The notes beneath the pieces are model-generated. The model was not told where the DNA came from. It searched no databases and was given only the letters and a program-made list of their open reading frames with translations. Of a DNA stretch of 35,338 nucleotides, positions 1 through 35,338 are shown piece by piece. The first letter of the stretch is position 1. The number at the start of each line of letters is the position of its first letter. The stretch is from Candidatus Methylomirabilota bacterium (GTDB lineage: Bacteria; Methylomirabilota; Methylomirabilia; Rokubacteriales; CSP1-6). The stretch covers positions 1 through 35,338 of the forward strand of contig DASYUQ010000130.1 in the NCBI GenBank assembly GCA_036001065.1, in the 5' to 3' direction. The translations under genes were made by a program, and so were the position numbers.

Positions 1-1008
1 TATTGCGGAAAATTTCTTGACGAAATGACCGACGAGTAGCGGTATATCTTCTTTGCGCTCGCGCAGCGCCGGCATTTCAACTGGAATGACATTGAGCCGA
101 TAATAGAGGGCTTCTTGAAACTTTCCGGCTTCCATCATTTCTTTCAAGTTCTTGCTTGTTGCTGCCACCACTCGCACATCGACTTTGATGGATTGCTTGC
201 CGCCCAGCCGGTGGAACTCGTGCGATTGCAGAAACCGCAGCAGCTTGGCCTGCAATGGATAGGCCAGCTCGCTTATCTCATCGAGAAAGATAGTGCCCCC
301 ATCACCCTGCTCGATCTGGCCGATATAACGTTCTATCGCTCCCGTGTATGCACCCTTCTCGTGACCGAACAGCTCCGATTCGAGCAGGTTCTCGGGCAGC
401 GAGGCGCAGTCGACCGGCACGAAGGCCTGAGCGGCGCGTGGGCTGTTGGCGTGGACGGCCCGGGCGATCAGCTCCTTGCCCGTCCCCGATTCGCCGAGAA
501 CGAGGATGTTGGCCTCGGAGCGCGCGGCTTTCTTGACCAGCTCGAAGACGCGCACCATCGCCGGGCTGCGGCCGATGATGTTCTCGAGCCCCAAGGTCTC
601 CTGGAGCTGCTCGCGCAGATTCCGGTTCTCGACGGCGAGCTGGCGGTGGCGCAGCGCGCGGTCGACGGCGACCTGGAGCTGGTCGACGGAGAAGGTCTTC
701 GGCAGGTAGTCGAAGGCCCCTTCCTTCACCGCCGCCACCGCGGATTCGAACGTGGCGAAGCCCGTGATCACGATGACGGGCAGCCCGGGATCCAGGGCCC
801 GGGCCCGGCGCAGCAGCTCCATGCCGTCGACGCCCGGCATCTTGAGATCGGTGAGGACGACGTCGGGATGGTCGGACTCCAGCAGCGCGACGCCCCGGGC
901 TCCGTCGGTCGCGGTGAGGCAGTCGTGACCGGCGCGCCCCAGGATGCGCGCGCAGTTGTCCACCATGTCGGGCTCGTCGTCGACGATGAGGACGCGCGCC
1001 TTCTTCAC
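1..1008 (-). CDS. sigma-54-dependent response regulator, NtrC family (3' end outside window)
   Basis: The 336 visible codons give a receiver domain (about residues 4-118) with acidic pocket D10-D11, phospho-acceptor D54 in the T-D-L-K-M-P-G context and K104. An AAA+ domain follows, with Walker A GESGTGKE (172-179), a sigma-54-contacting loop GAYTGA (219-224; the usual loop is GAFTGA) and Walker B around GGTIFLDE (237-244). The C-terminal DNA-binding helix-turn-helix lies beyond position 1. The GTG start at 1008 overlaps the stop of the upstream kinase by 4 bp (GTGA), so the two are co-translated. It should be phosphorylated by that kinase and activate sigma-54 RNA polymerase from upstream enhancer sites; the many sigma-54 promoters in the next 20 kb are its natural targets. 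Oddity: GC is about 51% in positions 1-360 but about 70% in the next 120 bases, so the gene is a mosaic. Confidence 0.96.
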   Translation of the reverse strand, partial: MKKARVLIVDDEPDMVDNCARILGRAGHDCLTATDGARGVALLESDHPDVVLTDLKMPGVDGMELLRRARALDPGLPVIVITGFATFESAVAAVKEGAFDYLPKTFSVDQLQVAVDRALRHRQLAVENRNLREQLQETLGLENIIGRSPAMVRVFELVKKAARSEANILVLGESGTGKELIARAVHANSPRAAQAFVPVDCASLPENLLESELFGHEKGAYTGAIERYIGQIEQGDGGTIFLDEISELAYPLQAKLLRFLQSHEFHRLGGKQSIKVDVRVVAATSKNLKEMMEAGKFQEALYYRLNVIPVEMPALRERKEDIPLLVGHFVKKFSAI

Positions 1009-2636
1009 GCCGTTGCCGCCGCGCTCACCGGGAAGGCCAGGACGAAGGTGGTTCCCTTGCCGGGCTGGGACTCCACGTCCAGTGTGCCCTGATGATCACG
1101 CACGATGCCGTACGAGATCGACAGGCCGAGCCCGGTGCCGTGCGCCTTCGTCGTGAAGAACGGATCGAAGATCTTCGGCAAGATCTCGGGGGGAATACCG
1201 GGCCCCGTGTCGCGAACGATCAGACGGACGTACCCCGGACGCTGGGCGTCGGTTTCGACGGCGATCTCGCCGCCGTCGCTCATGGCGTCGCGGGCATTGA
1301 GCACGAGGTTCATGAGCACCTGCTGGAGGGCCGTGGCGTCGCCATGGATCGGGGGGAGCCCCGGTGTCAGGCGGCGCGTCAGGGTGATGCCGTCTTTGAC
1401 GATCTGCTTCTCGATCAGCAGCAGCGTCTCATCGGCGACGTGGTTCAGATCCACGGGGCCCTGGGCCCCGCCCGACTGGCGGGCGAACGACAGGAGACCC
1501 TGGACGATGCGGGCGACGCGCTGGGCATGGCGGTGGAGCACCTGCAGATCGTCGCGCATGCCGGCGGGCAGCGACCGAGGATCGGTTTCCAGCAGCATCA
1601 GCTCGATCCGCGAGGAGATGATGCCGATAGGGTTGTTCAGCTCGTGGGCGAGCCCGGCCGCCAGGGTGCCGAGCGCGGCGAGCTTCTCCGCCTGGCGGGC
1701 CGCACGCTCCAGGCCGACCCGCTCGGTGATGTCATCGATGAGGAGGACGGCGCCGGCCGGCCCGCCGCTCTGGCGGAGCAGGCTGCCCCTGATGTTCCAG
1801 GCCACCCGCTCGCCCCGGAGCGTCTCGTGCTCGACGGCGTCGAGCTTGAACTCCTCAATCTCGCCGCGGAGCAGCCGCTGGAGCGGTTCCACCACCCCCT
1901 CGCGCTTGAAGTTCGGGTTCACGTCGACGAGCAGCCGGCCCATCAGCTCGGCGCCCGCCCCTCCGCACCACTGCTCCATCGTCTGGTTCCAGGCGATGAT
2001 CCGTCCCTCGTGGTCGAGCACGATGAGCCCCTCGCGGAGGCTTTCCACCACGCTGCGGATGAACCGTTCGCGCTCGCGAGCCTCGGCGGAGAGCGCCCCG
2101 ACCTGGAGCCGCTCGGCCTCCTCGACGTCGCCCAGGATGCCGACACCGATGGCGGTGCCGACCAGGACCGAAATCCGGATCGCCATGTTGGCCAGCTCGA
2201 CCTCCGCGATGCTGGGCCAGACGACAGCAAGGTAGGCGACGGCCGAGCCGAGCGCGACGAGGACACCGCGCTTGATGCCGTAGTAATAGGACTGGAGCCC
2301 CGCGATGACGAGCAGCGCCAGGAAGAGCGTGCTCTGCGCCCCGCCCGTGAGGTGGATGAGCGTGAGCGCGAAGGCGAGATCCACCAGCAGCACGAACAGG
2401 TTGAGGCGCAGCATAGCGGGCGGTCGGAGCCAGAGCGCGGTGATGACGGCGACGCTGTAGACGAGGAACCCCAGCATCGTCGTGTCGACGGCGGTCCACT
2501 CCGGGACTGGCCGCGGCGCCAGCAGAACCCACGCGTACCCTGAGACGATCGCCAGCACGCGGATGAGCGGCAGCGCCACCACACGGGTGCCGCCGACGCG
2601 CTGAGCCACCCGCTGGATCAGGAGCCCGATGGGCAC
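1005..2636 (-). CDS. membrane-bound PAS sensor histidine kinase (NtrB/AtoS type)
   Basis: This 543-residue protein begins with about six hydrophobic segments (roughly residues 20-168), followed by a PAS domain (about 190-305). A HisKA domain follows with H331 in A-H-E-L-N-N-P. The HATPase domain has an N-box around N447 (N-L-V-L-N-A-R-D-A), G1 box D-T-G-P-G-I (476-481), F box F-D-P-F-F-T-T-K and G2 box GTGLGL (500-505). No receiver domain is attached. It should autophosphorylate on H331 and pass phosphate to the regulator whose GTG start overlaps its stop codon. The signal is unknown; the membrane and PAS portions would fit redox, oxygen or energy sensing, given the anaerobic-energy genes nearby. 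It is divergent from the CBS operon that starts at 2801. No minus-strand sigma-54 box was seen upstream of it. Confidence 0.95.
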
Positions 2637-2681
2637 GCCCAGATTATACGCGCCCGCTTCGCACGGGCCGTGGCCGCGGGG

Positions 2682-2699
2682 TGGGGCGAGCGTGGACCA
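2682..2699 (+). promoter_or_regulatory. candidate enhancer (UAS) for the NtrC-type regulator, site 1
   Basis: An imperfect dyad TGGGGC-N6-GGACCA begins exactly 90 bp before the -24 box at 2772. Similar dyads occur at 9383 (also exactly 90 bp), 14589 (88 bp, perfect) and 13561 (101 bp). Location and symmetry suit an NtrC-family binding site. It also lies just upstream of the kinase gene, so it could take part in autoregulation. The assignment is inferred from position and similarity only. Confidence 0.5.
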
Positions 2700-2771
2700 G
2701 GAGCGGGCGGCACTGCCCCACCGGGCTGCCGTGTCTGTGCTCTAAACGCGCGGATTCTCGCACCTCGGGCG

Positions 2772-2787
2772 TGGCACCGTCATTGCT
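2772..2787 (+). promoter_or_regulatory. sigma-54 promoter P1 (CBS-birA-hpf-usp operon)
   Basis: TGGCAC-CGTCA-TTGCT matches the -24/-12 consensus with the invariant GG-N10-GC spacing (GG 2773-2774, GC 2785-2786). A transcription start about 12 bp beyond the GC (near 2797) would lie only a few bases before the ATG at 2801, so the transcript may be practically leaderless. Confidence 0.85.
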
Positions 2788-2800
2788 CACGCTTCCGGGT

Positions 2801-3256
2801 ATGCGAGTCAGCGAGATCATGAGCCGAGAGGTGACGACGATCGGAGTGCCGGACTCCTGTCACGAGGCCGCGGCGCGCATGTACCACGCGAAGATCCGCC
2901 ATCTGCCGGTCGTGGATGCCGGCGGGCGGCTGGTGGGAATCGTGACCGACCGTGACCTCCGCCACCGGCTCTTCGCCCCCGGCGTCTTCTCCCGGATCGG
3001 CACCATGCCGGTCGAGGCGCTGCTCAAGGCGGTGCCGGTGAGCGAGATCATGTCGGCCCCGGTCGTGGCAGTGAGCCCGACCGACGATCTCGAGCGGGCG
3101 GCGCGACGGATGCTGGAGGACAAGGTCGGCTCGCTCCCGGTGGTGGAGGACGGGCGGGTCCTCGGAATCATCACCGAGACCGATCTGCTGCGGCGGATCG
3201 TCCAGGCCGACGCCTGCTGCCATGAAGGCGACTGCATCATCGTGTCCTACCCGTGA
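2801..3256 (+). CDS. tandem CBS domain protein
   Basis: The 151-residue protein consists of two CBS repeats (about residues 1-62 and 78-142), each opening with V-S-E-I-M and closing with a G-I-V/I-T-D/E-x-D-L core, then a short cysteine-bearing tail (A-C-C-H-E-G-D-C). Stand-alone CBS pairs bind adenine nucleotides (AMP, ATP, SAM) and act as energy sensors. The ATG at 2801 is chosen because it begins the first CBS strand. No Shine-Dalgarno sequence precedes it, and the sigma-54 promoter at 2772 places the transcript start almost on it. First gene of an operon that continues with birA, whose start overlaps this stop codon. The C-C-x3-D-C tail could bind metal, but that is speculative. Confidence 0.9.
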   Translation: MRVSEIMSREVTTIGVPDSCHEAAARMYHAKIRHLPVVDAGGRLVGIVTDRDLRHRLFAPGVFSRIGTMPVEALLKAVPVSEIMSAPVVAVSPTDDLERAARRMLEDKVGSLPVVEDGRVLGIITETDLLRRIVQADACCHEGDCIIVSYP

Positions 3257-4008
3257 TGATGGAATCGCCGACCGCCCCCCGCCCCCCCTCGGCGCTCGAG
3301 CAGGATTGCCTGTGCATCGAGCTGATCCGGCGCCACCTCGCGACCGACACGGTGGGCTTCCAGATCTTCCTGTATCAGGAGCTGACGTCCACCAACGCCG
3401 TCCTGCGGCGCCTCGCCGAAGCGGGCGTCCGCGAGGGCACGGTCGTGCTTGCCGAAACGCAGACCGCGGGACGCGGCCGGCTCGGCAAGAGCTGGTTTTC
3501 GCCCCCCGGGGTCAACCTCTACGTCTCGGTGCTCTTTCGCCCCCCGATCCCGCGCACGGCGGTGCCGGTGTTCTCCTTCATCACGTCCCTCGCGCTCAGC
3601 GATGCGATCGGGGCGGAAGGCGTGGCGGCCGCGATCAGGTGGCCCAACGACGTCCTGATCGAGGGCAAGAAGGTGGCGGGAACCCTAGTCTCCTACGCGA
3701 CGGCCGGTGATCTGGCCGAGTACGTGATCCTCGGCGCCGGTGTCAACCTGAACGTGGACGAGGCGACGCTGGCGGCGGCACTGGGCCCGGCCGGCCTGGC
3801 CGCGACGTCGCTCCGCGCGGCGGCGGGCCGCCCGATCGATCGCAACGTCTTCGCGGCCGCGTTCCTGAACTTTCTTGAGAAGTGGTGGGACGCGTATCGG
3901 GTGTCCGGGCCCCCGGCCGTGCTGAGGGCCTGGCGCGAACGCGAAATCCTTGCCGGCTGCTCGCTCGGGATCCCCAGCGGTGCGGGGCCCTCACCGGCGA
4001 GATCGTGA
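3256..4008 (+). CDS. birA: biotin--[acetyl-CoA-carboxylase] ligase, apparently lacking its C-terminal domain
   Basis: The protein activates biotin with ATP and attaches it to the carboxyl-carrier lysine of biotin enzymes. The catalytic core is clear: the substrate segment S-T-N-A, the biotinyl-AMP loop G-R-G-R-L-G-K-S-W, W-P-N-D-V-L-I and the K-K-V-A-G-T-L segment. There is no N-terminal DNA-binding domain, so this is a group I, non-repressor type, with about 40 extra residues at the N-terminus. The usual C-terminal SH3-like domain cannot be recognised: after R-E-I-L-A-G the frame gives about 14 unrelated residues and stops. A frameshift is possible, because the third frame continues as G-A-L-T-G-E-I-V. 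Start options GTG 3253, ATG 3256 and ATG 3259 cannot be separated. It is translationally coupled to the CBS gene. Confidence 0.88.
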   Translation: MMESPTAPRPPSALEQDCLCIELIRRHLATDTVGFQIFLYQELTSTNAVLRRLAEAGVREGTVVLAETQTAGRGRLGKSWFSPPGVNLYVSVLFRPPIPRTAVPVFSFITSLALSDAIGAEGVAAAIRWPNDVLIEGKKVAGTLVSYATAGDLAEYVILGAGVNLNVDEATLAAALGPAGLAATSLRAAAGRPIDRNVFAAAFLNFLEKWWDAYRVSGPPAVLRAWREREILAGCSLGIPSGAGPSPARS

Positions 4009-4028
4009 TCCGGGACGGAGGGTGTCTG

Positions 4029-4373
4029 ATGGCGATCGGGATCAGAGGACTGGGCCGCGACCGCGGGCTCGCCTCGCGCGTCAGGGGGCGTGTGGCCAAG
4101 GTGCTCGGTCGCCTGAGCGTCAGGCCGGTGACGGCGCAGGTCGCGTTCCTCGATGACAATGGCCCGAAAGGCGGCGGGATCCGGTGCGCGGTGACGCTGC
4201 GCCTGCCGTACCGCCCGCCGCTGCGCGTCGAGCACACGGCCGGGATGCCGCGCCTGGCCTTCGACGGGGCCCTCGTGGCGCTCGAGCGGCAGCTCGAGCG
4301 TTACCGCGAGCGCCAGCGGCAGGGTCGCCGCCGCCCCAAGAAGTACTACGCCGCCCAGCGGCTCCTCGGATAA
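4029..4373 (+). CDS. hpf: ribosome hibernation promoting factor / RaiA-like protein (short form)
   Basis: The 114-residue protein matches the N-terminal S30AE (HPF/YfiA, formerly sigma-54 modulation protein) fold. It opens M-A-I-x-I-R-G, has a central D-D-N-G-P-K-G-G-G-I-R-C strand pair, a late A-L-V-A-L-E-R-Q-L-E-R helix and a basic arginine-rich tail. Such proteins sit in the ribosomal A/P site and inactivate 70S or 100S ribosomes in starvation. It lacks the C-terminal dimerisation domain of long HPF. A strong GGAGGG at 4017-4022, 6 nt before the ATG, fixes the start at 4029. It lies in the P1 operon between birA and a universal stress protein, which fits a shut-down programme. Confidence 0.85.
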   Translation: MAIGIRGLGRDRGLASRVRGRVAKVLGRLSVRPVTAQVAFLDDNGPKGGGIRCAVTLRLPYRPPLRVEHTAGMPRLAFDGALVALERQLERYRERQRQGRRRPKKYYAAQRLLG

Positions 4374-4384
4374 AGGAGGGAACC

Positions 4385-4834
4385 ATGGCCAAGCTAATTC
4401 TCGTGCCGCTCGATCAGACCGGCGACGCCGAGGCCGTATTGCCCCTGGTCGCCGACGCCGCCCGCGGCGGGGGCGCGGAGGTGCGCCTGCTCCACGTCGC
4501 GCCGATCCCGGACAATGTGCTCAACGCCGACGGGCACGTCGTCGCGTACGCGGACCAGGAAATGGCGCGTCTGGAGGCGGAGGGACTGGATTACCTGCGG
4601 GCCCAGGAGGTGCATCTCATCGGCGTGCCGACGGAATGCGCCGTCCGCTTCGGGGATCCGGTGAAGGAGATCCTGCTGGAGGCGGAGGCCTTCGGCGCCG
4701 ACCTCATCACGCTCACGACCGGACACCGGCGCGGCTTGAGCCAGCTCATCCTCGGCGGCACCGCCCAGCAGCTCTGCCGGAGAAGCGAGCTGCCCGTCGT
4801 GATCCTCCGCCCCAGGACCGATGGACATTCGTGA
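4385..4834 (+). CDS. universal stress protein (UspA family)
   Basis: This single 149-residue Usp domain begins with the first strand K-L-I-L-V-P-L-D and ends with P-V-V-I-L-R-P. The nucleotide-loop region reads T-T-G-H-R-R-G-L-S-Q-L-I-L-G-G-T, which departs from the G-x2-G-x9-G-S/T ATP-binding pattern of the other Usps in this window, so ATP binding is less certain. A good AAAGGAGG lies just before the ATG. The 3' end overlaps the next gene by 14 bp. Usp proteins support survival during starvation, hypoxia and respiratory stress; the precise partner is unknown. Confidence 0.9.
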   Translation: MAKLILVPLDQTGDAEAVLPLVADAARGGGAEVRLLHVAPIPDNVLNADGHVVAYADQEMARLEAEGLDYLRAQEVHLIGVPTECAVRFGDPVKEILLEAEAFGADLITLTTGHRRGLSQLILGGTAQQLCRRSELPVVILRPRTDGHS

Positions 4835-5948
4835 GCGCCTCGGCCTGCTGGCGAAGATCGCCGGCGCGGCGACGCCGGTGGTCAGCGTCTACCTGAACAC
4901 GCGCTGGGCCGATGAGCATCAGCGCGAGCGGGTCCGGGTGTTCCTCAAGAATGCCATCCGTGGGGCTCGCGCGGCGGGCGGCCGCCCCGAGTTTAGGGAG
5001 GACCTGGACTGGATCGAGCGGGAAGGCGCGCTCCTCGTACAGCAGGCGAAGTTCCCAGAAGCCCACGGTGTCGCCCTCTTCGCCTGCCACGCGCTGGGGC
5101 TGCGCGAGGTCTTGCCGGTGCGCGTCCCCTTCGGGGATGCCTTCCTCGTGGCCGACCGGCCCTTCCTCACGCCGCTGGCCGAGGTGGCCGAAGAGGCTCC
5201 GCCGGCGCTGCTCGTATTCGTCGATGGCGTCAGCGCCCGGCTCATACCGCTCAACCCTGACGGGCGCGGCGAGGAGGTAACGCTCCGGCACGAGGTCGAG
5301 GGGCGTCATCGCCGCGGCGGCTGGGCGCTCATGGCCCAGTCGCGCTACCAGCGTCACATCGAGGCCCATCGCGGCCAGCACTTCGAGGCCGTGGCCGCCG
5401 CGCTGGCGCAGATGGTCGACGAGCGCGGGATCGAGCACATCGTCCTCGCCGGTGAAACGCGGGCGCTCGCCGTCTTCGCTAAACACCTCCCGCCACGACT
5501 CGCCGCGCGCGTGGTCGGAAGCGTCCCCGCCGCGCGCTACGAGAGCGCCAGCGTCCTGGTCGAGCGTGCGGCCGAGCTTCTCGCGGCGCTCGACCGACGC
5601 CAGGAGACCGTCGCCGTCGAGTCCACGCTCATCGAGGCGGCCAAGGGTGGACGCGCCGTCGCCGGGCTCGACGAGACCCTGGACGCCGTCGGTCGCGGCG
5701 CCGTTCACCACCTCTATCTCTCGAAGGGCTTCGACCAGCAGGGCCGGGCGTGCGTTGCTTGCGGAGCGTTACAGAACGGTGAGGGAAGCGGCTGTCGTGC
5801 CTGCGGGGCGCCGACGCGGGAGACACAACTCGGCGAGGCCATCGTCGACCGCGTGATCGCCGCCGGTGGCGCGGTCGAGGTGGTCGAGGCACATCCTGGT
5901 CTGGCGCGGGTCGGCGGGATCGCCGCGCGTCTTCGCTACGCGATGTGA
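4821..5948 (+). CDS. bacterial eRF1/Vms1-like (baeRF, VLRF1-type) protein with zinc ribbon
   Basis: This 375-residue protein resembles the bacterial eRF1-like family related to Vms1/ANKZF1 peptidyl-tRNA hydrolases. A central segment R-R-G-G-W-A-L-M-A-Q-S-R-Y-Q-R-H stands where the catalytic GGQ-like loop of the release-factor domain is expected, followed by a long helix. Then comes an L7Ae/eRF1 domain-3-like part with I-E-H-I-V-L-A-G-E. A zinc ribbon of two C-x2-C pairs (C-V-A-C ... C-R-A-C) lies near residue 320. A role in releasing nascent chains from stalled ribosomes is known for the eukaryotic relatives and inferred here. Operon partners include a ribosome hibernation factor, which supports a ribosome-linked job. 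It overlaps usp by 14 bp, so translation is coupled. Confidence 0.75.
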   Translation: MDIRERLGLLAKIAGAATPVVSVYLNTRWADEHQRERVRVFLKNAIRGARAAGGRPEFREDLDWIEREGALLVQQAKFPEAHGVALFACHALGLREVLPVRVPFGDAFLVADRPFLTPLAEVAEEAPPALLVFVDGVSARLIPLNPDGRGEEVTLRHEVEGRHRRGGWALMAQSRYQRHIEAHRGQHFEAVAAALAQMVDERGIEHIVLAGETRALAVFAKHLPPRLAARVVGSVPAARYESASVLVERAAELLAALDRRQETVAVESTLIEAAKGGRAVAGLDETLDAVGRGAVHHLYLSKGFDQQGRACVACGALQNGEGSGCRACGAPTRETQLGEAIVDRVIAAGGAVEVVEAHPGLARVGGIAARLRYAM

Positions 5949-5979
5949 GTTCGCAACAATCTCCCGTCAGGAGGCGACG

Positions 5980-6201
5980 ATGAGCTGGGCAGCGAAGCGG
6001 ATCGATGATTACCGACGGGGCGACCGCTCGACGTGGCTCGAGCGGCGAATGCTCGAACATGCCCACCCCGTCCATCTAGGACTCGCGCTTCTCGGGGGAA
6101 TCTCCGGGGCGTACGGCCTCTGGACGCACGATTGGAGGTACATCGTGGCCATGGCGCTGCTCGGTCTGATCGGTCACGCGTACACGTGGACGAGGAGATA
6201 G
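5980..6201 (+). CDS. small two-helix membrane protein, function unknown
   Basis: The 73-residue product has a charged N-terminus (Y-R-R-G-D-R-S-T-W-L-E-R-R-M-L-E-H) followed by two hydrophobic segments (about residues 30-47 and 51-68) joined by a short H-D-W turn. The start at 5980 is fixed by AGGAGG a few bases upstream. Last gene of the P1 operon, 31 bp after the eRF1-like gene. I recognise the general look of a widespread small membrane family (H-A-H-P-V-H-L motif) but can name no function. Confidence 0.7.
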   Translation: MSWAAKRIDDYRRGDRSTWLERRMLEHAHPVHLGLALLGGISGAYGLWTHDWRYIVAMALLGLIGHAYTWTRR

Positions 6202-6305
6202 GTGAGTCGGCGCCGGGACAGCCGCTGGGATAACAGAGGGACGAGCCTGCCCATGTGCTGGCGGCCCGCCGAGCAAATTCAACGCGTTACCACGGCACGA
6301 TGCTC

Positions 6306-6321
6306 TGGCATCACCGTTGCT
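6306..6321 (+). promoter_or_regulatory. sigma-54 promoter P2 (tandem usp operon)
   Basis: TGGCAT-CACCG-TTGCT has GG at 6307-6308 and GC at 6319-6320 (N10). The predicted start near 6332 gives a leader of about 20 nt that contains the GGGAGGG ribosome site of the gene at 6352. A weak dyad-like TGGGAT at 6226 is the only hint of an enhancer. Confidence 0.85.
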
Positions 6322-6351
6322 CAACCACTGGTCGGTCTTCGGGAGGGCTAG

Positions 6352-7242
6352 ATGCGCGTGTTGCTGGCGACGGATGGCTCGAAGGGTGCGCTGACGGCGA
6401 CGGAATGGCTGAGAGAATTCCCGCTTCCCCCGGATACGACGCTCGCGATCCTGACAGTGGCCACGCTCCCATCACCGCCCATCGTCCCCGAGACCCTCAG
6501 GGATCTGAGAGACGCGGTGCTGGCCGACGCCCGCCGCATCGGCGATGAGGCGTTGAAGCTCGTCGTACCGCGGTGGCCAAAGGCCGAGATTCGTGTGAGC
6601 GAGGGTGACCCGCGAGAGGAGATCGTCAGGATTGCGGAGGAATGGGGAGCGGACCTGGTCGTCGTCGGCGCGCGTGGGCTTGGAGCCGTGAAGGGCTTTT
6701 TGCTCGGAAGCGTGTCCCTGGCGGTCGTGCGACATGCGCCGTGCTCGGTGCTGGTCGTCAAGGGCGAGCCACGACGGCCTCGGGCCGTGGTCCTCGCCCT
6801 GGACGGCTCCGAGAATTCCATGCAGGCGCTGGAGTTCCTGGCGTCCCTGGACCCGGGGAAGTCGCTGGGCGTGCGCCTTCTCGGCGTAGTGGAGAAAGTC
6901 CGGTTCCCCTCCTCGGCCCCGGGGCGCCTGCGCGCGTCTCTGCGGGCCGCGCTGGCGGAGATGGAGCAGGAGCGCCGGAGCGAGCTCGAAGCGCTCCTGG
7001 GCCGTGCCAAGGCGGCGCTCGAGACGGGCGTGGGGACTGTGGAGGCATCCGTGGTCGCAGGCCCGGCGGCCGAGGAGATCATCAGGGTCGCAAACTCGGA
7101 CGGCGGCGATCTCGTCGTCGTCGGAGCCCGGGGGTTGGGCGCGGTCAAGCGTCTGCTGCTCGGAAGTGTCTCCGAGCGGGTACTGCGCGACGCGCGGTGG
7201 CCGGTGCTGATCGTCAGGCGACCACGCGAGGGCGCAGTATGA
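6352..7242 (+). CDS. tandem-domain universal stress protein
   Basis: This 296-residue protein has two Usp domains (about residues 1-140 and 143-292). Each carries an intact ATP-binding loop: V-G-A-R-G-L-G-A-V-K-x3-L-L-G-S-V. The near identity of the two loops points to internal duplication. E-type tandem Usps bind ATP and promote dormancy or hypoxic survival in other bacteria. GGGAGGG at 6341-6347 sets the ATG start. It is driven by sigma-54 promoter P2, and its stop overlaps the next usp start (ATGA). Confidence 0.95.
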   Translation: MRVLLATDGSKGALTATEWLREFPLPPDTTLAILTVATLPSPPIVPETLRDLRDAVLADARRIGDEALKLVVPRWPKAEIRVSEGDPREEIVRIAEEWGADLVVVGARGLGAVKGFLLGSVSLAVVRHAPCSVLVVKGEPRRPRAVVLALDGSENSMQALEFLASLDPGKSLGVRLLGVVEKVRFPSSAPGRLRASLRAALAEMEQERRSELEALLGRAKAALETGVGTVEASVVAGPAAEEIIRVANSDGGDLVVVGARGLGAVKRLLLGSVSERVLRDARWPVLIVRRPREGAV

Positions 7243-7796
7243 CGACGCCGTTCGCCGTTAGCCGGATCCTGTTCCCGACGGATTTCTCCGACGCCTCGCG
7301 CCTGGCCGGCCAGACGGCCGTCGCTCTGGCCCGGCACTTCGGCGCTCGCCTCATCGTTCTCCACGTCATCCCTCCGGTCACGGACCCGGAGCAGCGTCGC
7401 GCCGCGCTGCGTTCCACGACCGCGGAACTGTCGTCGGATGTCTCCGTGGAGGCCGCGACCGTCACGGGCATCCCGGCCAGACAGATCGTGGCATATGCGG
7501 GGCGCCACGAGATCGACCTGATCGTCATGGGCACGCACGGCCGCACCGGGGTCTCCCACGCGCTGCTCGGGAGCGTGGCCGAGGCCGTGCTGCGCCGGGC
7601 CCCCTGCCGGGTCCTCACGGTGCCAGCCCTGCTCGCCCAGCGCCAGCCTTCGACCGCCACCCACGAGGAGGCGGTGGCGAGGTGCATCGTGTGCGCGTCC
7701 CCGTCGGCTGATCTGATCTGCGAAACCTGCCGCGCCCGCATTCGCGGCGAGGCGCTCGAGCACAAGCAGCGGGAGGAGCGGGCGGGTCGTCACTAA
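7239..7796 (+). CDS. universal stress protein with C-terminal four-cysteine (zinc-ribbon-like) tail
   Basis: The 185-residue product has a Usp domain (about 1-137) with an intact ATP loop M-G-T-H-G-R-T-G-V-S-H-A-L-L-G-S-V. A tail of about 45 residues follows, holding C-I-V-C and C-E-T-C eleven residues apart, then a charged helix. The tail looks like a small zinc-binding treble-clef or ribbon and is not part of the normal Usp fold. Metal or redox sensing, or binding to RNA or protein, is possible but inferred. The ATG at 7239 overlaps the previous stop by 4 bp. Confidence 0.92.
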   Translation: MTTPFAVSRILFPTDFSDASRLAGQTAVALARHFGARLIVLHVIPPVTDPEQRRAALRSTTAELSSDVSVEAATVTGIPARQIVAYAGRHEIDLIVMGTHGRTGVSHALLGSVAEAVLRRAPCRVLTVPALLAQRQPSTATHEEAVARCIVCASPSADLICETCRARIRGEALEHKQREERAGRH

Positions 7797-7816
7797 CCCG
7801 CCTGAGGAGCCGAGCA

Positions 7817-8209
7817 ATGAATACCCTGACGTTCTATCAGACAGTCATGGACGCGAGCTCCGACCGACGGCGCGCCGAGGCGAAGCGGGCGACGGCGGCG
7901 GTCTTCCACGCCCTCCGCGACCGGCTGACACGCGAGGAGGCGGCTCAGCTCGCCGCTCAGCTCCCGCGCGAGCTGAAAGAGATCTGGCGGGCGGGGGAGC
8001 GGGCGGGGCGCACGCCGGTGAAGATGCACCGCGAGGAGTTCTACCAGCGCGTGAAGGAGGCTGGCCTTCCATCGATTCGAGAAGCGCGCTGGATGACCCT
8101 TGCGGTATTCGGTGCCCTCAAAGAGCAGCTCTCGCCCGGAGAGGCCGAGGACGTGCTCGCGCAGCTGCCCAAGGACCTCAAAGAGGTCTGGGCCGAAGCC
8201 CAGGCGTGA
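7817..8209 (+). CDS. DUF2267 family protein
   Basis: The 130-residue protein is built from two similar halves. Each has a helix A-T-A-A-V-F-H-A-L-R-D-R-L or L-A-V-F-G-A-L-K-E-Q-L, then an A-x-Q-L-P-R/K-x-L-K-E-I/V-W motif. This is the DUF2267 pattern, common beside Usp, CBS and phosphoketolase genes in stress islands; the biochemical role is unknown. It sits 20 bp after the usp stop, with GAGGAGC upstream as a possible ribosome site, and is probably the third gene of the P2 operon. Confidence 0.85.
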   Translation: MNTLTFYQTVMDASSDRRRAEAKRATAAVFHALRDRLTREEAAQLAAQLPRELKEIWRAGERAGRTPVKMHREEFYQRVKEAGLPSIREARWMTLAVFGALKEQLSPGEAEDVLAQLPKDLKEVWAEAQA

Positions 8210-8225
8210 GGTCAGGAGGAAGCGG

Positions 8226-8876
8226 ATGCTGGTCGCCGACGTCATGCAGTCGAAGCTGGTCACGGTCACGCCGCGCACCACCCTGCCCGAGGCCATCCGC
8301 CTGGTCGGCCAGCGGGGCATCCGCCACTTGCCGGTCGTCGACGGCGACCGGCTGGTTGGGATCTCTCCGACCGCGATCTCAAGCGGGCGATGGCCTCGCC
8401 CGCCACGAGCCTCGCGGCCCAGGAGCTGACCTACCTGCTGGACCGCCTGGCCGTCGAAGAGATCATGACGCGGGCGGTGATCACGATCGCGCCGACATTC
8501 CCGGTGGAGGAGGCGGCGCGGATCATGGTCCAGGAGAAGATCAGCGCGCTGCCGGTGACGGAGGGAGGTCACCTGGTCGGCATCGTCACCGAGACGGACG
8601 TGCTCGATCTGATCGTCAGAGCCATGGGGGCGGGAGAGCCCTCGAGTCGTCTCGATGTGACGCTGGGCGAGAAGCGAGCCGCGCTGGCCGAAGTCGTCCG
8701 CGCCATCGAGGGAGCTGGCGCACGCCAGCATCGTCACGCTGGCCAACCGCGACGGGTTCAAGCAAGCGATCGTCCGCATCGGGACGATCAATCCGGCACC
8801 GGCGATCCGCGCCTTCAGCGCGGCCGGGTACACGGTGCGGGATGCGCGGCCGCGGCCGGCGTCCGGCGGCGCGTGA
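8226..8876 (+). pseudogene. tandem CBS domain protein with two compensating frameshifts
   Basis: The 5' part (8226 to about 8360) encodes the first CBS half, M-L-V-A-D-V-M-Q-S-K to L-V-G-I. The frame then breaks where G-I-V-S-D-R-D-L-K-R is expected; loss of one base of a valine codon near 8363 explains it. The second CBS and linker continue in another frame to about 8720. Near 8722 the frame returns to that of the start, and the final segment A-S-I-V-T-L-A-N-R-D-G-F-K (ACT-like tail) runs to the TGA at 8876. The two breaks cancel, so the intact gene would be about 218 residues. Either a recent pseudogene or two sequence errors. AGGAGGAAGCG precedes the ATG. Last gene of the P2 operon; its 3' end overlaps the convergent acetyltransferase. 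Confidence 0.82.
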
Positions 8877-9390
8877 ACACGATCTCCACCACGCCGTCCT
8901 CGAGCGTTCGCGCCTGGATATCGGTGAAGCGCCTGAAGAGGTCCAGCATTCGGGAGTTGTCGGCCAGGACCCAGGCCCGGAAGCGGCGGATGCCGCGGGC
9001 CTCGGCGGCGCTCAGGATCTCGTGCAGGAGGACCTTCCCCAGGCCCTGGCCCTGCCAGGCGTCCTGAACGACGAACGCCACCTCGGCGGTATCCTCCCGA
9101 TCGGTGGGCTCGTAGCGCCCGACGCCGATCAGCTCGACCCCTCGTGGCCCGTCGTGCTCGGCGACCAGGGCAAGCCGTTGGCGGTAGTCGACGTTGGCCA
9201 GCATCTGCGCCCAGTCGGGCGGCAGGCGCCTCATCACGGTGAAGAACCGTTGATAAGTCGTCTGCCGGCTGAGCCGACTATGGAGGTCGATCAACCGGTC
9301 CCGATCATCGGGTCGGATGGGCCGGATGTGGACGCGGGCGCCGTCGCGGAGGGTCACCAGGCGCTCGAGCTCGCTCGGATAGTGGGGCAC
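8815..9390 (-). CDS. GNAT acetyltransferase resembling the catalytic domain of Pat/YfiQ lysine acetyltransferase
   Basis: This 191-residue protein has the GNAT acetyl-CoA loop Q-G-Q-G-L-G near residue 115. The N-terminal part (R-P-I-R-P-D-D ... Y-Q-R-F-F ... V-D-Y-R-Q-R-L-A-L-V-A) resembles the C-terminal catalytic domain of Pat-type protein acetyltransferases, which acetylate and switch off acyl-CoA synthetases. Here it stands alone without the fused acyl-CoA-synthetase-like part. A minus-strand sigma-54 promoter at 9529-9514 could drive it with a leader of about 110 nt. The neighbouring acetate kinase, phosphoketolase and acyl-CoA synthetase fragment make control of acetyl metabolism a reasonable role. 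The last 62 bp overlap the convergent CBS gene. Confidence 0.82.
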   Translation of the reverse strand: MPHYPSELERLVTLRDGARVHIRPIRPDDRDRLIDLHSRLSRQTTYQRFFTVMRRLPPDWAQMLANVDYRQRLALVAEHDGPRGVELIGVGRYEPTDREDTAEVAFVVQDAWQGQGLGKVLLHEILSAAEARGIRRFRAWVLADNSRMLDLFRRFTDIQARTLEDGVVEIVFTRRRTPAAAAHPAPCTRPR

Positions 9391-9400
9391 GGAACTCCCA
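9383..9400 (+). promoter_or_regulatory. candidate enhancer (UAS) for the NtrC-type regulator, site 2
   Basis: TGGGGC-N6-CTCCCA begins exactly 90 bp before the -24 box of P3, the same distance as at P1. It overlaps the first codons of the acetyltransferase gene on the other strand, so regulator binding might also affect that gene. Confidence 0.5.
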
Positions 9401-9472
9401 GCGGCGGCATCGGGTCCCCACCACCCGGGCTGACCCGCCTCGGCTAAACCACCGATATGTCGCGGGGCATGG

Positions 9473-9488
9473 TGGCATCTGCCTTGCT
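9473..9488 (+). promoter_or_regulatory. sigma-54 promoter P3 (cytochrome c-ackA-xfp operon)
   Basis: TGGCAT-CTGCC-TTGCT, with GG at 9474-9475 and GC at 9486-9487. The transcript should start near 9499. This rules out the longer cytochrome reading frame from 9457 and supports the GTG start at 9535. Confidence 0.85.
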
Positions 9489-9513
9489 CGCATTCATACC
9501 GACGCGTATCTTA

Positions 9514-9529
9514 CGCAACGGCGGTGCCA
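9514..9529 (-). promoter_or_regulatory. sigma-54 promoter P7 facing left (acetyltransferase)
   Basis: On the minus strand TGGCAC (9529-9524)-CGCCG-TTGCG (9518-9514) is a perfect -24/-12 element with GG-N10-GC. Its start near 9503 would give a leader of about 113 nt for the acetyltransferase beginning at 9390. It faces P3 head-on, with predicted starts only a few bases apart. No enhancer dyad was found at the expected distance. Confidence 0.7.
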
Positions 9530-9534
9530 AACCC

Positions 9535-9864
9535 GTGAGAGAACGGCTACGAAGTAAGAGACTCGCGCTCGCGCTGCTCCTCATCGCCGCCGCTCCCGCT
9601 TCCGCCCAGGAGCGCAGTGCACTGGCAGCGAAGGGGGAGCGACTCTTCACCGCGCAGGGCTGCCACGGCTGCCACACCGTGGGCAAGTTCGGCACCCCGA
9701 TCGGTCCCGATCTCTCGCGCCTGGGCGCCAAATACTCGGAGGCGTTTCTCATGAAGTGGCTGAGCGATCCCGAGGCCCAGCGCCCGAACGCCCACATGCC
9801 GAAGCTGGAGTTGGATCCCGCCGAGGTCGACGCTCTCGCGGCGTATCTCACCACGCTTCGATGA
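9535..9864 (+). CDS. exported small monoheme cytochrome c
   Basis: From the GTG at 9535 the protein has 109 residues: a basic start, a hydrophobic core A-L-A-L-L-L-I-A-A-A and a likely signal-peptidase site after A-S-A. The heme-binding site C-H-G-C-H follows about residue 45, and an axial methionine is likely in N-A-H-M-P-K. It ends in L-A-A-Y-L-T-T-L, typical of class I cytochromes c. It acts outside the cytoplasmic membrane as an electron carrier. The earlier in-frame ATG at 9457 lies upstream of the sigma-54 promoter and is rejected. The stop overlaps the acetate kinase start (ATGA). Confidence 0.88.
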   Translation: MRERLRSKRLALALLLIAAAPASAQERSALAAKGERLFTAQGCHGCHTVGKFGTPIGPDLSRLGAKYSEAFLMKWLSDPEAQRPNAHMPKLELDPAEVDALAAYLTTLR

Positions 9865-11075
9865 TCGTCCTCGTCCTCAACTGCGGCAGCTCGTCGGTGA
9901 AGTTCCAGGTGATCGCCTCTCAGCATGCGCAGCGGTCAACGCGGCTCGGCGGCGGCAAGATCGAGCGGATCGGCGAGCACTCCACGCTCACCTTCCAGGC
10001 GGAGGGCCAGCCCGAGCATCGCAGCGGCGAGCCCATCGCCGATCACGAGGCCGCCGTCCACCGGGTGATCGAGTGGGCGACCGGCTCCGGCCTTCCCCGG
10101 GTGGAGGCTGTCGGCCATCGGGTCGTGCACGGCGGCGAGGGCTTCACGGGCCCGGCGGTCGTCGTCGACGACGTCATCGCCGCCATCGAAGCGCTGGAGC
10201 CCCTGGCGCCGCTGCACAACGCGCCGGCCCTGGCGGGCATCCGCGCGAGCCGGGCGCTGCTGGGTCCGGGCGTGCCGATGGTGGCCGTCTTCGATACGGC
10301 CTTTCACACGACGCTGCCCGAGCGCGCCGCCCGCTACGCGATTCCCTACGAGATGTCGCTCCGCCATCGTATCCGGCGTTACGGCTTTCACGGCATCGCC
10401 TACCGCTCCGTCCTCGACCGCTATGGGCAGGTGACAGGGACGCCGCCGAGCCAGGCGCGCATCATTGTGCTGCATCTCGGCAATGGAGCCTCGGTGGCGG
10501 CGATCGAGCGGGGGCGGTCGATCGACACCTCGATGGGCTTCACGCCGCTGGAGGGCCTGGTCATGGGCACGCGCGCCGGCGATCTCGATCCGGCCCTGGT
10601 GCCGTACCTCGCCGCCCAGGAGGAGATGTCGGCCGCCGAGGTCGTCGCCCGGCTGAACCAGCACTCCGGCCTCCTTGGCGTATCCGGCGTGAGTGGCGAC
10701 ATGCGCGACCTGCTCGAGCGCGAGGGCGAGGACCCGCGGGCGCGCCTGGCGGTGGACATGTTCTGCTACCGCGCGCGCAAGTACCTCGGCGCCTATCTGG
10801 CCGTCCTGGGCCGGCCCGACGCGATCGTCTTCAGCGGTGGCATCGGCGAGCGCGCGCCCGCCGTCCGTGCGCGCATCTGCGCGGGGCTCGAGTGGTTCGG
10901 TCTGGCGCTGGACCACGAACGGAACGAACGCACGGTGGGTGAGGTGGGGCGCATCAGCGGCGTGGGAACACGCGTGTCGGTCTGGGTGATCCCGGCCGAC
11001 GAGGAGCTGGTCATCGCGGAGGATGCCCTGGCCTGCCTGACGGCCGCCGGCCCCAGCGCCCGGAGCATGGCGTGA
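9861..11075 (+). CDS. ackA: acetate kinase
   Basis: This 404-residue enzyme catalyses acetyl phosphate + ADP to acetate + ATP. Signatures are all present: N-terminal L-N-C-G-S-S-S-V-K-F, H-R-V-V-H-G-G, the catalytic-aspartate segment V-F-D-T-A-F-H, R-R-Y-G-F-H-G, L-G-N-G-A-S, T-P-L-E-G-L-V-M-G-T-R and F-S-G-G-I-G-E. Full length for the family. ATGA overlap with the cytochrome stop and GTGA overlap with phosphoketolase show one operon under P3. Together with phosphoketolase it gives substrate-level ATP from sugar phosphates. Confidence 0.97.
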   Translation: MIVLVLNCGSSSVKFQVIASQHAQRSTRLGGGKIERIGEHSTLTFQAEGQPEHRSGEPIADHEAAVHRVIEWATGSGLPRVEAVGHRVVHGGEGFTGPAVVVDDVIAAIEALEPLAPLHNAPALAGIRASRALLGPGVPMVAVFDTAFHTTLPERAARYAIPYEMSLRHRIRRYGFHGIAYRSVLDRYGQVTGTPPSQARIIVLHLGNGASVAAIERGRSIDTSMGFTPLEGLVMGTRAGDLDPALVPYLAAQEEMSAAEVVARLNQHSGLLGVSGVSGDMRDLLEREGEDPRARLAVDMFCYRARKYLGAYLAVLGRPDAIVFSGGIGERAPAVRARICAGLEWFGLALDHERNERTVGEVGRISGVGTRVSVWVIPADEELVIAEDALACLTAAGPSARSMA

Positions 11076-13516
11076 GCGTCGCCGGGGACCGCGTTCACGA
11101 CGACGAGGGCGATGCCGCCTTCGCGCGGTGGGCCGCCGGCTACGGTCGGATCCGCCACACGCCGGCCACGAAGGCGAGGGTCCGGGCCATGGTCGATGCG
11201 CTGGCCACCGCCGGCGTCCGCGGTGACGGCCAGCCCGTGTTCGAGGTTCTCGCCGCCGCCGACTGGATCGCCAGCGCTGGAATGTGGCTGGTCGTCCACG
11301 AGACCTATGCGCGCTCCGTCTATCTGGACGGCCGCCGGCTGGGGCCGGAGGACTTCAAGCCCGCGCCCGAAGGCCACACGGGCGGCGCCCTCAACATGGT
11401 GCCGGCCTATACCGGCTACATGGCCATCAACGCGCTCACCGGGATCACTCGGGCCTGGCTCATGGGTCAGGGCCACTGCGTCGCCGCCGTCGACTCCGTG
11501 AATCTCCTGCTCGGCAACATGACGGCCGCCCATGCCGAGCGCTACGGCCTCACCGACGAAGGCCTGACGCGCTACGTGCGCGACTTCTATTCCTACCGCT
11601 TGGGGGCCGACGGCCGGCCGGACTCGCCGCTCGGCAGCCACGTCAACGCCCACACGGCGGGGGGCCTGGCCGAGGGCGGCTATCTCGGGTGCGTGGAGCT
11701 CCAGTGGGTGCACATGCCGCTGCCCGGCGAGCGCCTGGTCGTCTTCCTCTCCGACGGGGCCTTCGAGGAGCAGCGCGGCAGCGACTGGGCGCCGCGCTGG
11801 TGGCGCGCCGAGGACTCGGGGCTGGTGGCGCCGATCATGATCGCCAACGGCCGGCGCATCGACCAGCGCACGACCATGGCTCAGCAGGGCGGCGTGAGCT
11901 GGATGCTCCGGCATCTCCGGCTCAACGGCTTCGATCCGTTCGTCTTCGACGGGCGGGATCCCGCCGCCTTCGTCTGGGCGATCTTCGAGATCGAGCGCCG
12001 GCTGGAGGCGGCGGCGGCCACGGTCAGGGTCGGGCGAGCCCAGTATCCCGTGCGCCTTCCCTACGGCATCGCCGTCGCCCCTAAAGGCGCGGGCTTCTAC
12101 GGCGCCGGGACGAACCTCGCCCACAACCTGCCGCTGGGGACGAACCCCCACGTCGACCCGGTCGCCGCCCGGCGCTTCAACGAGCACGCGCGCAAGCTCT
12201 GGGTGAGCGCGCTCGATCTCCGGGACGCGGCCGCGGCGCTCACGCATCACGAAGGCTCGAGACGTCCGCCGGAGCGCGACCACGCGCTGGCCAGGCGCCG
12301 CGTGAACCTCGAGAAATGGCCCGACCCGGTCTTCCGGCCGGTGCCGGCCGATCGCCGCGACCACTCCCGCTGGACGACGTCCTCCCCGATGGCGGCCGTG
12401 GACGACGGCTTCCTCGCCATCGTCCGCGCCAATCCGCGCCTGCGGCCACGGGTGGGGAATCCCGACGAGATGCGCAGCAACCGCATGCAGCGGACCCTCG
12501 ACGCGCTGAAGTTCCGGGTGACGCAGCCCGAGGAGGGGATTCCCGAGGCTCTCGACGGGAAGGTGATCACGGCGCTGAACGAGGAGGCGGTCGCCTCAGC
12601 CGCCCTGGGCAACAAGGGCGGGATCAACCTCATCGTCACCTACGAGGCGTTCGGCCCGAAGATGCACGGCGTGGTCCGCCAGGAGATCATCTTCGCCGAT
12701 CAGCTCAATGCGGTCGGCCTGCCACCGGGCTGGCTCTCCATACCGCTCGTGCTGACCTCCCACACCTGGGAGAACGCCAAGAACGAGCGCTCTCACCAGG
12801 ATCCCGCGCTGGCCGAGGCGCTCCTGGGCGAGCCGGCTGACGTGTCGCGGGTGCTGTTCCCCGCGGATCACAACAGCGCCGTCGCGGTGATGGAGGCTGT
12901 CTATCGCACGCACGGGCAGATCTGGACGCTCGTCGTTGCCAAGGGCGGGAGCCTTCCGGATCTGTTCACGCCGGGCGAGGCTGGCGCCCTGCTGCGCGAT
13001 GGCGCCATCCGGCTCGACTGGGCCGGCCACCGCCCGGACGAGGCCCGCGTGATCTTGACCGCCGTCGGCGGCTACCAGCTCGTGGACGTCGTGAAAGCGT
13101 CTGCGCGGCTCACTGAGCGCGGCGTCGAACACACCGTGATTTACATGCTCGAGCCCGGCCGCTTCCGGGCGCCCCGCGGCGAGCGAGAAGAGCGCCACCT
13201 GGCCTCAGCGGAGATCATCCGGCGCCTCTATCCCGCGGCGGTGACCGCCCGGATCTTCCTCACCCACACCCGTCCCGAACCCTTGCTGGGGATGCTGGCG
13301 CCTCTCCACACGGGACCCCACACGCTCGCCCTCGGCTTCGGGAGCCAGGGGGGAACGCTGAGCGTGGGGGGCCTGCTCTTCGTGAACCGCGCCACCTGGG
13401 CCCACTGCCTCGACGCCGTCTCCTCCCTCGTGGGACTCGAGCGCGCCGATCTGCTGACGCCCGAGGAGATCGAGGCCCTGGACCATCGCGTGGCCCCAGA
13501 GGGGATCATCATCTGA
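11072..13516 (+). CDS. xfp: phosphoketolase (xylulose-5-phosphate/fructose-6-phosphate type)
   Basis: The 814-residue thiamine-diphosphate enzyme splits xylulose-5-P (and often fructose-6-P) with phosphate to acetyl phosphate plus glyceraldehyde-3-P (or erythrose-4-P). Family landmarks: E-G-H-T-G-G-A-L-N-M-V-P-A-Y, the catalytic-loop segment G-S-H-V-N-A-H-T, the diphosphate site S-D-G-A-F-E-E-Q-R-G-S-D-W, then P-I-M-I-A-N-G-R-R-I-D and a C-terminal E-x-x-H-L-A region. Length is normal. The GTG start overlaps the ackA stop (GTGA). Pairing with acetate kinase lets the cell make ATP without respiration. Confidence 0.95.
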   Translation: MSVAGDRVHDDEGDAAFARWAAGYGRIRHTPATKARVRAMVDALATAGVRGDGQPVFEVLAAADWIASAGMWLVVHETYARSVYLDGRRLGPEDFKPAPEGHTGGALNMVPAYTGYMAINALTGITRAWLMGQGHCVAAVDSVNLLLGNMTAAHAERYGLTDEGLTRYVRDFYSYRLGADGRPDSPLGSHVNAHTAGGLAEGGYLGCVELQWVHMPLPGERLVVFLSDGAFEEQRGSDWAPRWWRAEDSGLVAPIMIANGRRIDQRTTMAQQGGVSWMLRHLRLNGFDPFVFDGRDPAAFVWAIFEIERRLEAAAATVRVGRAQYPVRLPYGIAVAPKGAGFYGAGTNLAHNLPLGTNPHVDPVAARRFNEHARKLWVSALDLRDAAAALTHHEGSRRPPERDHALARRRVNLEKWPDPVFRPVPADRRDHSRWTTSSPMAAVDDGFLAIVRANPRLRPRVGNPDEMRSNRMQRTLDALKFRVTQPEEGIPEALDGKVITALNEEAVASAALGNKGGINLIVTYEAFGPKMHGVVRQEIIFADQLNAVGLPPGWLSIPLVLTSHTWENAKNERSHQDPALAEALLGEPADVSRVLFPADHNSAVAVMEAVYRTHGQIWTLVVAKGGSLPDLFTPGEAGALLRDGAIRLDWAGHRPDEARVILTAVGGYQLVDVVKASARLTERGVEHTVIYMLEPGRFRAPRGEREERHLASAEIIRRLYPAAVTARIFLTHTRPEPLLGMLAPLHTGPHTLALGFGSQGGTLSVGGLLFVNRATWAHCLDAVSSLVGLERADLLTPEEIEALDHRVAPEGIII

Positions 13517-13560
13517 CCCTGGCCGCGCCGCCGCGCCGGGTGCGGAGGGAGTGTCCCGGC

Positions 13561-13578
13561 TGTGGTGAGTGTGCCCCA
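13561..13578 (+). promoter_or_regulatory. candidate enhancer (UAS) for the NtrC-type regulator, site 3
   Basis: TGTGGT-N6-GCCCCA starts 101 bp before the -24 box at 13662, about one helical turn further away than the 90 bp at P1 and P3. The right half-site is exact and the left matches 4 of 6. Confidence 0.4.
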
Positions 13579-13661
13579 GCCGGGCCCGGAGACCTCGCTG
13601 CCGGCGGCGCTGGAATGTGCGGCGGTTCGCGACGTTGCGCGGTGCTCCCGCCCCGCGGAGA

Positions 13662-13677
13662 TGGCACTCGGCGTGCA
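13662..13677 (+). promoter_or_regulatory. weaker sigma-54 promoter P4 (DUF5676-SHOCT gene)
   Basis: TGGCAC-TCGGC-GTGCA keeps GG-N10-GC (13663-13664, 13675-13676) but has G for the first T of the -12 box. The gene starts about 230 nt downstream of the predicted start, a longer leader than at the other sites, so this is less certain. Confidence 0.45.
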
Positions 13678-13915
13678 CTCATCCGTCGGCAGATGAGCTG
13701 AATACGGCCCGCATCACTCCTCTAGTACCCGGGCTCGGCACGATCGCGTTGGTTGAGACCTTCTGAGCGCGGCGGGCGAAGTCCGCGCGCGCGGGGAGGG
13801 GGCCACTTTGTCGGTCGCGGCTGCGGCCGGCATCGCCATGGGCCGCCAGCGGAGCAGCCGCGACCATGAGACGCCACGTAGCAGGGGCCATCAGGCCCCA
13901 GAGGAGGGTGGGCCC

Positions 13916-14518
13916 ATGCTGAACTGGAAGGTCGTTAGCCAGAGTCTCGCGAGCTTCACCGCGATCAGCTTCGTGCTCTGTATCGGCTACGGGCTCCTTG
14001 CCCCGGCGACGTTTCATGCGGCGTGGCTGCTGGAAGCCGTCCTGCCCGGCTTCAAGTGGCTGAGCGTCGGAAGCTTCGTGCTCGGGCTGATCGAGACCAC
14101 GCTCTACGGCGCCTACGCCGGCGCCGTCTACTCGGCGCTCCACAATTACTTCGCGCGGCGAGCGCACCGTGACGCCGCGCTGCGTTCACTCCGACCAGGG
14201 GCCGCTGCCGTCGTCATCCTCACCGTCCTGGCCGGCTCCCTCGCGCCCGCGGTCTGGGCGCAGGAGCGGCCCTATGAGTGGGGATGGGGAATGCACCCGA
14301 TGTGGTGGGTGGGGAGCGCATGGGGGATCGGAATGATGCTGCTGATGCTGCTGTTCTGGGGGCTGGCGGTTACCGGCATCGTGCTGGGTGTCCGCTTGCT
14401 CCTCAAGCCGGGGATCGAGTCGCGGCCCGATTCGGCGCTCGAGATCCTCCGCCAGCGGTACGCGCGCGGGGAGATCGACCGGGAGGAGTTCGAAGCCAGG
14501 AAGCGCGACCTGCGCTGA
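13916..14518 (+). CDS. membrane protein: DUF5676-like half fused to a SHOCT-domain half
   Basis: The 200-residue protein starts M-L-N-W-K-V-V-S-Q-S-L-A-S-F with two hydrophobic segments (about 12-32 and 40-68), like DUF5676 small membrane proteins. A second hydrophobic stretch resembling a signal peptide (A-A-A-V-V-I-L-T-V-L-A-G ... V-W-A-Q-E) follows, then an M-H-P-M-W-W-V-G segment, another membrane helix (about 141-163) and a terminal SHOCT motif (A-L-E-I-L-R-Q-R-Y-A-R-G-E-I ... E-F). These two parts are usually separate small genes, so this looks like a fusion. GGAGGG upstream fixes the ATG. SHOCT helices mediate oligomerisation; the function is unknown. Confidence 0.75.
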   Translation: MLNWKVVSQSLASFTAISFVLCIGYGLLAPATFHAAWLLEAVLPGFKWLSVGSFVLGLIETTLYGAYAGAVYSALHNYFARRAHRDAALRSLRPGAAAVVILTVLAGSLAPAVWAQERPYEWGWGMHPMWWVGSAWGIGMMLLMLLFWGLAVTGIVLGVRLLLKPGIESRPDSALEILRQRYARGEIDREEFEARKRDLR

Positions 14519-14588
14519 GTCTGGTCGAGCTCGGTGGCTGAAGACGTCGACGAGGGTCGCGAGCACCGGCCGGGAGGCCGACACAGCC

Positions 14589-14606
14589 TGGGGCGCCGAC
14601 GCCCCA
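14589..14606 (+). promoter_or_regulatory. candidate enhancer (UAS) for the NtrC-type regulator, site 4 (perfect palindrome)
   Basis: TGGGGC-N6-GCCCCA is a perfect 6-bp dyad, extended to eight pairs in CTGGGGCG-CCGA-CGCCCCAG (14588-14607). It begins 88 bp before the -24 box of P5. As a hairpin it could be taken for a terminator of the upstream gene, but there is no T run, and variants recur at the same distance at P1, P3 and P4. Confidence 0.6.
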
Positions 14607-14676
14607 GACGCGCGTCCCCGCCTCTCTCCGGCGCGGGAGCCTGCCCGTAAGCCCTCGTCATCCCGCCACTCCTCCC

Positions 14677-14692
14677 TGGCATCGCTGTTGCT
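14677..14692 (+). promoter_or_regulatory. sigma-54 promoter P5 (DUF6335-usp-acyl-CoA synthetase-ATPase operon)
   Basis: TGGCAT-CGCTG-TTGCT, with GG at 14678-14679 and GC at 14690-14691. The start near 14703 leaves a leader of about 16 nt holding the GGGAGGA ribosome site for the ATG at 14719. Confidence 0.85.
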
Positions 14693-14718
14693 GCTCACGC
14701 TGCAGAAGGGAGGAAGCG

Positions 14719-15111
14719 ATGGCCATGCGGGTCAGACGAGGCACGCGGAGGCGGGGAACGAGGGTGCATCGCCGGGCGCGAGGGCCGGTCCCTGCGTCGC
14801 GCGCTCCGGCCGATGTGGGCGGCGAAACCGTGAAGCTCCTGGACGAGCGGATCAGCCACCATGAAGTGAGTCCCGCGCTCAGCGGCGGCGATGTCGACGC
14901 CGACTGGCAGGGCGCGCTCAGCACGGGGGAAGAGGCGGTCGGCGGCAGCGTGGCCACGCCTGATCAGGACGTCGTCGACGAGTTCGGCCGTGCCCTCGGC
15001 GTGGAGCAGCCTGCCGACGCCGAGGTGCACACCTCCGAGGAAATCTTGAAGGCGCGCGACCGTCACTACTGGCGCCTCGAACGGCGCGCCGCCGACGAGG
15101 ACGGTCCGTGA
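14719..15111 (+). CDS. DUF6335 family protein
   Basis: This 130-residue protein has a basic N-terminal stretch and then the DUF6335-type core: D-V-D-A-D-W-Q-G-A, G-E-E-A-V-G-G, T-P-D-Q-D-V-V-D-E-F-G-R-A-L-G, and a terminal K-A-R-D-R-H-Y-W-R-L-E. Such small soluble proteins are found next to Usp genes; no activity is known. GGGAGGA ends 5 nt before the ATG. First gene behind sigma-54 promoter P5; its stop overlaps the next usp start (GTGA). Confidence 0.78.
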   Translation: MAMRVRRGTRRRGTRVHRRARGPVPASRAPADVGGETVKLLDERISHHEVSPALSGGDVDADWQGALSTGEEAVGGSVATPDQDVVDEFGRALGVEQPADAEVHTSEEILKARDRHYWRLERRAADEDGP

Positions 15112-15566
15112 GCGCGGCGAGGCCCGTCTTTCGGCGGCTGCTGGTGCCGGTCGACTTCTCGGCGCCCTCGGAGGAGGCGTGGCTGACGGCCCGGCGTCTG
15201 GCTCGCGTCATCGGATCCGAGCTGGTGCTGGTTCACGTCTTCGTCGAAGGGCCGTTCTTTTCGGAGGGTCCATTCACGGTCAGTCACGTGCGTGAGGTCT
15301 ACGAGTCCTCGCGGGCGTGGGTGGACAAGATGCTCGAGCAGTGGGCGACCGAGGCCCGCGCCGAGGGGCTCAGCGTCCGGACGCTGGTTCGGACGGGCGT
15401 GCCGTACCGGGAGATCGTGGCCACCGCAGTGGATGAGCGCGCCGACCTCATCGTCATGGGCACCCACGGACGCGGGGGCGTCGACCGCGTGCTGCTCGGT
15501 AGCGTCGCTGATCGCGTGATCCGTCAGGCGCCCTGTCCGGTGCTCGCGGTCCGCGAGCCCGCTTGA
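15108..15566 (+). CDS. universal stress protein (UspA family)
   Basis: A single 152-residue Usp domain. The first strand is R-L-L-V-P-V-D-F-S, and the ATP loop M-G-T-H-G-R-G-G-V-D-R-V-L-L-G-S-V is intact, followed by C-P-V-L-A-V. The GTG start lies in a 4-bp overlap with the DUF6335 gene, and the stop overlaps the TTG start of the next gene, so the P5 operon is tightly coupled. Fourth Usp gene in the island. Confidence 0.94.
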   Translation: MSAARPVFRRLLVPVDFSAPSEEAWLTARRLARVIGSELVLVHVFVEGPFFSEGPFTVSHVREVYESSRAWVDKMLEQWATEARAEGLSVRTLVRTGVPYREIVATAVDERADLIVMGTHGRGGVDRVLLGSVADRVIRQAPCPVLAVREPA

Positions 15567-16810
15567 GCGTGACGCCCTTCCTCGCGCCCTTTTTCGATCC
15601 GCGGAGCATCGCGGTCATCGGCGCCTCGCGGAACCCCGCCAAGGTCGGCGGCAGCGTGCTGGCCAACCTCACGTCGGCCGGGTTCGGGGGGCGGATCGTC
15701 GTCGTCAATGCCCGCGCTGACTCCGTGCAGGGCCTGCCGGCCGTCGCCTCGATCCTCGCCGTCGATGAGCCCGTCGATCTGGCGGTGATCGCGGTGCCGG
15801 CGCCGGACGTGCTGGCCACCCTCAAGGAGTGCGTGGCCAAGGGCGTGGGTGGCGCCGTGGTGATCTCCGCCGGCTTTCGCGAGACGGACGAGGAGGGACG
15901 GGCCCGCGAAAGTGAGCTGCGCGCCTGGCTCCGCGATCAGCCCATTCGCGTCCTGGGACCGAACTGTCTGGGGTGGATCCGAGAGGCCGGCATCCCGTGC
16001 TACACCTTCCCGGAGCGGGCCGTGACGGCGCTCGCTGGAATGACGCTGCTCGCCGAACGGCGTGACCACAACGCGCCACCGGCGCCGGCGGGTCCGCCGC
16101 TGGGCGAGGCAGTCCGCGCTCTCGCGGCCCTCCGTCACGCCGGCGTAGCGCGCCTAGGTCTCCTGGATCTCCAGCCGCTCCTCGCGGCCTACGGTATTCG
16201 CGTGGCGACCGGGCGCCTGGCGACCACACCGGAGAGCGCTGCCACCCTCGCCGAGGAGATCGGCTTTCCCCTGGCGCTCAAGCTCGTCTCCCCGGGGATC
16301 ACGCACAAGAGCGAGGTCGGCGGTGTGCGTCTCGGGCTCTCGTCACCCCGCGAGGTCTCGGAAGCGATGAAGACGATGCTGGCCCGCGTGCGCGCCGAGC
16401 ACCCGCAGGCGCGTGTCGAGGGCGTCCTGCTCCAGCCGATGGTGAAGCCCGGGAAGGAGCTCTTGCTGGGCGCCCTGCAGGACGCCCAGTTCGGCCCCAT
16501 GATCGTTGTTGGTTTCGGGGGCATCTACGTCGAGGTGCTGAACGACACCGCCGCGCGGCTGGCGCCGGTGACCCCGAGCGAGGCGCTGGCCATGCTGGAC
16601 GAGCTGCGCATGGCGCCCGTGCTCCGGGGCGTCCGCGGCGAGCCGCCCGTAGATTGCGCCGCACTGGCGGACACGATCGCCCGCTTCTCACGTCTTGCCG
16701 CGGACGTGCCCGACCTCCTGGAGGTGGAGCTGAACCCCCTGGTAGTCGGTCCGGACGGCGCGATCGCGGTGGACGCGCGCGCGACGCTGGCGAGCGGCGC
16801 GGCGTCCTAA
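15563..16810 (+). CDS. ADP-forming acyl-CoA (acetyl-CoA) synthetase with the central ligase domain deleted
   Basis: The family normally has about 700 residues: a CoA-binding Rossmann domain, a CoA-ligase domain pair with the phosphorylated histidine, and an ATP-grasp domain. Here 415 residues keep the CoA-binding part (F-F-D-P-R-S-I-A-V-I-G-A-S at the start, to G-P-N-C-L-G near 135) and the ATP-grasp part from about 190 (A-L-K-L-V-S-P-G-I-T-H-K-S-E-V-G-G-V and E-V-E-L-N-P-L). Between them it jumps in frame to G-I-P-C-Y-T-F-P-E-R-A-V, normally several hundred residues later. The catalytic histidine domain is gone, so acetate + CoA + ATP chemistry is unlikely; a ligand-sensing role is possible. 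Start is TTG 15563 (overlapping usp) or GTG 15569. Confidence 0.88.
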   Translation: MSVTPFLAPFFDPRSIAVIGASRNPAKVGGSVLANLTSAGFGGRIVVVNARADSVQGLPAVASILAVDEPVDLAVIAVPAPDVLATLKECVAKGVGGAVVISAGFRETDEEGRARESELRAWLRDQPIRVLGPNCLGWIREAGIPCYTFPERAVTALAGMTLLAERRDHNAPPAPAGPPLGEAVRALAALRHAGVARLGLLDLQPLLAAYGIRVATGRLATTPESAATLAEEIGFPLALKLVSPGITHKSEVGGVRLGLSSPREVSEAMKTMLARVRAEHPQARVEGVLLQPMVKPGKELLLGALQDAQFGPMIVVGFGGIYVEVLNDTAARLAPVTPSEALAMLDELRMAPVLRGVRGEPPVDCAALADTIARFSRLAADVPDLLEVELNPLVVGPDGAIAVDARATLASGAAS

Positions 16811-16813
16811 GGA

Positions 16814-19387
16814 ATGACCCGGCGCTCTCTGCCGCTCGCTCGCGTACAAGATCTGCTGCCGCTCGAGCGGGGGCTCACCACCTCCGAAGCCGAGGAGCGA
16901 GGGCGCCAGTACGGTCCCAACGCCATTCTAGAATCTCCGCCCCGGCGGTGGCGGGACCTCGCCCGCGAGACGGCCAAGGATCCGATGATCTGGTTCCTGG
17001 TCGGTCCAGCGGCGCTCTACTGGATCGTGGGACAGGTCAAGGAAGCGGTGATCCTCCTCGTCGCCATCGCGCCGCTCGTCGCGATGGATCTGTTCCTGCA
17101 CCGCCGCACCCAGGCCTCCACGGAAGGCCTGAGAAGCCGGCTCGCCGATCGGGCGATCGTCATCCGGGACGGCGCCGAGGTGGAGCTCCCTGCCCTCGAG
17201 CTCGTCCCGGGCGACCTGGCGATCGTGTGGCCCGGGCAGCCGTTTCCCGCCGACGGTCTGGTGGTCGGCGGCGCCGAGCTGCAGGCCGACGAAGCGACGC
17301 TGACGGGCGAGGCCTATCCGGTCGCCAAGCGACCGCTGGCCCGGACGCCCGTCGGCGGCCCCGAGCCGTTCGTTCCGAGCGAGCACTGGGGATTCGCCGG
17401 CACGCGTCTGCTGACCGGCTGCGCGTCGCTCCGCGTGGTCTTCACCGGGGGCGAGACGCTCTACGGCGAGATCGTTCGGTCCGCAGTGGGCGGCGCCCAC
17501 GCGCGCACGCCGCTGCAGCGCGCCATCCAGAGGCTCGTGTCGGTGCTGGTCGCCGTGGCGGCGGTGATCTGCCTCCTGCTCGCCGTCGTCCGCCTGGGGC
17601 AGGGCTACGGCTGGGTCGATGCGCTGGTGAGCGCGGTGACGCTCGCCTCGGCGGCGCTCCCGGAGGAGTTTCCACTGGTGTTCACCTTTTTTCTCGGACT
17701 GGGAGTGTACCGACTGGCCGGGCGTCAGGCGCTGGTGCGCCGGGCGGTCGCCGTGGAGAACATCGGGCGCGTCACCTGCATCTGCTCGGACAAGACCGGG
17801 ACCATCACCGAGGGCCGCCTCGCCCTGACGCACCTCGTGGCCGCGGACCATCTGTCAGACCCGGGCCTGCTGCGCCTCGCCGCGCTCGCCTCGCGCCCGG
17901 ACAGCGGCGATCCCCTGGACGCGGCGATTCTCCGCGAGGCCGAGGCTGCCGGCGCGCTCAAGGAGCGAGGAGGGCCCCTGGCGACGTTTCCGTTCACCGA
18001 GGCCCGCAAGCGCGAGACCGCGATCGTGCGCGATGCCGGTGGCCTGATCGTCGCCGTTACGAAGGGCGCGGCCGAGACCGTCTTGGCGATGACCGGGCTG
18101 ACGGAGGCCGACCGCCGGGCCTGGCCGGCGCGGTTCACCGCACTCGCCGAGGAGGGCCACAAGGTGATCGCGTGCGCCTGGCGGCCGCTCGACGAGTCGC
18201 CGCCTGGCGGAGATGAGCCGATGGAGGGCTACCGGCTGGCGGGCCTGCTGGCGTTCGAGGATCCCGTCAAGGCGGGGGTGGCCGACGCCGTCGCCATGTG
18301 CCGGGGTGCCGGCATTCACACGATCATGGTCACCGGGGACCATCCGCTGACCGCGCGCGCGGTGGCCCGGCAGATCGGGCTCGGCGGCGGCGAGCCCTCG
18401 GTGATCTCGGGCGACGAGATGCAGGCCTGCGTCGCCCACGGCGAGGGGGCGAGGCTCCGTCAGGTCGACGTGGTCGCGCGCGCGGCGCCCTCCCAGAAGC
18501 TGACGCTCGTGCGCGCGCTCCAGGACGCCGGCGAGATCGTCGCCGTCACCGGCGATGGCGTGAACGACGTGCCCGCGCTCCAGGCGGCCGATGTCGGCGT
18601 GGCCATGGGTGAGCGCGGCACCCGCAGCGCCCGGGAGGTCGCGGCCATCGTCCTGCTCGACGACAACTTCCGCACGATCGTGCAGGCCATCGGCGAGGGA
18701 CGGCAGCTCTTCCGCAATCTCCGGGCGAGCTTCCAGTACCTCTTGATGATCCACATCCCGTTCGTGGTCACCGCGGCGCTGCTCCCGCTGGCCGGCTACC
18801 CGCTGCTCTATCTGCCGGTCCACATCGTCTGGCTCGAGCTGGTGATCCATCCGACGGCGCTGCTAGGCTTTCAGGCCCCGACCGCGACCGATCGCATCGC
18901 ACCCCCGCGCGCCCGGGGCGGGCGGCGACGCTTCTTCTCAGGCCGGGAGTGGGCGGCGATAGTGATCACCGGTGGGCTCATCACCGCGATGGTGGTCGCC
19001 GGGTACGTCCGGAGCCTGGGCGAAGCCGGTGAGGTCGGGCATGGGCGAGCTATGGCGCTGGCGGTCCTCACGCTGGCCAGCGCTGGCGTGACGGCCTCGT
19101 TGAGCCGGCTCCGCACCTGGAGCGCCCGGCTCGTCAGCGCCGGCACGGTCGCCCTGTCGGTGGCCTGCATCCAGACCCCGGGGCTGGCAAGCCTGCTGCA
19201 TCTGCAGAGGCTCCACCTGGACGACTGGGTGACCGCCGGCGCCGGCGGGCTGCTGACCGGCGTCCTGGCCGTGCTACCAGCGATCGTCGGTCGAGACCGG
19301 GGAGGAACGACCCCCGGCGCCCACGCGCCGGGGGTTGTTCAGCAACGCTTCGCGGGCGCGCCTACTCGGGATCGCTCGGGTTGTTGA
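16814..19387 (+). CDS. P-type cation-transporting ATPase
   Basis: The 857-residue membrane pump has an N-terminal cation-ATPase domain (G-L-T-T-S-E-A-E-E-R) and an actuator loop L-T-G-E-A-Y-P-V. The fourth membrane helix carries P-E-E-F-P-L-V where Ca2+ pumps have P-E-G-L-P. Phosphorylation site C-S-D-K-T-G-T-I-T, nucleotide-domain K-G-A, T-G-D-H-P-L-T-A and hinge T-G-D-G-V-N-D-V-P-A-L are present, with about six C-terminal helices. The transported ion cannot be told. No metal-binding domain is fused. The last 30 or so residues (R-G-G-T-T-P-G-A-H-A-P-G) read through a terminator-like hairpin and into the 3' end of the convergent cytochrome gene, so the natural stop may have been lost. 3 bp after the truncated synthetase, in the P5 operon. 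Confidence 0.94.
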   Translation: MTRRSLPLARVQDLLPLERGLTTSEAEERGRQYGPNAILESPPRRWRDLARETAKDPMIWFLVGPAALYWIVGQVKEAVILLVAIAPLVAMDLFLHRRTQASTEGLRSRLADRAIVIRDGAEVELPALELVPGDLAIVWPGQPFPADGLVVGGAELQADEATLTGEAYPVAKRPLARTPVGGPEPFVPSEHWGFAGTRLLTGCASLRVVFTGGETLYGEIVRSAVGGAHARTPLQRAIQRLVSVLVAVAAVICLLLAVVRLGQGYGWVDALVSAVTLASAALPEEFPLVFTFFLGLGVYRLAGRQALVRRAVAVENIGRVTCICSDKTGTITEGRLALTHLVAADHLSDPGLLRLAALASRPDSGDPLDAAILREAEAAGALKERGGPLATFPFTEARKRETAIVRDAGGLIVAVTKGAAETVLAMTGLTEADRRAWPARFTALAEEGHKVIACAWRPLDESPPGGDEPMEGYRLAGLLAFEDPVKAGVADAVAMCRGAGIHTIMVTGDHPLTARAVARQIGLGGGEPSVISGDEMQACVAHGEGARLRQVDVVARAAPSQKLTLVRALQDAGEIVAVTGDGVNDVPALQAADVGVAMGERGTRSAREVAAIVLLDDNFRTIVQAIGEGRQLFRNLRASFQYLLMIHIPFVVTAALLPLAGYPLLYLPVHIVWLELVIHPTALLGFQAPTATDRIAPPRARGGRRRFFSGREWAAIVITGGLITAMVVAGYVRSLGEAGEVGHGRAMALAVLTLASAGVTASLSRLRTWSARLVSAGTVALSVACIQTPGLASLLHLQRLHLDDWVTAGAGGLLTGVLAVLPAIVGRDRGGTTPGAHAPGVVQQRFAGAPTRDRSGC
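19310..19335. terminator. bidirectional hairpin terminator between convergent genes
   Basis: CCCCCGGCGC (19311-19320), loop CCAC, GCGCCGGGGG (19325-19334) form a perfect 10-bp stem, extended by A-T at 19310/19335 and followed by TTGTT. It lies between the ATPase and the minus-strand di-heme cytochrome and could stop transcripts from both sides. It is inside the annotated ATPase frame. Confidence 0.75.
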
Positions 19388-20960
19388 ACAGCGCGCCCAG
19401 CTTGATGCTGCCGTGGCCGACCTGCGGAAAGCCCGGCGCGCTCGGGTTTCCGGGGTCGAGGTTGGAGGCCGTGTCGTCCGGCGGAAAGATGACGAGAGAG
19501 CCCAGGAACTCGATCAGGTCCCCCTGATTGAGGATCGAGAGCGTGGCGAAGGCATCTCGCGCCGACTGCGCCTCTCCGCCGTGGCGGAGGATGACCTCCT
19601 TGAGGTTGATGCTGCGCCCGTCGTGACCGTAGGGCGCCGTGCTGCCGACCCCCCACAGGGGCGTGGTCAGGAAGTGCGTCCGAATCGTCCCATCGTAGTT
19701 GCGCTCGTGGAAGTTCGGTCCGAGGTCGTGCCGCTTGAGATCGGTGAAGATGTTCTCGACCACGAACGGCCCCAGCAGGGGCGGCTTCAGCGGCGGGTAT
19801 TTCTTGCTGTCGTTGACGACCCGATGCAGCGGGGTCGCGGTGGCGAACAGTCGGTTGAAAATCCCCCGGGCGGGGTCGAAGACGGTCTCCACGTCGGCAA
19901 CGCGCCGGTCGCGGTCGATCCGCAAGTCGGGGATATGGCACGTCGTGCATCCGATCTTCACCAGGAGGTAGCGGCCACGGTTGGTGGCGAGGGTCTGCTC
20001 CCCGCTGCCGGCCTTGAAGTAGTTCAGCAGGTAGAACTCCATGAAATCGACCAGGCTGACGGGGATCTCGTTCCGCACCCCGTCGCCATCCGCGTCCTCG
20101 CGTTCACTCGCCACCGGTGGCGCTTCGATTCGATCGAACCTCCCGTCGAGGACCATCCCGGACAGGGTGGTGAATTGGCCGCCCCGGCTCGCCAGGAGGA
20201 GCTCCGGGTCGGCGGCCTGGAGCCCCATCTCGGCCTGGAAGGCGCCGACGACGAACTCGCGGATTGAGATGGTGCCGCCGTGGAGGAAGAACGGGCGGAC
20301 GCGGAGATCGGGATCGACACCCTCGACCCTCCGGGTGTCGACGGATCCATCCCGATTGGCCGTGATCCAGCCGTAGCTGATCCCCTTGCTGAAGAGGCGC
20401 CTGGAGACGGAGCGCCCGCTGCGCCGCGCGTCCCTGATGGCTCCCTCACGAATCTCCCGAAGGTCGGCGGTGATCTCGTCGGCCAGCATCTCCTTCAGCC
20501 CGAGTCCGAACAGGTGCGGCGCGTCCCGGCTGTCCGGACGGGTGGCCACGTCGCCGCCGAAGCCCGCCGAGCCCCGCGGGCGCCCGTGGCATCCGGCGCA
20601 GCTGTCGACCAGGCCCGCGCCGATGGTGAGGACCGTGTTGATGTCACCGTGCCCGTCGCCGACGTTCGGGCCCTGGCCCTGGGCCCGGGTGAACTTGCGC
20701 TGGAAGATCTGCCGGCCGCGCCGAACGGCGCGAAACGGGTCTCGAGCAATGATGAAGGCCGAGGAATCCGGCGTGTAGACGTCGCCCCGCCCCTCGCCGA
20801 TCTGCTGAGCCAGCGATTTCTTGACGCCCTCGTTCAAGGTGTTGGGAGCCTGGGTCGCATCGATCAGCTCGCCCCGGGCGAGCAGGACCGCGGATGCCGA
20901 GAGCAGAACCGCGCTGAGCGCTACCAGAAAGAGCCGTTGCCTCGTCATAGGCGCCCCCAT
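19362..20960 (-). CDS. exported di-heme c-type cytochrome oxidoreductase (DHOR family)
   Basis: This 532-residue protein has an N-terminal signal segment (R-L-F-L-V-A-L-S-A-V-L-L-S-A-S-A) and two heme sites, C-A-G-C-H (about residue 120) and C-T-T-C-H (about 338). A typical di-heme peroxidase-like C-terminal region follows: L-W-G-V-G-S-T-A-P-Y-G-H-D-G-R and a late G-G-E-A-x8-F. It belongs with the DHOR/MauG-cytochrome c peroxidase group and should act in the periplasm; the substrate is unknown. The start is either 20960 or the second ATG at 20948, which has GGGGG just upstream. No sigma-54 box was found in its 150-bp upstream gap. Confidence 0.88.
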   Translation of the reverse strand: MGAPMTRQRLFLVALSAVLLSASAVLLARGELIDATQAPNTLNEGVKKSLAQQIGEGRGDVYTPDSSAFIIARDPFRAVRRGRQIFQRKFTRAQGQGPNVGDGHGDINTVLTIGAGLVDSCAGCHGRPRGSAGFGGDVATRPDSRDAPHLFGLGLKEMLADEITADLREIREGAIRDARRSGRSVSRRLFSKGISYGWITANRDGSVDTRRVEGVDPDLRVRPFFLHGGTISIREFVVGAFQAEMGLQAADPELLLASRGGQFTTLSGMVLDGRFDRIEAPPVASEREDADGDGVRNEIPVSLVDFMEFYLLNYFKAGSGEQTLATNRGRYLLVKIGCTTCHIPDLRIDRDRRVADVETVFDPARGIFNRLFATATPLHRVVNDSKKYPPLKPPLLGPFVVENIFTDLKRHDLGPNFHERNYDGTIRTHFLTTPLWGVGSTAPYGHDGRSINLKEVILRHGGEAQSARDAFATLSILNQGDLIEFLGSLVIFPPDDTASNLDPGNPSAPGFPQVGHGSIKLGALFNNPSDPE

Positions 20961-21047
20961 TCGGTTGTGGCTCCCTGCCGAAACCGCACTCTTCGTAAAA
21001 GCTGCCGGACTCTAGCACTGTCGAGCGTCTGGGCGCCACTGTCGTGA

Positions 21048-21101
21048 GCGCCGCCCGCCCCTTCGCGCGCCGATCACCGCGGAAGAGCGGGCGGGCGGCG
21101 C
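21048..21101 (-). terminator. long inverted repeat, probable terminator of the small secreted gene
   Basis: GCGCCGCCCGCCC (21048-21060) and GGGCGGGCGGCGC (21089-21101) are a perfect 13-bp inverted repeat. The loop can form a further CTTC/GAAG and CGCG/CGCG stem. It begins 10 bp after the stop of the minus-strand gene 21404-21111. No T run is present, so intrinsic termination is not certain; it may instead stabilise the 3' end. Confidence 0.55.
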
Positions 21102-21110
21102 AGTTCCGGG

Positions 21111-21404
21111 CTATCGCTCGGAGCCAGCCAGCTCGTCGGCAGCGCTCCGCAGGAGCACGAGCCTGGCGGTTCCTCCCGCTCTGTCCACCCTGACGATGTC
21201 TCCGGGTTTCACCGCGCTCAGGTCGTGCCTGGAGACGAACGTCCAGCGGCGGTGCTCCACGCACTGGAACTGGCCGGTCTCCCGGTTCACCTGGAGCACC
21301 GTCATGCGGCGGGTCTGCATGCGGTCGGTCAGAGTCTCCGCGCTCGCGACGCTCGCCACCAGCGACAGGACCGTCACCCCGATCGACAGCTTTCCTCTCA
21401 GCAT
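21111..21404 (-). CDS. small secreted protein of unknown function
   Basis: The 97-residue product has a clear signal peptide (L-S-I-G-V-T-V-L-S-L-V-A-S-V-A-S-A, cleavage before E-T-L). A mature domain of about 75 residues follows: T-V-L-Q-V-N-R-E-T-G-Q-F, W-T-F-V-S-R and V-K-P-G-D-I-V-R-V-D. The alternating hydrophobic pattern suggests a small beta-barrel such as an OB or SH3 fold. I do not recognise a family. AAAGGGGG precedes the ATG. It has its own sigma-54 promoter (21470-21455), so it belongs to the same regulon although separated from the main island. Confidence 0.75.
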   Translation of the reverse strand: MLRGKLSIGVTVLSLVASVASAETLTDRMQTRRMTVLQVNRETGQFQCVEHRRWTFVSRHDLSAVKPGDIVRVDRAGGTARLVLLRSAADELAGSER

Positions 21405-21454
21405 CGTCGTCCCCCTTTCGAGCGGCGCCTCGCTGCCGCCCGCCGCGCACGAAA

Positions 21455-21470
21455 CGCAAGCCCGGTGCCA
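21455..21470 (-). promoter_or_regulatory. sigma-54 promoter P6 (small secreted protein)
   Basis: On the minus strand TGGCAC (21470-21465)-CGGGC-TTGCG (21459-21455) has GG-N10-GC. The start near 21444 gives a 40-nt leader to the ATG at 21404. A left enhancer half-site TCGGGC (5 of 6 match to TGGGGC) starts 89 bp upstream at 21559, with a poor right half. Confidence 0.82.
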
Positions 21471-21644
21471 GACCTAAATGGTCGAAAGAACTGAGCGGCG
21501 GTCAGACGCGGCTCGGGCAGGGCGCCCGCTGCGACCCCGGGGGAGGGCATTGCGCCCGATCGCTGCGCGCGTCGCGGCGGCCTTGACCCTGTTCCGACCT
21601 CTGGCATATGCTCGCGCTCGCCGACCAGGGAGGGGCGATGGATC

Positions 21645-23048
21645 ATGAGCGCTGATGCCTTCGACAACGGCGGTAACGAGGGGCGGCGAGACTTTCTCAA
21701 GGGAGCCCTGACGGCGGGTGGCGTCGTCGCCTCGCTGACGACGACCGGGCTGTCGTCCGTCTCGAATGCCGACGCTCAACCCGGGATGGTCCCCGGCACG
21801 AAGAATCACTATTACGTGCCGGCGACCGACCGGACGGTGCACTGGGGCTACTTCAGCAAGTCGCTCAAACCTCTGGTCGAGATCAACTCCGGCGATTTCG
21901 TCACCATCGAGGTGCTGACCCATCACGCCAACGACGACGCCGAGCGGATGATCAAAGGCGATCCCGGCGCCGAGAGCGTCTTCTCCTGGGACAAGCAGCG
22001 CAAGGGCGTCGACCGCCGGGGGGCAGGGCCGATGAAACCGACGTTGTTCGGTCGGGGCGCGGGCGAGGGCCTGGGCGTCCACATCTGCACCGGCCCCGTC
22101 TACGTCCGCGGGGCCCAGGCCGGGGACGTCCTGGAAGTGCGCATCGCCGACGTCCGCCCCCGTCCATGCGCGAACCCCAAGTACAAGGGCAAGAGCTTCG
22201 GGAGCAACGCGGCCGCCTGGTGGGGCTTCCACTACAAAGATCTCCTGACGGAGCCGAAGCCGCGCGAGGTGATCACGATCTACGAGCTCGACGCGTCGGG
22301 AGAGCGGAACTGGGCGCAGGCCGTCTACAACTTCCAGTGGACGCCCCAGACCGATCCCTTCGGCGTCGTCCACAAGATCATCGATTACCCCGGGGTGCCG
22401 GTCGACCACCGCACTGTGAAGGAGAACCACGGGGTACTCAAGAACGTCCGCGTCCCCATTCGTCCCCATTTCGGCGTGCTCGGTCTGGCCCCGGCCGAGG
22501 CCGACATCGTCGACTCCATCCCGCCCAACTACGTCGGCGGCAACATCGACGACTGGCGCATCGGCCGGGGCGCCACCATGTACTACCCGGTCGCGGTGCC
22601 GGGCGCGCTGCTGTCCGCGGGGGACTCCCACGCCGCCCAGGGCGATTCCGAGCTCGCCGGCACCGCCATCGAGTGCTCGCTGACCGGGACCTTCCAGCTG
22701 ATCGTCCGCAAGAAGGACACGCTGAGGGGCACCGCGCTGAACGGGCTCAACTATCCGCTCCTGGAAACCCAGGACGAGTGGGTGCTGCATGGTTTCACCT
22801 ACCCGAACTACCTGGCCGACCTCGGCCCCGAGGCCCAGAGCAAGATCTACGAGAAGTCCTCGGTGGACCTGGCCATGCGGGACGCCTTCCGCAAGATGCG
22901 GCACTTCCTGATGACGACCAAGGGCCTGAGCGAGAACGAAGCGATCTCCTTGATGTCGGTCGCCGTCGATTTCGGCATCACGCAGGTCGTGGACGGCAAC
23001 TGGGGCGTGCACGCCACCATCAAGAAGAGCCTCTTCGCCGGCGGATAG
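21645..23048 (+). CDS. Tat-exported acetamidase/formamidase family protein
   Basis: This 467-residue protein starts with a twin-arginine signal (G-R-R-D-F-L-K-G-A-L, then a small-residue hydrophobic stretch to about residue 44). The FmdA/AmdA-type beta-rich domain follows: T-V-H-W-G-Y-F, H-I-C-T-G-P-V-Y-V-R-G-A, G-D-V-L-E-V-R-I, P-R-P-H-F-G-V-L-G-L-A, L-S-A-G-D-S-H-A-A-Q-G-D-S-E and a late M-S-V-A-V-D-F-G-I-T-Q-V-V-D. The family hydrolyses short amides; most members are cytoplasmic, so export is notable. AGGGAGGGG at 21627-21635 lies 9 nt before the ATG at 21645, which settles the start against the out-of-frame ATG at 21638. No sigma-54 box. Confidence 0.9.
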   Translation: MSADAFDNGGNEGRRDFLKGALTAGGVVASLTTTGLSSVSNADAQPGMVPGTKNHYYVPATDRTVHWGYFSKSLKPLVEINSGDFVTIEVLTHHANDDAERMIKGDPGAESVFSWDKQRKGVDRRGAGPMKPTLFGRGAGEGLGVHICTGPVYVRGAQAGDVLEVRIADVRPRPCANPKYKGKSFGSNAAAWWGFHYKDLLTEPKPREVITIYELDASGERNWAQAVYNFQWTPQTDPFGVVHKIIDYPGVPVDHRTVKENHGVLKNVRVPIRPHFGVLGLAPAEADIVDSIPPNYVGGNIDDWRIGRGATMYYPVAVPGALLSAGDSHAAQGDSELAGTAIECSLTGTFQLIVRKKDTLRGTALNGLNYPLLETQDEWVLHGFTYPNYLADLGPEAQSKIYEKSSVDLAMRDAFRKMRHFLMTTKGLSENEAISLMSVAVDFGITQVVDGNWGVHATIKKSLFAGG

Positions 23049-23057
23049 CGTCACGCC

Positions 23058-23432
23058 GTGGGCTTCCTGCTGCGCGTGCTCATCAACGCGGTGGCGATCT
23101 ACGTGGTGGCGGTGATCGTACCGGGGATCGAGGTCGACGGCGTGCTGACCGCGCTGGGCGCCGGCCTCGTGCTGGGCGTGATCAACGCCGTGGTGCGTCC
23201 GATCCTCGTCGTGCTCACCTTCCCGGTGACGCTGGTCACGCTGGGCCTCTTCCTGCTGGTGCTCAACGGGCTCTGCCTCTGGCTCACCTCTCTCCTCGTG
23301 AAGGGCTTCCAGGTCCAGGGTTTCTGGGCGGCGGTCTTCGGGGCCCTTCTGGTGAGCGTGGTGAGCTGGGTGCTGACCACCTTCGTGAGCGATCGAGGCC
23401 GGATCGTCGTACTCACCCGGCGCACCTCCTAG
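23058..23432 (+). CDS. four-helix membrane protein of the phage-holin-4/YvlD family
   Basis: The 124-residue product has four hydrophobic segments (about 2-24, 29-51, 54-77 and 89-110). It carries the family motif G-x-V-L-G-V-I-N-A-V-V-R-P-I-L-V, followed by L-T-F-P-V-T-L-V-T-L-G-L-F-L. YvlD-like proteins are cell-envelope membrane proteins found across bacteria; their function is unknown and the holin name is historical. GTG start 9 bp after the amidase stop, so probably co-transcribed. Confidence 0.87.
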   Translation: MGFLLRVLINAVAIYVVAVIVPGIEVDGVLTALGAGLVLGVINAVVRPILVVLTFPVTLVTLGLFLLVLNGLCLWLTSLLVKGFQVQGFWAAVFGALLVSVVSWVLTTFVSDRGRIVVLTRRTS

Positions 23433-23552
23433 GAAACGATTTCCACAGCCACGTGGCAAGTAGGATCCTCCAACCTCCCGCGAGGCCCCGCGGCAGCGCC
23501 GCCGGCGCACAGTGGTATGCTCACGTATCGCTCTGGCAGGGGAGGCGCCGGC

Positions 23553-24578
23553 ATGAGAATCGCGATCGTCGGGGCAGGGGCCATCGGGTGCGTCGTGGGC
23601 GGGCTGCTGACCAGGGCCGGGCGCGACGTGACGCTCATCGACCAGTGGCCCGAGCACGTCGAGACGATGAAGCGGAAGGGGCTCCGCCTGAGCGGTACCT
23701 GTGGTCAGCAGGTGATTCCCGTCAAGGCTCTCCACGTGCACGAGGCCCAGGCCCTCGCCGAGCCCTTCGACGCCGTCTTCGTCGCCGTGAAGTCCTACGA
23801 CACCGAATGGGCCACCGCGCTGGGAATCCGGCACCTCGCGCCGGAGGGGGTCGTCGTCGACTTCCAGAACGGGGTCAACGACGAGCGGGTGGCCGCCATC
23901 GCCGGCCGCCACCGGACGCTGGGCTGCGTGATCACCATCGGGGCCGGCATGTACGAGCCGGGGCACGCGATGCGCACCGACACGAGCAAGATCGGGTTCA
24001 AGCTCGGCGAGCTGGACGGCTCGGACTCCGAGCGGGCGCGCCGGCTGGCCGCCCTCATGAACGACGTGGCGCCGGCCAAGGTGACCACTAACCTCTGGGG
24101 TGAGCGCTGGTCGAAGCTCGCCGTCAACTGCATGGCCAACCCGCTGGCGGGTCTCAGCGGCCTGGGCTCGGCCGCGATCCGGAGCGAACCGGAGCCATGC
24201 CGCATCGCCATCGAGATCGCCGCCGAGGTGATCCAGGTCGGCCGCGCCCGCGGCTACGAGGTCGAGCCGATCTTCGGGATCGAAGCCCAGCGGTTCGTCG
24301 ATGCCGCCGCCGGCCGCGGCCGCGCCGACGTGATGGCGGACATGGCCGCCGGGGCGAAGCTCCTGGGGGGCGGCCGGCCCTCGCTCCTGCAGGACGTCAT
24401 GCGGGGCCGGCGGACGGAGATCGACTACCTCAACGGGTACGTCGTCGAGCAGGGGAGGCTGGGCGGCGTCAAGACGCCGTTCAACGAAGCAGTGGTCCGG
24501 CGCTTCCGCGAGCTCGGCGTCGGGTTCAAGTCCGATCCCAAGCACCTGGAGCCGCTCGTGCTCATGCTGCCGAAGTGA
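23553..24578 (+). CDS. panE: 2-dehydropantoate 2-reductase family protein (ApbA/PanE)
   Basis: This 341-residue protein has the NAD(P)-binding loop G-A-G-A-I-G at residues 7-12, the K-S-Y-D segment, the F-Q-N-G-V-N-D-E motif, the catalytic-lysine region E-R-W-S-K-L-A-V-N-C-M-A-N and the substrate segment R-R-T-E-I-D-Y-L-N-G. Ketopantoate reductase makes pantoate for coenzyme A. Many paralogues reduce other 2-oxo acids, so the exact substrate is open. GGGGAGG upstream supports the ATG at 23553. The stop overlaps the DinB gene's GTG start (GTGA), giving a three-gene operon with the hydratase. Confidence 0.87.
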   Translation: MRIAIVGAGAIGCVVGGLLTRAGRDVTLIDQWPEHVETMKRKGLRLSGTCGQQVIPVKALHVHEAQALAEPFDAVFVAVKSYDTEWATALGIRHLAPEGVVVDFQNGVNDERVAAIAGRHRTLGCVITIGAGMYEPGHAMRTDTSKIGFKLGELDGSDSERARRLAALMNDVAPAKVTTNLWGERWSKLAVNCMANPLAGLSGLGSAAIRSEPEPCRIAIEIAAEVIQVGRARGYEVEPIFGIEAQRFVDAAAGRGRADVMADMAAGAKLLGGGRPSLLQDVMRGRRTEIDYLNGYVVEQGRLGGVKTPFNEAVVRRFRELGVGFKSDPKHLEPLVLMLPK

Positions 24579-25528
24579 GCCCCCCGGTGGATCGCGCCCT
24601 GACCGTCGCGAGCCTTCGCGCCACCCCGGCGCTCGTCCGGGGTCTCTGCGCCGACTGCCCGCCGGGGGAGGAGTGGACGCCGCCCAAGCCCGGCGAGTGG
24701 TCGATCGCGGAGGTCGTCCGGCACCTGGTCGAAGCCGAGCGCGACACCTTCCTGCCCCGACTGCGCCGCATGGTCGCCGAGGTGCGGCCCGCTTTCGAAA
24801 CCAGACGTCCCGCCACGGGCGACCGGGCCGACCTCGACACGCTGCTCGCCGCCCTGGAGGGCGCACGCCGCCAGAGCGTGGCCATCCTCGCCGCGCTCGA
24901 CCCCGCCGGCTGGCTCCGCGAGGGCGTGAGCCCGAGCCGCGGTCCCCTGACCATCGAGGCCTACGCGGGCACCATGGCCGACCACGACACCGAGCACCTC
25001 GGCCAGATCCACGACGTGCGCACCGGGCTCGGGCTCCGGCCCAAGCGCTGCGAGGCGCGGGTGGCCCTGGACGTCGGCGACGTCGTCCAGGAATTGCGCA
25101 CGACCCCGGCGCGCATCGCCGCCGTCACCCACGGTCTGAGCGTCCAGGCGCTCAAGCGTCGGGGGCGGGAAGGCGAGTGGTCGATCAAGGAGGTGATGGC
25201 TCATCTCCTCCACGTGGAGCGGGAGCTGTTCCTGCCCCGGCTCCGGCGCCTCGCCGAGGAGGAGCGTCCCCAGTTCCCCTCGTTCAGCCCGGAGGCGTGG
25301 GCCGCGTCGCGCGATCACCGCCAGGGGCGCTTCGAGGCCGATCTGGAAGCGTTCGCGGCGGCCCGCCGCGAGACGATCTCCTTCCTAGATTCGCTGCCGG
25401 CCGCCGCCTTCGGGCGGATCGGGTTCTCGGCGTACTTCGGTCCGGTGACGATCGCCCAGTACGCCACCCACGTCGCGGATCACGATCTGGAGCACCTGGC
25501 CCAGATGGAGGCCTGCAAAGCGCCGTGA
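24575..25528 (+). CDS. tandem DinB-like (DfsB/YfiT) domain protein
   Basis: The 317-residue protein has two homologous DinB four-helix domains (about 1-155 and 160-317). Each has G-E-W-S-I-A/K-E-V and a first metal histidine (R-H-L-V-E-A-E; A-H-L-L-H-V-E), and ends in a second pair (A-D-H-D-T-E-H-L-G-Q-I; A-D-H-D-L-E-H-L-A-Q-M). The three-histidine metal site is therefore present twice. Such proteins include thiol transferases (bacillithiol, mycothiol) and hydrolases; the function here is unknown. GTG starts at 24575 or 24587 are both possible. Coupled by GTGA overlaps on both sides. Confidence 0.85.
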   Translation: MSPPVDRALTVASLRATPALVRGLCADCPPGEEWTPPKPGEWSIAEVVRHLVEAERDTFLPRLRRMVAEVRPAFETRRPATGDRADLDTLLAALEGARRQSVAILAALDPAGWLREGVSPSRGPLTIEAYAGTMADHDTEHLGQIHDVRTGLGLRPKRCEARVALDVGDVVQELRTTPARIAAVTHGLSVQALKRRGREGEWSIKEVMAHLLHVERELFLPRLRRLAEEERPQFPSFSPEAWAASRDHRQGRFEADLEAFAAARRETISFLDSLPAAAFGRIGFSAYFGPVTIAQYATHVADHDLEHLAQMEACKAP

Positions 25529-26313
25529 GCGCGCCGGCCAGCGGTCACCTGCTCCTCGAGCGGGACGGGCGCGTGGCCACCCTCACCTTCAACCGTCCCC
25601 AGGCCCGCAACGCCATGACCTTCGAGATGTACGAGGAGCTCCACGACATCTGCGAGCGCCTGGACAAGGACCAGGCCATCCGCGTGCTGGTTCTCAGAGG
25701 CGCCGGCGACAAGGCCTTCGTCAGCGGGACCGACATCCGTCAGTTCCTCACCTTCAAGACGCGGGAGGACGCGCTCGAGTACGAGGGGCGCATCACTCGC
25801 GTGCTGGGTCGCCTGCACGGCATGACCAAGCCCACGATCGCGATGGTGCAGGGCGACGCCGTAGGCGGCGGGCTCTTCATGTCGCTGGCCTGCGATCTCC
25901 GGCTGGCCGCCGAGCACGCGCGCTTCGGCGCTCCGGTGGCCCGCACGCTGGGCAACTGCACCGCGCCGCTGGCCTTCTCGCTGCTGGCCGCGACGATCGG
26001 GCCGGTCCGCGCCCGCAACCTCCTGCTGACCGCGCGGCTGGCCGACGCGGCCGAGGCCAAGGCGATCGGGCTGGTCGACGAGGTCCACCCGGCCGCGGCG
26101 CTCCCGGCGCGGGTGCGGGAGCTGGCCGTGCACCTGGCGGAGCTGGCGCCGCTCACGCTGGCCGCCGTCAAGGAGGCCACGCGCCGGGTGACGGCGTCGG
26201 CCTCCCTGCGAGATGCCGAGGACATCATTCTCTCCTGCTACCTCAGCCAGGATTTCCAGGAGGGCGTCCGCGCCTTTCTCGCCAAGCGCAAGCCCGACTG
26301 GCAAGGCCGCTGA
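25525..26313 (+). CDS. enoyl-CoA hydratase/isomerase family protein
   Basis: This 262-residue crotonase-fold protein has the substrate strand F-N-R-P-Q-A-R-N-A-M-T, oxyanion-hole segments S-G-T-D-I and G-D-A-V-G-G-G-L-F, and the trimer-forming D-L-R-L-A-A-E-H-A-R-F. The usual catalytic glutamate positions near A-R-T-L-G-N-C-T are not obvious, so the reaction (hydration, isomerisation or other acyl-CoA chemistry) cannot be stated. GTG start inside the 4-bp overlap with the DinB gene. Last gene of this operon. Confidence 0.9.
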   Translation: MSAPASGHLLLERDGRVATLTFNRPQARNAMTFEMYEELHDICERLDKDQAIRVLVLRGAGDKAFVSGTDIRQFLTFKTREDALEYEGRITRVLGRLHGMTKPTIAMVQGDAVGGGLFMSLACDLRLAAEHARFGAPVARTLGNCTAPLAFSLLAATIGPVRARNLLLTARLADAAEAKAIGLVDEVHPAAALPARVRELAVHLAELAPLTLAAVKEATRRVTASASLRDAEDIILSCYLSQDFQEGVRAFLAKRKPDWQGR

Positions 26314-26343
26314 CGGGGCCACTGTGTATCGCTCCAGATACGG

Positions 26344-26372
26344 TTGACAGAGCCGACCGAGTTCGCTTAGGG
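26344..26372 (+). promoter_or_regulatory. possible sigma-70-type promoter before the low-GC cluster
   Basis: TTGACA at 26344-26349 is an exact -35 hexamer. After 17 bp the candidate -10 is TTAGGG (3 of 6), weak. It lies in the 117-bp gap before the secreted-protein cluster, which also has a small GTATC/GATAC hairpin (26326-26341) after the hydratase stop. Tentative. Confidence 0.35.
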
Positions 26373-26430
26373 TCGCCGAAGGTAACCAGCACGCGCAGCG
26401 CACGCCCGTACGCACTCGTGCGGAGGGCCG

Positions 26431-27000
26431 ATGGCTCTCGCTCGCAGACAGCGTCGCGGTTTTTGGTTCGGTGCCTTCCTTACTGTCAGCCTCCTGGGCT
26501 TACTTGCCTGCGCCTCGGCGTCTGCGCAGACTTCCACGCCCGCGTTGGACCGGGCGCGCCAGCAGCCGATTCTCGAGGGCGACAGCGCTGCGGGCATTCG
26601 ACTCGGCGACGGCGAGGACGCGGTCGCCACCACCCTTGGCGGCCCGCCGCAACGCACGGAGAGCGTGGGCCCGGGGTCACGACGTGTGCTGGTATACGTC
26701 TCAGCGGATCCGTCGAACGAGTGGAGCGTCACGATCCGCGTGCTCCTGGGAGGAGACCAGCCAAAGGTTCAGGCAGTCGGTCTGTTCATCTCCAGGCGTG
26801 ACACAGCGACGAATCCGTATTCGGGTCGCACCGGCAAGGGCTACGAACCGGGGCAGCCCGCGGATTGGGCGCAGGCCGTCTATGGTTTTCCCGACAGGAT
26901 CATTACCGGCGCGGGCGACCTGCCCGACCTGTGGTGGTATCGGGAAGCTGGCCTCGTCATCGCTCCAGGTCTTCGCCGCCCGGGTGCCGGTCACGTCTGA
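26431..27000 (+). CDS. secreted two-repeat (BamE-like motif) protein, paralogue A, 3' end replaced
   Basis: The 189-residue product has a signal peptide (F-L-T-V-S-L-L-G-L-L-A-C-A-S-A-S-A-Q; a lipobox-like cysteine is present). The shared block Q-Q-P-I-L-E-G-D-S-A-A-G-I-R-L-G-D follows, with a G-G-P-P turn; a second repeat Y-S-G-R-T-G-K-G-Y-E-P-G ends in V-Y-G-F-P-D-R-I-I. The G-I-R-L-G ... L-G-x-P pattern resembles BamE/SmpA-like beta-alpha modules. Homology with the gene at 27640 is clear up to G-L-V-I-A-P-G. The last nine residues are unrelated and lie over a PKD-gene remnant in another frame, so about 25 native C-terminal residues are missing. Function unknown. Confidence 0.78.
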   Translation: MALARRQRRGFWFGAFLTVSLLGLLACASASAQTSTPALDRARQQPILEGDSAAGIRLGDGEDAVATTLGGPPQRTESVGPGSRRVLVYVSADPSNEWSVTIRVLLGGDQPKVQAVGLFISRRDTATNPYSGRTGKGYEPGQPADWAQAVYGFPDRIITGAGDLPDLWWYREAGLVIAPGLRRPGAGHV

Positions 27001-27652
27001 GACGACGAGTCTGCGGGCGATCGCGACGGCCGCGAGCGGTGCGACCGCTACCCACGCCCTGGCCCTCGCCGTGGCGCCGACATCGACTCCGCTGTTCGTG
27101 CTCCACGCCAACCCGTCAAGCGGCGTCGCCCCACTGACGGTGAATTTCTCAGTCGCCGCCGGCTTTGACATAAGCCAGGTGGAACTCGACGCGGACGCAG
27201 ATGGCCTCGTCGACTTTAGAGGGGTGCGGTTGGACGGGCAGACCTTTGCTTACGCGCAACCAGGAATCTATTTGCCCACCGTCACCGTTGCTGACAGCGG
27301 AGGGAATCGATTCGCGACAAGCGCGGTGGTCCAGATCTTTGATCTGAATGCCGTAAGCCAAACTTTCCAGGTCAGATGGACAGCCCTGAAAGACACGCTA
27401 CGACGTGCTGATATCGTGCAGGCGTTGACCCACATTGTCCACCGGGCACGCCCCCGTTATGAGGAGGTCTTCCGAGCATTGGCCCAAGACTTGCCACAGA
27501 TCGATGCGATCCTGACCGACATTGTCCTACTTGAACTCCGCGGTCACGAAGCGATTCACGAAATGGTTAGGACAGAGGATAACGCAGTGAGATCGTTCGA
27601 AATCAGATTCCTCATCGATGAGGACGGTATCTGGCGACTATGGATGTTCTAG
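26969..27652 (+). pseudogene. 3' remnant of a PKD-domain surface protein gene
   Basis: In the frame two bases ahead of paralogue A, a long open stretch encodes a PKD-like domain: A-N-P-S-S-G-V-A-P-L-T-V-N-F-S, then a D-A-D-A-D-G-L-V-D-F calcium-loop-like segment and Y-A-Q-P-G-I-Y-L-P-T-V-T-V. A C-terminal part of about 110 residues follows, ending I-D-E-D-G-I-W-R-L-W-M-F. No signal peptide or ribosome site belongs to it. It begins abruptly at the point where paralogue A loses homology, so it is the tail of a larger protein joined there by deletion or recombination. A frameshifted fusion product cannot be excluded. Confidence 0.7.
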
Positions 27653-28260
27653 GAGACCGCGTTAAGACGGCGGTCGCCTTTGGCTTCCTTGTTTGCAGCC
27701 TCGTCGCTGTTCCTGACGGTGCTGGGACGACAGCCATCGATCAGGCGCTTCAGCAGCCAATCATTGAGGGACAGGCGGCAGCGGGGATTCGCCTCGGCGA
27801 CAGCGAGAGCGCAGCAATCAACCGCCTTGGCGCGCTGCCTTTCAAGACCGACCAATCCCTCGACGGTTCGCGCCGGGACCTCATCTACGTTATCGCTCCC
27901 CCCTCACGTGAGTGGGGCGTTCTGATGCGTCTGACGTTCACACTACGTCAAGCCGGGGTGGAGATGATTCATCTGACGGTCGTGCGACAGGCAGGAGTAG
28001 CGCTTCCCTACACCGGGCGGACGTCTAAGGGCTACCAGCCAGGTGAGCCGAAGGACCGGCTGCGAATTTTGTACGGGCCGCCCGACGAGGTGATAACGAT
28101 CCCCCCCGGCACCGCCGAGTTTTGGTGGTACAAGGGGGTGGGGCTTGTCGTATCGCCCGGCGAGCAGACTATCGGAGACGAACGTCAGGCCAGACTAATC
28201 GTGGTGAAGCCGCACTTGTCGTTGGCGGAGGTGCGCGAGCTGGTCCTGGGGGCTCGGTGA
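27640..28260 (+). CDS. secreted two-repeat (BamE-like motif) protein, paralogue B
   Basis: The 206-residue product starts with a signal peptide (T-A-V-A-F-G-F-L-V-C-S-L-V-A-V). Repeat 1 is Q-Q-P-I-I-E-G-Q-A-A-A-G-I-R-L-G-D-S-E; repeat 2 is Y-T-G-R-T-S-K-G-Y-Q-P-G-E-P-K-D-R-L, ending Y-G-P-P-D-E-V-I. A W-W-Y-K-G-V-G-L-V-V-S-P-G strand and the C-terminal helix L-S-L-A-E-V-R-E-L-V-L that paralogue A lacks follow. The most complete member of the family here. The start overlaps the PKD remnant stop and the end overlaps paralogue C (GTGA). Function unknown. Confidence 0.78.
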   Translation: MDVLGDRVKTAVAFGFLVCSLVAVPDGAGTTAIDQALQQPIIEGQAAAGIRLGDSESAAINRLGALPFKTDQSLDGSRRDLIYVIAPPSREWGVLMRLTFTLRQAGVEMIHLTVVRQAGVALPYTGRTSKGYQPGEPKDRLRILYGPPDEVITIPPGTAEFWWYKGVGLVVSPGEQTIGDERQARLIVVKPHLSLAEVRELVLGAR

Positions 28261-28820
28261 GACGAGATCGTCCGCCGCGCCCGCCGTCTCTTGCCCTGGC
28301 TGTCCTGATTTTCGGATCGTTGGCGACCTTTCAGGGAGAAGCGGCCGACCTGGCCAAACTGCGATTGGCCCTGTCGGCGCCTATGGTTGCGGGGCAGAGC
28401 CTCGCTGGTGTCCGCCTGGGCAGCTCCGAATCTGATGTTGTAAGAGATCTTGGGGCACCGGATCGCGTGTCGTCATCGCTCAGCATCAAAGTCGCCGACT
28501 ATCTGGAGGCTTCCAATACGTGGCTGCGTATATTTCTCAGGGATGGCCGTGTCGACGCTATCCTGATCGCCGTGTTGCGTCTAGATTCAGCTCCAAGCTT
28601 TTCAGCAGGCCTGCGGGGAGTGGGGCTCGGGAGCACCGTCGGCGCTGTCCGCAATGCGTTCGGCCCTGGAACGGACGGCCGTCTGTGGTATCCGCAATTG
28701 GGGGTCGCCTTCAATCCGGCTGACCGCGAGCGTCCTGATAATGAAAGAGTGTACGCCGTTCTCGTGCTGAAGCCGGGGCCGAACGATATGGTCGAAGCCT
28801 ATGGGAGGCTCGCGCATTGA
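28257..28820 (+). CDS. secreted two-repeat (BamE-like motif) protein, paralogue C
   Basis: From the GTG at 28257 the protein has 187 residues with a signal segment (S-L-A-L-A-V-L-I-F-G-S-L-A-T-F). The motif is cleanest here and appears twice: L-A-G-V-R-L-G-S-S-E-S-D-V-V ... L-G-A-P and L-R-G-V-G-L-G-S-T-V-G-A-V ... F-G-P-G. This shows the family is an internal duplication of a G-V-x-L-G-x-S/T-x(4-5)-V-x3-L/F-G-x-P module. Overlaps B (GTGA) and D (TTGA), so B-C-D are coupled. Function unknown; an envelope role is inferred from export and the BamE-like pattern. Confidence 0.76.
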   Translation: MRRDRPPRPPSLALAVLIFGSLATFQGEAADLAKLRLALSAPMVAGQSLAGVRLGSSESDVVRDLGAPDRVSSSLSIKVADYLEASNTWLRIFLRDGRVDAILIAVLRLDSAPSFSAGLRGVGLGSTVGAVRNAFGPGTDGRLWYPQLGVAFNPADRERPDNERVYAVLVLKPGPNDMVEAYGRLAH

Positions 28821-29365
28821 GCCGTTCCGGGCGGCACCGAACGTGGGTCATCATTGCTGGACTCGCGGTCTCATACGCTGGAGTCGTGTTCAGGCCCTTG
28901 GCAGTTGACGCTGCAGGTCCCTGGAACGGTCAGATCGTTGATGCAGAAACGAGTGAGCCATTGGCGGGTGTCGTCGTACTCGCATACTGGATCAGGTATC
29001 AACCCAGTCTCGGCGGTTGGGCGGGCGGGAGCCATTACGCCTCTGAGGAAGTAGTAACCCGTTCTGATGGCAGATTCACGATCCGGTCGCGCTGGGCGTA
29101 CACGATTCCCTTGATCATGAAAGTGAGCGGGCCCGAGTTCGTAGTCTTCAAGCCCGGGTATGGCCAGTGGCGATTTCGTAGCACCGCAGCACGCTTCGAC
29201 AAGGGCGAACTGGCGGTGATTGAAATGCCCAGACTCAGAACACGCGAGGAACGTTTGATGTTTTATCGGATTATGGGGTGGGCGCCGGTAATACCGGATG
29301 AGAGGACAGCTCGTATGCGCGAGGCTCTTGAAATCGAACGTGCCTTTCTTGATCTGAGGAACTGA
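28817..29365 (+). CDS. secreted carboxypeptidase-regulatory-like (beta-sandwich) protein
   Basis: This 182-residue protein has a TTG start inside a 4-bp overlap with paralogue C. An N-terminal hydrophobic export segment leads to a domain typical of carboxypeptidase-D-regulatory-like folds: G-Q-I-V-D-A-E-T-S-E-P-L-A-G-V-V-V-L-A, then V-T-R-S-D-G-R-F-T-I and V-V-F-K-P-G-Y. A helical tail with several arginines follows. These sandwiches usually mediate binding or surface structure. Partner unknown; the gene lies 5 bp before the large phospholipase-like gene. Confidence 0.75.
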   Translation: MSRSGRHRTWVIIAGLAVSYAGVVFRPLAVDAAGPWNGQIVDAETSEPLAGVVVLAYWIRYQPSLGGWAGGSHYASEEVVTRSDGRFTIRSRWAYTIPLIMKVSGPEFVVFKPGYGQWRFRSTAARFDKGELAVIEMPRLRTREERLMFYRIMGWAPVIPDERTARMREALEIERAFLDLRN

Positions 29366-29370
29366 AGGCC

Positions 29371-32300
29371 ATGAGAAAGACCTTCACGGTGGTGTGCTTC
29401 CTCCTGTTTCTCGGCAGCACTTCGCCCTGCTACGCCTACGAACCGGAGACCCACCGTGAAATTGCCCAGCGTGCAGCGGGTGCAGGCACTTCGTTGCTCG
29501 ATCGGGTATTGAAGGGTGAGTTGGCTCTTCCTGGAGGAGTCGATGAGAGCTTCTTGGGACTAACCGTGCCCCGTCTCGTTGGGAACGGTGCATTCTCGGA
29601 GGACTCCCCGCCGTTCCGCGCACTGAATCACTTCCATAACCCCCTATTGGGCTGGGATGCCGCGGGGCTGCGCGAGGGCATCCCGTTGGGACAGTCGTCG
29701 GTGATTTGGCAACAAAACCAGTCGCAGGATCCTTCTGCCGTGGGAGGTGGTAACTGGTCCTGGCAGGATACTCGGCGGAGATATCTGGAGGCACTGACGG
29801 GCAAGACGAAGGGCCAACGCGAGAATGGGTTCGTGAATACCTTCCTCGGGCTGGGTCATCTGTCGCACTTGATTCAGGACGCGTCGGTGCCAGGCCACAC
29901 CCGCAACGATGCGCATCTGTTTTATGAGGGCTACGAGGCATGGGTCGAAGCGATGCGACGAGGAGGTGTTGACCGGAACGGACAGGACCGAAGAGCGCTA
30001 TTTCTGAGTTTGCTCACTCAGGACGCGGTGTTTCCTGCCCTCTCGATATTCACCGCGACCGGTGATACTGGAGCGCCTGTACCGATCGCCCGTCTCATCG
30101 ACTCGGATCTGTTCGGGGGACTGAACACAGACATCCTGAGCGGGACGTTGCAGGGCATGGCCGAGTACGCGAACGGCAACTTCCTAAGTGACGACACGAT
30201 TTTTCGCGATTTTGCGCTGCCCCGTCCGGAAGCTCTTGGACCAGCCTTCGCGGAGTCCGAAGGTCAGAAACAGCGCCGATACTTCGCCAAGGTGTCCGAT
30301 GGTGTAGGGGTGAGACATTTCGTAGCGGAGGGCACATTCTTCGAACGACTACTCTTCAGAGGACGCCCGGAGCGTAACGATATCCTCACGGATCGCGTCT
30401 ATGAGGACTACGCGGCGCTTCTTCTTCCGCGCGCTGTTGGCTATTCCGCCGCCCTCCTTAACTACTTCTTCCGCAACAAGTTGGACGTCGATTTGTTCGC
30501 GGACCCGAGCGACCCCGCGTTGGTTCAGGTGAAGGGAACGAATGCATCCTCCGATCCGAACGCCGCCGCCGATCCGCTTGTGGAAGGTGACCTGAAGCTC
30601 TATTGGGATGACGCCAGCGGAGTGCGAAGCCCGGTTGCGGCCGTCGAGTCCACCGCCTTGAGCAACGTCGCTGGCGGCGGGGAGATTACATCGGCGCGGT
30701 TTCAGCCTCCCACGGAGGCCGAACGGTTCATAGCCGTCTACCAGGGGACGCTGGGGAACGAGATCAAGGATCCCTCGAGGAACTTCCCCGGCGGAGTGAT
30801 CGGGAAGGTCCTCGGGGGGTATCGCGTCGAGCAGCTTTTCCCCGACGGCACTCGATGGAATCTGAGGACGCCCAAGGGGATTTTCCCGCTGCCCATCTTG
30901 CAGGCCGACGTTGTCGACCTCCGGTGGGGCGATCTCGACAACACCCTGGTCGGGCGCAGCAAGTTCACGTCGGGCACGTTCGGCTTCGAGCCGGGCCCCA
31001 ATCGCATGTTCGCGTATCGGATCAAGCGGCCCCTGGGATCGGTGGACGTGCCGGTGGTGAACGGGATGGTGGACGTCGAGCAGGTTGCCAACGTTCTGTT
31101 CCCACTCGGCCTCGACATCGGAGGAGTTCAGCTCAACGCGGGCATCAGCTATCGTCAGTACCTCGTCTCGTTCTTCGTGAGCACGGTGGTGAGCGGTAAT
31201 AACGTGATCTCAGCGAAGGCCGGCGCTGTGACGGCCGAGGTGGCGGTCACCGGCTCGGCGTCGACGGCGCTGGCCTGGCGGCTCACGCTGGACGAGGACA
31301 AGCTGGACAACTTCCGCGGGGTCCGACCGCACATCTGGGAGCTCAAGCAGATCGGCTTGAGAGCCGACGGGCATATCGTCGTCCTCGTGCTCGTGACCCT
31401 GAACCCTGAACGGGAGTTCGCGCACTTTCCGTCGAGGGTCTACGTCACGTGTGGCGCCCCGCCGTGCCCGACCCCGCCGACGGTCGAGGATGGGCCGCCG
31501 GTCCCGGTGGTCTACAGCCTGGGGCGGGTGGCGCGAGCGGTCTGGGCGCTAGTCGATGTGACGGACGGCCGCCTGCTCCACTCGACGGCGCCGTCCACGC
31601 TGACCATCAATAACGTGGTCGAGGTCACAGGGTTCAATACCTTTGTGCCGGGCGGGAGCTCCGATTTCATGATGGTCAACATCATTGTGGAACGTGTGGA
31701 CGAGGAAACGGGCGCCGTCTCCTATGGGGTGGTCCAACAGAGCGCGCTTCGCTGCCTGCCGACGCAAACCTCCGCTGACGTGGAAATCCGAAGCGGCGTT
31801 CTGTCGGCGTCGCAGGTCCACCTGCGCCCCGAGCTTGCGGCCGGCGATTTCTCGCTGATGGTTCCCCCGCGTACTGTCTCGGTCATCGGCGGCTGCTTCG
31901 GGCTCGGCTTCGGGACCGTAGGAGTCAGCGCTGCCGCCCGTGTCACGCAGGACTCAGGGGTGCCGGTCCTTCCTTACGTTCAGGAGGCATTCCGAGCGAC
32001 GGATGGCCCCGAGCGCGTCGTCGTGCTGCTGGAGCGCCAGACCGTGCCAGGCGCGCCGACGTTCGGGAACCCCCAGACGAGAGTCATCGCCTGGGATCCG
32101 TCCCCCGCGACCGCGCGACTCGTGCTTGCGTTTCCGGAGGCGGAGGTCGGGTCGCGGCAGATCCTCGGCATCAGCCACGATCTCGGGCTCGTCCGCAACC
32201 CGTTTCCTCCACTGATCCCCGCATCGATGTCGGTCATTCCGCTCGAGGGCACCGCGCAAGCCCAGACGTTCCCCATTTCGAGTCTGGAGTCGCGGAACTT

Positions 32301-32445
32301 CCGGGTCCTCAGCCCCGCGTTCCTCTATCACGTCTCGAATCTGAAGTTCCATCGGGCGCGGGATCTCGCGCGCACCGTCCTGCCGGCGACGCTCGCTACG
32401 GGCGGCAACACGTTCGGCGACCACCACGCCACGCGGCTGCCCTGA
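29371..32445 (+). CDS. large exported protein with zinc-dependent phospholipase C/S1-P1-like N-terminal domain
   Basis: The 1024-residue protein has a signal peptide (V-V-C-F-L-L-F-L-G-S-T-S-P-C-Y-A, cleavage before Y-E-P). The following 380 or so residues carry a zinc-PLC-type ligand set: E-T-H-R-E-I-A near the mature start, L-N-H-F-H-N-P, and G-H-L-S-H-L-I-Q-D-A-S-V-P-G-H-T-R-N-D with a later E-G-Y-E-A-W. Residues about 390-1024 look like several beta-sandwich regions with no clear signature; C-G-A-P-P-C could form a disulfide. Probably a secreted phosphodiesterase or lipase-like enzyme, by family resemblance only. The 5' half has lower GC than the 3' half, suggesting different histories. 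Confidence 0.78.
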   Translation: MRKTFTVVCFLLFLGSTSPCYAYEPETHREIAQRAAGAGTSLLDRVLKGELALPGGVDESFLGLTVPRLVGNGAFSEDSPPFRALNHFHNPLLGWDAAGLREGIPLGQSSVIWQQNQSQDPSAVGGGNWSWQDTRRRYLEALTGKTKGQRENGFVNTFLGLGHLSHLIQDASVPGHTRNDAHLFYEGYEAWVEAMRRGGVDRNGQDRRALFLSLLTQDAVFPALSIFTATGDTGAPVPIARLIDSDLFGGLNTDILSGTLQGMAEYANGNFLSDDTIFRDFALPRPEALGPAFAESEGQKQRRYFAKVSDGVGVRHFVAEGTFFERLLFRGRPERNDILTDRVYEDYAALLLPRAVGYSAALLNYFFRNKLDVDLFADPSDPALVQVKGTNASSDPNAAADPLVEGDLKLYWDDASGVRSPVAAVESTALSNVAGGGEITSARFQPPTEAERFIAVYQGTLGNEIKDPSRNFPGGVIGKVLGGYRVEQLFPDGTRWNLRTPKGIFPLPILQADVVDLRWGDLDNTLVGRSKFTSGTFGFEPGPNRMFAYRIKRPLGSVDVPVVNGMVDVEQVANVLFPLGLDIGGVQLNAGISYRQYLVSFFVSTVVSGNNVISAKAGAVTAEVAVTGSASTALAWRLTLDEDKLDNFRGVRPHIWELKQIGLRADGHIVVLVLVTLNPEREFAHFPSRVYVTCGAPPCPTPPTVEDGPPVPVVYSLGRVARAVWALVDVTDGRLLHSTAPSTLTINNVVEVTGFNTFVPGGSSDFMMVNIIVERVDEETGAVSYGVVQQSALRCLPTQTSADVEIRSGVLSASQVHLRPELAAGDFSLMVPPRTVSVIGGCFGLGFGTVGVSAAARVTQDSGVPVLPYVQEAFRATDGPERVVVLLERQTVPGAPTFGNPQTRVIAWDPSPATARLVLAFPEAEVGSRQILGISHDLGLVRNPFPPLIPASMSVIPLEGTAQAQTFPISSLESRNFRVLSPAFLYHVSNLKFHRARDLARTVLPATLATGGNTFGDHHATRLP

Positions 32446-32468
32446 TCGAGAGCAAATAGGACCCGAAA

Positions 32469-32504
32469 GCACGTACAATCCTCCGCCACGGAGGCTGTGC
32501 GTGC
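32469..32504. terminator. strong intergenic hairpin after the phospholipase-like gene
   Basis: GCACGTACA (32469-32477) pairs with TGTGCGTGC (32496-32504, one G-T pair), and inside it CCTCCG (32480-32485) pairs with CGGAGG (32489-32494) around a CCA loop. That is 15 pairs with one small internal loop. No T run follows, so it may be a terminator or an RNA element of the 95-bp gap. Confidence 0.5.
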
Positions 32505-32540
32505 ACCTGCTCTCGCTCTCCGGCTGCCGCGTCGCCTGAC

Positions 32541-33179
32541 ATGGCGCCGCCCACCGCCTTCCCGCCCGGCGCCTTCCGGCGCGAGAACGAAGAGGACGAT
32601 CGCCTCTTCTACGCCTGGCCCCGGCGCGTGGTGCACCTGGACGGTGGCGCCATCGCCGCGCTGATGCGGCTCTACGAGGCGCTGGTGCCGCCGCGCGGCT
32701 GCGTGCTCGACCTGATGTCGTCCTGGCGCAGCCACCTGCCGCCTTCGTTCGCGGGCACGCTGATCGGCGTCGGGCTGAACCGGGACGAGATGCGCGAGAA
32801 CCCTCAGCTCGCCCAGGCCGTCGTGCACGACCTCAACGGGGAGCCGAAGCTTCCATTCAACGACGGGGCCTTCGACGCCGCGCTGTGCGCCGTCTCGGTG
32901 CAATACCTCATCCAGCCGGTGGAGGTCTTCCAGGAGGTGCGCCGGACGCTCAAGCCGGGCGCGCCCTTCGTCGTGTCGTTCAGCAACCGTTGCTTTCCCG
33001 AGAAGGCCGTCGCGCTCTGGCGGGCGGCGAGCGACGAGCAGCACGGGGCGATCGTGGCCGCCTACTTCGACGCTTCCGGCGGGGTCGGGGAGGGCTGGAG
33101 CGAGCTCAGCGAGTACGCGCATACGCCCGCCGAGGGCGACCCGCTGTATGCTGTCTGGGCCGCGCGAGCCAGTTTCTAA
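32541..33179 (+). CDS. SAM-dependent methyltransferase-like protein
   Basis: The 212-residue protein has a class I methyltransferase layout. Motif I is V-L-D-L-M-S-S-W-R-S-H-L, which lacks the usual glycine-rich loop. Motif II region is G-V-G-L-N-R-D-E-M, then H-D-L-N, L-P-F-N-D-G-A-F-D-A-A-L-C-A-V-S-V-Q-Y-L and a post-motif L-K-P-G-A-P-F-V-V-S-F-S-N-R-C-F-P. The variant motif I recurs in a recognised subgroup, but substrate and activity are unknown. It sits 11 bp before the MDR oxidoreductase, probably co-transcribed. Confidence 0.8.
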   Translation: MAPPTAFPPGAFRRENEEDDRLFYAWPRRVVHLDGGAIAALMRLYEALVPPRGCVLDLMSSWRSHLPPSFAGTLIGVGLNRDEMRENPQLAQAVVHDLNGEPKLPFNDGAFDAALCAVSVQYLIQPVEVFQEVRRTLKPGAPFVVSFSNRCFPEKAVALWRAASDEQHGAIVAAYFDASGGVGEGWSELSEYAHTPAEGDPLYAVWAARASF

Positions 33180-33190
33180 GGAGACTCCCG

Positions 33191-34213
33191 ATGTCCAGTG
33201 CCATGAACCGCCAGATCGTGCTGAAGCGCCGTCCGGCCGGTGCGCCCACGCCGTCCGACTTCGCGCTGGTCGACGCGCCCCTGCCCAAGCCCGGCGACGG
33301 CGAGATCCTGTGCCGCACCATCTACCTCTCGCTCGACCCGTACATGCGGGGGCGGATGAACGAGGGCCGATCGTACGCCAGGCCGGTCGAGCTGGGCCAG
33401 GTGATGGTGGGCGGCACGGTCGGCCAGGTGGTCGAGTCCAGGCATCCGGCCTTCGCGCCGGGGGACTTCGTCCTCGGTTACGACGGCTGGCAGGAATACG
33501 CGGTGTCGAAAGGCGTGGGGATGCGCAAGCTCGATCCGGCCCAGGCGCCCATCTCCACCGCGCTCGGCGTCCTGGGCATGCCGGGTCTGACCGCCTACGT
33601 CGGCCTCCTCGACATCGGTCGGCCGCGGCCGGGCGAGACCGTCGTCGTGTCGGCGGCGGCCGGCGCCGTCGGCTCGGCGGTGGGCCAGATCGCGAAGATC
33701 AAGGGCTGCCGCGCGGTCGGCATCGCCGGCTCTGCCGACAAGTGCGCGTACGTCGTCCGCGAGCTGGGTTTCGATGCCTGCATGAACTATAAGACCGGGG
33801 ACTTCCCGTCGGCCCTGCAGGCGGCCTGCCCCTCGCGTGTGGACATCTACTTCGACAACGTGGGCGGCGACGTCCTCAAGGCGGTGCTGCGGATCATCAA
33901 CGTCAACGCCCGCATTCCGCTCTGCGGGATCATCTCGCAGTACAACGCCACCGAGCCGCCGCCGGGACCGAACCTGGCCCCGCTGCTCGTCAACCGCGCC
34001 CTCATCAAGGGCTTCATCGTCTCCGACCATCTCGATCGCACCGCGGACTTCCTGGCCGAGTGCACGGGGTGGGTACGAGAAGGCCGGCTCAAGTATCGGG
34101 AGGACATCGTCGAGGGGCTCGAGCGGGCGCCGGGCGCCTTCATCGGCCTGCTCCAGGGAACGAACTTCGGCAAGCTGCTCGTCGGGGTCTCCCCCGACCC
34201 GACCAGACCCTAG
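33191..34213 (+). CDS. zinc-independent medium-chain NADP-dependent oxidoreductase (CurA/leukotriene-B4 dehydrogenase type)
   Basis: This 340-residue protein starts at an ATG 7 nt after AAGGAG. Motifs are L-D-P-Y-M-R-G-R-M near the substrate site, G-M-P-G-L-T-A-Y-V-G-L, the nucleotide-binding A-A-A-G-A-V-G-S-A-V-G-Q, and D-I-Y-F-D-N-V-G-G-D-V-L followed by C-G-I-I-S-Q-Y-N. No zinc ligands. Family members reduce the double bond of alpha,beta-unsaturated ketones or aldehydes with NADPH. The natural substrate here is unknown. Confidence 0.93.
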   Translation: MSSAMNRQIVLKRRPAGAPTPSDFALVDAPLPKPGDGEILCRTIYLSLDPYMRGRMNEGRSYARPVELGQVMVGGTVGQVVESRHPAFAPGDFVLGYDGWQEYAVSKGVGMRKLDPAQAPISTALGVLGMPGLTAYVGLLDIGRPRPGETVVVSAAAGAVGSAVGQIAKIKGCRAVGIAGSADKCAYVVRELGFDACMNYKTGDFPSALQAACPSRVDIYFDNVGGDVLKAVLRIINVNARIPLCGIISQYNATEPPPGPNLAPLLVNRALIKGFIVSDHLDRTADFLAECTGWVREGRLKYREDIVEGLERAPGAFIGLLQGTNFGKLLVGVSPDPTRP

Positions 34214-34273
34214 GGCCGGCGGGTTCGCTCTTCGGCGCGGGTAGAGTATGCTGCCGGTCGGGGAGGGGCTCCT

Positions 34274-35131
34274 ATGCGTTCTCGTCTGACGCTGTTCGTG
34301 GTCGCCACGCTGGTGGGCGGGTTATTGGGCTATGCCTGGAACTGGCCCGTGTTCAGCGGCATGTACAAGGGGTTCATCGCGCTCTTCACCGATCCGGGGG
34401 CGCCCCTGGCCGGCGCCGCGACGGCCGTGCTGCTCGCCTTCGTCATGGGGGTGCCGCGCATCTGCGTCCCCTGATGGACGCCGATGATCTTCACGATCGC
34501 GCCCCTGGTTCAGGAGGCGAAGACGAGACGGCGATGGATGGCGGTGCTCGGTCTGTTCACGGGCGCCCTGCTGGTGGTGCTGGGCGTGTTCGGCGCGGCG
34601 ATGGCCTGGGCGGGCTCCGCCGTGGCCGCGCAGGTGACGACCCCCTGGGCGCGCGAGGCAATCGCCTCCGTCGCCCTCTCGGTGCTGGGCCTGCTGGCGC
34701 TGGCGATCGCGCTCGGCGAGCTGGGGCTGACGCGCCCGCTGCTCCCTCGTCTGACCGCAGCTCCGGGGGGAGCCGCCCCCACCGGCAGCCTGACGCGGCG
34801 GGCGCTGACGATCGCGCTCGCGTTCGGCGCGACGATGGCGATCTTCAGCCCGCTGTCGGCCTACGCGCTCGTCATCGGCTGGGTGGCGGCGCAGCAGAGC
34901 GCCTGGCTCGGCGCCCTCACGCTGATGGCTTACGGCCTCGGGCTCATGGTGCCGCTGGCGGTGGCGGGCACGCTCGCCGCAGGGCGCGCCGGACGGGCCG
35001 GCGCCGACGCCCTGGCCCTCCAGCGGCGCGTGAGCGTCGTCAGCGGGGTGAGCCTGGCGCTGGCCGGCGGCTTCCTGCTCTCGATGTGGACGCTGCGCGC
35101 GACGTGGGCGCTGTTCCTGCCGGCCGCCTGA
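34274..35131 (+). CDS. CcdA/DsbD-like membrane protein with in-frame TGA at a C-x-x-C position (selenoprotein candidate)
   Basis: One reading frame of 285 residues is interrupted only by TGA at 34472-34474. Upstream, 66 residues contain two hydrophobic segments and end G-V-P-R-I-C-V-P. Downstream, W-T-P-M-I-F-T-I-A-P-L-V continues without a frame change, with four more membrane segments and the CcdA-type fourth-helix pattern (S-P-L-S-A-Y-A-L ... L-M-A-Y-G-L-G-L-M-V-P-L). TGA falls where the second cysteine of C-V-P-C would be, giving C64-x-x-U67. GGGGAGGGG sets the ATG. Membrane thiol:disulfide exchange is inferred. If TGA is not recoded, this is a broken gene: ATG 34484 would restart in frame but without a ribosome site. 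Confidence 0.7.
34500..34519 (+). promoter_or_regulatory. possible bacterial SECIS hairpin
   Basis: CGCC-CCTG (34500-34507) pairs with CAGG-A-GGCG (34511-34519, bulged A at 34515) around a GTT loop. The loop begins with G and lies 33 nt after the TGA, inside the range I recall for bacterial SECIS elements. The pairing is good, but GC-rich DNA forms such stems by chance, so this is only a candidate. Confidence 0.35.
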
Positions 35132-35138
35132 CCGTCCC

Positions 35139-35338
35139 GTGAAGTTCGGCGTCCAGCTCCCGCACTTCGGCCCGCTCGCCTCCGGCGAGGGCACGCTCGC
35201 GCTGGCCCGCCGCGCGGAAGCGCTGGGCTACGACTCCGTGTGGGTGGGCGACCACATCGTCTATCCCCCGCCGCTCGCCGAGCGCTTCGGCGGGGAGTTC
35301 TACGAGGCGGTGACGACGCTCAGCTTCGTGGCGGCGCA
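35139..35338 (+). CDS. luciferase-like (LLM) F420-type oxidoreductase, N-terminal part (cut by window end)
   Basis: The first 66 residues start K-F-G-V-Q-L-P-H-F-G-P. They continue A-R-R-A-E-A-L-G-Y-D-S-V-W-V-G-D-H-I-V and T-T-L-S-F-V-A-A, the standard opening of the bacterial luciferase/F420-dependent TIM-barrel family. GTG start 7 bp after the preceding stop. The rest lies outside the window, so cofactor and substrate cannot be assigned. Confidence 0.9.
   Translation, partial: MKFGVQLPHFGPLASGEGTLALARRAEALGYDSVWVGDHIVYPPPLAERFGGEFYEAVTTLSFVAA

Follow-up and report, generated by a model that had tools for sequence, protein, structure and literature searches.

A probable selenocysteine form of a CcdA/DsbD-type membrane protein in Rokubacteria, with peroxiredoxin-like and TlpA-like neighbours in relatives

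Canonical CcdA and DsbD proteins connect cytoplasmic thioredoxin with the periplasm: electrons pass via one Cys in transmembrane helix 1 (TM1) and one Cys in TM4. Most known selenoproteins are soluble enzymes of the thioredoxin fold, and selenocysteine (Sec, U) resists irreversible over-oxidation, which fits peroxide defence. The Rokubacteria, to which the gene described below belongs, are uncultured bacteria of soil and groundwater. With the electrons of cytoplasmic thioredoxin, CcdA and DsbD keep periplasmic thioredoxin-fold proteins reduced (PMC4460558).

A 2026 review (PMC13188914) lists 119 selenoprotein families, in which CcdA/DsbD_TM is represented solely by the fusion TsoB (NCBIfam NF045694, rhodanese/DsbD fusion-like), the only listed family that names a DsbD-like part. 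The DsbD-like region of TsoB is weakly matched by remote Cys homologues of the present protein (E 2e-7 to 2e-6). Compared by model and description, TsoB is a fusion of 572 positions that contains two Sec (UxxxxU), whereas the present protein has 285 residues, a single proposed Sec and a CxxU motif; it does not match the TsoB model (cut-off 805 bits; the best E, 1.6, comes from one of the six members). The same review contains a putative mercuric transport selenoprotein (PF02411, C/SxxU), which shares its small size, membrane location and C-x-x-U motif with the present protein but belongs to a different Pfam family, and a Pfam search found no PF02411 match in the latter protein. Peroxiredoxin (Prx; TxxU) and TlpA/ResA-like selenoproteins are known types and are neighbours, not homologues, of the gene in relatives of the window's genome. 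In the literature searched, we found neither their pairing with a Sec membrane conduit nor a selenoprotein CcdA, and no NCBIfam family is named for the present protein. An earlier sequence-only reading knew of no established Sec form of this membrane family; this holds for the 119-entry table and for NCBIfam, except that the TsoB fusion is listed with a DsbD-like part. The review also reports that 63 selenoprotein genes were predicted in one Methylomirabilota assembly, and the family described here may be among them.

The window, i.e. the whole stretch of DNA analysed here (35,338 nt), is one contig (C130) of a 239-contig assembly (genome G000). Towards its end lies a frame (Table 1) that starts with ATG and has a single internal stop, the TGA of codon 67. 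The sequence-only reading had described this frame as open but for that TGA, which is correct, with a terminal TGA besides. Ordinary gene callers cut the gene short at the UGA. We estimate a probability of about 95% that the encoded protein is a selenoprotein. The conserved UGA, the Cys homologues, a synonymous freeze downstream of the UGA and the selenocysteine machinery of relatives all support the earlier suggestion of a candidate new selenoprotein.

Table 1. Features of the predicted selenoprotein gene, in coordinates of the window
Feature	Position	Strand	Remarks
Predicted Sec-containing CcdA/DsbD_TM-like membrane protein gene	34274..35131	+	285 aa; TGA stop at 35129-35131
Ribosome-binding-site-like GGAGG	34262..34266	+	7 nt upstream of ATG; read directly from the sequence
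In-frame TGA, proposed Sec67	34472..34474	+	same alignment column as the invariant active-site Cys in TM1 of CcdA/DsbD
Codon of Cys64 (added Cys of the proposed C-V-P-U motif)	34463..34465	+	invariant in six genomes, absent from Cys homologues
Codon of Ser192	34847..34849	+	by alignment, place of the TM4 active-site Cys (GCPNP) of Cys homologues; invariant in six
Putative bacterial SECIS hairpin CGCC-CCUG-GUU-CAGG-A-GGCG	34500..34519	+	GUU loop; 33 nt after UGA
Frozen codons 71-82	34484..34519	+	zero synonymous changes in six genomes; one nonsynonymous change, at codon 76

We compared the protein with known families and with its closest Cys-containing relatives. Residues 51-244 match the Pfam domain DsbD_TM (PF02683) with E=1e-7 and a score of 31.9 bits (cut-off 27.1), a match that spans the TGA and bears out the proposed CcdA/DsbD homology on both sides of it; all six members match this model (best E 9.4e-9). 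A search of 388 genomes for Cys orthologues yielded no close one and only three remote homologues, one from another phylum (L103) and two from the same class (L104 and L105), all without stops and 27-29% identical. Around the site the alignment is ungapped, with GVSNIFLPCTLPLVFVIVPL and GLSMIVLPCTLPAVFVIVPL in remote homologues against GVPRICVPUWTPMIFTIAPL in the window's protein. In this alignment, Pro66 and Pro70 show no variation and neither does the U67/Cys column, i.e. the P-C-x-x-P of TM1 in CcdA/DsbD_TM is present as P-U-x-x-P in the identical column. The CcdA (SPCVLP) and DsbD (MPCVLP) paralogues in these genomes align likewise, with PC at the first site. An hhalign comparison with ccdA gave no confident match, and the site was aligned by means of the Pfam profile, with L103-L105 as intermediate homologues. 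By the alignment with remote homologues and paralogues, U67 occupies the place of the canonical TM1 redox Cys, and Cys is indeed what the homologues carry at the TGA site.

The other active-site residues differ from those of canonical proteins. The TM4 redox Cys of the homologues (GCPNP) is replaced by Ser192 in all six Sec forms, so the protein is classed as a variant and not as a canonical CcdA. The column of Cys64 contains Phe or Val in the remote homologues, and Cys64 is specific to the Sec forms. The C-x-x-U arrangement noticed in the sequence-only reading is therefore retained, but U67 should not be read as the optional second Cys in a newly formed CxxC motif: it corresponds to the invariant TM1 Cys, and C64 is the added residue. 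There is also an additional N-terminal segment of ∼45 residues. Judged from these alignments, what appears to be new here is the combination of Sec for the canonical TM1 Cys, Ser for the TM4 Cys and an added Cys that creates a C-x-x-U within one helix region.

The top Foldseek match of an AF2 model (pLDDT 70) is the CcdA structure 5VKV, a weak match with a probability of 0.98, a non-significant E value of 0.11 and TM scores of 0.41-0.49. The model was built from 14 alignment rows, including the remote homologues and paralogues, and serves as supporting evidence only because one of its ccdA rows (L064:1479-2217) is out of frame; the six close sequences alone gave a pLDDT of 40. Taken as a whole, the protein is very probably of the CcdA/DsbD_TM type, in a Sec form.

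The gene was found in six of the 95 genomes of the phylum, which belong to one Rokubacteria family and four genera, and protein identity to the window's copy is 72-93% across these six species genomes. The copies come from separate assemblies of six species, and each contains exactly one internal stop, a TGA at the identical codon; named Rokubacteria contigs concur on the TGA at codon 67. Values of dN/dS are mostly 0.16-0.5 for codons 1-66 (0.79 in one exceptional pair, G006/G027) and 0.12-0.34 from codon 83 to the end, which indicates purifying selection 3' of the TGA as well as 5'. Outside the phylum, a scan of 84,980 species genomes with exact 8-residue patterns, which diverged forms would escape, returned Rokubacteria only, and a search of plasmids found no relatives of the gene.

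A pseudogene, nonsense mutation, sequencing error or assembly artefact, for which one could invoke the fragmented source assembly and the fact that an in-frame TGA is a stop by default, is scarcely credible and was rejected because the TGA is kept in six conserved copies from six species, with no other stop in any of them and purifying selection on either side. It is also highly unlikely that the locus encodes two proteins, namely an N-terminal peptide of 66 residues that stops at the TGA and a protein of 215 residues translated from the ATG at 34484. An ORF does begin at this ATG, but no ribosome-binding site is seen upstream of it, the proposed break would split the P-U-x-x-P motif, which all Cys homologues have unbroken, and the DsbD_TM match crosses this break. 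Two proteins would also leave the retention of the TGA codon in all six genomes unexplained.

We then considered how the UGA may be decoded. The stem-loop that the sequence-only reading placed downstream of the TGA, with a G-first loop, does fold (CGCCCCUGGUUCAGGAGGCG; -10.7 kcal/mol, z=-2.5). It agrees in every respect with the published bSECIS model (a loop of 3-9 nt with G in the first two positions, a spacing of 16-37 nt and an energy of <= -7.5 kcal/mol; PMC13188914). The window is GC-rich, and 123 of 200 random TGAs within it satisfy the same rules, so the hairpin alone is weak evidence. An Rfam search gave no match of use, and covariation cannot be counted since the hairpin pairs are invariant.

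What decides the matter is a signal in the nucleotides, the synonymous freeze, which strengthens the SECIS prediction. In codons 72-82, all 10 informative (amino-acid-invariant degenerate) codons are identical in the six genomes, against 22% in the rest of the gene. The chance of such a freeze is ∼3e-7, an optimistic figure because the block was picked after the alignment had been viewed; a run-length shuffle, in which 9 of 100,000 trials attained such a run, is fairer. In the control, canonical ccdA from these six genomes, 29.5% of such codons are unchanged and the longest run is 3. A TGA common to six genomes, followed by this freeze, puts the finding far beyond chance.

Genes for selenocysteine synthesis and insertion are present in related genomes. 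Both selA and selB score above curated cut-offs in all 11 relatives tested, and tRNA-Sec (selC) adjoins selA-selB in each of the four loci examined (ARAGORN). The window's own genome contains no selA, selB or selC above cut-off. One of its contigs (C80; 7,824 bases) is 91% identical to, and collinear with, the sel contig of a relative (G001) as far as base 7686 and stops short of where selC would lie, so the absence of these three genes is apparently an assembly gap. The genome does contain selD (L097:1501-2445, on contig C202), which has an in-frame TGA at its CAGU motif, the catalytic site. The check on sel genes that the sequence-only reading proposed thus turned out positive for selA, selB and selC in relatives and for selD in the window's genome, and negative for selA, selB and selC in the latter. 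The ∼100 nt between selA and selB in the relative G001 (L056:8253-8355, contig C80) have >40 matches across the window's genome at 78-93% identity and resemble a dispersed REP-like repeat.

If the UGA were read as Trp or some other selenium-free residue, the frozen downstream stretch could be a readthrough signal instead of a SECIS element. We regard such readthrough as very unlikely: the homologues have Cys, not Trp, in this column, Sec machinery and a Sec-type SelD occur in these genomes, and two conserved neighbours also have TGA at catalytic Cys positions. Furthermore, the gene itself terminates with TGA, which means that TGA is not generally reassigned. Selenocysteine insertion thus remains the preferred reading, in which the UGA would be decoded by SelB and tRNA-Sec with the help of the downstream hairpin, as suggested by its conservation, the machinery and the synonymous freeze.

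The genes next to the predicted selenoprotein gene provide information on its possible function. In four relatives, it is convergent with, and not co-transcribed with, two genes, of which one is peroxiredoxin-like (AhpC-TSA; motif TxxU, but APU in one relative) and the other TlpA/ResA-like (ATW-U-P-x-C). Both have a signal-like N-terminus and carry an in-frame TGA where the catalytic residue is encoded. The Prx (TxxU) and TlpA-like (UxxC) genes are mutually adjacent (loci L106-L110; e.g. L109:5846-6397 and 6394-6927). In a fifth relative (G012, L108), a Prx part with TGA is followed by TlpA remnants, and the pair appears to be fused or degraded. These neighbours are not visible in the window's genome because the contig ends 207 nt past the gene.

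Because the TM4 Cys is missing, the protein cannot use the two-helix mechanism of canonical proteins unchanged, and the substrate could differ. The main alternative among selenoprotein functions is that the C-x-x-U binds or moves a metal or metalloid and that the protein is not an electron conduit. The lost TM4 Cys would fit such a role, as would the precedent of the membrane selenoprotein listed as a putative mercuric transport protein. However, PF02683 membership argues against it, as does the finding that in all five relatives the gene converges on Prx and TlpA-like genes, which are of thiol-redox type; the few identified neighbours include no gene recognised as one for metal resistance. 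We consider a metal or metalloid role unlikely, and the protein is probably a transmembrane electron conduit.

For such an electron conduit, we propose the following mechanism: (i) C64 and U67, placed by alignment, would form a C-x-x-U selenenylsulfide pair within one helix region that replaces the TM1/TM4 pair; (ii) the conduit would take electrons from cytoplasmic thioredoxin via C64/U67; (iii) the acceptor of these electrons would be the exported TlpA-like protein (UxxC) encoded nearby; and (iv) this protein would re-reduce the exported peroxiredoxin (TxxU), giving a periplasmic Sec-to-Sec relay for peroxide detoxification. Whether the conduit serves this specific Prx/TlpA relay is an even call. 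The same balance of confidence attaches to a new family of Sec transmembrane conduits. In such a family, a C-x-x-U selenenylsulfide confined to one helix region may have taken over as redox centre from the two-helix Cys/Cys pair, and it would feed a periplasmic chain that is selenium-only, from Sec-conduit to Sec-TlpA to Sec-peroxiredoxin. The position of the gene beside two other probable selenoprotein genes in relatives suggests a selenium-based wire that destroys peroxides outside the membrane.

If this proposal is true, Sec at a membrane-embedded CcdA/DsbD-type active site would be both a new place and a new role for selenium, namely in transmembrane electron transfer, and the replacement of the TM1/TM4 Cys pair by a one-helix C-x-x-U would become testable. 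It would also link the export of reductant across the membrane to selenium-dependent peroxide defence in the periplasm of uncultured soil bacteria.

Other genes were seen near the predicted selenoprotein gene. In three relatives, a UshA/SoxB-like 5'-nucleotidase gene lies between it and the Prx and TlpA-like genes (L050:6649-8274; also L049 and L052), and the 5'-nucleotidase beside the gene weakly matches a UshA-like (seleno)protein model (NF041198). In the window, positions 35139-35338 hold the start (GTG) of a further frame, by eye that of a luciferase-like F420-dependent oxidoreductase, which is cut by the contig end.
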